Origin: Dokdonella sp.
GTDB taxonomy: Bacteria; Pseudomonadota; Gammaproteobacteria; Xanthomonadales; Rhodanobacteraceae
Assembly (NCBI GenBank): GCA_023228465.1
Contig: JALOBC010000004.1
Location: forward strand, 62,001 to 126,000
Direction: 5' to 3'
Length of the DNA stretch: 64,000 bases
The notes under the pieces are model-generated. The model made no database searches and had not been told where the DNA came from. It was given only the letters and a program-made list of their open reading frames with translations. Shown here piece after piece: positions 1-64,000 of this stretch. Position numbers and translations under genes: made by a program. Position 1 is the stretch's first letter, and every line of letters begins with the position of its first letter.

Positions 1-744
1 GAGCGCATCGACATTGGGGGTGACCAGCAGCAGTCGGCCCCCGGGTCGCAGGATCCGCCGGCATTCCGCGAGTTGCCAGGCCGGTTCGGGCAGGTGCTCG
101 ATCACGTGCAGCATGCTCAGGCCATCGAAGCTGTCCGCCTCGAAGCGCACCGTGGTGAGGTCGCCGGCATGCACTTCCAGGCCCTGCTGGCGCGCCGCGG
201 CCAGTGCGGCTGCATCGGGCTCCAGGCCAAGCGCGTCCCAGCCAAGCGTGCGCATCGCACGCAGCTGGCCGCCACTGCCGCAGCCGATATCGAGCAGCCG
301 GCCACCCGGAACGAAGGGCAGGTAGAGCCTTGCGGACAGCGCCCGGTCACGCCGCCGCGGCTGCAGCAGCATGGCCGCCCCGGCGAGCCGCGCGAGCCCA
401 TCCTCGGGCATCGGGTAGCCGAGCTTCCATGCCGCCCAGACTTGTTGGCCAAGCGTGCCCGGCAGCCGTGGGGGTTGGTTCTCGTCATGCGTGTAGTACG
501 CCTGGTAGGCCATCCACAGGTCATCGGGATGGGGCGCCGGATCCAGCCACGCGGTGGCGCATCCACGCTCGGTGCAGCGGCGCATGCACCAGTTGCCCGG
601 CGTGCCGAACAGGCGATCGGCAAGTTCCGGATGCAGTGTGCATCCCGCGCTGCCACACGCGGGACAGCCCGCCTGCCGGACGGTGCGCAGCGGCCAGGCA
701 GGGGCAGCCGGCCGCTCGGGCACCGTTTGTTGAGGGCGGTTCAT
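1..744 (-). CDS. Class I SAM-dependent methyltransferase with N-terminal Cys-rich domain (3' end beyond window)
   Basis: The reading frame is open from an ATG at 744 to the window edge, giving 248 residues without a stop, so the C-terminus is missing. The N-terminal part has six cysteines (27, 30, 35, 53, 57, 62) that look like a zinc-ribbon-type module. The methyltransferase fold follows: motif I LDIGCGSGG at 151-159 binds SAM, an acidic GLEP follows about 20 residues later, and MLHVIEHL at 211-218 resembles the motif before the post-I strand of small-molecule methyltransferases. Such two-part proteins often modify sugars or lipids in surface polysaccharide pathways, but nothing here shows the substrate. 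It is divergent from the EcsC-like gene, with about 70 bp between the two starts. The fold is clear; the role is unknown. Confidence 0.8.
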   Translation of the reverse strand, partial: MNRPQQTVPERPAAPAWPLRTVRQAGCPACGSAGCTLHPELADRLFGTPGNWCMRRCTERGCATAWLDPAPHPDDLWMAYQAYYTHDENQPPRLPGTLGQQVWAAWKLGYPMPEDGLARLAGAAMLLQPRRRDRALSARLYLPFVPGGRLLDIGCGSGGQLRAMRTLGWDALGLEPDAAALAAARQQGLEVHAGDLTTVRFEADSFDGLSMLHVIEHLPEPAWQLAECRRILRPGGRLLLVTPNVDAL

Positions 745-816
745 GCGCGCAACGTACCATCGGTGCCCATGGATTGCCGAGCCACCCACGGCGTCGATAT
801 GCACACGGAGTAGACG

Positions 817-1449
817 ATGGCCAAAGAACTGCCTTCCCGCCGCATCGCGCCGGCGCCCGCCCGCCCGCAACGCCTGGCGCGCGCCGTTCTCGACGTCGCC
901 GGGCGCATTCCGCCGACCGTGGAGGAAGCCAGCGCCACGCCCGAGCGTCGCGCACTGGCGATCGCACGTGCGGCTGCCAGTCGGGCTGCCCTGGCGGCTG
1001 GTGCGCTGTCCCTGCCGCCGGGCCCGCTCGGCTGGTTCACGGTGCTTCCCGAGCTCACCACCATCTGGCAGATCCAGCGGCGCATGGTGGCCGACATCGC
1101 CGGCGCCTTCGGTACCAGCGCGCAACTCACCCGCTCGCAGATGCTGTATTGCCTGTTTCGCCATGCCGCCGCGCAGGCCGTGCGCGACCTGGGCGTGCAC
1201 GTGGGTGCCCGGTTCCTGATCCAGGAGGCGCCGCTGCGCGTGGTGGAGCGGGTCGCCGCGCGCATCGGCGTGGATCTCTCGCGGCGCACGGCTGCCCGCA
1301 GCCTGGCGCGCTGGCTGCCCGCGGTCGGCACGCTCGGCATTGGCGCGTACGCCTACTACGACACGCGCGGCGTGGCACGCACCGCGATGATCCTGTTTGC
1401 CGCCGCGGCGGCGGCGCAGGCCGAGGCGGCCGAGGTGCCAGCCGGCTGA
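817..1449 (+). CDS. EcsC-family-like protein
   Basis: This is a 210-residue protein of unknown biochemical role. Residues about 58-90 (a run of Ala/Gly, then LPPGPLGWFTVLPE, then a WQIQRRMV helix) resemble the conserved core of EcsC-family proteins, which are predicted peripheral or integral membrane proteins. A second hydrophobic stretch near the C-terminus contains GIGAYAYYDT and is followed by an alanine-rich tail. GGAG lies eight bases before the ATG, which supports this start. It is divergent from the methyltransferase and convergent with the acyltransferase gene, so it is probably monocistronic. The family assignment is by motif recollection and is moderately sure. Confidence 0.65.
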   Translation: MAKELPSRRIAPAPARPQRLARAVLDVAGRIPPTVEEASATPERRALAIARAAASRAALAAGALSLPPGPLGWFTVLPELTTIWQIQRRMVADIAGAFGTSAQLTRSQMLYCLFRHAAAQAVRDLGVHVGARFLIQEAPLRVVERVAARIGVDLSRRTAARSLARWLPAVGTLGIGAYAYYDTRGVARTAMILFAAAAAAQAEAAEVPAG

Positions 1450-1452
1450 AGG

Positions 1453-2361
1453 TCATCGGCCCGACGCGGCGGGCGTGCTCGCCCGGGCATCCTTCGGCCA
1501 GCGCTTGTAGGCCCACTGGTACTGGATGAAGGCGCGCTCCACGCATGCTTCGACACCGCGATTGAGCGCGCCGCAGGCAAGCGTCAGGTCGGCGTCGTCG
1601 AGCCCGTCCGGAGCGGGCAGGAAGTGCAGGCGAAAGCCGGCGCCGCGCGGCAATCGCTCGGCAAAGCCGAACAGCACCACCGCGCCGGTGCGTCGGGCCA
1701 GGCGCGGCAGCAGCACCATCGTGTCTGCCGGCACGCCGAAGAAGGGGGCCAGCGCGCCCTCGCCCTGGCGCGGTTTCTGGTCGGGCAGGATGCCGACGAC
1801 CCCCCCGCCGGCGAGGCGCTTGTACAAGGTGCGTACACCGGCACCTTCGGCACGCACCTGTTCCACCGCCAGCGTGCCACGCGCCCTGCGCAGCAGCGGT
1901 TCGAGCCAGGCCTGGCGCGGCGCCCGGTAGAGGATCGCCAACGGCGTGCGTGCCGCCAGCCAGTAGTTCAGGAGCTCCCAGCAGCCCAGGTGCGGTGCGG
2001 CCAGGATCAGTCCGCGGCCACTGGCCAGCGCCGCGTCGATCAGTTCACCCCCGCGCACCTCGCGCACCAGCGCGAGCGCCCGGTCGGGGCCGCCGCCCCA
2101 GATGCGGGCCGTTTCCAGCAGCGCCTTGCCGGTCTCGCCGAGTGCCGCACGTGCCAGGGCGTGTCTGGTTTTGGCGCGCTCCTGCGTTAATACCAGGGAC
2201 AGGTTGCGTTCGACCACCGCGCGCGGGCGGGCATGGACTAGCCAGAGCAGGCGCCCGAGCGCGCTACCCAGGGCATGCAGGAGTGGCAGCGGCAAGCGTC
2301 CGGCGAGGCGCAGTCCACCGTGCAGCAGCGCGACCGGCCATTGAGGATAGGGGGTGTGCAT
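1453..2361 (-). CDS. LpxL/HtrB-type lysophospholipid (lipid A) acyltransferase
   Basis: This 302-residue protein belongs to the LpxL/LpxM/HtrB acyltransferase family, inner-membrane enzymes that transfer secondary acyl chains to lipid A or related lipids on the cytoplasmic side. The catalytic H-x4-E motif is seen as HLGCWE (His124, Glu129). The N-terminal hydrophobic helix is followed by an ARPRAVVERNL segment typical of the family, and a GVVGILPDQKP block lies downstream. The length is usual for the family. The gene is divergent from dtd. Which acyl position or lipid is used cannot be told from sequence, so no symbol is given. Confidence 0.88.
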   Translation of the reverse strand: MHTPYPQWPVALLHGGLRLAGRLPLPLLHALGSALGRLLWLVHARPRAVVERNLSLVLTQERAKTRHALARAALGETGKALLETARIWGGGPDRALALVREVRGGELIDAALASGRGLILAAPHLGCWELLNYWLAARTPLAILYRAPRQAWLEPLLRRARGTLAVEQVRAEGAGVRTLYKRLAGGGVVGILPDQKPRQGEGALAPFFGVPADTMVLLPRLARRTGAVVLFGFAERLPRGAGFRLHFLPAPDGLDDADLTLACGALNRGVEACVERAFIQYQWAYKRWPKDARASTPAASGR

Positions 2362-2495
2362 GGTCTGGCGCGATTGTAGTCGGGCTGACAGCGGGCGCGA
2401 TCGTGGATGGCCCGCTGGCGGATGCTATGGTGCCGGCGCGCGGGCCGGCGGCGCCTGCGCGCCATTCCTGCCTGCCGCATCGAGGAGCCTGGCCC

Positions 2496-2936
2496 GTGAT
2501 TGCCCTGATCCAGCGCGTTGCAAGCGCGCATGTCGAGGTGGATGGCGAAATCGTCGGCGCGATCGGCCCGGGCCTGCTGGCCCTGGTCGCCGTTCAGCCG
2601 GGCGATGGCGAGCCGCAACTGGAACGGTTGCTGGAGCGGGTACTCGCCTACCGGATCTTCGCCGATGCGGATGGGCGCATGAACCGCTCGCTGCGCGACA
2701 CGGCCGGCGGGTTGCTGCTGGTGTCGCAGTTCACCCTGGCGGCCGACACGCGCTCGGGGCTGCGGCCGGGCTTTTCGACGGCTGCCCCGCCCGACCAGGC
2801 GGAAATCTGGTTCGAGCGGCTGGTCCAACGCGCGCGGCAAGTGTACCCGGGGGTGGAAAGCGGGCGCTTCGGTGCCCATATGAGGGTGCAGCTGATCAAC
2901 GACGGGCCAGTGACGTTCTGGCTCGAAGCGCGCTGA
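2496..2936 (+). CDS. dtd: D-aminoacyl-tRNA deacylase
   Basis: This 146-residue enzyme hydrolyses D-amino acids (and glycine mischarged on tRNA-Ala) from tRNA in the cytosol. The two signature motifs are present: SQFTLAADT with the RSGLRPGFS extension, and the [11 protein letters not shown]-terminus carrying the Gly-cisPro element of the active site. The start is a GTG at 2496 with GAGGAG eight bases upstream. Longer in-frame extensions exist but have no homology to DTD and overlap the upstream promoter region. Length and motif order are normal. rpoD begins about 160 bp downstream in the same direction. Confidence 0.95.
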
Positions 2937-3099
2937 CGCGACCCGACGACCGCATGCGGCGCCGCCGGCGGCGTCCACGAGACGCGGATTCACCCCGACC
3001 AGGCACGGCCGCCATGCGGCGTGTCGGCAAGCGCCGCGGCGAACCTTGACGCGGTTCCTATACTACCTGTCTTTTGCTGTATCGACCCCGGAACATCTT

Positions 3100-4965
<1,866 letters not shown>

Positions 4966-4976
4966 GGCCCGAGCTT

Positions 4977-5018
4977 GCCCCGCGCCAACGGCCGCACGTG
5001 CGGCCGTTGGCGCGGGGC
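4977..5018 (+). terminator. Perfect 21-bp palindrome after rpoD, probable terminator
   Basis: The left arm 4977-4997 and the right arm 4998-5018 are exact reverse complements, forming a 42-bp uninterrupted palindrome starting 12 bases after the rpoD stop. An RNA hairpin would have about 19 base pairs and a tight CACGTG turn. Only a short T stretch follows (TTT at 5026-5028), so it is not a classical U-tract terminator. Its position between rpoD and the tRNA gene makes transcription termination or mRNA 3'-end protection the likely role. Confidence 0.65.
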
Positions 5019-5059
5019 GGCAGCATTTGTCCGCGCCGATTGCTACCATGGCGTCCAGT

Positions 5060-5367
5060 GGGCCTATAGCTCAACGGTCAGAGCAGGGGACTCATCGAAA
5101 GGTGTCGCCGCGGCGAAAGCCGTGGACGAGAACGGGATGAATTCAGGGAAACCGCAGCGGCGTGGCCGGCGGCAATCCTGAGCCAAGCCGGCGGTACACC
5201 GCCGGAAGGTGCAGAGACTACCTGAGGGCTTGAGTGCCCTTGATGACAGGCTCGAGCGTCCCGCACCCCACCAGCACATGCTGCGGGTGAAGAGATAGTC
5301 CGCGCCGGGGGGAAACCTCCGGATCAAGCGAATCCCTTGGTTCCAGGTTCGAGTCCTGGTGGGCCCA
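5060..5367 (+). tRNA. ileX: tRNA-Ile (CAU anticodon, lysidine type), split by a group I intron
   Basis: The two exons (5060-5095 and 5331-5367) join into a complete cloverleaf. The acceptor stem is GGGCCTA (5060-5066) with TGGGCCC (5360-5366). The D stem is GCTC/GAGC and the anticodon stem is GGGGA (5086-5090) with TCCCT (5333-5337). The seven-base loop reads CTCATAA with anticodon CAT at 5093-5095. The T arm is CCAGG-TTCGAGT-CCTGG (5343-5359), and the discriminator is A5367. CCA is not encoded. The sequence matches minor tRNA-Ile that decodes AUA after TilS converts C34 to lysidine, rather than initiator or elongator tRNA-Met. The intron lies between positions 36 and 37, directly after the anticodon. 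Confidence 0.93.
5096..5330 (+). ncRNA. Group I self-splicing intron (IC3-like) in the tRNA-Ile(CAU) anticodon loop
   Basis: The 235-nt intron lies after anticodon U36 and ends in G5330, as group I introns do. P1 pairs the anticodon CAT (5093-5095) with an internal guide GTG (5102-5104), with a U-G pair at the splice site and a GAAA loop between. P2 is a hairpin at 5108-5125 with a GAAA loop. The P4-P6 region carries AGCCAAGC (5181-5188). P7 is GACTA (5216-5220) with TAGTC (5296-5300). P9 is a GAAA-capped hairpin at 5305-5322. These blocks closely resemble the tRNA-Ile(CAU) intron of Azoarcus, the best-studied IC3 example. There is no homing-endonuclease frame, so it would depend on RNA-only mobility or vertical descent. 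Splicing activity is inferred. Confidence 0.93.
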
Positions 5368-5621
5368 TATCCTGATGGTCATCCCCCTTGGTGGGGCAGG
5401 CATGGTCTGGGCTGTGGCGCCCGCGAGCGCCTGGCCGGATGCGCACGCTGCCCGGCCGGCGGTGCGTGTGTGCATGCCGTCATCGACTCGACCTGTGGCG
5501 CCGGCCAGCATTCGCGATGTATCAGGCGGTTGAATGCAGCGTCACGACGACGGCCGGGCGCGGAGCGACGACCATCCCTGCCGCGTCGAACGGCAGGGAA
5601 CGCGTCGAGCGTGCAGCGAAT

Positions 5622-5786
5622 CTAGCGCAGGGCCGTGACGGCCAGCACGACGAACAGGATGGTGATGATGATCGCCAGCCAGAACAGGATCTTGGCAATG
5701 CTCATGGCCGCGCCGGCGAGGCCGGTGAAGCCGAGGATGCCAAGGATCACGGCAATGATGGCGAAGATGATGGCCCACTTGATCAT
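5622..5786 (-). CDS. DUF1328 small membrane protein (YtjA family)
   Basis: This 54-residue hydrophobic protein starts MIKWAIIFAIIAVILGILGF and continues with TGLAGAAMSIAKILF, which is the hallmark of the DUF1328 family. Two membrane helices are predicted. The ATG at 5786 is preceded by AAAGGAG at the right distance, so the ten-residue upstream extension in the same frame is not needed. Members are often stress-induced small inner-membrane proteins of unknown function. It stands alone between the intron-bearing tRNA gene and a cytochrome operon on the same strand. Confidence 0.9.
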   Translation of the reverse strand: MIKWAIIFAIIAVILGILGFTGLAGAAMSIAKILFWLAIIITILFVVLAVTALR

Positions 5787-6139
5787 GACGTGCTCCTTTG
5801 GGGTGCTTGCATGCACGAAGGCCCTCGCCGCCGTGCCCGTGCGATCCTGACGCTAGCCGGGCCGACATGGCGTCAGCCTGAATCGGGCTGGCCCCATTCA
5901 GGAACGGTGCAGGCGCGCGGTTCGTCCAGTACGTTCCGGCACGCGTGTCGCGATGTGCCCTGTCGGGCGTGGAATGCGGGGCCGGTCGGCATGGCCCTGG
6001 CCTTGTGTTTGCCCGGTGCAGCCGCGGCAGGCAAGGGGTCGGGCGCGGGCGGGCGGCGGGATGCGCAGCGTGGACCGCCGCAAGGGCGGCTGCATCGATC
6101 TTGCGCCGCGGGCCACGGACAGGCGATGAGCGCGCGGCG
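5787..6139. other. Gene-free interval, no feature recognised
   Basis: About 350 bp between the DUF1328 gene and the 3' end of the cytochrome operon. Long open frames cross it on both strands, but they show no family resemblance, have no plausible ribosome binding site, and are continuations of shadow frames from the cytochrome genes. The part next to 5787 must hold the DUF1328 promoter. I see no RNA gene, repeat or clear hairpin with a T-tract. Confidence 0.5.
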
Positions 6140-6448
6140 TCAATCGCGCCTGAGCCAGCCGGCGCGCAGCCAGGCTGCGAGGCCGAGGCTGGCCACGAAC
6201 CCGGCGTAACCGAGCAGGGCCGCCAGCACCTGTGGCCAGATCGCGCCGGCGCTGCGGCTGGCATGGGCAAAACCCCAGTGCACGGCGGCGTAGCCGGCGA
6301 GGAGGGCGATGGCCAGGGCGCTGATGTCCGCCAGGCGCCGCGCGCGGTTGCGGGGTCGGCGCGGGAAGAGCCAGTACAACGCGGCGAGCACTGCGAACAG
6401 CGGCAGGAAGAGCAGGAAGGCGAGCGCGCTTTCGATCGGACCGTGCAT
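6140..6448 (-). CDS. Small integral membrane protein in a cytochrome c operon
   Basis: This 102-residue protein is not recognised. It has three probable membrane helices: residues about 8-28 (ALAFLLFLPLFAVLAALYWLF), 41-60 (ISALAIALLAGYAAVHWGF) and 72-92. An arginine-rich cytoplasmic loop RRPRNRARR lies between the first two. The ATG follows the stop of the triheme cytochrome by only nine bases with AAGGAAA in the gap, so the two are translated from one message. A role in anchoring or assembling the cytochromes is possible but is inference from position. Confidence 0.7.
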   Translation of the reverse strand: MHGPIESALAFLLFLPLFAVLAALYWLFPRRPRNRARRLADISALAIALLAGYAAVHWGFAHASRSAGAIWPQVLAALLGYAGFVASLGLAAWLRAGWLRRD

Positions 6449-6457
6449 GGGTTTCCT

Positions 6458-7753
6458 TCAGTCCAGCGCGATGCCGTGCAGGGCATCGATGTCGGTGGCG
6501 GTGAGCGTTGGCGGACGCTGGCCGAAGCGCACCCGGATGTAATTGACGATCGCGGCGATATCGGCCGAATCGAGCGCTTGCACGAAAGGCGGCATGCTGT
6601 ACGGGCGCGGGTTGCCGGGCGTGGTCGGCGCCGCTCCTCCGTAGAGCACCAGGCGCACTGCATCGACCGGGTCGGGCGCACTGACGCTGACCGCATCGAC
6701 CAGGGGCGGGTACTTGCCGTCCTTGCCGCGACCGTCCCGGCCGTGGCAATCGGCGCAATGCTGCTCGTAGAGCTCGCGGGTCGGTGCCACGTAGGCCTGT
6801 GCTGCCTCCCCGGGGGGCGCCGGCATGGGCGCGCGCGGGGGCACCGACTGCAGGAAGGCGGCCATCGCCAGCGCGTCGGAGCGGGTCAGGTGGCGCAGGC
6901 TGGTGTAGATGACGTCGGCCATGGGGCCGAAGGCCTGGCCGTGCGCAGACGTGCCGCTGCGCAGGTAATCTGCCAGCTGCGCAGCGCTGTAGCGGGCCAG
7001 GCGGGACCCGTCCAGCGGTGGTGCGTACCAGCCGGAGTCCGGTATGCGCCCGCCGGCGAGATAGCCCCAGTCCGGCAGCGATTGCATGGGCCCGCGACGG
7101 CTGTGGCACATGCCGCAATGCCCGAGGCCATCGACCAGATAGCGCCCGCGCCGCCATTCGGCGGGCATGTCCGCACCGAAGCGTGGATTCGGCGGTCGGT
7201 AGTACAACATGCGCCAAAGCACCTGGAACGGCCGCCAGCCGGCAGGAAAGGCCAGCCGGTTCGCCGGCGGCGTGCTGGCGCTCGCCGGCAGCGTACCCAG
7301 CCAGGCATACAGCGCCTCGAGGTCGGCGTCGTCGAGCAGCGCGAAATGCGCATAGGGGAACGCCGGGTACAGCACGCCGTCGCGGCTGACGCCTTCGCGC
7401 ATCGCGTGCTTGAACTCGGCCAGCGACCAGCTGCCGATGCCGGCCTGTGCATCCGGCGTCAGGTTGCTGCTGTAGAGCGTGCCCCAGCGGCCGGCGAAGG
7501 GACGTCCTCCGGCGAAGGGTTCGCCGCCGCGCCGCGTGTGGCAGCCGGCGCAATTGCCGATGCGGGCGACGTATTCACCACGGGCGAGCAGCGCGGGTTC
7601 GGCGCCCGGCCGCGGTCCGGTGCTGCCGGATGGCACGCGATACGGCGTGAATCCGCCCTGGCGCGCGAACAGGGTACCCCCGACCACCGCCAGCAGGAGC
7701 AGCAGGGGCAGCACCAGGGCCGCCAGAATGATGACGCCGCGCCCGATCTTCAT
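6458..7753 (-). CDS. Membrane-anchored triheme cytochrome c
   Basis: This 431-residue protein has one N-terminal membrane helix (about 8-29) that anchors a periplasmic part with three heme-attachment sites: CAGCH (68-72), CGMCH (213-217) and CADCH (333-337). This three-domain plan is that of the cytochrome subunits of membrane-bound alcohol, gluconate or sorbose dehydrogenases, which pass electrons to ubiquinone. No dehydrogenase catalytic subunit is encoded nearby, so the electron donor is unknown. The start at 7753 overlaps the stop of the upstream cytochrome gene by four bases (ATGA), so a longer in-frame extension is rejected. The partner diheme cytochrome suggests a periplasmic electron-transfer chain. 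Confidence 0.87.
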   Translation of the reverse strand: MKIGRGVIILAALVLPLLLLLAVVGGTLFARQGGFTPYRVPSGSTGPRPGAEPALLARGEYVARIGNCAGCHTRRGGEPFAGGRPFAGRWGTLYSSNLTPDAQAGIGSWSLAEFKHAMREGVSRDGVLYPAFPYAHFALLDDADLEALYAWLGTLPASASTPPANRLAFPAGWRPFQVLWRMLYYRPPNPRFGADMPAEWRRGRYLVDGLGHCGMCHSRRGPMQSLPDWGYLAGGRIPDSGWYAPPLDGSRLARYSAAQLADYLRSGTSAHGQAFGPMADVIYTSLRHLTRSDALAMAAFLQSVPPRAPMPAPPGEAAQAYVAPTRELYEQHCADCHGRDGRGKDGKYPPLVDAVSVSAPDPVDAVRLVLYGGAAPTTPGNPRPYSMPPFVQALDSADIAAIVNYIRVRFGQRPPTLTATDIDALHGIALD

Positions 7754-8478
7754 GGCGGGCCGGCGTGGTGCAGGCTGCCGCAGGCGCGCGCTGGCGTGAA
7801 GCTGCCCGCGGGCGCCGGGCGCGCCCCGGGGGCTGCCACCTGCTGGGACAGCCACACCGAGACTGCGCGCAGGTCGGTCGGGGCGAGGCTGCGCGCGACC
7901 TCGGCCATGCAGTCCGGTGCATCGGCATGGCGCACGCCGTTGCGCCAGTTGCCGAGCTGGGTGTAGATGTACTCGGCCGGCAGGCCGACCAGGGCCGGGA
8001 TGCCCGGTTCCAACCCGGTCAGGGCCTGGCCGTGGCAGGCCGAGCAGGCCGGTACGTCCCGTTCCGGGTCACCCTGCAGGACCAGGCGCTCGGCGGTTGC
8101 ACGCATGGCTGGCGTCAGCGTCTCGCCATCGTCGGCCGGCCGCGTGCGCGGCGGTTGCGCGGCGTAGTAGGCGGCGATCTCGCGCAACCAGGCATCGTCC
8201 ATGTTGCGGACCAGCCAGGTCATCTGCGCATTGTTGCGCTGGCCGTCGCGGAAGTGCCGCAATTGGGCGTACAGGTAGCCGGCCGGCTTGCCTGCCAGGT
8301 GCGGCTGGTAGGCGGCGCCGGCCACGCCCTCGCCGTGCTCGCCGTGACAGGCCGCGCAGGCAGCCAGGCGCTCGCCGATGGCGTCCGCGCCGGGTTGGGC
8401 ATGCGCCGCTGCGCACGCCACGGCGAGCGCGAACATGAGTGCACGCAAGACCGCGGGCGCGGGCCTGCCGGCCATCCT
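7750..8478 (-). CDS. Diheme cytochrome c (c4-like), periplasmic
   Basis: From the ATG at 8478 this is a 242-residue precursor with a signal peptide ending near AAAHAQ (about residue 27). Two heme sites are visible: CAACH (40-44) and CSACH (144-148). The repeat structure (GKPAGYLYAQLRHFRDGQR in the first half, GLPAEYIYTQLGNWRNGVR in the second) is the two-domain plan of cytochrome c4. GTG codons at 8511 and 8505 could give a longer N-terminus overlapping the methyltransferase stop, and I cannot exclude them. It lies directly upstream of the triheme cytochrome with a four-base overlap, so the pair is probably translated together. Confidence 0.87.
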   Translation of the reverse strand, partial: RMAGRPAPAVLRALMFALAVACAAAHAQPGADAIGERLAACAACHGEHGEGVAGAAYQPHLAGKPAGYLYAQLRHFRDGQRNNAQMTWLVRNMDDAWLREIAAYYAAQPPRTRPADDGETLTPAMRATAERLVLQGDPERDVPACSACHGQALTGLEPGIPALVGLPAEYIYTQLGNWRNGVRHADAPDCMAEVARSLAPTDLRAVSVWLSQQVAAPGARPAPAGSFTPARACGSLHHAGPP

Positions 8479-8501
8479 GGCTGCGCGCGTCCGGGGCCGG
8501 C

Positions 8502-9098
8502 TCACAGGCACTCCAGTGCCGCCACGGCGCGGCTCAGGCGCGGGCCGGCATACATGTGCGAGCCGCAGGGCAGCAGGCCGGCAGCGAGGAAGCGCGCGCG
8601 GTACCAGTTCGGGTGGCGGGCGATGAAGCCTTCACGGTCGCCATCGACGTTGTCGCGCGAAGTGAACACCTCGATGAAGGCAAGCCCTTCGAGCAGCTCG
8701 CCGAATCCGTCCAGCCCGCGCCGCAACTCCGCCGCGCCGACGTAATGCAGCACGTCGCTGCACACGATGAGGTCGAAGCGCGCATCGAAGCGCAGTGCGC
8801 CCAGGTCACCGAAGCGCGCCTGGCCGAGATTGCGCGTGCGGCCGTAGCGTTGGACCACGTATGCGCTGGGGTCGAGCCCGCGGTAATCCACGCCGGGGCG
8901 CAGGCGCTCCAGCACGGCCCGCCACGGCGCTTCACCGCAACCGACGTCCAGCACGTTGGCGAGGGGTCGTCCGAGGTAATACTCGGCCACGTGCACCACC
9001 ATCGCCACCTTGCGCGCAAGCTCGGCCCGCGCACCGATGCGGTGCGTGCCGCTGCGGTACCAGCGGTCGAAGTAGCTGCGGTCGTAGATCTTGGCCAT
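8502..9098 (-). CDS. Class I SAM-dependent methyltransferase
   Basis: A 198-residue protein from the ATG at 9098 (MAKIYDRSYFDRWYR). A start six codons earlier at 9116 is also possible. Motif I is NVLDVGCGEAPW, the acidic residue of motif II is in RGLDPSAY, and FDLIVCSDVLHYV corresponds to motif IV. The GEAPW variant and the N-terminal YDRSYFDRWYR block recall small family-11/25-type methyltransferases. The substrate is not evident. The gene is the first of a four-gene run with two cytochromes c and a membrane protein, but co-transcription does not show that it acts on them. Confidence 0.8.
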   Translation of the reverse strand: MAKIYDRSYFDRWYRSGTHRIGARAELARKVAMVVHVAEYYLGRPLANVLDVGCGEAPWRAVLERLRPGVDYRGLDPSAYVVQRYGRTRNLGQARFGDLGALRFDARFDLIVCSDVLHYVGAAELRRGLDGFGELLEGLAFIEVFTSRDNVDGDREGFIARHPNWYRARFLAAGLLPCGSHMYAGPRLSRAVAALECL

Positions 9099-9278
9099 GC
9101 GGTCGTGCGCGGGCAAAGCCCCATGTTAAGCGACGAAGCCGATCCGGCGCAGGCAGCGGCCCGGTGACTTTGCCTGGTTGGTCGACAGGCCGGGTTTCCT
9201 CACCGTCCGGCGGCCGGGTTCACGTCCGCGGCGTGTCCTGGCGCAAGCGGACGGCAGGCCGTGCGGCTGGCGCTGCGC

Positions 9279-11597
9279 TCAGGAATCGACTACCAGCGTG
9301 GCCGCGCCGCGGGCTGCGGCCTGGTCGCGGATCTGCGCTTCGACGCAGGCCAGCGCGGTCATGTTGAACACGCGCCGCACGGTCGCCGCCGGAGTGAGGA
9401 TATGCACCGGACGCGAGGCGCCCATCAGGATCGGCCCCAGCACCACGCCCTCGGTCATCACGCGCATCATGTTGAAGGCGATGTTGGCTGCGCTCATGTT
9501 CGGGCAGACGAACATGTTGGCCGCACCGCTCAGGCGCGAGTTCGGGAACAGGCGCTCGCGCACTTCCGGGTTGAGCGCGGTGTCGGCGTGCATCTCGCCC
9601 TCGATTTCCAGCTTGGGCAAGCGCTCGCGCAGCAGTTCCACCACCCTGCGCATCTTCACCGCGCCGGCATCGTCATGGCTGCCGAAGTTGGAATGCGACA
9701 GCACGGCCACCTTCGGCACGATGCCGAACAGCTTGAGGCGCAGCGTCGCCTGGGCCGTGGCCGCGGCAATGTGTTCGGCATCCGGCTCCGACGCCACGTG
9801 GGTATCGAGGAAGAAGTACACGCCGCGGCTGTTGAACACCGCGCACATGGCCGAGGGCGCGTCGATGCCCGGATCGAGCGGGATGATGCCGCGCAGGTAG
9901 CTGAGCTTCTTGTGGAAGCGTCCGACCAGGCCACAGATCATGCCGTCTGCCTCGCCGCGGCGCAGCATCAGTGCGGCAATGACCGTGGCGCGCGAGCGCA
10001 CGATCTGCTTGGCGCTGTCCGGGGTCACGCCGCGCCGCTGCAGGAGCTCGTGGTAGAGCATCCAGTAGTCCTTGAAGCGCGGATCACTGTCGATGTTGCA
10101 GAGCTCGAAGTCGACCCCGGTCTTGAGCCGCAGGCCCAGGCGCCGGATGCGCGACTCGATCACTTCCGGGCGGCCGACCAGGATCGGCCAGGCGATGCCA
10201 TCATCGACGACGTGCTGCACCGCGCGCAGCACGGTTTCCTCCTCGCCCTCGGAATACACCACGCGCTTGACGTCGGCCTTGGCGCGCGCGAACACCGGCT
10301 TCATCAGCAGGGTGGTGCGGAACACGAACGCATTGAGCTGCTCGCGGTAGGCGCGCAGGTCTTCGATCGGGCGCGTGGCCACGCCCGAGTCCATTGCCGC
10401 CTTGGCGACCGCCGGCGCAAGTTGCACGATCAGGCGCGGATCGAAGGGCTGCGGGATGATGTAGTCCGGGCCGAAGGACAGCGTGCGCCCGCCATAGGCG
10501 CGCGCGGCCACGTCGCTGGCCTCGCGCCGGGCCAGCTCGGCGATGGCATGCACGCAGGCGATCTTCATCGCCTCGTTGATGACCGTGGCACCGACATCCA
10601 GTGCGCCGCGGAAGATGTAGGGGAAGCAGAGCGCGTTGTTGACCTGGTTGGGGAAGTCCGAGCGGCCGGTGGCGATGATGGCATCCTCGCGCACCGCGCG
10701 TGCCTCGTCGGGCAGGATTTCCGGAGTCGGGTTGGCCAGTGCCAGGATGATCGGCCGCGTTGCCATGCGCGCAACCATGTCCGGCTTGAGGATGCCCGGG
10801 GCGGACAGGCCGAGGAACACGTCCGCACCGTCGATGATCTCACCGAGCGCGCGCGCATCGGTGTCGCGCGCGTAGCGCGCCTTGTTGGGGTCCATCTCCT
10901 CCTTGCGGCCCTTCCACACCACGCCGAGGCGATCGGCCACCCAGATGTTTTCCAATTTCACGCCCAGGCTCACGCACATGTCCAGGCACGCGATGCCGGC
11001 GGCCCCGGCACCGGTCGACACCACCTTCACCTGGGCGATGTCCTTGCCGGCGACGTGCAGCGCGTTGACCAGCGCCGCGCCGACGATGATGGCGGTGCCA
11101 TGCTGGTCGTCGTGGAATACCGGGATCTTCATGCGCTCGCGCAGCTTCTTCTCCACCGCGAAGCATTCGGGCGCCTTGATGTCCTCGAGGTTGATGCCGC
11201 CGAAGCTCGGCTCCAGGCTGGCGATGATCTCCACCAGCTTGTCCGGATCGTTCTCGTCGATCTCCAGGTCGAACACGTCGATGCCGGCAAACTTCTGGAA
11301 CAGCAGACCCTTGCCTTCCATCACCGGCTTGGCGGCCAGCGGACCGATGTTGCCGAGTCCGAGCACCGCGGTGCCGTTGGTGATGACCGCGACCAGGTTG
11401 CTGCGTGCGGTGAGGGTGGCCACCTCGGCCGGATCGCGTACGATCTCCTCGCACGCGGCGGCCACGCCGGGCGAATAGGCCAGCGACAGCTCGCGCTGGG
11501 TGACGACGGGTTTGGTGGGAACGACCTTGATCTTGCCGGCCGGCGCCTTGCGGTGGTACTCGAGGGCGGCCTGTTTGAGTTCTTCGATGGTGGACAT
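9279..11597 (-). CDS. maeB: NADP-dependent malic enzyme with C-terminal phosphotransacetylase-like domain
   Basis: This 772-residue MaeB-type enzyme decarboxylates malate to pyruvate with reduction of NADP, feeding NADPH and pyruvate pools. Residues 1-430 form the malic enzyme part: [17 protein letters not shown], a [24 protein letters not shown] block, the catalytic [12 protein letters not shown] metal-binding region and a [11 protein letters not shown] nucleotide-binding loop. The rest is the PTA_PTB-like domain, which in MaeB relatives is catalytically inactive and thought to be regulatory through acetyl-CoA. Length matches E. coli MaeB closely. It is flanked by unrelated genes and appears monocistronic. 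Confidence 0.96.
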
Positions 11598-11701
11598 TGT
11601 TCGTCGGAAAGGACGCGCTCCGCGCGGGATGACGACGCTTGCGCAACGACTATAGCATCGCGCCGCGGCAGCCCAGCGGCGCGCGCACGCCGCCGGGCAG
11701 C

Positions 11702-13009
11702 CTAGTTTCCGCCGTGCAGGAAATCGCGCGCCGCCTGCAGCATGGCCGTGCTGCCGACAAGCAGCGCACCCTCGTCGAGGAAGAACTGCGGCGAATGGTT
11801 GCTTGGCGCGCTGGCCGGATCGGTGCCCGCCGGCGTCGCCCCGACGAAGAAGTACACGCTGGGCACGTCGATGGCCTGGCCAAGGTGCGGGAAGTCTTCC
11901 GAAGCGGTCCAGCGGCGCGCGTCCCGGACCTGCGCCTTGCCGAGCGCGGCTTCCAGGCTCGCGCGCACGCGTTCGGTCAAGGCCGGATCGTTGTAGTTGA
12001 CCGGGTTGCTGGAATCGGCGGAGAGCGGGATCTGCGTTTCCACCGTCGCGCCGTGCGCCGCGGCAACGTGTTCGGCGATGGATCTGAGGCTCGCCAGCGC
12101 CTGCGCGCGCATGGCTGGATCGAAGCTGCGCACCGTGCCCTGCAGTTCGGCCTGGTCCGGCACGATGTTGAAGCGCGAGCCGCCATCGAAGATGCCGAAC
12201 GTGACCACCGCCGGCTCCTTGTTGATATCGAGCTTGCGGCTGACGATGGTCTGCGCGGCGGTGACGATCTCCGCTGCGGTCACGATCGGGTCGATGCCGG
12301 CCCAGGGCGTCGCGCCATGGCTCTGGCGACCGTGCACGACGATGCGGAAGGTGTCGGAGCTGGCCATCATGCCGCCTGGGCGCAGGGCGACGGTGCCGAC
12401 CGGCAGCGCACTCACCACGTGCATGCCGAAGATTGCATCGGGCCTGAAGTCCTTGAAGACGCCTTCCTTCACCATCAATGGCGCGCCACCTTCCTCGCCG
12501 GGTGGCGCACCTTCCTCGGCCGGCTGGAAGATGAGCATGACGCTGCCGGGCAGTTGCGCGCGCTGCTTCGCCAGTGCCGTGGCGACGCCGAGCGTCATCG
12601 CCATGTGCGCATCGTGGCCGCAGGCATGCATCACGCCGACTTCCTTGCCCAGGTATTCGCCGCGCGCCTTCGAAGCAAAGGGCAGGTCCACCGCTTCGGT
12701 GACGGGCAGGGCGTCCATGTCGGCGCGGATGGCGAGCCTTGGTCCCGGCCGGCCCCCTTCGAGGATGCCGACCACGCCGGTATGCGCCAGGCCGGTGCGC
12801 ACCTGGTAGCCAAGCCGGGTCAGCTCGGCGGCAACAATCTTCGCCGTGCGCACCTCGCGGTTGGACAGCTCGGGATGCTGATGGAAGTCGCGCCGCCAGG
12901 CCGTCATCTGCGGCAGCAGCGACTGCATTTCAGGCTGCGCCGGCACATCGGCAGCGAGGCTGTTGCCCGTGGCGAGGATCAGGCCGGCAGCGAGCGTGCG
13001 GAAGGACAT
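11702..13009 (-). CDS. Exported M20-family metallopeptidase / amidohydrolase
   Basis: This 435-residue precursor has a signal peptide (MSFRTLAAGLILATGNSLAA, cleavage near residue 20). The mature part is an M20D amidohydrolase: WRRDFHQHPELSNRE at the start, the metal-site motif IRADMDALPV, MHACGHDAHM, the catalytic PAEEG, and the dimerization-domain pattern GRQSHGATPWAGIDP. Relatives hydrolyse N-acyl amino acids, indole-acetyl amino acids or hippurate. Export suggests scavenging of amides or peptides in the periplasm. The ATG at 13009 begins the signal peptide; upstream frame extension lacks homology. The exact substrate is not predictable. Confidence 0.92.
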   Translation of the reverse strand: MSFRTLAAGLILATGNSLAADVPAQPEMQSLLPQMTAWRRDFHQHPELSNREVRTAKIVAAELTRLGYQVRTGLAHTGVVGILEGGRPGPRLAIRADMDALPVTEAVDLPFASKARGEYLGKEVGVMHACGHDAHMAMTLGVATALAKQRAQLPGSVMLIFQPAEEGAPPGEEGGAPLMVKEGVFKDFRPDAIFGMHVVSALPVGTVALRPGGMMASSDTFRIVVHGRQSHGATPWAGIDPIVTAAEIVTAAQTIVSRKLDINKEPAVVTFGIFDGGSRFNIVPDQAELQGTVRSFDPAMRAQALASLRSIAEHVAAAHGATVETQIPLSADSSNPVNYNDPALTERVRASLEAALGKAQVRDARRWTASEDFPHLGQAIDVPSVYFFVGATPAGTDPASAPSNHSPQFFLDEGALLVGSTAMLQAARDFLHGGN

Positions 13010-13190
13010 GGCGACTCCGGGCGAACGGGTGATGACGCCACGATAGCGCCAGTGGCTGCGTGGCTCCAGCGGCCACGGCCGCCCCGGCGGAATCTTGCCG
13101 CGTAATCGGCGCCACCCGGCGTGGAACTGAAGCGCGTGACCGTCTGCACGCAAGGCAGGCGGGGAAACCTCGTCCATCGGAGAAGCAATC

Positions 13191-14326
13191 ATGATGATCC
13201 CGGGTTGGGCGCTGGCCCTGATCTGTGCGCTGGCCGCAGCGAACTTGCATGCGCAGGAGTTCGACACCCTCTACGACCAGTCCGCAAGCGCCGGGATAAC
13301 CGCGCTGGAAAGCCAGGACTACCTGATCGACGGCGACGCCGATGGCCAGACCGATGCCAGCGAGGGCGCTGATGACTTCGTCGTGCCTGCCGGCGAGCTG
13401 TGGCACCTCGCCCAGGTGATGGCCCAGGGCGAATACCAGGGTGGCCAGGCGCGGCCGGATTTCTTCCACGTCCGCGTCTATGCGGACGCCAACGGGCGGC
13501 CGGGCGCGGAGGTTGGCGTGTCGCTCATGTCCGGCTACACCGATCCGCTGGGCAACGGTTCGCCGCTCATCACCCTCTCCCCTCCGGCGATGCTCACGCC
13601 GGGGCGCTACTGGCTATCGGTGCAGGCACGCCTGGATTTCGCTTCCGGAACCCGCTGGGGATGGACCGATAGCTGGGCCCAATCCGGCGCCGTGGCGGCC
13701 TGGCGCAGCAACTTCGGCGGGGCGGCCAATCCGTGCCCTTCATGGATGCCCAGGACCGAGTGTGCGGCGGGGTCTTCAGGCCCGGACAACACGTTCTTGC
13801 TCGTGGGTCGCCGCGATCCATTCGGCGGCCAGGTCGTCTGCGCGAGCGTCGATCACGCGCTGGCGCCGACCGCAACCGGCACTTCGGTGAAGTGGGCGAG
13901 TGCAGAGGTGGTCGATGACTATCCGGTGGGCCATGATCTGAACATCTACGCCCTGGCCGATTCCAAGATGGTACTGCGCTGGAATCATGCGCCGCCGGGC
14001 AACGGCGCCTCATCGAGACCGACGGGCGACGGGTACTACAATGTGCTCGCGACAGGCGATTTGCTGGGCGCCTTCTCGACCATGACGCGCACCGGCAACA
14101 TGCGCGACTTCCGTGATGGGGTGGATGGCTATCTGGGTTTTCGCTTCGAATGCCCGGCGGGCATTTGCTACGGCTATGCCCACCTGCGCACGACCCGCCC
14201 ACCGGCTACCCGGCCACCCTGGTCGACTACTGCTACGAAGCCAGTGGCGGCGCGATCCGCATCGACGGAGGGGCCCTGTTCTGCGACGGCTTCGAGTCCG
14301 GCAACGGCGCCTGCCCCGCGGACTGA
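13191..14326 (+). pseudogene. Secreted protein with C-terminal DGFESG motif, frameshifted near 14190
   Basis: The ATG at 13191 (or 13194) starts a signal peptide ending near NLHAQ, with GGAG upstream. The first frame encodes an exported beta-rich protein of about 330 residues (pattern FHVRVYADANGRPGAEV, LTPGRYWLSVQARLDF) up to GYAHLRTT. It then runs into low-complexity Arg/Pro sequence and continues to 14501 over the rsgA 3' end. Shifting frame at about 14189-14192 restores a sensible ending: DPPTGYPATLVDYCYEAS, then ALFCDGFESGNGACPAD and a stop at 14326. The FCDGFESG ending recurs in exported Xanthomonadales proteins. A single missing base explains it, either a real mutation or a sequencing error. 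Function is unknown. Confidence 0.75.
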
Positions 14327-14368
14327 ACATCGGGTGATGCCCGTTGCACGCCGGGGCGTTCGAACGGA

Positions 14369-15448
14369 TCAGCCGCCGCCGTACTTGTCACCCAGGCGCC
14401 GGTTGGGCGCGCGGCTGAGGCCCCGGGTCTCGCCCCTGCGGCGCAGCTGCGCTTCGAGGGCTTCGGAGGTGGCGGCGAGTTCGTCGCGCAGTTTCCGGTA
14501 GTTGCGCCAGCGTTCGCTGTCCAGGGTGCCCTCGTCGAGTGCGGCGCGCACGGCGCAGCCCGGTTCCCCGGCATGTGCGCAATCGCCGAAGCGGCATGCC
14601 TGGGCGAGCGCGTCGATGTCGGCAAACTGGCCCGTATCGAGCGTTTCCTCGCCGGTGAACTTGAGCTCGCGCATGCCTGGCGTGTCGATCAGGCAGGCGC
14701 CGCCGGGCAGCTCGATCAGGGCGCGATGGGTGGTGGTATGGCGGCCACGGCTGTCACGTGTGCGCACCGCTGCGGTGGCCTGGCGCACCTCGCCGAGCAG
14801 GGTGTTGGTGAGGGTCGACTTGCCGGCACCCGACGAACCGACCAGCACGGCGCTCTGGCCGGGGCCGAGCCAGCCCTGGAGGGCGCTCACGCTGTCCGCC
14901 GATTTGGCATTCACGGCGAGCACCTCGATCCCCTCGCCTAGGCGCTCGCGCAGGCGCGCGGCGGTGGCCGGCGCATCGTCGATGAGGTCGGCCTTGGTCA
15001 GCACCACGACCGGGGTGGCGCCGCTGTCCTGGATCAGCACCAGATAACGCTCGATGCGCGCGGGGTTGAAGTCGCCGTCCAGGCCGACCAGCACGAACAC
15101 GGTGTCGATGTTGGTCGCGATCACCTGCTGGCGATGCGCTTCGCCGGCTGCCCCCCGCTTGAGCGTGCTCCAGCGCGGCAGGATGCGCTCGATGATCGGC
15201 GGTTGGCCCGGTGTGATGACGGCGAAGTCGCCCACCGCCGGGCGCTCGGCGGGGTCGACATCGCGGCGCAGGAAGTGCGCCGCCGGCTGCGCGTTGAAAC
15301 TGCGTTCCCCATCATGCAGTTCGTAACCGGCGCGATGCTGGGCAATGACGCGGGCGATGCTGGCGGGCGGCGCGATGGCGGCGAGCGGGGTGTGCGCATG
15401 CCAGCCGATGCGGGCCAGGCGCGCGGCGACATTCGGCGGGGCGTGCAT
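14369..15448 (-). CDS. rsgA: Ribosome small subunit-dependent GTPase A
   Basis: This 359-residue circularly permuted GTPase assists late 30S ribosome maturation. An N-terminal OB-like domain is followed by the permuted G domain: G4 TKADL comes first, then G1 GSSGAGKST, G2 RHTTTHR and G3 DTPGM. A C-terminal zinc-binding motif CRFGDCAHAGEPGC (Cys-x5-Cys-x-His-x5-Cys) completes the RsgA signature. The start at 15448 gives the usual family length. It is convergent with the frameshifted secreted-protein gene and divergent from the alaA-like gene. Confidence 0.96.
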   Translation of the reverse strand: MHAPPNVAARLARIGWHAHTPLAAIAPPASIARVIAQHRAGYELHDGERSFNAQPAAHFLRRDVDPAERPAVGDFAVITPGQPPIIERILPRWSTLKRGAAGEAHRQQVIATNIDTVFVLVGLDGDFNPARIERYLVLIQDSGATPVVVLTKADLIDDAPATAARLRERLGEGIEVLAVNAKSADSVSALQGWLGPGQSAVLVGSSGAGKSTLTNTLLGEVRQATAAVRTRDSRGRHTTTHRALIELPGGACLIDTPGMRELKFTGEETLDTGQFADIDALAQACRFGDCAHAGEPGCAVRAALDEGTLDSERWRNYRKLRDELAATSEALEAQLRRRGETRGLSRAPNRRLGDKYGGG

Positions 15449-15563
15449 CGGCGGATTCTAACCGTGAAAACGCCTTTGTGACGCGGCTTGAGACCATCTT
15501 TCGCTGCCCGCAGGGGCGCTGCGCTGGTAACATCGCCAGCCGGGAATCCTTCCACCGAACACC

Positions 15564-16802
15564 ATGCAGCATCCGGTCAAGACCAGCGGCCGCCTCGACG
15601 GCGTGCGCTATGACATCCGCGGGCCCCTCAGCCGCCGTGCCCACGAACTGGAAGCGGCGGGCCGCTCCATCCTGCGCCTGAACATCGGCAATCCGGGCCT
15701 GTTCGGCTTCCATGTGCCCGAGCACCTGCGCGAGGCCGTCGCCGGGAACCTTGCGCGCAGCGAAGCCTATGGCCACCAGCAGGGCCTGCCCGAGGCGCGC
15801 GAGGCGATCGCCGCGCGCCAGCGCCGCCATGGCGCGGACGTCGCGGCGTCGCAGGTGTTCATCGGCAATGGCGTGAGCGAACTGATCGGGCTCACCCTCA
15901 CGGCCCTGCTCGATCCCGGCGACGCGGTCCTGCTGCCGGCGCCCGATTACCCGCTGTGGACGGCGGCGACGCGCCTCAACGGCGGCGTGCCGGTGCATTA
16001 CGCCTGCCCACCCGAGGGTGTGCACCTGCCCGACCCGGACATGATCGAGGCATTGGTGACGCCGCGCACGCGCGCCCTGGTGGTGATCAATCCGAACAAT
16101 CCGACCGGTGCGGTGTATCCGCGCGAGACACTCCTCGCCCTGGTGGGCATTGCCGAGCGGCACGGGCTGATCCTGCTCAGCGACGAGATCTACGACAGCA
16201 TCCTGTTCGACGGCGCGCAGTTCGAACCGCTGGCGCCGCTCGCCGGCGAGGTGCCATGCATCAGTTACGGCGGCCTGTCCAAGGTGCACCTGGCCTGTGG
16301 CTACCGGGTCGGCTGGTTGTCGGTGAGCGGGGCGCACAAGCGCGTCCAGCCCATGCTGCAGGCGCTCGATCTGCTGGCCGCGATGCGCCTGTGCAGCAAC
16401 GTCCCCGCGCAGTGGGCGATTCGCCCGGCGCTGGAGGGTGCCAACGCGATGGCCGCGCTGACCCGTCCCGGTGGGCGCCTGCATGCGGCGCGCGCGGCGG
16501 TGCTCGCCGGCGTGGCGCGCAGTGAATTCCTCGAAGTGGTGGCGCCGCAGGGCGCGCTGTACGCCTTTCCGGGCGTGAACGAGGCCGGTTGGCCGGACTT
16601 CGATGACGAGGCCTTTGCCATGCGCCTGCTCGAGCACGAAGGCATCATCCTGGTGCCGGGGTCGAGCTTCAACATCGCGCGCCGCAACCGGTTCCGCATG
16701 ACCCTGCTGCCTGAACCGGCGGTGCTCGACGAGGCGATGGCCGCCATCGAGCGGGAACTGGGCCGCATGGCCGAAGCGGCGCCGGGTCGGCGCGTGGCGT
16801 GA
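15564..16802 (+). CDS. alaA: Pyridoxal-phosphate aminotransferase, AlaA-like (glutamate-pyruvate)
   Basis: This 412-residue fold-type I aminotransferase is close in pattern to E. coli AlaA, which makes alanine from pyruvate with glutamate. Seen motifs: the N-terminal YDIRGPLSRRAHELEAAG and LRLNIGNPGLFGF blocks, IGNGVSELI, LLPAPDYPLWTAA, INPNNPTGAVYPRE, LSDEIYDSILFDG, and the catalytic lysine in SYGGLSKVHLACGYRVGW. RMTLLPEP holds the substrate-binding arginine. Length is typical. It is followed after about 230 bp by an SGNH hydrolase gene in the same direction. The exact amino donor preference is inferred. Confidence 0.87.
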   Translation: MQHPVKTSGRLDGVRYDIRGPLSRRAHELEAAGRSILRLNIGNPGLFGFHVPEHLREAVAGNLARSEAYGHQQGLPEAREAIAARQRRHGADVAASQVFIGNGVSELIGLTLTALLDPGDAVLLPAPDYPLWTAATRLNGGVPVHYACPPEGVHLPDPDMIEALVTPRTRALVVINPNNPTGAVYPRETLLALVGIAERHGLILLSDEIYDSILFDGAQFEPLAPLAGEVPCISYGGLSKVHLACGYRVGWLSVSGAHKRVQPMLQALDLLAAMRLCSNVPAQWAIRPALEGANAMAALTRPGGRLHAARAAVLAGVARSEFLEVVAPQGALYAFPGVNEAGWPDFDDEAFAMRLLEHEGIILVPGSSFNIARRNRFRMTLLPEPAVLDEAMAAIERELGRMAEAAPGRRVA

Positions 16803-17030
16803 GGCCATCGTGCGCCAGCCGCGGCGCGCGACATCCGCGCATGTTGTCAGCGTCCCGCCGGTCAAGGCGGCGCTCGAGCGCAGCGCCAGCGACCTGACGC
16901 CTGGCCAGGACGGTGCCTGGCCGGCGCAGGATGGGTGGCGCCACGCGGACGGCAACCCGCGGCGCAGCCGCAGCCGCAGGGCGCCTGCCGCGACGGTGCC
17001 GTGCGGCAGATGTTTGGCACAATTGCGCCC

Positions 17031-17666
17031 ATGATCCAGGCCGCGCCGCGTTTCCTTGCCCTCGGCGATTCCTACACCATCGGCGAGGGCCTCGCGTCTG
17101 CCGAGGCCTGGCCGTGGCAGCTGCGCCGGGTGCTGGCGCGCGAGGGGGTCGCGTTGGCGCCGCCCCGCATTCTGGCCACCACCGGCTGGACCACCGACGA
17201 ACTGGCCGCGGCGTTGGACCGCGCCTGCTTCGCGCCGCCCTACGACCTGGTCAGCCTGGCGGTAGGCGTCAACAACCAGTATCGCGGGCGCGATGGCGAG
17301 AATTACCGTGTGGAGTTCGCCGATCTGCTCGGGCGGGCCGTCGCGCTGGCCGGTGCACGGGCCGCGCGCGTGCTGGTCGTTTCGATCCCGGACTGGGGCG
17401 TGACGCCGTTCGCGCGTGCGCAGGGTCGCGACCGCGCGCGCATCGGGCGCGAGATCGACGCCCTCAACGCGCTCGCGCGTGAAGCCAGCGCCGCCGTCGG
17501 CGCGGCCTTCGTCGATGTCACCGCCATCTCGCGCGATCCGGCCGCGGCGCAGCTTCTGGTTGGCGATGGTCTGCATCCCTCGGCCGCACAGTACGCACTC
17601 TGGGTGGCGGCCATCCGCCCGTTCGCGCTGGCCGCGCTCGGCATGCGCACGGCGTCGCCCCGCTGA
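17031..17666 (+). CDS. SGNH/GDSL hydrolase (esterase-like)
   Basis: A 211-residue protein with the SGNH blocks in order: block I LALGDSYTIGEG (catalytic Ser14), GVNNQYRG in the block III position, and DGLHPSAAQY with the Asp-x2-His pair of block V. It has no signal peptide, so it is probably a cytoplasmic esterase or lipase of unknown substrate. The ATG at 17031 begins just before the first strand; an earlier in-frame start would add residues without homology. No clear Shine-Dalgarno sequence is visible. It stands between the alaA-like gene and an exported NlpC/P60 gene. Confidence 0.82.
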   Translation: MIQAAPRFLALGDSYTIGEGLASAEAWPWQLRRVLAREGVALAPPRILATTGWTTDELAAALDRACFAPPYDLVSLAVGVNNQYRGRDGENYRVEFADLLGRAVALAGARAARVLVVSIPDWGVTPFARAQGRDRARIGREIDALNALAREASAAVGAAFVDVTAISRDPAAAQLLVGDGLHPSAAQYALWVAAIRPFALAALGMRTASPR

Positions 17667-17822
17667 AACGCGCCGGCGTGACCCGCGGCAAGCGGTCGCC
17701 GTGGCGCCTCGTTAACGAAAGTCGAACAACTGCGCGGGTCGCCTTTGGTAGCTTCGCGCCTTCGCCTGGGTGCGCCGCGGGGAGCGGGCATCCGATTCGA
17801 CGGGACGATGAGGACACAGCGC

Positions 17823-18392
17823 ATGCATTCGAGGCGTCTGGTGGGTGGATTCGTGCTGGCATTCCTGCTGGGCGGTGCGGCCCATGCGATGGCGGCACCG
17901 GTGGGGCCGGCGGTCGTCTTGCGTCCCGCGCCGCCGATCGATATCGCGCTGGCCACGCGGCCCCTGGCCCAGGTGCCGGCGGTGGCAGGCAAGGACAGTG
18001 GCGTGACCGGGTTGCGCGAGCTGCTGGCCGATTTCGCCATGAGCCTGCGTGACATCCGCTATCGCCGCGGCGGGCGCTCGCCGGATACCGGCTTCGACTG
18101 CAGCGGCTTCGTGCGCTACGTGTTCCGCCATTCGGCCGGAGAGGATCTGGCCGCCACGTCCGCTGCGCAGTATCGCGACGGGGCGAGCATCGACCGCCGG
18201 CACATGCGCACCGGCGACCTCGTCTTCTTCCGCACCCACGGCAAGCGCATTTCGCATGTCGGCATCTATCTCGATGACGGGCGCTTCATCCACGCCCCGT
18301 CGAGCGGCAAGCGCATCAGCATCAGCCGCCTGGATGAGCCGTACTGGGCCAAGCGCTTCGTCGGTGCCAGGCGTCCCGACGTGCTGTCCTGA
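17823..18392 (+). CDS. NlpC/P60 family peptidoglycan endopeptidase, exported
   Basis: This 189-residue precursor has a signal peptide (RRLVGGFVLAFLLGGAAHA, about 4-22). The C-terminal NlpC/P60 domain carries the catalytic Cys93 in FDCSGFVRYVF, His145 in SHVGIYLDDG, and His157 in FIHAPS. The domain is the cysteine peptidase fold that cuts stem peptides, usually D-Glu-mDAP bonds. The ATG at 17823 has GAGGA nine bases upstream; an ATG at 17808 is possible but has a weaker site. It probably acts in cell-wall turnover in the periplasm. Neighbours are unrelated. Confidence 0.88.
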   Translation: MHSRRLVGGFVLAFLLGGAAHAMAAPVGPAVVLRPAPPIDIALATRPLAQVPAVAGKDSGVTGLRELLADFAMSLRDIRYRRGGRSPDTGFDCSGFVRYVFRHSAGEDLAATSAAQYRDGASIDRRHMRTGDLVFFRTHGKRISHVGIYLDDGRFIHAPSSGKRISISRLDEPYWAKRFVGARRPDVLS

Positions 18393-18529
18393 GCGGCTGC
18401 GTCGCGCCGGCAGCGCCGGCCCCCGTTCGGGCCTCCGGGTGCGGCCGGAGCATCGCTTCGACCCGCGCGACCTTTGAAATCGGCATCCCGCCTCCCATGT
18501 GAGTCCATGGGTTCCAGGGATCGCCTGCC

Positions 18530-19486
18530 ATGAAGCTTCGACCGCTCGGCCGTTCCGGCCTGGACATCGCGCCGCTGGTACTGGGGGGCAACGTGTTTGG
18601 CTGGAGCGTCGATGAGCCGACCACCTTCGCATTGCTGGATGCCTTCGTGGACGCCGGCGGCAACCTGGTGGACACGGCCGACGGCTATTCCGCGTGGGCG
18701 CCAGGCAACCAGGGCGGCGAGTCCGAAACCCTCATCGGACGCTGGCTGGCGCAGGGAAACGGGCGTCGCGAACGCCTGCTGATCGCCACCAAGGTGGGCA
18801 AGTGGGCCCGCCACAAGGGCCTGGCGCCGGCAACCATCCAGGCCGCCTGCGAGGCTTCGCTGCGCCGCCTCGGCGTGGAATCCATCGACCTCTATTTCGC
18901 CCATGCGGATGATCCGGCGGTGCCGCTGGCCGACACCCTGGCGGCCTTCGGGCGACTGATCGAACAGGGCAAGGTGCGCGCCATCGGCGCCTCCAACTAC
19001 AGTGCGCCGCGCCTGGCCGCCGCCCTGGCCACCAGCAGCCGCGACCGCCTGCCGCGCTACGAAGTGCTGCAACCGCAGTACAACCTGGTCGAGCGCGCCG
19101 CCTATGAGGAGTCGCTCGAAGAGGTGGCGCGCAGCCACGCACTCGGCGTGGTCGGATACTACGGCCTCGCCAGCGGGTTCCTCACCGGCAAGTACCGCAG
19201 CGCGGAAGACCTGCGCAGGCCCGGGGTGCGTTCGCCGGCCGCCGGCAAGTACCTCAATGGCCACGGCCTGCGCGTGCTGGCGGCGCTGGACGATGTCGCC
19301 CGTCGGCTTGGCGCCACGCCGGCCCAGGTCGCGCTGGCCTGGTTGATGGCGCGTCCGGGCTTCACCGCGCCGATCGCCAGCGCGACCAGTGTCGCGCAGC
19401 TCGAGGAACTCATCGGTGCCACCGCACTGCGCCTTTCCGCCGAGGACCTGCAGCGCCTGGACCAGGCAAGCACCCCTGCCGCCTGA
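18530..19486 (+). CDS. Aldo/keto reductase
   Basis: A 318-residue (alpha/beta)8-barrel oxidoreductase of the AKR superfamily using NADPH. The catalytic tetrad is visible: Asp48 and Tyr53 in LVDTADGYS, Lys88 in LLIATKVG, and His125 in LYFAHADDP. IGASNYSAPRL and the C-terminal IASATSVAQLEEL (cofactor-binding) segments are conserved. It resembles the YajO/Tas-like bacterial AKRs. The substrate is not evident. It precedes the glutaredoxin fusion gene by about 100 bp in the same direction. Confidence 0.92.
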   Translation: MKLRPLGRSGLDIAPLVLGGNVFGWSVDEPTTFALLDAFVDAGGNLVDTADGYSAWAPGNQGGESETLIGRWLAQGNGRRERLLIATKVGKWARHKGLAPATIQAACEASLRRLGVESIDLYFAHADDPAVPLADTLAAFGRLIEQGKVRAIGASNYSAPRLAAALATSSRDRLPRYEVLQPQYNLVERAAYEESLEEVARSHALGVVGYYGLASGFLTGKYRSAEDLRRPGVRSPAAGKYLNGHGLRVLAALDDVARRLGATPAQVALAWLMARPGFTAPIASATSVAQLEELIGATALRLSAEDLQRLDQASTPAA

Positions 19487-19584
19487 AGTCGCCGGCCTTT
19501 CGCACGGCTTGCCCTCGGGTGCCGACGATGGGCGCGGGCTTGCCCGGCGTCGTATCATGGGCGTTTTTCCGTCCCTACAACATC

Positions 19585-20508
19585 ATGTCGCTTTCCAACG
19601 AAACCCGCGCCCGCATCGAGGCGCTGCTCGCCGAACACCGCGTCGTCCTGTTCATGAAGGGCAACCGCGCCGCGCCGCAATGCGGCTTTTCCGCCGCTGC
19701 CGCCGGGCGCCTGGACAGCCTGATCGACGACTATGCCACCGTCGATGTGCTCGCCGACGAGGCCATCCGCGCCGGCATCAAGGAATTCGGCAACTGGCCC
19801 ACGATTCCACAGCTCTACATCGATGGCGAACTGGTCGGCGGCGCGGACATCGTGCAGTCGATGACGGATTCGGGCGAGCTGCAGCAGCTGCTCGGCCTGC
19901 CGCCACCCGATCGTACGCCGCCGGAGATCAGCGTTTCCGATGCGGCCGTCGCGGCCATCCGGCCGGCACTCGAAGAGGCCGGCTCGGCGCGCCTGTTCCT
20001 GGTCGTCGATGGGCGCTACCAGCCGCAGTTCCAGCTGCGCGAACCGGGGGCGCACGATATCGTGGTCGAAGTGAACGGCCTGGAGATCCATTTCGATGTC
20101 GCCAGCGCGCAGCGCGCACGCGGCGCCACCATCGACTGGACCTCGACCCCGCGCGGCATGGGCCTGGCGATCTACCTGCCGGCCGCGCCCAAGGCGGTGC
20201 AGGCGATGGACGTGGCGACCCTCAAGCGGCGCCTGGATGCCGGCGACATCACCGTCATCGACGTGCGTCCCCCCGGCGAGCGCGCACGCGCGCCGTTCGC
20301 CGGCGCCCAGGTGTTCGAACCCGAATCACACGATCGCCTGATGGCCCTGCCCAAGGACACCGCGCTCGCCTTCCTGTGCCATCGCGGCGTTTCCAGCCGC
20401 AACGCAGCCGAGCATTTCTTCGATCACGGCTTCACCAACCTGTGGAATGTCGAGGGGGGCATCGATGCCTGGGCGGCCGAGATCGATCCCTCAACGCCGC
20501 GCTATTGA
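19585..20508 (+). CDS. Monothiol glutaredoxin (CGFS) fused to a central domain and a C-terminal rhodanese domain
   Basis: A 307-residue multidomain protein. Residues 1-105 are a Grx4/GrxD-type monothiol glutaredoxin with active-site CGFS (33-36) and the glutathione-binding WPTIPQLYIDGE, which usually bind and relay a [2Fe-2S] cluster. Residues about 115-195 (ISVSDAAVAAIRPALEEAG, DIVVEVNGLEIHFD) resemble the A-type Fe-S scaffold fold but without its cluster cysteines. Residues 210-307 form a rhodanese domain with catalytic Cys265 in CHRGVSSRNAA. The ATG at 19585 is right for the glutaredoxin N-terminus. I infer a role in Fe-S assembly or sulfur transfer. Similar fusions occur in Xanthomonadales. 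Confidence 0.88.
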   Translation: MSLSNETRARIEALLAEHRVVLFMKGNRAAPQCGFSAAAAGRLDSLIDDYATVDVLADEAIRAGIKEFGNWPTIPQLYIDGELVGGADIVQSMTDSGELQQLLGLPPPDRTPPEISVSDAAVAAIRPALEEAGSARLFLVVDGRYQPQFQLREPGAHDIVVEVNGLEIHFDVASAQRARGATIDWTSTPRGMGLAIYLPAAPKAVQAMDVATLKRRLDAGDITVIDVRPPGERARAPFAGAQVFEPESHDRLMALPKDTALAFLCHRGVSSRNAAEHFFDHGFTNLWNVEGGIDAWAAEIDPSTPRY

Positions 20509-20664
20509 GGCCGGGACGCCACGTGCGGCTGCGACAGGGCAGCCTGCCGTGGACTGGCTGGCGCAGGAACCAAGGGGCGCGGTCGCGGCCGACGGATCGG
20601 CCTTCGGCGTCCGGGTAGGCGCCGCCGGTGCAGGCGGCCGGCCCACACCAGGGGAGCATGCGAA

Positions 20665-21183
20665 GTGAAACTGCTGGCCGATCTGATCCGCGCCGTAGCG
20701 GATTTTCCCAGTGCGGGCGTCACGTTCCGCGACATCACGCCCTTGCTGGCCGATGCCCAGGGCTTTGCCCTGTGCCTGGATCAATTGGCCGAGGACTGGC
20801 AAGGCTATGCCCTCAACGCGGTGTGTGCGGTCGAGGCGCGCGGCTTCATCTTCGGCGGGGCGCTGGCCGAGCGCCTGGGCGTGGGCTTCGTGCCCTTGCG
20901 CAAACCCGGCAAGCTGCCGCCGCCGGTGGTGGCGCTCGATTACGACCTGGAATACGCCAGCGATCGGCTGGAATTGCGCGCCAACACGCTGCCGCCCGGC
21001 GCGCGCGTCATCCTGGTGGACGACGTGCTGGCGACCGGGGGCACGCTGGTGGCGGCGCGTACGCTGGTCGAGCAGTGTGGGGCGCGCGTCCTCGGTGCCA
21101 GCGTGGTGGTGGAGCTGGAGGCGCTCGGCGGTCGCGCGCGCTGGGGTGAGGCTCTGCCGCTGCACTCGCTGTTGCGATACTGA
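20665..21183 (+). CDS. apt: Adenine phosphoribosyltransferase
   Basis: This 172-residue enzyme salvages adenine to AMP using PRPP in the cytosol. It has the type I PRTase PRPP loop VILVDDVLATGGTL, the adenine-specific N-terminal FPSAGVTFRDITPLLAD block, and VEARGFIFGGALAERLG with PLRKPGKLP. The start is GTG at 20665 with GGGGAG eight bases upstream, giving the family length. It is preceded by the glutaredoxin fusion gene (about 155 bp) and followed by fadE in the same direction. Confidence 0.96.
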   Translation: MKLLADLIRAVADFPSAGVTFRDITPLLADAQGFALCLDQLAEDWQGYALNAVCAVEARGFIFGGALAERLGVGFVPLRKPGKLPPPVVALDYDLEYASDRLELRANTLPPGARVILVDDVLATGGTLVAARTLVEQCGARVLGASVVVELEALGGRARWGEALPLHSLLRY

Positions 21184-21334
21184 GACCGCGCGGGAACGGG
21201 TGGATGGGCGTCCGCCGGGCGTGCGTGGGCAGCCAGCATGAAGCCCGCCTGTCCGGCGGCCGGCCGAAGCGGCGGCAAATGCCGCGTGGCGAGCATAATC
21301 GGGACGAACCCCCTGCAAAGGATCCCGCCCGGTC

Positions 21335-23752
21335 ATGTGGATCGTCGTCCTGCTCGCCCTCATCGTTTACCTGCTGCTCGCTTTCCGTGGGCGTGGCTTC
21401 GTTGCCTGGCTGGCCGGCGCTGGCGTGTGGCTGGTCGGCTGGCGAGTGCTTGGCGTTCAACACCCGCAGGTGTTCATCGCCTGCGTCGCGGTGCTGGTCG
21501 TGCTCGCGCTGGTGTTTGGCTGGCCGGCGCTGCGCCGCCAGCTGATCACGCGTTGGATCATGCCGGCATTTGCCCGGGTGCTGCCGCGGCTCGGCGCGAC
21601 CGAGCGCATTGCGCTGGAAGCCGGCACGGTGTGGTGGGATGGGGATCTGTTCGGCGGCATGCCCGAGTGGGACAAGCTGCTGGGCTTCACCCCGCGACCC
21701 TTGAGCGCCGAGGAGCAGGCGTTCCTGGATGGCCCTACCGAGGAACTGTGCCGCCGCCTGGACGACTGGGCCATCTACCAGCGCCGCGACCTGCCAGCGG
21801 AAATCTGGGACTTCATCAAGCGCGAGCGCTTCTTCGGCATGATCCTGCCCAGGGAACACGGTGGGCTGGGCTTCTCGGCACTCGCGCACTCGCGCGTGGT
21901 GACGCGCATCGCCAGCCGCTCGGTCACTGCCGCGGTGACCGTGATGGTGCCCAATTCACTCGGGCCGGGCGAGCTGCTGCTCGATTACGGCACGGCCGAG
22001 CAGAAGCAGCGTTGGCTGGGTCCGCTGGCGCGCGGCGAGGAGATTCCCTGCTTTGCCCTGACCGGACCGGAAGCCGGCTCGGACGCCGCAGCGACCCAGT
22101 CCGAGGGCGTCGTGGAGAAGCGCGTCATCGACGGCAGGGAAGTGCTGGGCCTGCGCCTGAACTGGAGGAAGCGCTACATCACCCTGGCCCCGGTGGCGAG
22201 CCTGATCGGTCTTGCCTTCCGCCTCAAGGACCCGCAACACCTGATCGGCGAGGACACCGACCGCGGCATCACCTGTGCGCTGATCCCGCGCGCCACGCCA
22301 GGCATCGAGATCGGCCTGCGCCACGACCCCATGGGCGTGCCGTTCCAGAACGGCCCCATCGTCGGACGCGATGTATTCGTGCCGCTGGATGAGGCGGTCA
22401 TTGGCGGGCGCGAGTACATCGGCCAGGGTTGGCGCATGCTCATGGAGTCGCTGGCGGCGGGACGCTCGATCTCGCTGCCCGCGCTGTCGGTCGGCGCCGC
22501 GCAGCTCGCCACGCGCATCTGCGGCGCCTATGCCACCGTGCGCGAACAGTTCGATACCCCCATCGGCCGCTTCGAGGGCATCGAGGAGCCGCTGGCGCGC
22601 ATCGCCGGGCTGACCTACCTGATGGGCGCCGCGCGCGATCTCACCTGCGGCGCGCTCGATGCCGGCGAGCGCCCGGCGGTGCCCGGCAACATCTGCAAGG
22701 CCTACCTCACCGAGGCAATGCGCCAGGTGATCTGCGACGCGATGGATATCCGCGCGGGTTCGGCCATCCAGCGCGGTCCGCGCAACGCGCTCGCACGCGC
22801 CTGGGATGCGGTGCCGATCGGCATCACCGTGGAAGGCGCCAACATCCTCACCCGGTCGATGATCATCTACGGCCAGGGCGCGATCCGCTGCCATCCCTTC
22901 GTGCACGACGAGATCCAGGCGGTGGCCCGCGGCGACCTCGCCGCGTTCGATCGCGCCCTGTTCGGCCATGTGAACCTCTACGTGACGCGCAGCGTGCGCG
23001 CCAAGCTGCTGGCGTGGTCGGGTTCGCGCCTGGCCGGCACGCCGGCCACCGTGGATACGCGCCGCTACTACCAGCACCTGTCGCGTTTCTCGGCCGCCTT
23101 CACCATTGTCTCCGACACCGCCATGGGCATGCTTGGCGGCAGCCTGAAGCGGCGCGAGAAACTCTCCGGCCGCCTCGCCGACGCACTCGCCTGGTTGTAC
23201 CTGGCCAGCGCCACGCTCAAGCGCTACCACGACGGGCCGAAGACCCGCCCCAACTACGCGCTGGCGCGCTGGGCGACGGAGCTGGCCCTGTTCCGTATCC
23301 AGGAGGCCCTGGTGGGCGTGCTCGACAACCTGCCCGGTCGCACGATCGCCAGCCTGCTCAAGCTGGCCATCTTTCCCCTCGGCGCGCGCTTCCGGCCGCC
23401 GTCCGATCGCCTGGGCAGCGAAGTGGCGCGTGACATTCTCGAAGATCGCGAGGCGCGTCGCAGCCTGACGCCGGATGTGTTCATCCCGCCGGCCAGCGAA
23501 CCCGGTCTTGGTGCCCTGGAAGCCGCACTCGACAAGGCGGTGCGCGCGCTCCCGGTGGAGACCAAGCTGCGCGATGCGGTGCGCGCCGGCCAGCTCGATC
23601 ACGCGCCAGGCTACATGCTGGACGAGCTGGGCGTCGCCGCCGGCGTCATCAGCGGCGACGAGTATGATCTGCTCAACGAGGCGCGCGATGCGCGCGACGA
23701 AGTCGTCGCCGTGGATGCCTTCGATGCCGAGGTCTTCAAGACCCTGCATTGA
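21335..23752 (+). CDS. fadE: Acyl-CoA dehydrogenase, FadE type
   Basis: This 805-residue flavoenzyme catalyses the first step of fatty-acid beta-oxidation (acyl-CoA to enoyl-CoA). Two N-terminal membrane helices (about 1-20 and 44-62) are typical of FadE and tie it to the inner membrane. The ACAD core shows GMILPREHGGLGFSALAHSRVV, CFALTGPEAGSDAAA, and NWRKRYITLAPVAS. The long C-terminal extension (DUF1974) ends DLLNEARDARDEVVAVDAFD. Length is close to the 814 residues of E. coli FadE. GTG/ATG choice is not an issue: the ATG at 21335 starts the first helix. Confidence 0.95.
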   Translation: MWIVVLLALIVYLLLAFRGRGFVAWLAGAGVWLVGWRVLGVQHPQVFIACVAVLVVLALVFGWPALRRQLITRWIMPAFARVLPRLGATERIALEAGTVWWDGDLFGGMPEWDKLLGFTPRPLSAEEQAFLDGPTEELCRRLDDWAIYQRRDLPAEIWDFIKRERFFGMILPREHGGLGFSALAHSRVVTRIASRSVTAAVTVMVPNSLGPGELLLDYGTAEQKQRWLGPLARGEEIPCFALTGPEAGSDAAATQSEGVVEKRVIDGREVLGLRLNWRKRYITLAPVASLIGLAFRLKDPQHLIGEDTDRGITCALIPRATPGIEIGLRHDPMGVPFQNGPIVGRDVFVPLDEAVIGGREYIGQGWRMLMESLAAGRSISLPALSVGAAQLATRICGAYATVREQFDTPIGRFEGIEEPLARIAGLTYLMGAARDLTCGALDAGERPAVPGNICKAYLTEAMRQVICDAMDIRAGSAIQRGPRNALARAWDAVPIGITVEGANILTRSMIIYGQGAIRCHPFVHDEIQAVARGDLAAFDRALFGHVNLYVTRSVRAKLLAWSGSRLAGTPATVDTRRYYQHLSRFSAAFTIVSDTAMGMLGGSLKRREKLSGRLADALAWLYLASATLKRYHDGPKTRPNYALARWATELALFRIQEALVGVLDNLPGRTIASLLKLAIFPLGARFRPPSDRLGSEVARDILEDREARRSLTPDVFIPPASEPGLGALEAALDKAVRALPVETKLRDAVRAGQLDHAPGYMLDELGVAAGVISGDEYDLLNEARDARDEVVAVDAFDAEVFKTLH

Positions 23753-24235
23753 GCCGCGCGGCGGTTTGACCAGGCCACTGGCGACGCACGATAGGAGAGC
23801 GATGAGCACCCGTCGGCGCGATGCATGCAGTGAAGCCTTGTCCGATCGGCGCGCCTTCCTGCGCCGGTCGGGCAAGGCCGCGGTGTCGTTGGCGGCAGGG
23901 GCCGCGCGCGCGGCGTGTGCGACTTCGGGCGAGCAAGAGCCGGACCGGCAGGCAGCCACGGCGAAGCCGGTCTCAACGTGCGCATCCGCCGCCGGTCTTT
24001 CCGCATTGGCCTTCGAAAACCCGGAATTCGACGGGCAGTTGCTGCGCGCGCTCGACACCATTCCCTGGCGCGGCGCGGCTGTCGGAGAATGCTTCGTCAC
24101 TGCCCGCGCCATTCCCGCCGGTGATACGCAGGCCACGCTGGGCCAATCGAGCCGCGGTCACGCCGGCGACCCGGCTCGCCTGGCACGCCTCGGTCGAAGC
24201 GCGCCAGGCCAGTCAGGCCAGAAGAATGAGAAGCC

Positions 24236-24361
24236 GCAAACTGTGAACCATGGTTCACAATCTGGCGCCGAGGGTCAAACTGTGAACCATGGTTCACAAT
24301 CTCGCGCCGGGGGGTGGCGGCAGGTCGAGGGTCAAACTGTGAACCATGGTTCACAATCTGG
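24236..24361. repeat. Three direct copies of an 18-bp perfect palindrome
   Basis: TGTGAACCATGGTTCACA occurs exactly at 24242-24259, 24281-24298 and 24338-24355. Each copy is a perfect inverted repeat with CCATGG at its centre. The identity extends outside the palindrome: AAAC before and AATCT after in all three, and GGGTC before copies 2 and 3. Start-to-start distances are 39 and 57 bp. The array lies inside the replaced middle of the hydrolase gene. Uneven spacing and inter-copy sequence argue against CRISPR. It may be a mobile-element end, a recombination hot spot or a cluster of protein-binding sites. Confidence 0.85.
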
Positions 24362-24425
24362 CCCCAGCGCCACCGTGCGCTTCTCGACGCGACGCGCTCG
24401 AAGTGCAGCTCGAAGTGCACGCCCA

Positions 24426-24623
24426 TCATTTCGACAGCCCTGTAGTGTCAATCCCGAAAGACTCCGCGAGCGCGCGCAGTTTTCGGAGGAACGCTTCGCG
24501 CTTGGCCTTGGGCAACTGCACGGGGAGCGAAAAACGAATCGACTGGGCCGATGGGGCTGGAGTAGCCGCTTTCGCCCCGGAAAGAAGCAGACGCGTTGCC
24601 TCCGGCCCGGCCACTGGCCGCAC
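24426..24623 (-). other. Unrecognised short frame within the inserted segment
   Basis: A 65-codon frame on the minus strand. Its second half (RFSLPVQLPKAKREAFLRKL, then RALAESFGID) looks like a genuine basic amphipathic helix rather than a random shadow, and its composition differs from neighbouring antisense frames. It ends GIDTTGLSK. I do not recognise the family. It could be the tail of a gene carried by whatever element replaced the middle of the hydrolase gene. No ribosome binding site stands out, so it may well be non-coding. Confidence 0.3.
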
Positions 24624-24856
24624 GCATCCGCTGTCCCACGCTGATCCGTGAGGGCGAGCAGGACAGTCGCGGAGGCAATGCCTTGCCGCTGTACGCTGAA
24701 ATCAGCGCGCCGAAGCGCTACGTGCTGTTTCGCGCCTCGGAAGGGGCCGGCGAACATGATGAAGCCGGGGCCGCCAGCCGCTTCAGCCAGGTGGTGTTCG
24801 ACTGGCTGGACGAGACGCTGGCGCCCCACGCCTGACCCGCAAGCCGCGAGCGCCGT

Positions 24857-26605
24857 TCAGTCCGGGGTGCCGGAAGGCATGGGCGCTGCCACGCTCGCGT
24901 GCTGGCCTGCCTGATTCGTGCGCACGCAGTTGCGGCCGGCGGCCTTGGCCGCGTAGAGCGCGCGATCCGCGCGCTCGATCAGGTCGTCCGCCGTGGCCAC
25001 CGAAGCATCCAGTCCGGCCACGCCGATGCTGAGCGTGAAGCACACATGCTCGCCGGCAGTCACCAGGCGCATCGCCTCGACGCGGGTGCGGATGCGCTCG
25101 GCGATCAGCCGGGCGTTGGCGGCCGTCGCGCCCGGCAGGACGACCAGGAACTCTTCGCCGCCATAGCGGCCGAGCGCGTCACCTTCGCGCAATTCGCTGT
25201 GGATCGGATCGACCAGGGCGCGCAGGCAGGTATCGCCGGCCGCGTGGCCGAGGCGATCGTTGATGTCCTTGAAGTGGTCCAGGTCGAGAAACAGCAGCGA
25301 CAGCGGTCGCCGCCCTTCGCGCGCGTGGCGGAACGCGTTGTCCAGCGACTCGAGGATCGCGCGCCGGTTGAAGGTGCCGGTCAGCGGGTCGCGCGCCGCA
25401 AGGCGCGTGGCGGTATCACGCTCCTTGCGCACCGACAGCGTGTAATCGGCCAGGCCAAATGCCAGCACCACGCTGGAAAACGCGAATGCCGCGGGCAGGC
25501 TGAAGACCAGCCAGCCGGGCAAGGGCAGATCAAGCTGGATCTGCGCCACGCGCACCAGCACCAGCGACAGCGCCGGCGTCCATGCGCAGACATAGAAGGC
25601 GCCGCTGCGATCACCGCGCCGCCAGCGCTGGACGCCGGCCAGGATCAGCAGCGGAACCAGCACGCCGAACACCGACCCCAGGGCCAGTGAAAGCCACCCG
25701 GTCGGCAGACCGGGCAGCATCGCCATCACGGCACCGCCCAGCAGCGGCCAGCGCGCCAGGCGCAGGATCCGGTCCAGGCCGCGCGCCGTGCGCGGCAGTT
25801 TGAGGTAGCCACGGGTGAACTCGCACAACAGCCAGGCCGCCAGCGCCGCCATCAGCCAGACCGGGCCGACTTCCAGGGGTGTCAGCCATTTCAGCACTGG
25901 CAGGTCGTAACCCACGCCGAACGAATACAGCTCGTGCAATACCAGGAACACCACATGGCCGACGAAGTAGGCGTACATCCGCTCGCGCAGGACGAAGAAG
26001 AAGGCGAGCATCACCAGCACGGTGGCGAGCTGGATGGCTGGAAAGAAGATTTCCAGGCGCGCCTTGACCAGATCCTCGGCGCGCGCGACCGTGACCAGTT
26101 CGACGTCGATCGCCCGCGGAATCGCCCGTTCGGGCGCAAGGTGGACGTACAGCGGTACGCCTGCACCCAGGTCGAGCGGCAAGCGGAACACCAGTGATTC
26201 GCGGGTGAAGCCGCGATCGGCGAGCGGCTCGTACACGCTCGCCGTCTGCGCCACGTAGTCCGGTGGCAGCCATGCGCGCACATGCAGGCCGGGCGGATCG
26301 AAGATGCGCAGCATGGGACTGTAGGTCGAGCTCCAGGGTTGCCGGAGGCTGATGCGATACCAGGTGCCGTGTCGCGGCGAAGGCACGATCCAGGCCTGCG
26401 GCTGCACTGCCCACCTCGCATCGTAGTCGCCCGCCAGCACCGCCGCGGCGTCCGCCAGCGGGACATCGGCCTCCAGGCGATCCACCGTCAGCGGCACGCC
26501 GGCCAGGAGCGCGGTGCTGGCCGGCAGGAAGGCGAGCAGCAGGAGCCAGCGAACGAGGCGCCAGGCAGGCGGAACGGCAGACGGGGCGGCAAACTTGACG
26601 CGCAC
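24857..26605 (-). CDS. Membrane diguanylate cyclase with 7TM-type sensory N-terminus
   Basis: A protein of 582 residues from the GTG at 26605 (an ATG at 26701 would add 32). A signal-like helix is followed by a periplasmic 7TMR-DISM-type extracellular domain (WYRISLRQPWS, ending before about residue 185), seven membrane helices to about residue 395, and a C-terminal GGDEF domain. The catalytic motif is GGEEF (482-486), and an intact inhibitory RxxD site (REGD) sits five residues ahead of it. LFLDLDHFKDIND is also conserved. It should make cyclic-di-GMP from GTP and be product-inhibited. It ends near the hydrolase remnant and lies downstream of ogt on the same strand. The signal sensed is unknown. 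Confidence 0.87.
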   Translation of the reverse strand: MRVKFAAPSAVPPAWRLVRWLLLLAFLPASTALLAGVPLTVDRLEADVPLADAAAVLAGDYDARWAVQPQAWIVPSPRHGTWYRISLRQPWSSTYSPMLRIFDPPGLHVRAWLPPDYVAQTASVYEPLADRGFTRESLVFRLPLDLGAGVPLYVHLAPERAIPRAIDVELVTVARAEDLVKARLEIFFPAIQLATVLVMLAFFFVLRERMYAYFVGHVVFLVLHELYSFGVGYDLPVLKWLTPLEVGPVWLMAALAAWLLCEFTRGYLKLPRTARGLDRILRLARWPLLGGAVMAMLPGLPTGWLSLALGSVFGVLVPLLILAGVQRWRRGDRSGAFYVCAWTPALSLVLVRVAQIQLDLPLPGWLVFSLPAAFAFSSVVLAFGLADYTLSVRKERDTATRLAARDPLTGTFNRRAILESLDNAFRHAREGRRPLSLLFLDLDHFKDINDRLGHAAGDTCLRALVDPIHSELREGDALGRYGGEEFLVVLPGATAANARLIAERIRTRVEAMRLVTAGEHVCFTLSIGVAGLDASVATADDLIERADRALYAAKAAGRNCVRTNQAGQHASVAAPMPSGTPD

Positions 26606-26733
26606 GCGATTCCGGGTCGAGGAACGTCCCTGAAACCACGCAAGATACGTGCCATGCAGGAGGAAATCCGGGCGTCGGTCGCAATCTGGAGCATGCACCA
26701 TGACGCTCCTGCCCGCGGCTCGATCGGGAGGTG

Positions 26734-27216
26734 TCAGGCCGGCGCGAGGCAGCACCGTTCGTGGTCCAGCAGCCAGCGCTTCACCGGCAGCCCGCCGCCA
26801 AACCCGGTCAGGCGGCCATCGGCGCCGATGACGCGATGGCAGGGCACCACGATGGGCAACGGATTGGCGCCATTGGCGGCGCCCACGGCGCGGCTCGCGC
26901 GTGGTTGGCCGATGCGTCGCGCCAGCTCGCCGTAGCTGAGGGTGTGGCCATAGGGGATGCGCGTGAGCTCGGCCCACACCTGCTTGCGGAACGCGGTGCC
27001 GGCGGCAGCCAGGGGCAGGTCGAACTGCTGGCGTCGGCCGGCGAACCATTCATCGAGTTGCACCAGCGCGGCGTCCAGCTGCGCGTGCCCACGTCGCCAG
27101 TCCGGCCGGATGTGGCTGGCCTGGCGGGCATCATCGAACAGGACGTGGCGCAGCCCAGCGGCATCGCCGGCCACCAGCAGGCGGCCGACCGGGGTTTCGA
27201 GGTATTCGTAGTGCAT
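26734..27216 (-). CDS. ogt: Methylated-DNA--[protein]-cysteine S-methyltransferase
   Basis: This 160-residue suicide repair protein moves alkyl groups from O6-alkylguanine to its own cysteine. Acceptor Cys126 is in IVVPCHRVIGADG, the helix-turn-helix with the arginine finger is SYGELARRIGQPRASRAVG, and NGANPLPI precedes the active site. The ATG at 27216 begins the YEYLETPVGRLLVAGD fold. There is no Ada-type N-terminal domain, so it is Ogt/MGMT-like. alkA lies about 170 bp upstream in the same direction, making a two-gene alkylation-repair group. Confidence 0.95.
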   Translation of the reverse strand: MHYEYLETPVGRLLVAGDAAGLRHVLFDDARQASHIRPDWRRGHAQLDAALVQLDEWFAGRRQQFDLPLAAAGTAFRKQVWAELTRIPYGHTLSYGELARRIGQPRASRAVGAANGANPLPIVVPCHRVIGADGRLTGFGGGLPVKRWLLDHERCCLAPA

Positions 27217-27263
27217 CGGAGTGTTCGCTGGATGAGTCGCTCGGATGACTCGCGATTCTGGAG

Positions 27264-27290
27264 CAAAAGCCGACCCGCGTCCCTGCGGGT
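27264..27290 (-). terminator. Weak hairpin with T-run downstream of alkA
   Basis: On the minus strand ACCCGC (27290-27285) can pair with GCGGGT (27278-27273) across a six-base loop, followed shortly by TTTT at 27267-27264. It lies between alkA and ogt, which are both transcribed leftwards. It may terminate or attenuate alkA transcription so that ogt has its own promoter. The stem is short, so the call is tentative. Confidence 0.35.
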
Positions 27291-27389
27291 TCGGTGCGCA
27301 GCCTTGCGCACGGGTCGCTTGCGCAAGGTCCATGTTCGCAAGAGCGCGAAGCGGTTCTCGCCAATCCATTCCCAGTGAGCGGACACCCG

Positions 27390-28292
27390 TCAACCCGCCC
27401 GCCACAAGAGCATGACGGCATAGGCGCGCCAGGGACGCCAGGCCTGGCTGAGCGCCTCGAGTTCGCGCGCCCGCAGGACCCGGCCGCGACCGGCGTGGCG
27501 GCGCAGTACCAGGTCGGCGGCAGGGAAAGCGTCGCGCTTGGACAGTGCACGCAACGCGATGTAATGCGCGGTCCAGGGGCCGATCCCGGGCAGGCGGGTG
27601 AAGGCGTCGACGAACGCCTCCAGGGGTTGCGCAGGATCGAAGCGCAGCTGCCCGTCGGCAACCGCGCGCGCCAGGTGGCGCAGACAGGCTGCTCGCGTCG
27701 GCATGACACCCAGCGCCTCGAGCGGCGCATCGACGAGCGCGGCAGGTTCCGGGAACAGCCGATCCACGCCCGCGTGCAGCGCCACCGGCAGGCGCGCGCC
27801 GTATGTCGTCGCGATGCGCGCAGCCAACGTGCGTGCCGCGGCCACGCTGACCTGCTGGCCGAGCACCGCGCGAACGGCCATCTCGAACGGCTCGAACGCG
27901 CCGGGCACGCGCTGGCCAGGCCAGCGCGTGTTGAGCGGACCGAGCAGTGGATCGCCGGCCAGGACGCCGCGGATGGCGTGCGCATCGGCATCCAGGTCGA
28001 ACATGCGCCGCACCCTTGCCCCGACCTGCCTCGCCGCGCCGGGCGAGGGGTGGTGCACGGCGAGCTCGAGGCCGGTGGCGCCGCGCTGCGCACGCACCTC
28101 GAACCAGCCCGGCCGGCCCGCCAGCCGGAAGCCGCGCCGGTAGCTGTCCTGGTTCACCGTTTCCACGCCCGCCACGCTGCGCTGGCCCAGGAAGGTCAGC
28201 AGGTGGGCAAGATCGAACGGGGCCTGGCATTCCAGGTGCAGGCGGGTTGCGGCGTGCGCTTCAGCTTGCGCCAGGTCGGGAGTGGACTTCAT
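27390..28292 (-). CDS. alkA: DNA-3-methyladenine glycosylase II
   Basis: A 300-residue HhH-GPD glycosylase that removes 3-methyladenine and other alkylated bases. The N-terminal AlkA_N domain (LHLECQAPFDLAHLLTFLG, VETVNQDSYRRGFRL) is followed by the helix-hairpin-helix LPGIGPWTAHYIALRAL and the catalytic aspartate in DAFPAADLVLRR. FEMAVRAVLGQQVSVAAART is the typical helix of the glycosylase core. In many Xanthomonadales this domain is fused behind Ada-type domains; here it is free-standing. An ATG at 28334 would add 14 residues and cannot be excluded. It lies just downstream of an SDR gene and upstream of ogt. Confidence 0.93.
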   Translation of the reverse strand: MKSTPDLAQAEAHAATRLHLECQAPFDLAHLLTFLGQRSVAGVETVNQDSYRRGFRLAGRPGWFEVRAQRGATGLELAVHHPSPGAARQVGARVRRMFDLDADAHAIRGVLAGDPLLGPLNTRWPGQRVPGAFEPFEMAVRAVLGQQVSVAAARTLAARIATTYGARLPVALHAGVDRLFPEPAALVDAPLEALGVMPTRAACLRHLARAVADGQLRFDPAQPLEAFVDAFTRLPGIGPWTAHYIALRALSKRDAFPAADLVLRRHAGRGRVLRARELEALSQAWRPWRAYAVMLLWRAG

Positions 28293-28373
28293 GAGTTCAT
28301 GCTGGCGGGATCGGGCGAGCCTCGGCATGCGCATACGCGGCGGCGCGCCATGCAGGTTGACGCCTGCGGTGAC

Positions 28374-29153
28374 TCAGAATCCGTAGCGCAGGAAGCCGCC
28401 GTCCACGGCAATGCATTCGCCGGTGACGTAACTTGCCGCCGGCAGGCACAGGAAGGCCACTGCCGCCGCGACTTCTTCCGGCTCGCCGATGCGCCCGAGC
28501 GGCGTGTGCTGCAGAACCTCGTCGAAATAGTCCAGGTCGGCCAGCGGGCCCTCGGTGCGGCGCGTGCGGATGTACCAGGGCGCCACGGCATTCACGCGGA
28601 TGCCATCCTCTGCCCACTCGCAGGCGAGGTTGCGGGTGAGCTGGTGCAGGCCGGCCTTGGCCATGCCGTAGGGGGCCCCGGTGCGCACATGGGTGAGGCC
28701 GGACACGGAACCGACATTGACGATGCAGGCGTGCGCGCGCGCGGCCAGGCAAGGGTGGGCGAGGCGGCTCATCTCGAAGGCGACCAGCAGGTTCGTTTCG
28801 AGCAGCGCGCGCACTTCCTCCAGCGGGTAGTCGATGGCGGGCCGGGAGACGTTGCCGCCCACGTTGTTGACCAGCAGGGACAGTTCCACACCCAGATCGG
28901 CGATCCAGTCGAACACTTCCAGGCGCTGCTCCTGCTCGGCCAGATCGGCCGCGCAGCTCTGGATGTAGCGCTGCGGGAATTCCTCGCCCAGCTCCGCGCA
29001 GGCTTCGTCCAGCGCGCCTTCCTCGCGTGCGACCAGCAGCAGGTCGGCACCGAGGCCGGCCAGTTCGCGCGCGCAGGCCAGGCCAATGCCGCGACTGGCG
29101 CCGCCGACCAGGGCGATCTGGCCATCCAGTCGCCAGCGTGATGGATCCAGCAT
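28374..29153 (-). CDS. Short-chain dehydrogenase/reductase (tropinone reductase-like)
   Basis: A 259-residue classical SDR. The cofactor motif is GGASRGIG (TGxxxGIG type) near residue 18, NNVGGN corresponds to NNAG, the catalytic serine is in VGSVSGL, and the Tyr-Lys pair is in YGMAKAG. The N-terminal [21 protein letters not shown] pattern is close to plant and bacterial tropinone-reductase-like proteins. It should use NAD(P)H on an unknown carbonyl or alcohol substrate. It is divergent from the small lipoprotein gene. Confidence 0.9.
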
Positions 29154-29232
29154 GCGCTCCTCCAGCTGCTTGCCCGCCCGCGGGCTACGGCGCAGACTCT
29201 AGCAAGCAATCCCGCCGCGCGGAGCCTGTCCG

Positions 29233-29490
29233 ATGATGCGAACTGCCCTGATGCTCGCCACCCTGCTGGCACTGACCGCCTGCTCGGGAGCAGGCGAGCC
29301 CGCTGCCTCCGATTCCGCCGCACCCGCTGCGGCCGCCGCCGACGCGCCGGCTGAACAGGCGGCGGCGACGCCCCGGAAGACCGTCTTCGATGAACAGCTC
29401 AAGGCGCTGGAAAAGGCCAAGGGCGTGGAAAAGCAGTTGCAGGACGAGAAGGCCAAGCGCGACCAGGAACTCGACGCCGCCGGGGGCTGA
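29233..29490 (+). CDS. Small putative lipoprotein
   Basis: An 85-residue precursor with a lipoprotein signal: MMRTALMLATLLALTAC with lipobox LTAC, Cys17. The mature part has an Ala-rich linker and then a charged helix (KTVFDEQLKALEKAKGVEKQ and KRDQELDA) that may form a coiled coil. GGAG lies about nine bases before the ATG. The gene is short but well formed and convergent with sppA. Not assigned to a family; function unknown. Confidence 0.72.
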   Translation: MMRTALMLATLLALTACSGAGEPAASDSAAPAAAAADAPAEQAAATPRKTVFDEQLKALEKAKGVEKQLQDEKAKRDQELDAAGG

Positions 29491-29522
29491 GCGCGCGGCA
29501 CCGCGGTGACGCTGCGCGCAGT

Positions 29523-31367
29523 TCATTGCGGCTCGCACAGGCAGTGCGCGTAGATGGCGTAGGGCTTGCCCTGCAGCGACTGCAGCAGGCCCTCCAGCAT
29601 GCGCGCTTCCGGGGTACGGATCAGGCGCGCCGACAGGTCCAGACCGCTGGCACGCAGCAGCATGCCCAGTGCATCGCCCTGGTTCAGGCTGAGCGCCAGC
29701 CGCTCCCAGGTATTGAGCGCACGCTCGACGTAGCGCACCTGGTAGCCCGGCTCCAGTCCGGCCCGCGTGGCGGCGGCCGCGATCGCATCTTCCAGGCCGC
29801 CAAGCTTGTCCACCAGTCCGCGTGCCTGCGCCTGGCTGCCGTCCCACACGCGACCCTGGGCCACGGCATCGATCTCCTCGGGTGTCTTGCCCCGCGCGGC
29901 GGCGACCTTGCCGATGAACTGCGCGTAGCCATGGCCGATCACGCTGGTCAGGATGGTATCGATCTGCGGCGATAGCGGTCGGCGCGGATCCAACGCGCCG
30001 GCAAGTGGCGTGGTGCCGATGCCGTCGGTGTGGATGCCGAGCTTGCCAAGCGTGTCGGGCAGCGTCGGGAACATGCCGAAAATGCCGATCGAGCCGGTGA
30101 TGGTGTTCGGTTGCGCCCAGATTTCGTCGCCGTCCATCGAGATCCAGTAGCCGCCGCTGGCGGCCACGTCACCCATGGAAACGATGACCGGCTTGCCGGC
30201 CGCGCGGGCCAGCGCGACCTCGCGGCGGATCAGCTCGGAGGCATGCGCATCGCCACCGGGTGAATCCACGCGCAGCACCAGTGCCTTCACGTTGGCGTCC
30301 TCGCGCGCCTGGCGCACGAGTTGTGCCGTGGACTGGCCGCCGATGGTTCCCGGCTTCTGTTCGCCCGCCACGATCTCGCCCGCGGCGACCACCACCGCCA
30401 CCTGCGGCCCTGGCATGGGCAGGCCGCTGCCGAGGCGGGTGAGATAGGCCTGGAAGTCGATCTGGCGGAAGCCGTCGCTGCCTTCCGCCACTCCCTTCTC
30501 ACGCAGGAAGGCACGCGCCTCGCCGCGGGTGGCCAGGGCGTCCACCAGCTTCTGGTCGAGGGCGAGGCTGGCCAGGTCGCCGGCGTGCGCGACCACGCGT
30601 TGGTCATACTGGGCGATGTCGTCGGCCAGCGCGAGTGCATCGATCTTGCGCGCCGCCGCGACTTCATCCAGGTAGGCCTGCCAGATGCCGCCCATCCAGT
30701 AGGCATCCGCTTCCTTGGCCGCATCCGAGGCGTGGTCGAGCACGAAGGGCTCGGCCGCCGACTTGAAGGTGCCGACGCGAAACAGGTGGATCTGCACGCC
30801 GAGCTTGTCCAGCGCCGCCTTGTAGTAGTTGCGGAAGTTGGACAGGCCTTCCAGCAGGATGCCACCGTCGGGATCGAGCAGGATGCGGTCGGCGTGGGCC
30901 GCCAGCAGGTACTGACGCTGGTCCATGCCGCCGGAAACGGCAATGACCTGCTTGCCGCTGGCGCGAAAACGCTCCAGCGCGGCACCGAGTTCGCGCATGG
31001 TGGCCAGGCCGCCGCCGGCAATTTCGTCCGGCACCAGCACCATGCGTTCGATGCGCGTGTCCCTGGCCGCGGCGTCGATGACGCGCAGCAGGTCGCGCAG
31101 CTGCACTTCCTGGTTGCTGCTGCCGAGCAGGCTGGACAGCGCGCGCTGCGCCGGATCGACGCTGAACTGCTCGACGATGGCTCCCTTGGGATCGAGCACC
31201 AGCGTGGTGCGCGGCGCGAGTTCGGCGTGGCTGGCGAACCAGGCCCCGACCAGCGCCACCACGATGGCGAGGAAGATCAGGTTGAACACCAGCATGCGGG
31301 TGAAGTTCAGCGCGTTCCACAGCCCGCTCAGTGCGCGCCGGATGAAGCCCGGGGATTTGTTGGACAT
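29523..31367 (-). CDS. sppA: Signal peptide peptidase SppA, long (67-kDa) type
   Basis: A 614-residue inner-membrane serine protease that degrades cleaved signal peptides. One N-terminal membrane helix (about 25-45, LVFNLIFLAIVVALVGAWF) is followed by two S49 peptidase domains. The general-base lysine is in the first domain (GTFKSAAEPF) and the nucleophilic serine in the second (GDVAASGGYWISM), after VDSPGGDAHASELI. Two-domain length equals E. coli SppA. The ATG at 31367 starts MSNKSPGF; upstream extension overlaps the MATE gene and is rejected. It lies 30 bp after the MATE pump gene, so the two may be co-transcribed. Confidence 0.95.
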   Translation of the reverse strand: MSNKSPGFIRRALSGLWNALNFTRMLVFNLIFLAIVVALVGAWFASHAELAPRTTLVLDPKGAIVEQFSVDPAQRALSSLLGSSNQEVQLRDLLRVIDAAARDTRIERMVLVPDEIAGGGLATMRELGAALERFRASGKQVIAVSGGMDQRQYLLAAHADRILLDPDGGILLEGLSNFRNYYKAALDKLGVQIHLFRVGTFKSAAEPFVLDHASDAAKEADAYWMGGIWQAYLDEVAAARKIDALALADDIAQYDQRVVAHAGDLASLALDQKLVDALATRGEARAFLREKGVAEGSDGFRQIDFQAYLTRLGSGLPMPGPQVAVVVAAGEIVAGEQKPGTIGGQSTAQLVRQAREDANVKALVLRVDSPGGDAHASELIRREVALARAAGKPVIVSMGDVAASGGYWISMDGDEIWAQPNTITGSIGIFGMFPTLPDTLGKLGIHTDGIGTTPLAGALDPRRPLSPQIDTILTSVIGHGYAQFIGKVAAARGKTPEEIDAVAQGRVWDGSQAQARGLVDKLGGLEDAIAAAATRAGLEPGYQVRYVERALNTWERLALSLNQGDALGMLLRASGLDLSARLIRTPEARMLEGLLQSLQGKPYAIYAHCLCEPQ

Positions 31368-31399
31368 GGGTACCTCGCCGCAGGCCGGGATCGCAAAGC

Positions 31400-32770
31400 C
31401 TACCCGAAATCGGCCTGCGGTCGGCGGCTCAGGCGCCAGAAACGCCAAGGCAACAGCAGGGCGGCGACGCTCAGGCCGGCAATCAGGCCCATCCACATGC
31501 CGCGCGCACCCAGGCCCTGGTGGAAGGCCAGCCACCAGCCGATCGGCATGCCGACCAGCCAGTAGGCGAACAGGGTGATGAACATCGGCACGCGGGTGTC
31601 CTTGAGGCCGCGCAGCGCGCCGTTGGCGGTCGCCTGGATGCCGTCGGAGAACTGGAACAGGCCGGCCAGCAGCAGCAGTTGCGCAGCCAGTGCGATGACT
31701 TTGGCGTCACTGGTATACAGCGCGGCGATGCGCGCGGGCAGCAGCAGCATGAGTGCGGAGGACAGTCCCTGGGTGGCCAGCACCAGCAGCATGCCGGCCA
31801 GGCCCGCCCGGCGCACTTCCGCCTGGTCGCCGCGGCCGGCGGCGTAGCCGACCCGCACGGTCGTGGCCATGGCCACGCCGAGCGGCACCATGAAGGCGAT
31901 CGAAGCCACATTGAGCGCGATCTGATGGCTGGCGACGATATCCGTGCCGAGCGTGCCGAGAATGAGGGCGACGGCGACGAACAGGCTCGCTTCCATGAAC
32001 AGGGTGACGCCCATCGGCACGCCGATGCGCAGCAGATCCCGCAGTATCCGCGGATCGGGCCGTTCCATGCGGGCGAACGGGCGGTAGGCTCGATAGTGGT
32101 GGCGCAGCGCCACGTACAGCGCCAGGGCGCCCACCTGCAGCCACAGCACCAGCGCGGTGGCGATGCCGCTGCCCAGTGCACCAAGCCGCGGCAGGCCCAG
32201 GCGCCCGTACATCAGTACGTAGCCCAGCGGCACCAGCAAGGCCAGCCCGAACAGCCCGAAGTACAGGGTGGGGCGGGTGCGCCCAAGGCCCTCGCTGAAG
32301 CCGCGCAGGGTGAAGTAGAGCGTGAGCGCGGGCGCACCGGGCGCAATCGCGTGCAGGAATCGCGTGGTGTCGGTGACCAGCGCAGGATCGACGCCGATCA
32401 ATACCACCAGCAGGGGTCCCAGCGTGGCAATGGCGAGGCTGAGCACGATCCCCAGTGCCAGGGCGAGCCACAGCGCCTGACGGAACAGCGGTCCAATCAG
32501 TTCCGGGCGTCCGGCGCCGCTCAGCTGCGCCACCGATGGCTGCAGTGCCATGGTCACGCCGATCGCGCTGACGATGGCCAGCGCCCACACGCTGGTGCCC
32601 ACCGCCACGGCGGCCAGGGTGTGGGCATCGAGATGGCCCGCAAGCAGGGCATCGACCACGTTCATGCCGACCGCCGAAAGCTGGCCGAAGACCAGCGGCA
32701 CGGCCAGTCGCAGCGTCGGCTTCAGTTCGCCGGCGAGCGCACGCGCGCGCCCGTGTACACTCTCTTGCAT
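31400..32770 (-). CDS. MATE family multidrug efflux transporter (NorM-like)
   Basis: A 456-residue protein with about twelve membrane helices in two pseudo-repeats. MATE landmarks include VPLVFGQLSAVGMNVVDALLAGHL in helix 1, SHQIALNVASIAFMVPLGVAMATTVRVGYAAGRGD in the second half, and NGALRGLKDTRVPM. It would export cationic drugs or metabolites in exchange for Na+ or H+. The ATG at 32770 gives a natural N-terminus. It is divergent from the DUF3667 gene and upstream of sppA. Confidence 0.93.
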   Translation of the reverse strand: MQESVHGRARALAGELKPTLRLAVPLVFGQLSAVGMNVVDALLAGHLDAHTLAAVAVGTSVWALAIVSAIGVTMALQPSVAQLSGAGRPELIGPLFRQALWLALALGIVLSLAIATLGPLLVVLIGVDPALVTDTTRFLHAIAPGAPALTLYFTLRGFSEGLGRTRPTLYFGLFGLALLVPLGYVLMYGRLGLPRLGALGSGIATALVLWLQVGALALYVALRHHYRAYRPFARMERPDPRILRDLLRIGVPMGVTLFMEASLFVAVALILGTLGTDIVASHQIALNVASIAFMVPLGVAMATTVRVGYAAGRGDQAEVRRAGLAGMLLVLATQGLSSALMLLLPARIAALYTSDAKVIALAAQLLLLAGLFQFSDGIQATANGALRGLKDTRVPMFITLFAYWLVGMPIGWWLAFHQGLGARGMWMGLIAGLSVAALLLPWRFWRLSRRPQADFG

Positions 32771-32829
32771 CGAGTTCCATCATCCATCGTGGCCACGCGC
32801 GCGGCGCGTGCCGGGAGCGCCATCATCCC

Positions 32830-33987
32830 ATGCCCCGCGAGCTGATCCCGAGCACCGTCGAAGCTGCGGCCCAGGTGCGCGCGGGCGGTTCCCCGGGCGC
32901 CGTCTGCGCCAACTGTGGGGCGCCGCTCGCGGGGCCGTACTGCCATGCCTGCGGGCAGCCGGTCAAAGGCATGATCCGGCAGCTGTCGAGCGTACTGGCG
33001 GATTTCGCCGACAGCGTGCTGAACCTCGATTCGCGCCTGCTGCGCACCATCGCGCCGCTGCTCCTTCGCCCCGGCTGGCTGACACTGGAGTATTTCGCCG
33101 GGCGCCGCGTGCGCTACGTGACGCCGTTCCGGCTGTTCTTCTTCCTGTGCATCATCGCCATCTTTGCCATCCAGCTCACGGTGCAGGCGAATGGCGGATT
33201 CGACGTCGACATCGACGCGCGGGACATCGGCGCGGCGACCAGCGTCCCCGACCTGCAGCGGCGCACCAACGCGACCATCGCCCGCATCGAGCTGGACGAA
33301 ACGGATGCCGCGGAACGGGCACGGGCGATCGAACGGGCACGCCAGCACGCGGCGCGACGCATGGAATGGATCCAGCAGCGCGATGCAGCCATTGCCGCAG
33401 GCCAGGCACCACCGCCGGATCCCAACGCCCGGTTCTTCCGCATCGATGGCCAGATCTGGGATCCGGTGAGCCATCCGCTGGTCGTTGGCTGGCTGCCCAA
33501 CTTCGCCAATCGTGAACTCAACGAGGCCATCGGCCACCTGCGCGCCAACCTCATGCTTGTCGCGCACAACCCCGCGCGCCTGATCAACAACATCTTTCCG
33601 GTGCTGCCGCAGACGCTGTTCGTGATGCTGCCGCTGTTCGCCCTGCTGCTCAAGATCACCTATATCTTCAAGCGCCGCCTCTACATGGAGCACCTGATCG
33701 TGGCACTGCACAGCCACGCCTTCATCTTCCTGGCGCTGCTGCTGCTCGCGCTGGCGCAGGGGCTGCTCGCCTGGGTGAGGGCACCGGCGGCAACGGCGGC
33801 GCTCAACTTCGCGGGTACCGTGCTGTGGATCTGGCTGCCCTTGTACCTCCTGCTGATGCAAAAGCGCGTGTACGCCCAGGGTTGGGTGATGACCCTGTTC
33901 AAGTACGCCTTCGTCGGCTGCTGCTACATGGTGCTGCTGGGTTTTGCGGTCGCCGCCGCGGTGGTGATCAGCCTGGTCAGCGGCTGA
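32830..33987 (+). CDS. DUF3667-like membrane protein with N-terminal zinc ribbon
   Basis: A 385-residue protein of unknown function. The N-terminus has a four-cysteine zinc ribbon, CANC...CHAC (Cys26, 29, 38, 41). Next comes the DUF3667 core: LNLDSRLLRTIAPLLLRPGWLTLEYFAGRRVRYVTPFRLFFFLCI, with a first membrane helix at about 100-117. A hydrophilic, Ala/Arg-rich middle (about 125-245) precedes three to four more membrane helices. The family is common in gammaproteobacteria and has no known role. It is divergent from the MATE gene and is followed by the long gene-free DnaA-box region. Confidence 0.85.
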   Translation: MPRELIPSTVEAAAQVRAGGSPGAVCANCGAPLAGPYCHACGQPVKGMIRQLSSVLADFADSVLNLDSRLLRTIAPLLLRPGWLTLEYFAGRRVRYVTPFRLFFFLCIIAIFAIQLTVQANGGFDVDIDARDIGAATSVPDLQRRTNATIARIELDETDAAERARAIERARQHAARRMEWIQQRDAAIAAGQAPPPDPNARFFRIDGQIWDPVSHPLVVGWLPNFANRELNEAIGHLRANLMLVAHNPARLINNIFPVLPQTLFVMLPLFALLLKITYIFKRRLYMEHLIVALHSHAFIFLALLLLALAQGLLAWVRAPAATAALNFAGTVLWIWLPLYLLLMQKRVYAQGWVMTLFKYAFVGCCYMVLLGFAVAAAVVISLVSG

Positions 33988-34748
33988 TGCCGGCAAGCGG
34001 GCCGGTGGGCAGCGTCGGCGGAGATGTCAAGCGGGTTGTACACAAGCGCACCGAGTGCGGGCGTGGGCCCGATCCGTCGGGAGCATGCGCGACAGCAATT
34101 CCACAACGTGTTGATCCGTAACAGGTTGCACAGATCGCATGGGGTGTCTTGCCGGTCCATGGGACGATCCGGGCGTCAAGCCCGCCAGGCGGCCGGCAGT
34201 TGATCCACAGACTTATCCACAATGTCGGCAGGAACGGTGGAAAAGCCCGCTGCCATCGGCATTTATGAAACCTTCATGTATGCGTTTCGCACATGTCACC
34301 GTGTTTTCGGACGCCTGTCGGCCCGACCCCGGTGTGTCCGTCCGCTGCACGCGTGCGGCGCTGCCGGCGTCGGCGGGAACCGGTTTACGATGGGGGTCGA
34401 AAACATTCATGCACAGGCTGACCCGTGTCGCGGTGCATCATCGACGCGCCATGGGTCGCCGTGAACAAGGAACCAGCCTGCGCGTGCAAGGTGTTGAAAA
34501 CAAAGGATGTGTGCGATCTGGTCAAAGCCTGCCCAAAGTAAGCGCCCGCGCCCACTGACGCGGTCCGGGAATGGCGCATTGGCAATCGTCCACAGAGTTA
34601 TCCACAGGCCGTGTGGATAAGCGCAAAACTTGTCCAGGGACGTGGGCTTAGGTCACTTTCATTAAGATTTTATGAAGAACATCACGCAAATGGGGAGTAG
34701 GCCCCCGACGGCGCCCGCCGACATCGTCGGGCGGACGCTGGAACGGGC
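33988..34748. promoter_or_regulatory. 761-bp gene-free region with a DnaA-box cluster upstream of priA
   Basis: Four nine-mers match the DnaA-box consensus TTRTNCACA: 34036-34044 (TTGTACACA), 34213-34221 and 34598-34606 (both TTATCCACA), and 34612-34620 (TTATCCACA on the minus strand). The last two face each other across five bases. Near-matches with one deviation lie at 34201-34209, 34407-34415 and 34586-34594. The stretch is richer in A/T than the genes, especially at 34485-34510 and 34655-34690 (TTCATTAAGATTTTATGAAG). No coding frame with family resemblance crosses it. It could be an origin-type DnaA assembly site or a DnaA-titrating or regulatory region for priA. dnaA itself is not in the window. 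Confidence 0.65.
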
Positions 34749-36905
34749 ATGACCACGATCGTCAGCGTGGCCCTGCCGGTGCCCCTGCCGCAGTTGTTCG
34801 ACTACCTGGCGCCTGATCCGCCGCCGGGAATCGGCAGCCGCGTGCTGGTGCCGTTCGGCCGCCGTTCCCTGGTGGGCATCGTCATGGCGCAGGCCACGAC
34901 GAGCGGCATCGACCCGGCCCGCCTCAAACCCATCGCGGCGTGCCTGGACGTCCATGCCCTGCTCGGCGGGGAGTTGCTCGACACCCTGGTGTGGGCGGCG
35001 CGCTACTACCAGCATCCGATCGGCGACGTGCTGCAAGCCGCCTTGCCGGTGGCGCTGCGCACGCCACGCGCCCTGCCACGAGCGCAACACACCTGGCTGA
35101 CCCTGACCGCCGCCGGGCGCGCCGCGCTGGAGGACCCGGCCCGTCGCCGCGGCACGCTGATCGACCAGCTCCTGCAGCGTCTCGCCGCCGGACCACAGGC
35201 GGGCGCGGATTGCAGCGACCTGGCCAGTGCGGTGCGCACGCTGCTGGCACGCGGCTGGGCCGAGCGGGTCGCCGGTGCGGCAGCCGCGCGGGTGCCGTCG
35301 CCCGGCCCGCCGCTGAATGCGGAGCAGCGCGACGCCGCCGATGCGGTCATCGCGCGGCTTGGCCACTTCACGCCCTTCCTGCTCGACGGCGTGACCGGCA
35401 GCGGCAAGACCGAGGTGTATCTGGAAATCATCCGCGCCTGTCACGCCCTGGGGCGCCAGGCTCTGGTGCTGGTGCCGGAGATTGCGCTCACCCCGCAAAC
35501 CCTGCGCCGCTTCCGCCAGCAGCTTGGCCTGGACATCGCGGTCCTGCACTCGGGCCTGGGCGAGGCGGAACGCGCGCGCGCCTGGCTGGCAGCCGGGCGT
35601 GGTGATGCGCCGGTGATCCTCGGTACGCGTTCGGCGATCCTGACGCCGCTGGCGCGGCCGGGGGTGCTCATCGTCGATGAGGAGCACGACACGTCCTACA
35701 AGCAGCACGAGGGCTGGCGCTACCACGCGCGCGACCTGGCGCTGGTGCGCGCGCGCGCGCTGGCGGTGCCGGTGGTACTGGGGTCGGCCACGCCATCCCT
35801 GGAAAGCCTCGCCAACGTCGGCGCTGGCCGCTATCAGCACCTGCGCCTGACCCGGCGGGCCGGCGCAGCCAGGCCGCCGACGGTACAGGTCACGGATCTG
35901 CGCCGGCAACGGCTTTGGGACGGCTTCGCCGCGCCGACGCTGGCGGCCATCGGTGCCTGCCTGGCGCGTGACGAGCAGGTGCTGGTGTTCCGCAACCGGC
36001 GCGGCTACGCGCCGGTGCTGCTGTGCCGGGACTGCGGCTGGAGCGCGCAGTGCAGCGGCTGCGAACGCGCCCTGACCCTGCATCGGGGCGCCCATCAGTT
36101 GCGCTGCCACCATTGCGGCCAGACCAGGCGCGTACCGCACGCGTGCCCGCTCTGCGGCGGGCTTGCGCTGGCGCCGCTCGGCGAAGGCACCGAGCGCCTG
36201 GAAGAGGCCCTGGCCGCGCGCTTCCAGGGTGTGCCCATCCTGCGCGTGGATCGTGACACGACGCGCGGCCGGCGCCGCCGCGATGCCCTGTTCGAAGCCT
36301 TGCCCGAGGCCGGGGCGCGCATCCTGGTCGGCACGCAGATGCTGGCCAAGGGCCATGACCTGCCGCACCTGACCCTGGTGGTCGTGGTCGGTGTGGACGA
36401 AGCGCTGTACAGCGTCGATTTCCGTGCCGTCGAGCGGCTCGGCCAGTTGCTCGTGCAGGTCGCCGGGCGTGCCGGGCGTGCCGAGCGGCCCGGTGCGGTC
36501 GTGCTGCAGACGCATGCGCCCGCACACCCGCAGCTCACCACCCTGCTGGGCACCGGCTACCACGCCTTCGCCGCACGCCTGCTGGATGAGCGCCGGGCAG
36601 CGGGTCTGCCGCCCTTCACGCAGCTCGCGTTGCTGCGGGCCGAAGCGCGCAAGCCGCAGGTGCTGGAGGCGTTCCTGTCGGCTGCGGCCAGCGCCGGCGG
36701 CAATGCGAGCGTGAGCCTGCATGGCCCGCTGGAGGCGCCGATGCCGCGCCGCGGGGGCCTGTGGCGCGGCCAGCTACTGCTGGAGGCCGCCTCGCGCCAG
36801 GCCCTGCAGGGCTTCCTGCCGGGCTGGCTGGAGGGCGTGCGCGCACAACCCGGCCAGCGCGGCGTGCGCTGGTCGATCGATGTCGATCCGGTGGATCTCT
36901 ACTGA
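34749..36905 (+). CDS. priA: Primosomal replication restart helicase PriA
   Basis: A 718-residue superfamily 2 helicase that reloads the replicative helicase at stalled forks. The N-terminal DNA-binding part has LPQLFDYLAPDPPPGIGSRVLVPFGRRSLVGIV. Helicase motifs follow: Walker A GVTGSGKTEVY, motif Ia LVLVPEIALTPQT, the DEEH box in IVDEEHDTSYKQ, and GTQMLAKGHD. The zinc-binding region is present (CRDCGW, CSGCERALTLH, CHHCG, CPLCGG). VAGRAGR precedes the C-terminal domain. Length is normal. The gene is downstream of the DnaA-box region, which must contain its promoter, and is convergent with rpoH. Confidence 0.96.
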   Translation: MTTIVSVALPVPLPQLFDYLAPDPPPGIGSRVLVPFGRRSLVGIVMAQATTSGIDPARLKPIAACLDVHALLGGELLDTLVWAARYYQHPIGDVLQAALPVALRTPRALPRAQHTWLTLTAAGRAALEDPARRRGTLIDQLLQRLAAGPQAGADCSDLASAVRTLLARGWAERVAGAAAARVPSPGPPLNAEQRDAADAVIARLGHFTPFLLDGVTGSGKTEVYLEIIRACHALGRQALVLVPEIALTPQTLRRFRQQLGLDIAVLHSGLGEAERARAWLAAGRGDAPVILGTRSAILTPLARPGVLIVDEEHDTSYKQHEGWRYHARDLALVRARALAVPVVLGSATPSLESLANVGAGRYQHLRLTRRAGAARPPTVQVTDLRRQRLWDGFAAPTLAAIGACLARDEQVLVFRNRRGYAPVLLCRDCGWSAQCSGCERALTLHRGAHQLRCHHCGQTRRVPHACPLCGGLALAPLGEGTERLEEALAARFQGVPILRVDRDTTRGRRRRDALFEALPEAGARILVGTQMLAKGHDLPHLTLVVVVGVDEALYSVDFRAVERLGQLLVQVAGRAGRAERPGAVVLQTHAPAHPQLTTLLGTGYHAFAARLLDERRAAGLPPFTQLALLRAEARKPQVLEAFLSAAASAGGNASVSLHGPLEAPMPRRGGLWRGQLLLEAASRQALQGFLPGWLEGVRAQPGQRGVRWSIDVDPVDLY

Positions 36906-36911
36906 GCGCTG

Positions 36912-36938
36912 CGGCGGCACCGCAAGCCGGTGCCGCCG
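36912..36938. terminator. Hairpin between convergent priA and rpoH
   Basis: An 11-bp perfect stem (36912-36922 with 36928-36938) with a five-base loop lies between the stop codons of priA and rpoH, which face each other 44 bp apart. It is very GC-rich, without a long T-tract on either side, but its position fits a bidirectional terminator. Confidence 0.6.
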
Positions 36939-36949
36939 GTGCCCCGTCT

Positions 36950-37810
<861 letters not shown>

Positions 37811-37839
37811 TGTTTTTCGCTCCTCTCGTGGCGGCCGGC

Positions 37840-37866
37840 TTGGCACTCGACTCATCAGAGTGCCAG
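37840..37866 (-). promoter_or_regulatory. CIRCE-like operator (HrcA-type) upstream of rpoH
   Basis: The inverted repeat TTGGCACTC, nine bases, GAGTGCCAG lies 29 bases before the rpoH start. The CIRCE consensus is TTAGCACTC-N9-GAGTGCTAA: the spacing is identical and seven of nine and eight of nine bases of the arms match or nearly match. CIRCE binds the repressor HrcA. Its position downstream of the probable transcription start would allow repression of rpoH or, in RNA, a hairpin in the leader. Confidence 0.6.
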
Positions 37867-37916
37867 GAAAGGCCGCGAGTTCCCGCCTCGCCGAGACGGG
37901 TTACGCAATGCGCATT

Positions 37917-37922
37917 ATTGTA
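37917..37922 (-). promoter_or_regulatory. Candidate -10 box of rpoH (TACAAT)
   Basis: On the minus strand TACAAT at 37922-37917 is one base from the sigma-70 consensus TATAAT. The best -35 candidate about 17 bases upstream (TCGCCA) is weak. Transcription would start near 37908, about 100 bases before the ATG and upstream of the CIRCE-like repeat. This is inferred from sequence only. Confidence 0.4.
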
Positions 37923-37991
37923 CTGGAAAGTACGCTAAATGGCGAGTGTCGCTGCGGCGGCACCCGTGGCGACATCCTGACGCCGGCCGGC

Positions 37992-38699
37992 TTAACCCGA
38001 CATCAACCCGGCCACAGCGGGCAGACGCCAGTCGATCGGTGCCTGGCCATGCGCGCGCAGGAAGGCATTGGCGCGTGAGAAGTGCCCGCAGCCGATGAAG
38101 CCGCGATACGCCGACAAGGGCGAGGGATGCGGGGCCTTGAGCACGCAATGGCGCCGGGCATCGACCAGCCGCCCCTTGGCCTGCGCGTAGCTGCCCCAGA
38201 GCATGAACACCAGGCCCTCGCGCTCACGCGCCAGCGCCTGGATGCAGGCGTCGGTGAATGCCTCCCAGCCCTTGCCCTGATGCGAGCCGGCGCGCCCGGC
38301 CTCGACGGTCAGCACCGCGTTGAGCAGCAGCACGCCCTGGCGTGCCCAGGGCAGCAGGCAGCCGTGATCCGGCCGTGCGATGCCGAGATCGCGTTCCAGT
38401 TCAACGAAGATGTTCTGCAGCGACGGCGGGATCGGTACGCCCGGCCGTACGGAAAAGCACAGGCCATGCGCCTGACCCTGGCCGTGGTAGGGATCCTGGC
38501 CGAGGATGACCACCTTGACGGCGTCGAAGGGCGTGCCGTCCAGCGCGGCGAAGATTTCCCTGCCGCGCGGATGGATGCGCTTGCCGGCCTGCTGCTGCGC
38601 GCGCAGGAATGCCCCCAGCGCCTGCATGCGCGGGGTCTCGAACTCGCTCCCCACGCGCGCCAGCCAGGAAGGCTCCAGCCGCACCGCGCCGGCGTTCAC
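37992..38699 (-). CDS. ung: Uracil-DNA glycosylase, family 1
   Basis: A 235-residue enzyme that excises uracil from DNA. The catalytic water-activating motif GQDPYHG has Asp69. [42 protein letters not shown] and the minor-groove loop [18 protein letters not shown] are all conserved. The start is a GTG at 38699 that overlaps the stop of the upstream response-regulator gene (GTGA), so translation is probably coupled. It is the last gene of the ftsE-ftsX-regulator-ung run. Confidence 0.96.
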
Positions 38700-39538
38700 C
38701 CGGCGGAGCGCCGCGCCTGCGCGACCCGCAGCTGGAACTTGAGCTTGGTCACCAGCAGGCGTTCCTCCACCGGCTTGTGCACCAGGTCGTTGGCGCCGGC
38801 ACGCAGCAGGCCCGACTGGCGCGCCGGGTTGTCATCGCCGGTCATCACCAGCACCGGCAGGTCGCGCTTGCCGTAGCCGAAATCCTCGCGGATGTGCTCG
38901 ACCAGGTCGCCGCCGCTCAGCTCGCCCTTGAGGCTCACGTCGGTCAGCACCAGGTCGGCACCGTGGCCGCGTCCCTCGGCCAGGGCGTTCTCCAGGTGTT
39001 CCAGGGCCGCTTCGGCACTGACCACGTGGAACACGGTGAAGCCGCTGTTCTCCAGCATGCGCCGCGTGGCCAGCGCCACCACGCGGCTGTCCTCGACGTA
39101 CAACACTTCACCACCAAGCTGGTCGTCCGGGTGGACGTAGCCGCGAATGAAGGCCGCCAGGGCGTCGAAGCCCAGCGACTTGTCGAAATAGTCGGTCACG
39201 TCCGCCGACAGCGATCGCGCCAGCAGGCGTTCCTGCACGTCACCGGAAACGACCACGATCGGGATATACGCCTGGGTGGCGCCGGCGCGCAGCAGGTGGG
39301 CGAACTCCAGTCCATCCATGTCCGGCAGGCGCAGGGACGTCGTCACCAGGTCGATCACCCGCGCATCGAGTTCGGCCAATGCCTGCGCGGCGGTCGCGCA
39401 GTCGATGACCTCGGCATGGGGCAGTTCTGCCTTGAGTACCCGCGCGATCAGCTGGCGCACCACGCGCGAACCATCCACGACCAGCACCTGCGGTGCGTCG
39501 CCGGCCACGTGGCGGGTCAGGGTGATGGATGCGTTCAT
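38696..39538 (-). CDS. Response regulator with two receiver domains, first one lacking the phospho-acceptor
   Basis: A 280-residue protein made of two REC domains and no output domain. In REC1 (about 16-130) the expected phospho-aspartate is replaced by serine ([11 protein letters not shown], Ser68), so it is a pseudo-receiver, although the conserved Lys120 remains. In REC2 (about 143-268) Asp200 in VLTDVSLKG and the Lys of VHKPVEE are intact. It resembles the N-terminal half of PleD-type regulators or CheY-like adaptors. Overlaps with ftsX (ATGA) and ung (GTGA) imply one operon. I see no DNA-binding or enzymatic domain, so signalling by protein contact is inferred. Confidence 0.87.
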
Positions 39539-40536
39539 GCGCCCGGCCGTCCGGCCGCAAGGTGGCGCGCCACCACGAGGTAGGCACCCAGCCAGCCCAG
39601 CGTGGCGCCGGCGGCCAGCACCCCCAGTGCCGCGCCCGCCCCCAGGCCACGTGCGGCCTGGGCGTCCGTCCAGGCACCCAGCAGGCGTTCCAGCGGCGCG
39701 GCCAGTGCAAATTCCAGCAGGCCCACCACGGCCAGCGCCAGCAGTGCGCCGAGCAGGCCGTACCAGAGGCCCGCATACAGGAATGGCCGCCGCACGAAGC
39801 CGTCGCTGGCGCCGATGAGCTGCATCACGGAGACTTCTTCGCGACGGGTCTGGATGTCCATGCGCACGGTATTGCCGATTACCAGCACGGTGGCCGCTGC
39901 CAGCAGGGCCGCCAGCACCGTGACCAGACGTTCGCCGAACTCCAGGATGCCCGTCAACTTGCGCCCCCAGGTCGCATCGTACTGTACGAGGTCGATGCGT
40001 GCGTCGCCACGCAGCTCGCCCACCAACGGAGGATCGTAACCCGCCGCGCTCGCTGCTGGCGTGACCACCAGCACGCTTGGCAGGGGGTTGTCGGCCATCG
40101 CATCCAGCGCGGCACCGAAGCCGGCCAGCTGGCGGAACTCGGCCAGTCCCTGTTCGGGCGTGCGCACCAGCACCGCGGCCACGTCGGCGCGTCCGCGCAG
40201 CTCTGCGGCCAAGGCCTGGGCCGCCGGCGCATCCGCGGCGGGATCGAGGAAGACCGTGATGTCGCGCGCTTCGCGCAGGCCGCCCGACCAGTGGCGGGCG
40301 TTGTCGAAGGCCAGCCAGAACAGCAGTGGCAGGGCCAGCGCCAGGCCCAGCACCAGCACCGTGAGAGCGCTGGCAAACGGCCGCGCGGCAAGCCGCCCGA
40401 GGCTGGAGAAGAAACTGTACAGATGCTGGTCGCGCCAGGCCGCGGCGCGTTCGCGCCAGCGGCGGCGCGGCGCGCGCGGGGCCGCATCCGGTGTCGTGGC
40501 GGGATCGCCCGTTCTGCGCGGCGCCTTGCCTACCAT
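39535..40536 (-). CDS. ftsX: Cell division ABC transporter permease FtsX
   Basis: A 333-residue membrane protein that, with FtsE, couples ATP hydrolysis to septal peptidoglycan hydrolase activation. An N-terminal cytoplasmic segment is followed by a first membrane helix (LTVLVLGLALALPLLFWLAF), a periplasmic ectodomain with DITVFLDP, and three more helices. The conserved RREEVSVMQLIGASDGFVRRPFLYAG coupling segment is present. The ATG at 40536 shares a base with the ftsE stop (TGATG); a GTG one codon earlier is the alternative. It is unusually followed by a response regulator rather than rpoH. Confidence 0.94.
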   Translation of the reverse strand: MVGKAPRRTGDPATTPDAAPRAPRRRWRERAAAWRDQHLYSFFSSLGRLAARPFASALTVLVLGLALALPLLFWLAFDNARHWSGGLREARDITVFLDPAADAPAAQALAAELRGRADVAAVLVRTPEQGLAEFRQLAGFGAALDAMADNPLPSVLVVTPAASAAGYDPPLVGELRGDARIDLVQYDATWGRKLTGILEFGERLVTVLAALLAAATVLVIGNTVRMDIQTRREEVSVMQLIGASDGFVRRPFLYAGLWYGLLGALLALAVVGLLEFALAAPLERLLGAWTDAQAARGLGAGAALGVLAAGATLGWLGAYLVVARHLAAGRPGA

Positions 40537-41210
40537 CACGGCGCCCCCGGTCGGAAATCGTCGATCAGGCGGCCGTGGTCGAGCACCAGCACGCGCTTGT
40601 GCATGCGCTTGAGCAGGAACAGGTCGTGGCTGGCGATCAGCACCGTCGTTCCCACCTCGCCGAAGTCGGCGAACAGGTTCATGATTTCCAGCGAAAGTTG
40701 CGGATCGAGATTCCCGGTCGGCTCGTCGGCGATGATCAGCGGCGGTTTGCCGACGATCGCGCGGGCAATGCCCACGCGTTGCTGTTCGCCGGTGGACAGG
40801 GTCTGCGGCGCGGCGCGCTCGCGTGCCAGCAGGCCGACCTTGTCCAGGGCCGCGCGCACGCGCTTGCCGATCTGTGCATGCGGGGTGCCGGTGATCAGCA
40901 GCGGCAGGGCGACATTGTCGAACACGCTGCGGTCGAGCAGCAGGCGATGATCCTGGAACACCATGCCGATGCGCCGGCGCAGGTGCGCCACGGCGCGCCC
41001 GCGCACCCGCGCCAGGTCGCGGCCCTCGACGTGCACGCGCCCGCGCGTGGGGCGTTCCAGCAAGCCGACCAGTTTCAGCAGGGTGCTCTTGCCGGCACCC
41101 GAATGGCCGGTGACGAACACCATCTCGCCTGCGGCCACCTCGAAGCTGACCGCGGCGATCACGTCCAGGCCGGTCTGGTAACGCTTGCTGACGTTGTCGA
41201 AACGGAGCAT
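40536..41210 (-). CDS. ftsE: Cell division ATP-binding protein FtsE
   Basis: A 224-residue ABC ATPase. It has Walker A GHSGAGKSTLLK, the Q-loop in VFQDHRLL, the signature LSTGEQQRVGIARAI, and Walker B LIIADEPTGNLD with the H-loop in IASHD. The MLRFDNVSKRY start and the compact size are characteristic of FtsE. The ATG at 41210 is chosen because upstream sequence in frame is proline/arginine-rich shadow. It heads the ftsE-ftsX-regulator-ung operon, separated from gspF by about 125 bp. Confidence 0.95.
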   Translation of the reverse strand: MLRFDNVSKRYQTGLDVIAAVSFEVAAGEMVFVTGHSGAGKSTLLKLVGLLERPTRGRVHVEGRDLARVRGRAVAHLRRRIGMVFQDHRLLLDRSVFDNVALPLLITGTPHAQIGKRVRAALDKVGLLARERAAPQTLSTGEQQRVGIARAIVGKPPLIIADEPTGNLDPQLSLEIMNLFADFGEVGTTVLIASHDLFLLKRMHKRVLVLDHGRLIDDFRPGAP

Positions 41211-41335
41211 GGGCAACGAGGCGGAGCTAGGGGCTGCAGATGCAATGGTCGCACGTCCCGCCGGGCTCTGGCCCGTCATCTGGGTGAGTTCCAGCCGACA
41301 CGCGGCGGCGTCCGCGGCGTGGCTGGGATCCGCGC

Positions 41336-42547
41336 TCACCGCACCATGCGGTTGAGGTCGAAGATCGGCAGCAGGATGGCGAGCACGATGAACAGCACCA
41401 CGGCGCCGACCGCGAGGATCACCGCCGGGGCGAGGATGGCGGTGAGCGCGGTCAGCCAGCGGTCGAGTTCGCGCTGCTGTTCGGCCGCCGCTTCGCCGAG
41501 CATGCGTGGCAGCTGCCCCGAGCGTTCGCCGCTGGCGATCAGGCGCAGCGCCACCGGCGGAAACTGGCCACTGTCGCCCAGCGCGCGCGAAAAGGCCGCG
41601 CCTTCGCGGACCTTGAAGGCCGCCTCGCGCAGGGCCTGCTGCATGGGCCGGCTGGACACCACGCCGGCGGCGATGCCGAGCGCATCCAGCAGGGGCACGG
41701 CGCTGGCCGAGAGCAGCGCCAGGGTGCGCGTGGCGCGCACGGTGTTGGCCGCGCGCACCAGCCGTCCGGCCAGCGGCAGGCGCAACAGCAGCACATCGCG
41801 TCGGTAGCGCAGGTGTTCGCGGCGCAGCGCGATGCGCGCCGCCACGGCCAGGCCCAGCAGCGCGAGCAGCAGCAGCCAACCCCAGACGCGCACGAAGTCC
41901 GACAGGCTGATCAGCGCGCGCGTGGCCAGTGGCAGCTCCTGCCCAAGGTTGTTGAACACGCCCACGATCTGCGGCACCACCCAGGCCAGCAGGCCCGCCA
42001 CGACCGCGATGGCGACCAGGCTGAGCAGCAGCGGATAGGCCAGCGCGGCGAGGATCTTCTGCATCAGCGCGTCGCGCGCTTCGGCGTGGTCGGCCAGCCG
42101 TTCCAGCACCGTTTCCAGCCGGCCGGACTGTTCGCCGGCGGCCACCGAAGCGCAGTGCACCGGCGGGAACACGTCGGGAAACTCGCCCATGGCGCTGGCC
42201 AGGCTGGCGCCTTCCATCACGCGGGCGCGCAGGCCCATGGTGATCGCCCGCTGGCGTTCGTTGGCGGCCTGCTCGGCGAGGGCGCCGAGCGCCTCCTCGA
42301 CCGGCAGGCCGGCGCCGATCAGGGTGGCCAGCTGGCGCGTCAGCAGGGCCAGCCCGGCGCCGCCCAGGCCGCGGCGGCCGAACGGACCGCGCGCGCGGGT
42401 CGTCCCGTCGCGGACTTCCGTCACGCTCAGGGCATTGAGTCCGCGCTCGCGCAAGGCACTGCGCACCGCGCGCGCGGTGTCGCCCTGCAGTACGCCGCGA
42501 CAGGTCCTGCCGCTGGCGTCGAGTGCCTGGTAGGCGAAGGCTGGCAT
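41336..42547 (-). CDS. gspF: Type II secretion inner-membrane protein GspF
   Basis: A 403-residue platform protein of the type II secretion or type IV pilus superfamily. It has the N-terminal AFAYQALDASGRTCRGVLQGDTARAVRSALRERGL domain, then two copies of the T2SF domain (each with a FPPVxxxxIASGExSG-type motif: FPPVHCASVAAGEQSGRL and FPPVALRLIASGERSGQL), and three membrane helices. The pattern ARAVRSALRERGL and length favour GspF over PilC. No other secretion genes lie nearby, so it is an orphan in this window. The ATG at 42547 gives the normal N-terminus. It lies upstream of ftsE on the same strand. Confidence 0.9.
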   Translation of the reverse strand: MPAFAYQALDASGRTCRGVLQGDTARAVRSALRERGLNALSVTEVRDGTTRARGPFGRRGLGGAGLALLTRQLATLIGAGLPVEEALGALAEQAANERQRAITMGLRARVMEGASLASAMGEFPDVFPPVHCASVAAGEQSGRLETVLERLADHAEARDALMQKILAALAYPLLLSLVAIAVVAGLLAWVVPQIVGVFNNLGQELPLATRALISLSDFVRVWGWLLLLALLGLAVAARIALRREHLRYRRDVLLLRLPLAGRLVRAANTVRATRTLALLSASAVPLLDALGIAAGVVSSRPMQQALREAAFKVREGAAFSRALGDSGQFPPVALRLIASGERSGQLPRMLGEAAAEQQRELDRWLTALTAILAPAVILAVGAVVLFIVLAILLPIFDLNRMVR

Positions 42548-42632
42548 GCTGCTCGCACGGTGGAGGGAACACGCGTATTGTTCCAGTGAATGCGCGTCAT
42601 GTCGCGCCGTGCGTGCCAGGCGGGAGGATGCA

Positions 42633-43028
42633 ATGGGCAGGATCGTCGCGGCTGCGCTGATAGTGGGGCTCTCCTGGCTGCTGACCGCCTGCAGCACCGT
42701 GGGACAGGTGTCCAACCTCGCCGATGCCACCTGCGCGACGGCATTCGAGGATGCGCTGGCCGCCATCCTGGTCGGCCAGGGCGAAGCGCCGGCCGACGCC
42801 AGGGCGCTGGCGGCGCGTGCGCGCATGACACTGGCCGGCGAGCAGCCCGGCCCGCGCCCATTTGCCTTGGCGGCACCTTCGGGGACCGACTACCACCTGT
42901 TCGTCGCGCCGGCGCAGCCGGCCTGCCAGTTGCGCCTGTACGGACGGGTCAAGGGGTTCACCCGCTACACCAACAATCTGACCTGGATCGATGCACGCCC
43001 GTTGCCGGCCTGCCGGTGCACGCCGTAG
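42633..43028 (+). CDS. Small putative lipoprotein
   Basis: A 131-residue precursor. The signal MGRIVAAALIVGLSWLLTAC ends in lipobox LTAC with Cys20. GGGAGG lies five bases ahead of the ATG. The mature part (about 110 residues) contains four further cysteines and a pattern PFALAAPSGTDYHLFVAP, then GRVKGFTRYTNN. I do not recognise the family. It is divergent from gspF and convergent with the TPR gene. Outer- or inner-membrane placement cannot be told with certainty. Confidence 0.68.
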   Translation: MGRIVAAALIVGLSWLLTACSTVGQVSNLADATCATAFEDALAAILVGQGEAPADARALAARARMTLAGEQPGPRPFALAAPSGTDYHLFVAPAQPACQLRLYGRVKGFTRYTNNLTWIDARPLPACRCTP

Positions 43029-43037
43029 GCGGCGGGT

Positions 43038-43367
43038 TCAATCGGCCGCAAGCCGCTTGCGCACGCGCCTGAGGAACACCTGCATTTCCTTGCGTGCCTG
43101 CTCGTCGCCGCGCGCCGCGGCGGCCTCGATGCCGCGCTCGAAGGCATGCAGGGCGGCGGCCGTGTCGCCGGCCTGTTCGTGCGCACGACCGAGCAGCTTC
43201 CACGCCGCGGAATAGCCGGGGTCGAAGCCGAGCGCATCCTGGAATGCGCCGGCCGCGGCCGCGGGGTCGCCTGCGGCGAGCAGCGCGTTGCCGAGCGAGA
43301 AGCGCAACAGGGCGCCGTCGCGCGGACCGCCCAGTTGCGCGCGCAGGCGCTCGACGAGCGTGCTCAC
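43038..43367 (-). CDS. TPR-repeat protein
   Basis: A 109-residue soluble protein with about two tetratricopeptide repeats: GALLRFSLGNALLAAGDPAAAAGAFQDALGFDPGYSAAWKLLGRA and HEQAGDTAAALHAFERGIEAA. Such repeats mediate protein contacts. The C-terminus is a basic helix (KEMQVFLRRVRKRLAAD). It lies 19 bases after the 3-hydroxybutyrate dehydrogenase-like gene in the same direction, so they are probably co-transcribed. Function unknown. Confidence 0.8.
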   Translation of the reverse strand: MSTLVERLRAQLGGPRDGALLRFSLGNALLAAGDPAAAAGAFQDALGFDPGYSAAWKLLGRAHEQAGDTAAALHAFERGIEAAAARGDEQARKEMQVFLRRVRKRLAAD

Positions 43368-43386
43368 CGGCGTGCCCCCAGCGGCT

Positions 43387-44169
43387 TCACTGCATGAACC
43401 AGCCGTGGCTGACCACGATGCTCTGGCCGGTCAGGGCATTGGTCTCGAAGCCGGCGAAGAACAGGGCGCAGGCAGCCACGTCATCCACCGTGGTGAACTC
43501 GCCGTCCACCGTTTCCTTCAACATCACCTTCTTGACCACGTCGTCCTCGGAGATTCCCAGCTCCCGTGCCTGCTCGGGAATCTGCTTTTCCACCAGCGGC
43601 GTGCGCACGAAGCCCGGGCAGATGACGTTGGCGCGCACGCCATGTTCGGCGCCTTCCTTGGCCACCACCTTGGCCAGCCCGATCAGGCCATGCTTGGCAG
43701 TGACATAGGGCGCCTTGAGCTTGCTGGCTTCCTTGGAATGCACCGAGCCCATGTAGATCACCGCGCCGCCCTTGCCGCGCGCATACATGTGGCGCAGGCA
43801 GGCGCGCGTGGTGAGGAAGGCGCCGTCCACGTGGATGGCCATCAGCTTCTTCCAGTCGGCGTAGCTGAACCGGTCGATCGGGTTGACGATCTGGATGCCG
43901 GCGTTGGACACCAGGATGTCCACCGCACCGAGCTCGCGCACCACCTGGTCCACGCCCGAATCGACCGCCGCCTCGTCGGTCACATCCATGGCGACGCCGA
44001 TCGCCTTGCCGCCCTTGGCGACCAGTTCCTGCGCGGTGGCCCTGGCGCCCGCCAGGTTCAGGTCGGCAATGGCGACGGCGGCGCCGTGCGCCGCAAAGAC
44101 CTCGGCAATGCGCTTGCCGATGCCACTGGCTGCGCCGGTCACGATGGCTACCTTCCCGTCAAGTTTCAT
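43387..44169 (-). CDS. bdhA: 3-hydroxybutyrate dehydrogenase-like SDR
   Basis: A 260-residue SDR. The cofactor loop is [20 protein letters not shown] corresponds to [10 protein letters not shown], the catalytic serine is in [23 protein letters not shown] with the Tyr-x3-Lys pair, and [11 protein letters not shown]-like [15 protein letters not shown] follows. The [24 protein letters not shown] and C-terminal [14 protein letters not shown] patterns are typical of D-3-hydroxybutyrate dehydrogenase, which oxidises 3-hydroxybutyrate to acetoacetate in PHB or ketone-body use. The ATG at 44169 starts [12 protein letters not shown]. No other PHB genes are in the window. Confidence 0.88.
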
Positions 44170-44210
44170 GGTTCGCGATCTCCTGGTGGCTGGCCTGCGC
44201 AATTGCAGGC

Positions 44211-44243
44211 AAAAAAAAGCGCCGTGCTGTCAGGCAGCGGCGC
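44211..44243 (-). terminator. Rho-independent terminator of ntrX
   Basis: On the minus strand GCGCCG (44243-44238) pairs with CGGCGC (44224-44219) with additional CTG/CAG pairs inside, followed directly by eight T residues (44218-44211). It lies about 85 bases after the ntrX stop and before the 3-hydroxybutyrate dehydrogenase start, which fits an intrinsic terminator for leftward transcription. Confidence 0.85.
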
Positions 44244-44329
44244 GAATTGGAGTGTGAATGAAACTGCTGCTTCGACCGGGAGTCCGCTCGAAGGTTCCGT
44301 GACCTGGACGGCCCACGCTCGGGCATCGT

Positions 44330-45724
<1,395 letters not shown>

Positions 45725-45813
45725 GTCCTGGCACCCTGCGTTGCGAAAATGAGACGCACAGCATAGTCCCTCGCGACGGCCACGGCGACGCCTGCGACTG
45801 CTACCCTCGGCGC

Positions 45814-46596
45814 ATGCCGAACCCGCCCCGCCCTGGCCTGTCCGCCTGCATCATCACCCTCAACGAGGCCGATCGCCTCGCCGCCTGCCTCGATTCGCTG
45901 GCCTTCTGCGACGAGTTGGTGGTGGTCGATTCCGGTTCGACCGACGGCACCCGCGAGCTTGCCCGGGCCAGGGGGGCGCGCGTGCTCGAACGGCCCTTCG
46001 ACGGCTATCGCAGGCAGAAGGATTTCGCCGTGCAGGCCGCCGCGCATGACTGGGTGTTGTGCCTGGACGCCGACGAGCGCGTGACGCCGGCGTTGCGCGC
46101 CTCGATCGAAGCCGCGCGCGCGCGGGGCTTTGCCGACGCGGCCGGCTATCGCTTCGCCCGCTGCACGACCTATTTCGGCGCGCCGCTGCGCCACGGCAAC
46201 GCCTATCCCGATCGCGTGCTGCGCCTGTTCGACCGTCGTCGCGGCGGCTGGCGCGGCGAGCGCGAGATTCACGAACAGTTGCGCGTGGATGGCCCGCTGC
46301 GGCGCCTTGGCGGGGATCTCGACCACCAGGCCTACCGCTCCCTGGCCGACCAGATGCGACGCATGGATCGCTATTCCACCCTGATGGCCGAGCATCTGCT
46401 TGGCCGCGGCAAGCGTGCGCGCATCGCCGCCATCGTGTTCAGTCCCGCCTGGCGCTTCCTGCGCGGCTACGTGCTGCGGCTCGGTTTCCTGGATGGCTGG
46501 CGCGGCCTGGTGTTTGCCCTGGTCGAAGCCAACTACGTGCGCCAGAAGGCGATCAAGCATTGGCTGCTGGCGCGCGGCTTCAGGCTTGCCCATTGA
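45814..46596 (+). CDS. Glycosyltransferase family 2, WaaE/KdtX-like (LPS core)
   Basis: A 260-residue GT-A glycosyltransferase. It begins with LSACIITLNEADRLAACLDSL, then VVVDSGSTDGTRELA, the metal-binding DADE in LCLDADERVTPAL, and ends with FLDGWRGLVFALVEANYVRQKAIKHWL. This arrangement is that of the WaaE/KdtX family, which adds a glucose to heptose I of the LPS inner core in enterobacteria. The ATG at 45814 is 90 bases from the divergent ntrX start, so they share a promoter region. Sugar and acceptor are inferred only. Confidence 0.85.
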   Translation: MPNPPRPGLSACIITLNEADRLAACLDSLAFCDELVVVDSGSTDGTRELARARGARVLERPFDGYRRQKDFAVQAAAHDWVLCLDADERVTPALRASIEAARARGFADAAGYRFARCTTYFGAPLRHGNAYPDRVLRLFDRRRGGWRGEREIHEQLRVDGPLRRLGGDLDHQAYRSLADQMRRMDRYSTLMAEHLLGRGKRARIAAIVFSPAWRFLRGYVLRLGFLDGWRGLVFALVEANYVRQKAIKHWLLARGFRLAH

Positions 46597-46653
46597 TCGA
46601 GCGCGGCGACTTGCGCAGGCCGGGTGCGGGTCAAGGTGCCAGCGCGCCGCGCA

Positions 46654-47490
46654 TCAGGCGGCACTGTTCGCTTCATCCTTGTGCAGGTCGATGCCGTAGG
46701 GCGTCCAGGTCAGTCGTTCGGCGCGCGTCTTCGCGCGGATGGCCTCGTTCTTCTCGCGCATGCCGGGCTTCAGGTAGCCGCGCGGGTGCTCCAGGTGCAC
46801 GCAGATGGCCGAATAGCGGATCGTCTTGCCGCGCACGCCGGCATGGGTGAGGCGCTCGCCCAGTTCCAGGTCCTGGCCGCCGTACTGCATGCGCTCGTCC
46901 CAGCCGTTCACGCGCAGGACATCGTCGCGCCAGACCGAAGCATTGTGCCCGTGCAGGCGCGGCTTCACTGGCGTGAGGGTGTTGAGCAGGCGACGCAGGA
47001 ATTCGTTCTTCACGCGCAGCTTCAGCGTGTGCCGTTCCAGCCCGTTGGCGGCCAGCCAGGCGTAATCGGTGGCGCGCCCGGCGAGGATGTCCTCGCGCGT
47101 GATGCGGTGCGAAAGCGCCAGCGGCAGCTTGCAGTAGCCGCCGGTGAGATAGCGGCCCCGCTCGCGCAGGGCCAGGTGGCGGGCGACGAACTCGGGATGC
47201 GGGATGCAGTCGCCATCGGTGAAGATGAGGTAGTCGCTCCTCGCCAGCAGGATGCCGCGGTTCATGCCCTTGCACTTCTGGTAGCCCTCGTCGGGTTGCC
47301 AGAAGTGGCGCAGCGGGTAGTTCATCTGCGGGCGCAGACGCTCGATCACCGCGCGGGTGTCCTCGCGCGAGCCGTCGTCCACCACCAGCACCTCGAAGTC
47401 GCGGGTGGTCTGCGTGCTGTAGCCCCACAGCACCCATTCCAGCCAGCGCGGCTCGTTGTAGGTGGCAAACATCACGGTGGCGGCAGGCAT
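46654..47490 (-). CDS. Glycosyltransferase family 2 with C-terminal galactosyltransferase-like domain
   Basis: A 278-residue GT2 protein. The N-terminus has VMFATYNEPRWLEWVLWGYSTQT and VLVVDDGSREDTRAVI; the metal motif is FTDGDCIPHPEFVARH. The C-terminal half has HGHNASVWRDDVLRVNGWDERMQYGGQDLELGERL, typical of the Glyco_transf_7C module seen in galactosyltransferase-like enzymes. It is convergent with the WaaE-like gene and divergent from the third glycosyltransferase gene. A role in LPS core decoration is likely from context but unproven. Confidence 0.85.
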   Translation of the reverse strand: MPAATVMFATYNEPRWLEWVLWGYSTQTTRDFEVLVVDDGSREDTRAVIERLRPQMNYPLRHFWQPDEGYQKCKGMNRGILLARSDYLIFTDGDCIPHPEFVARHLALRERGRYLTGGYCKLPLALSHRITREDILAGRATDYAWLAANGLERHTLKLRVKNEFLRRLLNTLTPVKPRLHGHNASVWRDDVLRVNGWDERMQYGGQDLELGERLTHAGVRGKTIRYSAICVHLEHPRGYLKPGMREKNEAIRAKTRAERLTWTPYGIDLHKDEANSAA

Positions 47491-47557
47491 GGCAGTGACA
47501 CGGCAACGTGGAAGCCGCGCATTCTAGGCGAAGCCCGGCTCGGCTACCCTTGCCGGC

Positions 47558-48541
47558 ATGTCTGCGCCTTCCGCCCTGCCGTCCGTCAGCCTGCTCGTCA
47601 TTGCCTACCGCATGGCGCCGACCATCGCCGCGGCGGTGCGCTCGGCACTGGCGCAAACCGTGCCCTGCGAGATCATTGTCTCGGACGATTCGTCCGGCGA
47701 CGCCACGCTGGCCATCGTGCGCACCCTGCTGGAAGGCTATGCCGGCCCGCACCGCGTGCGCGTGCGCAGTACGCGGCGCAATGTCGGCCTGTGTGCGCAC
47801 CTCAACGAGCTGGCTGCCGAAGCCAGCGGCGAGCTGCTGGTGTGCTGCTCGGGCGATGACATGGCCTATCCGCAGCGGGTCGAACGCCTGGCGGCGCTGT
47901 TCGCGGCGCATCCGGACGTCATGCTGGCAGGTTCGGCGGTGGATGACGTGGATGCCGAAGGCCGCCTGCTCGCGGCCGGCGTGCGCGGCCTGCCGGCGCG
48001 GATCGACCAGCGCTGGCTGCTGCGGCGCGGCAAGCTGGCCAGCGTGCTCGGTGCCTCGCTGGCGTTCCGGCGCGAACTCATCACCGGCCTGCCGCCGTTG
48101 GTCGGCAAGGTCGAGGACAACATGCTGACCCTGCGTGGCGCGCTGCTCGGCAGCTGCGCATGCGTGCCCGAGGCGCTGCTCGCCTATCGCCGCCACGCGG
48201 CCAACCTGGGTGACTGGGTGTTCGACCGCAGCACGCCAGGCTACGCCGGCTTCGAGCAGCGCCAGCGCCGCGTCGCCGCCATGTACCGCGAGATCGCCGA
48301 CGACCAGGACCGCTGCGTCGCCGCACGCGGTGATCTGCCCGCCGAGCGCCGCGCGCTCGGCGCCGAACTGGCGCACATGTACCGCCTGGAAGCGCAGATG
48401 CGCGAAGCCATCCTCGACCGCCCGCGGCGCGCGTGGCTGGGCCCGCTGTGGCGCGGACTGTGCCAGCGCGGACTGCGCCGCAAGAGCGCCGAACGGGCGC
48501 TCAAGCTGCTCGTGCCGCGGCGCTGGTTCGGCGGGCGCTGA
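47558..48541 (+). CDS. Glycosyltransferase family 2
   Basis: A 327-residue GT2 protein. The GT-A domain starts SVSLLVIAYRMAPTIAAAVRSALAQT, with IIVSDDSSGDATLAIV and the metal-binding CSGDDMAYPQRVERL. GASLAFRRELITGLPP and KVEDNMLTLRGALLG follow. The C-terminal 100 residues are helical and basic (RRAWLGPLWRGL, RRKSAERALKLL). It shares its 67-bp upstream region with the divergent second glycosyltransferase and is convergent with ntrY. The donor and acceptor are unknown. Confidence 0.84.
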   Translation: MSAPSALPSVSLLVIAYRMAPTIAAAVRSALAQTVPCEIIVSDDSSGDATLAIVRTLLEGYAGPHRVRVRSTRRNVGLCAHLNELAAEASGELLVCCSGDDMAYPQRVERLAALFAAHPDVMLAGSAVDDVDAEGRLLAAGVRGLPARIDQRWLLRRGKLASVLGASLAFRRELITGLPPLVGKVEDNMLTLRGALLGSCACVPEALLAYRRHAANLGDWVFDRSTPGYAGFEQRQRRVAAMYREIADDQDRCVAARGDLPAERRALGAELAHMYRLEAQMREAILDRPRRAWLGPLWRGLCQRGLRRKSAERALKLLVPRRWFGGR

Positions 48542-48634
48542 AACGTCAGGGAAGCGCCGCGTGCGGCTACCGCTGGCAACCGCGTCGGGCATGCGTGGCT
48601 GCGGCGATGTCACGACGCCACGATGCCACGGTGC

Positions 48635-50779
48635 TCAGCTCCCGGCCAGCGGCAGGCGCAGCACGAACTCGGCACCGCCCAGCGCACCCTGGCCGGCCCG
48701 TACGCTGCCGCCATGTTCCTCGACGATCTTCTTCACCACGGCCAGGCCGAGGCCGGTGCCGCGTTGCTTGCTGCTGGCCCACGGCTCGAACCAGCGTTCG
48801 CCGAAATCGTCCGGCAGTCCGGGGCCGTTGTCGGCGACGCCCAGCTCGACCCAGTCCTGCTCGCCGTCGCGCACGACGCGCGTGGTCACGCGGATATGCG
48901 GTTTGTGTGCCTCGCCAATGGCCTCCAGCGCATTCTTGAGCAGGTTGTGCAGCGCCTGGCGCAGGCGCACGGCATCGGCGCGCACGCGCGGCTCGTCCCC
49001 GCCGAGGTGGCGCTCGAGCACCATGCGCTGGTCGTTCTCGTAGAGGTCGAGTACTTCGCCGACCAGGGCGTGCAGCGAGATCGCCCCGCTTGCCAGTTGC
49101 GGTGGGCGCGCATAGTCGCCGAAGGCGTTGACCATGGCCTTGAGCGCCTCGACCTGGCTGACGATGGTGCGCGTGGCCCGATCGACCAGCTCGCCTTCCT
49201 CCTCGGGCAGGCGGCCGAGGAAGCGGCGGCGCAGCCGTTCGGCGGCGAGCTGGATCGGCGTCAGCGGATTCTTGACCTCGTGCGCGAGGCGGCGGGCGAC
49301 CTCGCCCCAGGCGGCGTCGCGCTGGGCGCGGTTGAGCACGGTGAGATCGTCGAACACCGCCACATAGCCCGCCTGCGCCGGCAGCGCCGCGCCGCGCAGC
49401 ATCAACATGCGCCGCCCGGCCGTGGTGGCCACGACCACTTCCTCGCGCCATTCGCGCAGGCCCTCGCGCAGGTGGCGCGCGAGGGGATCGACGAACGGCG
49501 CGAGTTCGGCATGGGCCGTCTTGAGCTCGGCCAGGCTGCGCCCGAGTTCGCCCCCAAGCTCCACGTCGAGAATGGATTCGGCCGCGCGGTTGGCCACGCG
49601 CAACAGGCCATCGCGGTCGAATCCCAGCACGCCGGCCGAGAGTCGCTCCAGCACCGCGCCCAGCCAGGCACGTTGCTGTTCGATCTCGTGCGCGCTGCGC
49701 TGGGCGCGGGCGCTGGCGCGTTCCAGTTCGCGCGTCATCTGCGCGAACGAGGACACCAGGAACCCGAGCTCGTCGTTGCTCGGAGCCGGCAACGGCGTGT
49801 CATAGCGCCCGGCGCCGATGGCACGGGTGGCCGCGGCGAGGCGTCCGATGGGTGCGACCAGCCGGCGCGCGACGCCGAAGGCCGCCAGCACCACCACCAG
49901 GAGCGACAGGGCCAGCACGAACGAGAGGATCAGGGCGAAGGTGAGCTTGAGCGAGCCGCGCAGGAACTTCAGGCGCTGGAAATCGAAGCTGGCGCGTTCG
50001 ATGCTGCGCATGAGCGGCTGCAGGCGTGGCGGCAGTGGAAAGATGCCTTGCAGCATGCGCGTGGGCGCCAGCCCGCGGTCGCTGCGCCCGAGCGGCAGCA
50101 CCACGCGCAACGCCAGGCCGTCGCCAAAGGGTTCGGCCGCGGCGTAGCGACCGTCGCTTTCCAGGCGCAGCAACAGGGCGCCGTCCGGCAGCGGCGGATG
50201 CAGGTAGCGCGGGTCGGAACTGGCCAGCGCCTCCACCCGCCCGCCGCTGCCGAGTACCGCGAGCTGGATGGCGTCCAGCGCGTCGATGGCTTCGTCCAGG
50301 GTCTGCTGGTCGGCCCCCGCGGGTGCCGCGGCGAGGCGCGCGGCGAGCGTGGCGCTGGCGGCTTCCGCGGCATCGAGGTGTTCATCGACGACGATGCGCG
50401 CCAGTTCCAGCGCGTCGTCCAGCGCCTGTTCCAGGCGCACGTTGAACCAGTTGTCCACCGTCGCGTCGAGGAAGCGCAGCGCGAAGCCATACACCACCAC
50501 GGTCGCCGGCAGGGCCAGCACCAGCAGCAGGCGCAACAGGCGCCGATTGAGACGCGCGCCCGGCGCGTTGCGCGCGATGTCGCGCCGCAGCCGCCACAGG
50601 CGCTGGCCGATGGCAAACACCAGGACCACCAGCGCCAGCGCGGCCGCACCGAGGATCCAGCGGTAGTGCGCGGCAAAGCGCCCGCCTTCACCGGCGGCAT
50701 CCTGCGCCAGCTGCAGCGAGGCGAGCAGCAGGGCCACCACCGCCAGAGCGGGCAGGGCGCGGCGCCACAGGAAAGTCAT
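48635..50779 (-). CDS. ntrY: NtrY-type membrane sensor histidine kinase
   Basis: A 714-residue kinase. Three N-terminal membrane helices (about 7-25, 40-60, 85-105) and a periplasmic region precede a fourth helix at about 290-310 (FALILSFVLALSLLVVVLAAFGV). HAMP (VARRLVAPIGRLAAATRAIGAGRY), PAS (about 370-470) and HisKA/HATPase domains follow. The phospho-acceptor is His500 in LAHEVKNPLTPIQ; ATP-binding motifs are NLLKNALEA, DNGPGLP and GTGLGLAVV. The start overlaps the DUF4390 stop by four bases. NtrY usually sits next to ntrX and senses nitrogen or redox conditions. Confidence 0.93.
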   Translation of the reverse strand: MTFLWRRALPALAVVALLLASLQLAQDAAGEGGRFAAHYRWILGAAALALVVLVFAIGQRLWRLRRDIARNAPGARLNRRLLRLLLVLALPATVVVYGFALRFLDATVDNWFNVRLEQALDDALELARIVVDEHLDAAEAASATLAARLAAAPAGADQQTLDEAIDALDAIQLAVLGSGGRVEALASSDPRYLHPPLPDGALLLRLESDGRYAAAEPFGDGLALRVVLPLGRSDRGLAPTRMLQGIFPLPPRLQPLMRSIERASFDFQRLKFLRGSLKLTFALILSFVLALSLLVVVLAAFGVARRLVAPIGRLAAATRAIGAGRYDTPLPAPSNDELGFLVSSFAQMTRELERASARAQRSAHEIEQQRAWLGAVLERLSAGVLGFDRDGLLRVANRAAESILDVELGGELGRSLAELKTAHAELAPFVDPLARHLREGLREWREEVVVATTAGRRMLMLRGAALPAQAGYVAVFDDLTVLNRAQRDAAWGEVARRLAHEVKNPLTPIQLAAERLRRRFLGRLPEEEGELVDRATRTIVSQVEALKAMVNAFGDYARPPQLASGAISLHALVGEVLDLYENDQRMVLERHLGGDEPRVRADAVRLRQALHNLLKNALEAIGEAHKPHIRVTTRVVRDGEQDWVELGVADNGPGLPDDFGERWFEPWASSKQRGTGLGLAVVKKIVEEHGGSVRAGQGALGGAEFVLRLPLAGS

Positions 50780-51342
50780 GGCGCGGCCCAGTGGTAGTCC
50801 GGCGCGGCCAGGTGCCACGCCGGCTCGAACAGCGCCGGCAGGCGCAGCGCGCCCGGCAGCGCCGCCGGATCGAGCCCGACGCTGACCCGCAGGCGCGTCG
50901 CCTGCGGCAGTGACGCGAAGCGTGCCGGCAACTGCAGGCGCAGCGAGGTCAGCGCCGCCATCAGGTAGGTGCGGGTCGTGAAACTGCGCACGTCTTCGCC
51001 CGACGCCTCGCGCAGCTGGTAGCGCCGCGAAAGCGGATACCAGCGCAATTCCAGCTGGCGCGCCACCGACGTGCGGTGCGGCCAGGCACCGGCCGCGACT
51101 TCGACGCGCAAGGTCAGCGGAATGCCATGATCGAGCGCGTCCTGCATCGGGCCGCTGAGATTCACGTCCAGGTCGAGCTCGAGCATCGCGCCCGCGCCGG
51201 TGACGTCGATGCGCGCCGCCTTCACCGCCAGCGTGCCCGGCTGCTGCCCGAGCAGCAGGCTGCAGCCTGCCACCAGCAGGGCCAGCATCGCGGCCAGGCC
51301 GCATCGCGGCAGGCTAGGCGCGCTTTTCGATGACCGCCACAT
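50776..51342 (-). CDS. DUF4390 exported protein
   Basis: A 188-residue precursor from the ATG at 51342, which overlaps the end of rsmB by 29 bases. The N-terminal hydrophobic stretch AAMLALLVAGCS contains Cys27 in a lipobox-like context, so it may be a lipoprotein or have a cleaved signal. The mature part (ELDLDVNLSGPMQDALDHGIPLTLRVEVA, then RYQLREASGEDVRSFTTRTYLMAALTSLR) is the DUF4390 pattern. In Xanthomonadales and betaproteobacteria the family sits between rsmB and ntrY, exactly as here. Function is unknown; a link to NtrY sensing is inferred from conserved position. Confidence 0.87.
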   Translation of the reverse strand: MWRSSKSAPSLPRCGLAAMLALLVAGCSLLLGQQPGTLAVKAARIDVTGAGAMLELDLDVNLSGPMQDALDHGIPLTLRVEVAAGAWPHRTSVARQLELRWYPLSRRYQLREASGEDVRSFTTRTYLMAALTSLRLQLPARFASLPQATRLRVSVGLDPAALPGALRLPALFEPAWHLAAPDYHWAAP

Positions 51343-52648
51343 GAAATCCGTCCATGCCGCCCTCGCCCGGCAGATTCTGGCGACCGGCGCCGGCGGCGTG
51401 GCCATAGCCCGGCGGCAGCGTCAGTGCGCGTGCATCATCGCAGGCGGCGAGAAAGTCGGCGAGCACGGCTTCATTCTCCGCGCGCAGGATCGAGCAGCTG
51501 GCATAGACCAGGCGCCCGCCAGGGTCCAGCAGTGGCCACAGCGCCCCGAGCAGGCGCCGCTGGAGCGCAGCCAGGCTTGCGATGTCGGCCGCGCGCCGGT
51601 GCAGCTTGATGTCCGGTTGACGGCGGATGATGCCGCTGGCCGAGCACGGCGCATCGAGCAGGATGCGCGCGAAGGGCCGCCCGTCCCACCAGTCCTGCGG
51701 CTGCGTCGCATCACCGGCGACGATGCTCGCGGCCAGGCCCAGCCGGTCGAGATTGGCGCCCAGGCGCGGCAGGCGCGTCGGGTCGACGTCCAGCGTGACC
51801 AGTTCGACTGTCGCGCGTTCCAGGATATGCGCCGCCTTGCCGCCGGGCGCGGCGCAGGCGTCGAGCACGCGCTGCCCGGCGGCGAGGTCGAGCAGGTCCA
51901 CCACCCGCTGCGCGGCGCCGTCCTGCACCGAGAAGGCGCCCTCGGCATAACCTGTCAGGCGACGCACGTCCGCGCCGCGGGCGAGTACCAGCGCATCCGG
52001 CAGGTCCGCCGGTGCGGCCGCCTCGTGGCCGGCCTCGGCAAGGCGGGCGCGCAAGGCATCGCGCGTCACCCGGCGCCGGTTGACGCGCAGCGTGAGTGGT
52101 GCCTCCCGATTGTTGGCGGCCAGGATCGCGTCGGCCTGCGCCGGCCAGTCGTGGCCGATCGCGTCGATCAGCCAGCGTGGATGGGCGTGGCGCGTGACCG
52201 GATCCTGATCCAGGTTGGCGGCCAGCGCGTCGCCTTCGCGCAGGAACCGCCGCAGCAGCGCATTCACCAGGCCCGCATGGCGGGGCTGGCCGAGCAGGCG
52301 AGTGGCCTCCACGCAGGCGGCGACGACCGCATGTGGCGGCAGCTCGAGCACGGCGAGCTGGACCACGCCCAGGACCAGCAGGGCGCGCACTTCGCGGGCG
52401 CGTGCCGGCAATGGACGCTCCAGCAGCAGCCCCAGCGTCGCGTCGTGTCGCAACCACCAGCGCGTGGCGGCAAACAGCATGGCGGCGAACAGGGCGCGAT
52501 CGCGCACGTCGGCGATGCGCGGCTGTTCCGCGGCCAGCACGACGCGCAGGGACTGGCCATCGAAGACGATGCGCGCAAGCGCGCGCGCCGCGACGGCACG
52601 CAGCTGCGCGCCGGGCGGCGCGGCGGGTGGCGGCGCTGGCCGGTTCAT
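51314..52648 (-). CDS. rsmB: 16S rRNA (cytosine-967-C5)-methyltransferase
   Basis: A 444-residue enzyme. The N-terminal NusB-like RNA-binding domain ([27 protein letters not shown]-type helices, [15 protein letters not shown]) is followed by the methyltransferase: [17 protein letters not shown] (SAM motif I), [19 protein letters not shown] (motif IV cysteine) and [14 protein letters not shown] (motif VI catalytic cysteine). Both cysteines of m5C RNA methyltransferases are present. It overlaps fmt by four bases (ATGA) and is followed by DUF4390, giving the usual fmt-rsmB-DUF4390-ntrY order. Confidence 0.95.
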
Positions 52649-53574
52649 CCGGCGCGGCCCCGGCCGCGTGCATTCAGCCAGTCGCGCACGCTGATGCGTC
52701 GCCCGCCCGCCCGCTGCACCTCGCGGATGCGCAAGGCGCCGGCGCCGGTGGCGATATCCACCGCGTCGCGGTGGGTGGCGAGCAGGCTGCCAGGCGGCCC
52801 GGGAACTGCCGCGTCCACGGCTTCGGCGGAGAAGATGCGCAGGTGTTCACCATCAACACGGCCCTCGGCGACCGGCCAGGGATCGAAGGCGCGCACCTTG
52901 CGTGCCAGTGCCAGGGCCGGTTCGTTCCAGTCGAGCGCCGCTTCGGCCTTTTCCAGCTTCTGCGCGTAGGTGACGCCGGTGGTGGCCTGCGGCGTGGCAA
53001 CCAGCGGCTCGCCACGCTGCAGCCGCGCCAGGCCCTCCACCAGCACTCCGGCGCCGAGTTCGGCGAGGCGGTCGTGCAGGCTGCCGCCGGTGTCATCGCC
53101 GCGGATCGGGGTGCGCGCCTGCGCGAGCACCGGTCCGGTATCCAGGCCGGCTTCCATCTGCATCAGCGCCACCCCGGTCTGCGCGTCACCGGCGAGGATC
53201 GCCCGCTGGATGGGCGCCGCGCCGCGCCAGCGTGGCAGCAGCGAGGCGTGCACGTTCCAGCAGCCCAGCCGCGGGATGGCGAGCACCGCGCGCGGCAGGA
53301 TGAGCCCGTAGGCGACCACCACCAGCAGATCCGGCCGATACGCCGCCAGGCGCGCTCGCGCGCCAGGCTCGCGCAGCGTTTCGGGTTGCTCGATCGGCAC
53401 CCCGGCCGCGCGCGCCGCCTGCTTGACCGGACTGGCCATGATCCGCCGCCCGCGCCCGGACGGGCGGTCGGGTTGCGTGTATACGGCGACGACGTGCGCG
53501 CCGCTGGCCAGACAGGCATTGAATGAGGGCACGGCAAATTCCGGCGTGCCGGCGAAGACGATGCGGAAGGACAC
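52645..53574 (-). CDS. fmt: Methionyl-tRNA formyltransferase
   Basis: A 309-residue enzyme that formylates initiator Met-tRNA. The N-terminal formyltransferase domain has [41 protein letters not shown], and the catalytic [20 protein letters not shown] with the downstream [17 protein letters not shown]. The C-terminal tRNA-binding domain follows ([26 protein letters not shown]). The start is GTG at 53574 in GTGTCCTTCCGC. In most relatives def lies immediately upstream; here def is 8 kb away. Confidence 0.95.
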
Positions 53575-53654
53575 GGAGCGCGGCAGGGTGGGGAGAGAAC
53601 GCCGATTGTAGATGGCCCGCGGCAGGGTCGGGCCGCTGGCTCCCGCCGCGGCGC

Positions 53655-54134
53655 CTACGGGCCAGCCGGCGCCACGCGTTCGAGCTGCTGCGCGGTCAGG
53701 CGGCCACTGAGGGCCAGGCGCGAGCCGTCGGCGCGGATCACCAGGGTGCGCGGGGTTTCGCCGCCCCAGTCCGGATCGATGAGGAAGTCGAGCCGATCCG
53801 GCGCAGCATCGGCGTAGGCGTAGGCGCGGTAGGCCTGCATCCCGGCGGCGGCCAGGCGTGCGCTGATCCGCGCACGTTCGGCGATGTGGTCGGTGGCCAC
53901 GGTCACCAGTTCGACGGCGCCCGGGTGGGCCCCCTGGAGCGCGGCCAGGGCGCGCATGTTCGGTTCGCAGTACACGCAGTCCAGTGCCCACACCATGACG
54001 ATGCGCTGGCCGTGCGCCGGAGGTTCAAGCAGCGCGGGCACGTCGCCCGCGCCAAGCGGCGCGACCAGCGGCGCGCTGGCAGCCGCGGCCGCCAGCGCCG
54101 CAAGCAGCAGCAGGAGGACCGCGGGAATCCTCAC
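53655..54134 (-). CDS. Periplasmic thioredoxin-like protein (TlpA/DsbE-like)
   Basis: A 159-residue precursor with a signal peptide ([21 protein letters not shown]). The thioredoxin-type active site is Cys53-Val-Tyr-Cys56 in [38 protein letters not shown] carries the cis-proline region (TPR). It would act as a periplasmic thiol-disulfide or metal-delivery factor. The GTG start at 54134 overlaps the stop of the BNR-repeat gene (GTGA), so it is co-translated with it. Substrate unknown. Confidence 0.83.
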
Positions 54135-55303
54135 GGTGCGCGCTCCGCCGGGAGCAGCTGGAAACCTGCCGCCGTGTTCCACGCCACGTAGGCCTGGCCT
54201 TCGTGGACGAGGAGCTGGGGCGTGGAGGCGGCCACGCTGGCGCGGGCCAGCGTGCGTGGCGCACCGAAGCTGATGCCGCCATCGCCGGAGCTGCGCAGCA
54301 TCAGGGTGTAGCCGTCTGCGCTCAGCTGGTTCCAGGCGACCCAGACGCGCCGACCGCTGCTGGCCACGTCCGCATGACGGGCCCCGGCCGTGCCCAGCTT
54401 GAGCATGTGTCGCGGCGCATGGCCCGGGTCGAGCTGGCCATACCAGATGGCCGGGCCCTCGCTCGCCTCGTACCACACCGCGTGGGCCACGCCACCGGCG
54501 CCGAAGGCGAGGCCCGGACCCTGCTCGGGACAGGCAGCGACCTGCCAGCCGCTGAAGGTGGCGCGCGACGCCTGGGCTGCGCTGCCGTCGGTTGGCAGCA
54601 GCGCGTAGGCGTGGTCGCGGACGTCGCTGCCGCTGACGGCGCGGAACAGGGCTCGGACCGCGCCACTGGGGTCGCGCACCAGCGCAAGCCGGCAGCACTC
54701 GCAGCTGTGGTCGGCGAGCCTGCGCTCGGCCTGGAAGCTCGCGCCGCGGTCATCCGACCAGGCGTAATAGATCGCGAGGCCGGCATAGGCCTGCCCTGCC
54801 TGCATCGCGGCCAGGTGGTCGCGCGCATCGATCCAGGCGATGAGCGGCCTGCCGGCGCCATCCACGGCCAGGGCGTCGAAGCTGTGGGTGGCCTCGCCGC
54901 GGTCGCGGTGCACCGTGATGGGCGCGGAAAAATGCCGGCCGCCGTCCAGCGAGCGGGCGAAGCGGACAAAGCTGGACCATTTTTTCGGGCGCCGCTGCGA
55001 CCAGCTCACGTAGATCTCGCCCGCCGGGCCGAACGTCAGCTTGGGCCGGTTCTCGCCGGCATGATCGATGTCTTCGGCCTCGGCGTTGACGCGCGTCGCT
55101 GGCCCGAAGTGCCTGCCCAGATCACCCGACTGGCGCAGGCGGACGCGGCCGTCCACCACGTCGGCGAGCCACAGCCGGCCGTCGCCGTCGAATGCCGCGC
55201 TCGCCCCCAGTGCCGTTGCCGGCGCGGCGGACGGGTGCTCGCCCTCGTGCGCGGCGAGGAGTGGCGGGAGCACGAGCAGCAGCAGGGCGAGCAGGCGCAG
55301 CAT
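54131..55303 (-). CDS. Exported BNR-repeat (sialidase-fold) protein with CECC motif
   Basis: A 390-residue precursor with a signal peptide (MLRLLALLLLVLPPLLA). The mature protein starts with HEGEH (19-23) and consists of beta-propeller BNR-type repeats (SGDLGRHFGPATRV, SLDGGRHFSAPITV, SDDRGASFQAERRL, SGDGGISFGAPRTL). A CECC motif at 201-204 lies between repeats. None of the sialidase arginine-triad context is clear, so glycosidase activity is doubtful. His-rich N-terminus and CECC suggest metal binding, which is inference. It sits between a TonB receptor and a thioredoxin-like protein in an apparent operon. Confidence 0.8.
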   Translation of the reverse strand: MLRLLALLLLVLPPLLAAHEGEHPSAAPATALGASAAFDGDGRLWLADVVDGRVRLRQSGDLGRHFGPATRVNAEAEDIDHAGENRPKLTFGPAGEIYVSWSQRRPKKWSSFVRFARSLDGGRHFSAPITVHRDRGEATHSFDALAVDGAGRPLIAWIDARDHLAAMQAGQAYAGLAIYYAWSDDRGASFQAERRLADHSCECCRLALVRDPSGAVRALFRAVSGSDVRDHAYALLPTDGSAAQASRATFSGWQVAACPEQGPGLAFGAGGVAHAVWYEASEGPAIWYGQLDPGHAPRHMLKLGTAGARHADVASSGRRVWVAWNQLSADGYTLMLRSSGDGGISFGAPRTLARASVAASTPQLLVHEGQAYVAWNTAAGFQLLPAERAP

Positions 55304-55404
55304 GGCGGGATTCCGGTAGATCGGGGTTGCGAATGGCGGCGTGCGGCCAGCATGGGACATGGGCATCCGTGGCCGCCTTGCAAGCCGGCGCGACATGGCG
55401 CGCC

Positions 55405-57630
55405 TCACCAGGTGAGCTCGGCGCCGGCGTACACCGCGCGCCCCTCCGCGGGCACGAACACGCGCGGCGGGCCAAAGCCGCTGCGCGCGTCCGCGATCAC
55501 CTCGACCACGCTGGCGTAGCGGCGGCCGGTGAGGTTGCGACCTTCCAGGAACGCCGACCAGTGGCGCGCGCGGAAGCCGAGCCGCGCGCCCACTGAGAAC
55601 CACGGATCGGCATGCATCGTGTTGGCGTAGTCCACCGGGTAGCGCTGCGGCACCCACTCGCCATGCGCCGAGGCATACAAACCCGACGGCCGCTGATAGG
55701 ACAGCTCGGCGCGAACGTGGTGCGGCGGGATGCCGGGCAGGGTGTTGTGTCCATAGACCGGGTCGCCCGTGAACCGGAAGCGGCTCCAGTCCCAGGCCAG
55801 GCGCAGGATCAGGCGGTCGCCATCGCCGTCCCTGAGCGGCGCCAGGTTCGCCCCGGGGGTGGGCGGGCGCGGCGTGCCGGGCCGGTCGGCCGGAATGGCC
55901 AGGCCGCGCGCCAGCACGAAGGCGGCGGCCGCCTCGATGCCTTCGTGGCGGGTCGGCGTGCCGTTCATCGTGCCCAGCGGGTTGCCCTGGGCATCGTTGA
56001 GCGTCAGGAGTTCATCGCGCACCCGCGAGCGGTAGTAGCCCGCGTCCCAGACGATCCGTGGCCGTGCGCCGCGCGTGCCGATCTCGAACGTGCTGGCGCG
56101 CTCGGCCTGCAGCGCCACGCTGATGACGTCGCCGTGTGCTCCGCCAAGCTGCAGGCTTTCCAGGGAGGTGGGCGGCCCGAACGCGCGACTGGCATTGGCG
56201 TACCACTGCAGGGTGGGCGTGAGCTCGTGAAGCAGGCCGAGCTTGGGGCTGAAGCCGCGATAAGCCTGGTCCAGGCTCTGGTCGCCGTTCGGGTTCGCGC
56301 CGAAGCGGTCACGGTAGTTGCGCGTGGCCCAGGCGAGCTGGAAGCCGGCCGTCAGGCGCAGGCCGGCGCCGAGCCGATGCTGGTCCTCGGCGTACAGGTC
56401 GATGTTGCGCCAGGTTTCGGCGAAGTCGGCGGTCGGCGCACCCGGCCGGCCGAACCGGTTCTGGTAGCGGCGATCGCTTGCCGAGGCGCTGTTCGGGCGC
56501 AGGCCCACAACCCAGCGGTTGTCGCGGCCCCACAACGGCGCTTCGTTGACGTAGCGCAGGCCCGCGCCATAGGTATTGGAGCCCAGCTCCAGCACTCCGA
56601 GTCCATTCAGGAAGTCCGCATTCCAGAACAGCGGGTGGTACAGGTCCTGGTTGACCCAGTACAGGTCGAAATCGACCCGCGCATCATCGCCCAGCCGCGC
56701 CGTGGTGCGGCTGGCCAGGCGCGCGTAGTTGCCGTCGTGGCGCTGGTCGAAGGCGATCGCGTCGGGGTCCGCCGCGCGCGGGGCATTGCGCAATTCATCG
56801 GCCGTCAACGCGCCGGCCAGCTGCAGGTCACTGCGGGTCGCGCCGACGTAGAGCCGCGTTTCCAGGTCCGCCGAGTGGCGAATGCCGAGGTTGGCGGAAA
56901 GGCGCGCGGCGTGGGTCGCGCTGTGGGGCTGGTAGCCATCTCGCGAATAGGCGCTGGCCGACACGTAGTAATCGGCGTCTTCGCGCAGGCCGGCCGACTG
57001 CGCCTGGAACTTGCCGTAGCCGTAGCTGCCGCCTTCCACGCGCGCCGCCTGTCCTGGCGCCGTATAGCCCGTGGGGGAAATGAAATTGATCGCGCCACCC
57101 AGCGTGGTGGAGCCGTACTCGAGCGCGTTGGCGCCGCGGTAGACCTCCACCGCCTGCTGCGCCAGCGGCTCCAGCCACTGGAAGTCGCCGTTGCCGTCGG
57201 CGGTGCTGATCGGAATGCCATCCTGCAGCAGCAGCACGCCGCGCAGGTGGTAGGGGCGGTCGAGTCCGGCGCCGCGGATCGACACCTTGACGTCGTCGGT
57301 GCCGCCGCGCGAACCGATGTAGATGCCGGGCTGGCCCTGCAGGATGTCGATCAGGTTGGAGGCGCGGCCCTGTTCGTACTGGCGCGCCTCGACCAGGTTG
57401 GTGCCGCCCGGGACCTGGCGCAGCGCGGCGGCCGCCGTGGCCGCGTCCGGCTGGGTCAGCGAGCGGGGCGGGTTCTCGTGCACGCTCACCGTCGGCAGGG
57501 TGGTGGCCGGTCCGCTGGCGGCGGGGTCGGTCGGGTCGGCGGCCAGGGTGGGCGCGGCCGGCGCCCATGACGCCAGAACCACGAGCACCGCCGCAACCCG
57601 GATGTCCAGGCACACGCGATCGTTCTCCAT
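55405..57630 (-). CDS. TonB-dependent outer-membrane receptor
   Basis: A 741-residue precursor from the ATG at 57630. Signal peptide about 1-31. A TonB-box-like TLPTVSVHE is followed by the plug (LRQVPGGTNLVEARQ, LIDILQGQPGIYIGSRGG, VSIRGAGLDRPYHLRGVLLLQDGIP, VEVYRGANALEYGSTTLGGAINF) and a 22-strand barrel ending in VYAGAELTW with a terminal aromatic residue. It resembles receptors of the siderophore/cobalamin/copper class, without a clear ligand. It is the first gene of the receptor-BNR-thioredoxin run and lies downstream of regA on the same strand. Metal uptake is inferred. Confidence 0.9.
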   Translation of the reverse strand: MENDRVCLDIRVAAVLVVLASWAPAAPTLAADPTDPAASGPATTLPTVSVHENPPRSLTQPDAATAAAALRQVPGGTNLVEARQYEQGRASNLIDILQGQPGIYIGSRGGTDDVKVSIRGAGLDRPYHLRGVLLLQDGIPISTADGNGDFQWLEPLAQQAVEVYRGANALEYGSTTLGGAINFISPTGYTAPGQAARVEGGSYGYGKFQAQSAGLREDADYYVSASAYSRDGYQPHSATHAARLSANLGIRHSADLETRLYVGATRSDLQLAGALTADELRNAPRAADPDAIAFDQRHDGNYARLASRTTARLGDDARVDFDLYWVNQDLYHPLFWNADFLNGLGVLELGSNTYGAGLRYVNEAPLWGRDNRWVVGLRPNSASASDRRYQNRFGRPGAPTADFAETWRNIDLYAEDQHRLGAGLRLTAGFQLAWATRNYRDRFGANPNGDQSLDQAYRGFSPKLGLLHELTPTLQWYANASRAFGPPTSLESLQLGGAHGDVISVALQAERASTFEIGTRGARPRIVWDAGYYRSRVRDELLTLNDAQGNPLGTMNGTPTRHEGIEAAAAFVLARGLAIPADRPGTPRPPTPGANLAPLRDGDGDRLILRLAWDWSRFRFTGDPVYGHNTLPGIPPHHVRAELSYQRPSGLYASAHGEWVPQRYPVDYANTMHADPWFSVGARLGFRARHWSAFLEGRNLTGRRYASVVEVIADARSGFGPPRVFVPAEGRAVYAGAELTW

Positions 57631-57784
57631 CGATGCAATCGCGCCAGTGTGCGCGGCGTGGCGCAGGGTTGGGAGTGACCGATTGTCGCTTCGCCCGGCC
57701 GCGGCCGGCGTGCACGGCCATCGCGCCTGGAGGCGCGCGCGGCCCCGCCGGGGGGCGTACGCGGGACGCGCCACGGGCTGCGCG

Positions 57785-58339
57785 TCAGGTATCCAGTTCG
57801 CAGTCCAGGCGGCGTTCGGGCCCCGGCCGCTTGGCGAGCTTGCGCTGCAGCGAGCGCCGATGCATGCCGAGCAGGCGCGCAGCCGCCGCGACGTTGCCGC
57901 CGGTCTCGTGCAGCGCCTGCTGGATGTGCTCCCATTCCAGCCGGCCCAAGGGGGTCATGGTCGGCGCCGGGGCGCTGGCAACGGCGTCCATGCGCTCGCC
58001 CTTGAGCACGCGCAGCAGCGCTTCCGCCGTCACCGGCTTGGGCAGGTAGTCGTCCGCGCCGCGCTTGATCGCCTCGACCGCGGTCGCCACGCTGGCATAG
58101 CCGGTCACCAGCACAATGCGCGTGTTAGCGCAGACTGCGCGCAACGGTTCGATCAGTGCCAGTCCCGATTCGCTGCCCAGATTGAGGTCCAGGAGCACGA
58201 AGTCCGGCCGTTCGGCCCGCGCTTCCTGCAGCGCCGTGCGCGCCCCGCTGGCCAGTCGCAGGCGCAGGCCGCGGCGTTCCAGCGAGCGTTTGAGGGTGCG
58301 TGCGAACAGCGCGTCGTCTTCGATCAGGAGACCTTGCAT
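57785..58339 (-). CDS. regA: RegA/PrrA/ActR-type response regulator
   Basis: A 184-residue regulator with a receiver domain (acidic pair Glu7-Asp8-Asp9, phospho-Asp51 in VLLDLNLGSESG) and a C-terminal Fis-type helix-turn-helix. The DNA-binding end RLEWEHIQQALHETGGNVAAAARLLGMHRRSLQRKLAKRP is almost the RegA signature. In Rhodobacter and relatives RegA controls photosynthesis, respiration and nitrogen or carbon fixation with redox state. Its ATG at 58339 lies inside the 3' end of regB (16-base overlap), so they are translated together. The gene is followed by the TonB receptor gene. Confidence 0.9.
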   Translation of the reverse strand: MQGLLIEDDALFARTLKRSLERRGLRLRLASGARTALQEARAERPDFVLLDLNLGSESGLALIEPLRAVCANTRIVLVTGYASVATAVEAIKRGADDYLPKPVTAEALLRVLKGERMDAVASAPAPTMTPLGRLEWEHIQQALHETGGNVAAAARLLGMHRRSLQRKLAKRPGPERRLDCELDT

Positions 58340-59583
58340 GCGTGCATTGTGGCGCGCTGCAGCGGCAGGCGGAAGCGCACCAGGGTGCCGCCGCCCGCGA
58401 CCGCCTCCATGCGCAGCTCGCCGCCCAGGCGTTCGACCGTGGCATGCGAGAGGGCCAGGCCGACCCCCAGCCCGTCCGGCTTGCTGCTGCGGAACAGCCC
58501 GCCGGATCGTTCGCGATTGAAGCCCGGACCGTGATCGCGCACGAAGCCCACCAGCACTTCGCCGGCGGTTTCCAGATGCAGGGCGACGCGCGCATCGCCG
58601 CTGCGCTCGCCGGCGTCGGCGGCATTGTTCAGGAGCACCTGCAGCAGGTGGCCGATGCCGGCATCGAAGACGACGTCGGGTGGCGCGGCGACCGCGCCGC
58701 TGCGCTCCAGCTCGATGGCCGGGCGTACGAGGCGCCAGCGCGCCACCGCCGCCTCCAGCGCGTGGGCCACCCCTTGCGCTTCGCCCGGGAGCGCATCGGC
58801 CGGGGCAGCCAGCTCGCGCACGCGGTCGCGGCAGGCATCCACCAGGCCGGCCATCGCCGCGGCTTCGGCGTGTTCGTCGCCATGCGCCGGCAGGCGTTCG
58901 AGCTGGTCTTCGAGCATCAGGGTGAGGGTCGCGAGCGGCGTGTTGAGCTCGTGCGCGACTGCTGCGGCGTGGGTCGCCAGCGCGAGGATGCCTTCATTGC
59001 GTGCCCACTGCTCGCGCAGCAGGGCCAGTTCGCGCTCGCGTTCGCGCAGGGCGCGGCCGATGTGAACCAGGAAGAAGGTGACCACGGCCGCCGAGATGAC
59101 GAACATGACCGCCATGCCGGCGAGGTGCAGGTCGAAGGCACTGTCGAACAGCCCGTCCAGATGCGGCAGCGGTTTTCCATACCAGGCCGATGCCGCATAA
59201 CAGGCACACGCCAGGAGCGCGGTGGCGAGCACCCAGCGCGCCGGCAGGGACGGGGCGACGAGCGCCACCGGGATCAGGAACAGCGGCGCGAACGGGTTCA
59301 TCGCGCCGCCGGCCCAGGCGATCAGCCAGCCCAGCACCAGCATGTCCACCGCGACGTGCAGCAGCACTTCCGCCGGATGCGCATGACGGGTGCGCCGCGC
59401 GCGCCAGGCGGCCCACAGGTTGAATGCGGCCAGCGCGCCGATGCCCGCCCACAGGGGCGCCGATGCCAGCGGCAGGCGCAGCAGATACACCACCAGAACG
59501 ACGGTCATCACCTGGCCCGCGAGCGCGAACCAGCGCAGCGTGGCGAGGCTGCCGAGCAGCCCGGGGGGAACGTCATGGCGCAT
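58324..59583 (-). CDS. regB: RegB/PrrB-type redox sensor histidine kinase
   Basis: A 419-residue membrane kinase with six N-terminal helices (about 12-170). The quinone-binding signature GGAMNPF (92-98) matches RegB's GGxxNPF. The phospho-acceptor is His211 in AAAVAHELNTPLATL. A cysteine in DACRDRVREL (Cys251) matches the redox-active cysteine of Rhodobacter RegB (the CRDIL block). ATPase motifs include LLNNAADAGE and DHGPGFN. The ATG at 59583 lies 203 bp from the divergent ZnuD-like gene, with a Zur-box candidate between. It should respond to quinone or redox state; targets are unknown. Confidence 0.88.
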   Translation of the reverse strand: MRHDVPPGLLGSLATLRWFALAGQVMTVVLVVYLLRLPLASAPLWAGIGALAAFNLWAAWRARRTRHAHPAEVLLHVAVDMLVLGWLIAWAGGAMNPFAPLFLIPVALVAPSLPARWVLATALLACACYAASAWYGKPLPHLDGLFDSAFDLHLAGMAVMFVISAAVVTFFLVHIGRALRERERELALLREQWARNEGILALATHAAAVAHELNTPLATLTLMLEDQLERLPAHGDEHAEAAAMAGLVDACRDRVRELAAPADALPGEAQGVAHALEAAVARWRLVRPAIELERSGAVAAPPDVVFDAGIGHLLQVLLNNAADAGERSGDARVALHLETAGEVLVGFVRDHGPGFNRERSGGLFRSSKPDGLGVGLALSHATVERLGGELRMEAVAGGGTLVRFRLPLQRATMHACKVS

Positions 59584-59723
59584 GCCGGCAGTGTAATGCG
59601 CCAGCGCGCAGCCCCACGCCACGCGCGGGCACACGGCCATCAGGCACGCCGAGCGCAGCCAGCCACGCCGCTGGCCGCGCAAGTCGACGTGCCCGCGCCG
59701 GGCAGCGATTGACGGCGGCTTTC

Positions 59724-59736
59724 GTTACATTATAAC
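59724..59736 (+). promoter_or_regulatory. Zur-box candidate upstream of the ZnuD-like receptor
   Basis: GTTACATTATAAC differs from the gammaproteobacterial Zur core GTTATANTATAAC at one position (C for T). It is flanked by CGTTA and TAACG as an imperfect palindrome. It lies 50 bases before the ATG of the ZnuD-like gene and 140 bases from the divergent regB start, so it could control either. Zinc-bound Zur would repress. Confidence 0.65.
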
Positions 59737-59786
59737 GTTTGCACCGTTTGCGTACCGGCGACGCCGGCCTTGCCCTGGAGCGCCCC

Positions 59787-61793
59787 ATGAAACTTGCCCT
59801 TCTCTGCGGCTGCATCGCCGCTGCCTTGTGCTTGCCCGCGTATGCGCAGGATGTCCCGACCACGGCGACCGACGAGGGCGCTCCCGCCGAGCCACGACCG
59901 CCTTCCGACGAAGCGGCGACGCGCCTCAACCAGATCGTGGTGAAGGCGGTGCCGCTTGGCCAGCGTGCCGACCAGCTGGTGACCCCGGTGAGCGTGCTCG
60001 AAGGCGCTGCCCTCGACGATGCGCGCGCGGCATCGATCGGCCAGACCATCGCCAACGTGCCCGGCGTCAGCACCAGCGCCTATGGCCAGGGCGTTGGCCG
60101 GCCGGTCATCCGCGGGCTGGATGGACCGCGCGTGGCGATCCTGGCCGACGGGGTCGGTACGGCCGATGCCTCGGCAATCAGTCAGGACCATGCCGTCACC
60201 GTGGAGCCGTTCCTGGCCGACCAGGTGGAGATCCTCAAGGGCCCGTCGACCCTGCTCTACGGCCCGGGAGCGATCGGCGGCGTGGTCAACGTGGTGGACG
60301 GACGCATTCCGCAGAAGTCGCCCGAGCAGGGCTTCGCCGGCCGCGCGCAACTGCAGTACGAGGACGTCTCCAATGGTGGCAGCGGCATGTTCCGCATCGA
60401 TACGGGCAACGACCGCTTCGTGCTGCACGCCGACGGGCTGAAACGGGATCTGGGTGATTATGCGATTCCCGGGCGCACCCTGCCCAACAGTTACGTGCGC
60501 GGTGATTCGGGTGCGCTGGGCGGATCGCTGCTCGGAGACTGGGGTTACCTTGGCGTGTCGGTGTCACGCTTCCTGAACAACTACGGCAATCCGGCCGAAC
60601 CGGGCAATCCCGACGAAGGCGAGGATCCGGTGCACATCGACATGGCGCAGACCCGCTACGAGCTCAAGGGCGCGCTCGAGGCCCCGCTCGCGGGCGTCGA
60701 GAAGCTCGAGCTCAGTGCCGCGCGTACCGATTACCAGCACACCGAGTTCGAGGGCGAGGATCCGGCCACGCGCTTCACCAACCGGTCCAGCGAGGGCCGC
60801 CTGCTGCTCACCCATGCGCCGCTGGGCGGCTGGCGGGGGGCCGTGGGCATGCAGGCGTCGCGGCGGGATTTCGCCGCGCTCGGCGAGGAAAGCTTCGTGC
60901 CGCCCACGCGCACGCGGGCCCTTGGGCTGTTCGCCACCGAGCAGCGCGAATGGGGGCGCCTGAAGCTCGAGCTGGGCGCGCGTGGCGATCGCGAGGAGAG
61001 TACGCCCGAAGCGGGCGAGCCGCGCACCTTCCACCCCTACAGCCTCTCGGCAGGCCTGGCGTGGCGCTTCGACGAGGCCTGGCATCTGACCGCCAACCTC
61101 GACCGCGCGCAGCGCGCGCCGGCCGAGGAGGAGCTCTACGCCTACGGCCCGCACGAAGCGTCGGCAACCTTCGAGATCGGCGATCCGAACCTGCGCAAGG
61201 AAACCGCCAACCAGTTCGAGATCGGCCTGCACCACCATGGCGAATGGGTGGATGCGAAGATCGCGATCTACGCCAACCGCTACGATGATTTCATCTATCT
61301 GGCCGATACCGGCGAGGTCGAGGACGACCTGCCGGTGCGCCTGTGGTCGCAGCAGGATGCGAAGTTCCGCGGCGGCGAGGTCGAGGCCACCTTCCACCTT
61401 GCCCGCAACGACAGCGGCCACTACGACCTCAAGCTGTGGGCCGACCGCGTGCGCGCCACCCTCGATGGCGGCGGCAACCTGCCGCGCATCCCGGCCGCGC
61501 GCCTGGGCACGGAACTCTCCTGGCGCAACGATGCGTGGCGCGCGAGCCTCGGCGCGACGCGCTACTTTGCGCAGGACGACACCGCCGCCCACGAAACGCC
61601 CACGCCCGGCTTCACCCTGGTCAACGCCCGCCTGGCCTGGAATTTCGCCAACGGCGAGCGCTCCGGCTGGGAGGCCTTCCTCGGCGGCGAGAACCTGACC
61701 AACCAGACCGCGCGCCTGTCCACTTCGCTGGTCAAGGACCAGGTGCCGTTGCCCGGTCGCAATATCAGCCTGGGCGTGCGCGGCTGGTTCTGA
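59787..61793 (+). CDS. znuD: TonB-dependent receptor, ZnuD-like (zinc uptake)
   Basis: A 668-residue precursor. Signal peptide MKLALLCGCIAAALCLPAYAQ. The plug region includes ARLNQIVVKA, IGQTIANVPGVSTSAYGQGVGRPVIRGLDGPRVAILADGVGTADAS, and VEILKGPSTLLYGPGAIGGVVNVVDG. The VHIDMAQTRYELKG strand and the C-terminal ENLTNQTARLSTSLVKDQVPLPGRNISLGVRGWF pattern are those of ZnuD, which imports zinc under scarcity. The His-rich loops of meningococcal ZnuD are short here. The ATG at 59787 begins the signal. A Zur-box candidate lies upstream. Zinc specificity is inferred from pattern and operator. Confidence 0.85.
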   Translation: MKLALLCGCIAAALCLPAYAQDVPTTATDEGAPAEPRPPSDEAATRLNQIVVKAVPLGQRADQLVTPVSVLEGAALDDARAASIGQTIANVPGVSTSAYGQGVGRPVIRGLDGPRVAILADGVGTADASAISQDHAVTVEPFLADQVEILKGPSTLLYGPGAIGGVVNVVDGRIPQKSPEQGFAGRAQLQYEDVSNGGSGMFRIDTGNDRFVLHADGLKRDLGDYAIPGRTLPNSYVRGDSGALGGSLLGDWGYLGVSVSRFLNNYGNPAEPGNPDEGEDPVHIDMAQTRYELKGALEAPLAGVEKLELSAARTDYQHTEFEGEDPATRFTNRSSEGRLLLTHAPLGGWRGAVGMQASRRDFAALGEESFVPPTRTRALGLFATEQREWGRLKLELGARGDREESTPEAGEPRTFHPYSLSAGLAWRFDEAWHLTANLDRAQRAPAEEELYAYGPHEASATFEIGDPNLRKETANQFEIGLHHHGEWVDAKIAIYANRYDDFIYLADTGEVEDDLPVRLWSQQDAKFRGGEVEATFHLARNDSGHYDLKLWADRVRATLDGGGNLPRIPAARLGTELSWRNDAWRASLGATRYFAQDDTAAHETPTPGFTLVNARLAWNFANGERSGWEAFLGGENLTNQTARLSTSLVKDQVPLPGRNISLGVRGWF

Positions 61794-61874
61794 ACCGGCC
61801 ATCGGCATGCTCGTCCGGGAAGTGAATGCCGACCGCCGCCAGCACGCCCTTTCCGGACCGACGGCGAGGCGCGC

Positions 61875-62378
61875 TCAGGCGCTTTGCTTGCGCCGCTTCT
61901 CCAGCCGCTTGAGCAGCAGCGAGCGCTTCAGCGCAGACAGGTGGTCGACGAAGACCTTGCCCTGGAGATGATCCATCTCGTGCTGCACGCACACCGCGAG
62001 CGGACCCTCGAATTCGCGTTCGATGGCCTGGCCATCCACGTCCTGGAAGGCCACCTTGACCCGCAGTGCGCGGGTCACGTCGGCGAAGATGCCGGGGAAG
62101 GACAGGCAGCCTTCCTGGTACACCTGTTCGCCCGAGCTTTCCAGGATGCGGGCGTTGATCAGCGCCATCGGCTGATCGCGCTCCTCGGACATGTCCATCA
62201 CCAGCACCTGCCGGTGCACGTCGACCTGGGTGGCCGCCAGGCCCACGCCTGGTGCGGCGTACATGGTCTCGAACATGTCCGCCACGAGTTGCTTGAGGGC
62301 GGCGTCGAACGTGTCGACCGGCTGTGCCCGGGTGCGCAGGCGGGGATCGGGAAATTCAAGAATTTCAAGTAGAGCCAT
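61875..62378 (-). CDS. def: Peptide deformylase
   Basis: A 167-residue metalloprotease that removes the formyl group from nascent proteins. All three motifs are present: GVGLAATQ (44-51), EGCLSFP with Cys91 (89-95), and QHEMDHL with His133, Glu134 and His137. Length is normal. In many bacteria def is next to fmt, which makes its substrate; here def and fmt are separated by the TonB/RegBA region. It is divergent from the LysM gene and convergent with the ZnuD-like gene. Confidence 0.96.
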
Positions 62379-62535
62379 GCCGGATCACATGCGGGCACAG
62401 GGGCGCCATTGCAAGCGGATGGGGCATGGTAGCCCGCAGCACGCGGGCGCGCGACGGCGCGGCACTGGCGCGCCGCCGGCCACGCCGACCTGCACGACTT
62501 GCCGCGCTTGCGACGCAGTTCGTTTTCCGCTGGCG

Positions 62536-62562
62536 GGTTTTTCCACTACACTCGGAAAAACC
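62536..62562. promoter_or_regulatory. Inverted repeat around a candidate -10 box of the LysM gene
   Basis: GGTTTTTCC (62536-62544) and GGAAAAACC (62554-62562) are perfect inverted repeats separated by nine bases. The spacer contains TACACT (62547-62552), a fair -10 hexamer. A repressor or activator bound there would control the LysM gene about 25 bases downstream. No known regulator matches. Confidence 0.45.
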
Positions 62563-62588
62563 GCTTGGGGATTAGGGGATTGGCCGCC

Positions 62589-63776
62589 ATGCTTAAAAAG
62601 CTGCTTGCGATTTCGGTCGGACTGCTGGTCGCCTTGACCGTGTATGCGGCGGGCGTGGAGTGGACGGACCAGCATCCCGACCGCTACGTCGTCAAGAAGG
62701 GCGACACGCTGTGGGGCATTTCCGCGCGCTTCCTGAAGAAGCCCTGGTACTGGCCGGAGATCTGGCAGGCCAACCCGCAGGTCAGGAACCCGCATCTCAT
62801 CTATCCCGGCGACGAGCTGGTGCTGGCGGGCGGTCATGTCAGTCACGGCGACGGCTCGATCGGGCCGCATGCGCGCGCCACGGCGCTGGACGAAGCCATC
62901 CCGCCGATCGAGCTCAGCGACATCAAGCAGTGGCTGAAGGATACCCGCATCGTCGGCGAGCAGGCCTTCGAGAACGCGCCGCACGTGGTCGGCATCGAGG
63001 ACAACCGCCTGCGCGGCTCCGGTGGGCAACTGGTGTACCTGCGCGGCATCGACGCCGAAGCGGGGACCCAGCTCGCCCTGGTGCGCCCGGTCGGCCGCTA
63101 CTACGACATGCCGCCGGTGCACAAGGGCGAGCCGCGCGAGGTGTACCGGCAGGGCAACAACGCCGATCGCCCGCGCGACTGGCCGGACGCACGCGACGGG
63201 CGCCCGGCGCTGCTGTGGCATCACGGCCCGATCGAATACACGTTGCAGGGGCGGGTCCGCTTCCTCGGCTATGAAATGATCGATTTCGGCCGCATCGAGG
63301 TGACCCGGCGCGCCGACGTGTCCTCGGCCCTCGTGATCAGCTCGGACTTCGAGATTCGCGCGGGCGACTACGTCCTGCCGATCATCGACCAGCCCTACGA
63401 CACCCAGTACGTGCCGCATGCGCCAGCCAGCGTGCCCAGGGACATGCGCGTGCTCGCCTTCTCCGATGCCCTGAACGCGGTCGGCCCGCGCCAGGTGGTG
63501 GCGCTCTCGCGCGGCAGCGCCGACGGCATCGAGAACGGCCACACCTTCAGCATCTACCAGGCGGGCGAACAGGTCGTCGATCGTACCGATTACCCGGACG
63601 CGAGCTTCCGCAAGACCTTTCACCCGGGCAAGTCGAAGGTCACCCTGCCGCCCGAGTTCGTCGGCCACGTGATGGTGTTCCGCACCTTCGAGCGCGTCAG
63701 CTATGGCCTGGTGATGGACGCGATCAGGCCGGTGCACATCGGCGATTTCCTGCACGATCCGGATTCGACGCCCTGA
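62589..63776 (+). CDS. LysM peptidoglycan-binding exported protein
   Basis: A 395-residue precursor. An N-terminal signal-like helix (MLKKLLAISVGLLVALTVYAAG) precedes one LysM domain at about 34-80 (YVVKKGDTLWGISARFLKKPWYWPEIWQANPQVRNPHLIYPGDELVL). The remaining 300 residues are beta-rich, with no enzymatic motif visible. This LysM protein is found next to dprA in many Xanthomonadales and Betaproteobacteria. It is probably periplasmic and bound to peptidoglycan. dprA follows after about 80 bp in the same direction. Confidence 0.88.
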   Translation: MLKKLLAISVGLLVALTVYAAGVEWTDQHPDRYVVKKGDTLWGISARFLKKPWYWPEIWQANPQVRNPHLIYPGDELVLAGGHVSHGDGSIGPHARATALDEAIPPIELSDIKQWLKDTRIVGEQAFENAPHVVGIEDNRLRGSGGQLVYLRGIDAEAGTQLALVRPVGRYYDMPPVHKGEPREVYRQGNNADRPRDWPDARDGRPALLWHHGPIEYTLQGRVRFLGYEMIDFGRIEVTRRADVSSALVISSDFEIRAGDYVLPIIDQPYDTQYVPHAPASVPRDMRVLAFSDALNAVGPRQVVALSRGSADGIENGHTFSIYQAGEQVVDRTDYPDASFRKTFHPGKSKVTLPPEFVGHVMVFRTFERVSYGLVMDAIRPVHIGDFLHDPDSTP

Positions 63777-63781
63777 GGAGC

Positions 63782-63842
63782 CGGGAATCGTTGGCGGCAA
63801 TCGGGAGTCCCAGACGCAGGCTCCTGCGATTCCCGATTCCCG
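63782..63842. repeat. Intergenic GATTCCC-type repeat and inverted repeat
   Basis: CGGGAATCG (63782-63790) is the exact reverse complement of CGATTCCCG (63827-63835), and GATTCCC is repeated in tandem in the right arm (63828-63841). AATCGGGAGTCC lies between. Such GGGAATC heptamer repeats are scattered in Xanthomonadales intergenic regions. A long hairpin could form between the LysM gene and dprA. Function unknown. Confidence 0.6.
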
Positions 63843-63857
63843 ACGCCCACGCGGCCG

Positions 63858-64000
63858 ATGCGCGGTTCCGATGACATGGACAGCACGCACGTCGCGCGCG
63901 ACGCCTGGCTGATCCTGCTGCGCGCCCCCGGCCTGGGGGCCGCCGCCCTGCGCACGCTGCTGGAGCGCCATGGCGACGCGCCTGCGGCGCTCGCCGCGGC
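63858..64000 (+). CDS. dprA: DNA processing protein DprA, 5' part only
   Basis: Open frame from the ATG at 63858 (or 63876) to the window end, without a stop. MDSTHVARDAWLILLRAPGLG followed by AAALRTLLERHGDAPAALAA is the N-terminal SAM-like helix region of DprA, which binds single-stranded DNA and loads RecA in natural transformation. Only about 45 residues are visible, so the call rests on this pattern and on the conserved LysM-dprA order. Confidence 0.75.
   Translation, partial: MRGSDDMDSTHVARDAWLILLRAPGLGAAALRTLLERHGDAPAALAA

What the first reader, a model, noticed from the sequence alone, without database searches (positions are those of the whole stretch)
5060..5367. Group I intron in the anticodon loop of tRNA-Ile(CAU)
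Two tRNA halves separated by 235 nt join into a perfect tRNA-Ile2 cloverleaf, and the insert has P1, P2, P4-P6 strands, P7 pairing and a terminal G characteristic of group I introns. The 5' splice helix uses the anticodon CAU itself as the substrate for the guide GTG. Such introns in tRNA-Ile(CAU) are best known from Azoarcus; I do not recall one described in this lineage, so it may be a new host. It has no open frame, so it must persist without a homing endonuclease.
Basis: partly seen in the sequence, partly recalled or inferred. Interest (0 to 1): 0.85.

Follow-up and report, generated by a model that had tools for sequence, protein, structure and literature searches.

The report
Self-splicing intron splitting an essential tRNA

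Summary
Two exons (5060-5095, 5331-5367) flank a 235-nt insert (5096-5330) that Rfam calls a group I intron (59.4 bits, cut-off 50). The joined exons fold as a CAT tRNA. No intact tRNA-Ile(CAU) was found in this 99.98%-complete genome; its other two CAT tRNAs are elongator Met and fMet. Anticodon CAU pairs with guide GUG, as described for Azoarcus (PMC6274277). No homing-endonuclease domain was found.

It is not an isolated new host. In the family (Rhodanobacteraceae, inferred), 50 of 233 genomes carry it at the same nucleotide, 138 have an intact gene by pattern, none has both, 45 show neither. A capped pattern scan of many species gave 76 such genes in 120 stretches, mostly Gamma- and Betaproteobacteria, also Planctomycetota. 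tRNA-Ile2 introns are in print for Acidovorax and Burkholderia (PMC8450103).

Intron and rpoD distances correlate (r 0.72), but presence changes at least 19 times on an rpoD tree, and only 2 of 8 genera form intron clades. Best reading: old, ORF-less, Azoarcus-like introns, inherited with repeated loss or replacement of the tRNA gene. Splicing was not tested.

The parts
5060..5095 (+). 5' exon of tRNA-Ile(CAU), through anticodon position 36
   Evidence: joined exons fold as a CAT tRNA
5093..5104 (+). P1: CAU+C (5093-5096) with GGUG (5101-5104); U-G wobble at the 5' splice site; GAAA loop
   Evidence: paired in 99.0% of 196 cells (49 family sequences) and 100% of 448 cells (112 sequences)
5096..5330 (+). 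group I intron, 235 nt, no endonuclease domain found, last base G (omega G)
   Evidence: RF00028, 59.4 bits; boundaries; the 50 tRNA-Ile hits found in the family by RF00028 all end in G
5108..5125 (+). P2 with GAAA loop (5108-5114 / 5119-5125)
   Evidence: 89.9% of 784 cells; 7 of 7 pairs show a change on both sides
5133..5263 (+). P3 (5133-5139 / 5257-5263)
   Evidence: 97.8% of 727 cells; 6 of 7 pairs with a change on both sides
5143..5210 (+). P4 (5143-5147/5177-5181), P5 (5152-5155/5169-5172), P6 (5182-5184/5208-5210), P6a (5188-5194/5199-5205)
   Evidence: P4 98.9% of 560 cells, P6a 92.8% of 777; 112 sequences; P5 79.6% of 196 and P6 100% of 147, family only
5216..5300 (+). P7 pseudoknot helix, GACUA 5216-5220 with UAGUC 5296-5300; P8 at 5264-5268/5285-5289; insert 5221-5256 between P7 and P3
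   Evidence: P7 100% of 560 cells (nearly invariant, 1 of 5 pairs with a double change); P8 99.2% of 505
5305..5322 (+). P9 with GAAA loop (5305-5310 / 5317-5322)
   Evidence: 90.7% of 669 cells; 6 of 6 pairs with a change on both sides
5331..5367 (+). 3' exon of tRNA-Ile(CAU); no CCA encoded (next bases TAT)
3046..4965 (+). rpoD (frame as listed; start codon not settled), upstream neighbour of this tRNA gene
   Evidence: rpoD also lies in 36 of 50 intron loci (1.5-kb flanks) and 49 of 60 intron-free loci fetched

Best explanation
[quoted passage not shown] Expected mechanism: the gene is transcribed with the intron. Anticodon CAU pairs with the intron's guide GUG (P1, with U-G at the cut). 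A guanosine bound at P7 attacks after the anticodon. The freed 5' exon attacks after the terminal G, joining the anticodon loop. The tRNA is then presumably given CCA and lysidine (a TilS match is encoded). Shown by sequence: insertion point, helices, U-G, terminal G, exon cloverleaf, no intact copy found. Inferred: transcription, splicing, modification. Without an endonuclease gene it persists by inheritance at the rpoD-linked locus, with repeated loss or replacement of the tRNA gene; this last clause is weaker (about 0.6) than the identification, to which the confidence below refers.
For: RF00028 above its gathering score over the full model. Helices kept, with covariation, across 112 sequences. 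Joined exons fold as a CAT tRNA. No intact tRNA-Ile(CAU) found in G000; its two other CAT tRNAs are eMet and fMet. TilS match 147.5 bits, cut-off 93.6. Family complementarity: 50 with the intron, 138 with an intact gene, 0 with both, 45 with neither, of 233. Intron distances follow rpoD distances: Mantel r 0.72, 0 of 2000 permutations as high, 31 rows. The 11 introns of genus g7 form a clade (100/99.7) and the 7 of g2 form one with unstarred support (94/95.5); for the six other genera tested, monophyly is not rejected, p-AU 0.149-0.497. rpoD lies nearby in 36 of 50.
Against: No splicing or expression data. The promoter scan found no sigma-70 match. P1, P3, P4 and P7 hardly vary within the family; covariation comes mostly from outer helices and from sequences outside the family. 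On descent: only 2 of the 8 genera with two or more introns form a clade in the best intron tree. Presence changes at least 19 times among 77 rows. By global identity the window intron is closer to genus g2 (90%) and to Luteimonas aestuarii of another family (89%) than to its own genus (86% and 85%); over aligned bases only, same-genus L051 is closest at 92%. Some lateral transfer is therefore likely; the AU tests have little power on introns of about 240 nt.
Confidence: 0.92

Rival explanations
1. The gene is a dead, intron-split copy, and a functional tRNA-Ile(CAU) lies in a gap of the 99-contig assembly.
For: The assembly is in 99 contigs; no Ile(GAT) gene was found either; such genes usually sit in rRNA operons that collapse in assemblies (recalled).
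Against: Genome 99.98% complete. Helices and both splice signals are intact. By pattern, 50 of 50 intron genomes in the family lack an intact copy while 138 others have one; 50 independent assembly gaps are not credible.
Confidence: 0.03
2. The introns are spread mainly by horizontal movement (reverse splicing into the CAU anticodon loop, or transfer of the whole tRNA gene), not by descent.
For: Patchy presence, at least 19 changes on the rpoD tree. Six of 8 genera do not form clades in the best intron tree. The window intron is as close to g2 and Luteimonas introns as to introns of its own genus. Another intron of this genome does seem to travel on a conjugative element.
Against: Mantel r 0.72 with rpoD, clades for two genera, monophyly not rejected elsewhere. 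rpoD nearby in 36 of 50 loci. No match to the window intron in 72,556 plasmid records. The same GUG could pair with the CAU of Met and fMet tRNAs, yet of 56 RF00028 hits in the family 50 are in tRNA-Ile(CAU) and 6 in tRNA-Leu, none in Met or fMet.
Confidence: 0.3
3. A non-self-splicing insert removed by a protein enzyme, like archaeal bulge-helix-bulge introns.
For: The place next to the anticodon resembles the usual position of protein-spliced tRNA introns (PMC4033280).
Against: A full group I core with P7, terminal G and a P1 U-G pair; 235 nt is longer than protein-spliced tRNA introns, described as under 100 nt in PMC4033280.
Confidence: 0.02

Closest known systems
Azoarcus sp. BH72 pre-tRNA-Ile group I intron
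   Same: Same host tRNA; anticodon CAU is the tag read by a 3-nt guide (PMC6274277, passages read); [quoted passage not shown] Here P2 and P9 carry GAAA loops; that Azoarcus does too is recalled.
   Different: Longer here: 235 nt against a ribozyme of about 200 nt (PMC6274277), with an extra stretch 5221-5256 between P7 and P3. The Azoarcus sequence was not in hand; among the 16 betaproteobacterial introns fetched, the closest is 64% identical (L112, a Rhizobacter MAG) and the 205-nt one of a Sterolibacterium MAG is 52% (L143).
tRNA-Ile2 introns of Acidovorax and Burkholderia (tRNAscan-SE 2.0 paper, PMC8450103)
   Same: Group I introns that hide tRNA-Ile2 from tRNA finders; 36 bacterial genomes lacked an fMet or Ile2 prediction for that reason (passages read).
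   Different: Betaproteobacteria there; this is a gammaproteobacterial family, with presence and absence scored over 233 genomes.
Cyanobacterial/plastid tRNA-Leu(UAA) and cyanobacterial tRNA-fMet introns
   Same: Group I introns in the anticodon loop (PMC4033280, PMC8450103, passages). A tRNA-Leu(UAA) intron is the second one in this genome.
   Different: Different host tRNA and, for Leu, a different guide. None of the family's 56 RF00028 hits is in an fMet or Met gene.

Membership tests
Group I intron (Rfam RF00028) | Covariance-model score above the curated cut-off | tested here: met
   59.4 bits against 50, full model, E 1.5e-12
Group I intron (Rfam RF00028) | Catalytic core P3-P8 with P7 pairing across the pseudoknot | tested here: met
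   P3 97.8%, P4 98.9%, P7 100%, P8 99.2% of cells paired in 112 sequences; for P7 slid controls reach at most 41%. P5 keeps only 79.6% in the family.
Group I intron (Rfam RF00028) | U-G wobble at the 5' splice site and terminal (omega) G | tested here: met
   U5095 with G5102; G5330 is the last intron base. In the set outside the family the terminal G was part of the search pattern, so it is no independent test there.
Group I intron (Rfam RF00028) | Self-splicing with exogenous guanosine | not testable with these tools
   Needs in vitro transcription
Azoarcus-type tRNA-Ile(CAU) intron | Insertion directly after the CAU anticodon; 3-nt guide GUG | tested here: met
   the CAU tag and 3-nt guide of Azoarcus from PMC6274277; its exact insertion point is recalled
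Azoarcus-type tRNA-Ile(CAU) intron | Sequence homology to the Azoarcus intron itself | not tested
   The Azoarcus record was not fetched; only other betaproteobacterial introns were compared
Subgroup IC3 | Subgroup-specific core features or model score | not tested
   No subgroup models on hand; the IC3 label for Azoarcus comes from a reference title seen in PMC3984707
Homing group I intron with endonuclease gene | Encoded homing endonuclease | tested here: not met
   No Pfam match at E up to 1 for the two antisense frames of 87 and 97 aa that overlap the insert; longest stop-free stretch within it 78 aa

The most novel reading that the evidence does not exclude
These ORF-less introns are an ancient lineage fixed in the sole copy of an essential tRNA. 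They survive not by homing but because the gene cannot be lost, only replaced whole: intron-bearing and intron-free tRNA-Ile alleles alternate near rpoD. In the same genome a sister intron in tRNA-Leu(UAA) appears to ride a conjugative element that cut the host's own tRNA-Leu and may supply the intron-bearing replacement. Replacement of essential tRNA genes would then be a transmission route for bacterial tRNA introns that lack endonucleases. A further possibility, for which one crude count gave no support, is that an intron in the anticodon loop shields the gene from integrases that use it as an attachment site.
Probability: 0.25. Interest if true: 0.6.

Novelty: new member of a known kind. 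Interest (0 to 1): 0.38.

Why it matters
A cell with this arrangement depends, by inference, on a ribozyme for an essential tRNA and for reading AUA codons. ARAGORN missed the gene here and tRNAscan-SE is said not to be designed to detect such genes (PMC8450103), so these genomes look as if they lacked tRNA-Ile2. A family with 50 intron-bearing, 138 intact and no double genomes, mostly at one linked locus, is a good natural test bed for how group I introns without homing endonucleases are kept, lost and moved.

Tried and rejected
Intron as a shield of an integrase attachment site: I counted duplicated 3' halves of tRNA-Ile. One of 50 intron genomes (G023) and 8 of the other 183 have two; Fisher p 0.69. 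No support, not excluded.

Mobile-element source for the window intron: no match in plasmids. The phage hits (11 records, at most 30% of the query; Vibrio and Synechococcus phages) I take as core-helix similarity to other group I introns; I did not fetch them.

Clean intron loss as the only explanation of intron-free alleles in the genus: not enough. Of 12 intron-free genomes whose gene was read, 7 carry an allele differing from the window exons by 11-12 of 73 bases (D- and T-stem changes), 4 differ by 1-2, and 1 (L290) has an extra D-loop base and was not comparable by position. Replacement of the whole gene is therefore likely in some lineages.

Lateral transfer proven by tree conflict: not shown; no AU test rejects genus monophyly. 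Strict descent: not shown either (6 of 8 genera are not clades).

Promoter and terminator scan: nothing found. A box of the form TAYCAT, TAKCAT or TATAAT lies 14-21 bases upstream of the tRNA in 32 of 50 intron loci; the form was chosen after seeing the sequences, so it is only a hint.

Errors of mine: one search placed the P5 and P6 strands wrongly; one search corrected them and then failed on a third, wrongly set helix (inner P8) before the full set was counted. One search also ended in an error after its first table. The pattern was wrongly written and its zero result means nothing. I first took all 6 tRNA-Leu introns for Leu(UAA); one search shows that one (G175, L206) is in Leu(CAA). Rows dropped: rpoD rows under 180 codons, introns over 330 nt in the tree, and introns over 300 nt and L102 and L181 in the pair counts. 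The exact patterns may miss diverged genes: 45 of 233 genomes have neither and were not resolved.

Full report
WHAT IS THERE. At 5060-5367 a tRNA gene is split into a 36-nt and a 37-nt exon by 235 nt. ARAGORN sees no tRNA in the window, but the joined exons give a cloverleaf with anticodon CAU. The insert matches the Rfam group I intron model over its whole length at 59.4 bits (cut-off 50, E 1.5e-12). CAU+intron folds better than all of 200 dinucleotide shuffles (z -3.5); the minimum-energy fold already shows P1, P2, P3, P6a, P8 and P9, and part of P4/P5.

STRUCTURE. P1 is CAU+C with GGUG around a GAAA loop, with U-G at the cut; P2 and P9 also end in GAAA loops. Over 112 distinct sequences (window included), P1 100%, P2 89.9%, P3 97.8%, P4 98.9%, P6a 92.8%, P7 100%, P8 99.2% and P9 90.7% of cells are standard pairs, against 1-58% when partners are slid by one to three columns. 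Double changes occur in 7 of 7 pairs of P2, 6 of 7 of P3 and of P6a, 3 of 5 of P4 and of P8, 6 of 6 of P9, but only 1 of 4 of P1 and 1 of 5 of P7; for those two, conservation and not covariation speaks. Within the family (49 distinct sequences) P5 keeps only 79.6% and P6 100%. No endonuclease domain was found.

IS IT THE ONLY COPY? The genome (3.42 Mb, 99 contigs, 99.98% complete) has 43 tRNA hits, and ARAGORN gave an anticodon for all 43. Two carry CAT: one an elongator Met, one an fMet (assigned by recalled hallmarks). Patterns for an intact tRNA-Ile(CAU) give none, and no Ile(TAT) was found; no Ile(GAT) was found either, so the assembly may lack some rRNA-linked tRNAs. A TilS match is encoded (147.5 bits, cut-off 93.6). 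So AUA decoding very probably depends on this gene.

FAMILY. The family was inferred from contigs equal in length to named records: Dyella mobilis, D. psychrodurans, D. monticola and Rhodanobacter fulvus, with identical introns and the family name Rhodanobacteraceae. Of 233 genomes, 54 have an RF00028 hit, 56 hits in all: 50 are in tRNA-Ile(CAU) at the same nucleotide, 5 in tRNA-Leu(UAA) and 1 in tRNA-Leu(CAA). G000 and G175 have an Ile and a Leu intron each. An independent exon pattern also finds 50 of 233 genomes. 138 of 233 have an intact tRNA-Ile(CAU) by an exact pattern; no genome has both; 45 have neither. In the window's genus, 3 of 16 carry the intron, 12 of 16 an intact gene by a looser pattern, and G042 (77% complete) shows neither.

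LOCUS AND DESCENT. rpoD lies in the fetched stretch of 36 of 50 intron loci (1.5-kb flanks) and of 49 of 60 intron-free loci (longer stretches, up to several kb between them). On a quick rpoD tree of the 77 rows with at least 180 codons (31 with intron), the intron state changes at least 19 times. Intron and rpoD distances correlate (r 0.72, 0 of 2000 permutations, 31 rows). In the best intron tree of the family, g7 (11 introns, 100/99.7) and g2 (7 introns, 94/95.5, not starred) are clades; g1, g4, g19, g22, g23 and g24 are not, but the AU test rejects monophyly for none of the six (p 0.149-0.497). By global identity the window intron is closest to g2 introns (90%) and Luteimonas aestuarii of another family (89%), against 86% and 85% for its own genus; over aligned bases the same-genus L051 is closest (92%). 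Intron-free alleles in the genus are of two kinds: 4 within 1-2 bases of the window exons and 7 that differ by 11-12 of 73, plus one not comparable by position. Both clean loss and replacement of the whole gene are likely, and some lateral transfer.

BEYOND THE FAMILY. 76 have a 5' exon ending in CAT and an insert of 205-382 nt; 26 look like other tRNAs with G at position 36; the other 21 are cut off, weak or unclear. By record name: 40 Gammaproteobacteria, 16 Betaproteobacteria, 9 other Pseudomonadota, 7 Planctomycetota (among them Singulisphaera acidiphila DSM 18658), one each of Opitutia, an Actinomycetes MAG and candidate division FCPU426, one unassigned. Eight of the 76 were checked with Rfam and all match RF00028, five above the cut-off and three just below it (46.9-49 bits). 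MAG assignments may be wrong.

LITERATURE. Ten searches. Passages read, no paper whole: PMC3984707, PMC11835236, PMC4033280, PMC6274277, PMC8450103, PMC6125680. PMC8450103 reports 36 bacterial genomes in which group I introns hide fMet or Ile2, with tRNA-Ile2 examples in Acidovorax and Burkholderia. A 2014 table lists cyanobacteria, alpha- and betaproteobacteria for group I introns in tRNA (PMC4033280). I saw no paper naming such introns in Rhodanobacteraceae or Planctomycetota in these listings and passages, but subscription journals and supplements were not searched.

VERDICT. What is worth keeping is the scored presence and absence near one gene, the exclusion of intact and split copies, and the sister intron in tRNA-Leu(UAA) that seems to lie on a conjugative element in the same genome.

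Noticed in passing
L033:1846-2365 (G000 contig 68): A second group I intron of this genome lies in a tRNA-Leu(UAA) gene (39.2 bits). About 200 bases upstream is an intron-free 5' half of tRNA-Leu(UAA), cut after the anticodon stem; downstream are TrbI and CagX/TrbG. The stretch is 99.7% identical over 5.9 kb to a genome of another genus (G020). No intact Leu(UAA) tRNA was among the 43 read. It looks like a conjugative element that broke the host tRNA and may supply an intron-bearing substitute; its far end was not read.
   Followed up: partly
L206 (G175 contig 55): A group I intron in a tRNA-Leu(CAA) gene: the 5' exon ends in CTC and faces a GAG, so the 5' splice site would have C-G instead of the usual U-G pair (RF00028 30.3 bits, below the cut-off).
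   Followed up: no
L344:2995-3295 (plasmid NZ_CP139688.1): An intron-bearing tRNA-Leu(UAA) gene sits about 650 bases from aac(3)-IId on a Klebsiella plasmid (RF00028 36.8 bits, below the cut-off). 1281 of 72,556 plasmid records hold a distant match to the tRNA-Leu intron query, many of them enterobacterial; one record was read.
   Followed up: partly
G039 contig 23 (L290), G158 contig 26, G044 contig 22, G052 contig 12, G060 contig 43: The 3' half of tRNA-Ile(CAU) occurs twice, 1.2-21 kb apart, as if it were an attachment site of integrated elements. G025 (L243) instead has a second near-complete copy 186 bases away whose acceptor end is cut.
   Followed up: partly
window 4978-5017: A perfect 20-bp inverted repeat without a T run follows rpoD and precedes the tRNA gene; it may end rpoD transcription (read; not called by the scan).
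   Followed up: no
window 5368-5370: The window copy encodes no CCA end, while many relatives of the same gene do.
   Followed up: no
45 of 233 family genomes: Neither an intact nor an intron-split tRNA-Ile(CAU) was found by the patterns; some (G001, G005, G011) still have a matching 3' half.
   Followed up: no
L143:523-666: A Polynucleobacter-1 RNA (RF01718, 94.3 bits) in a Sterolibacterium MAG, outside the genus of its name.
   Followed up: no
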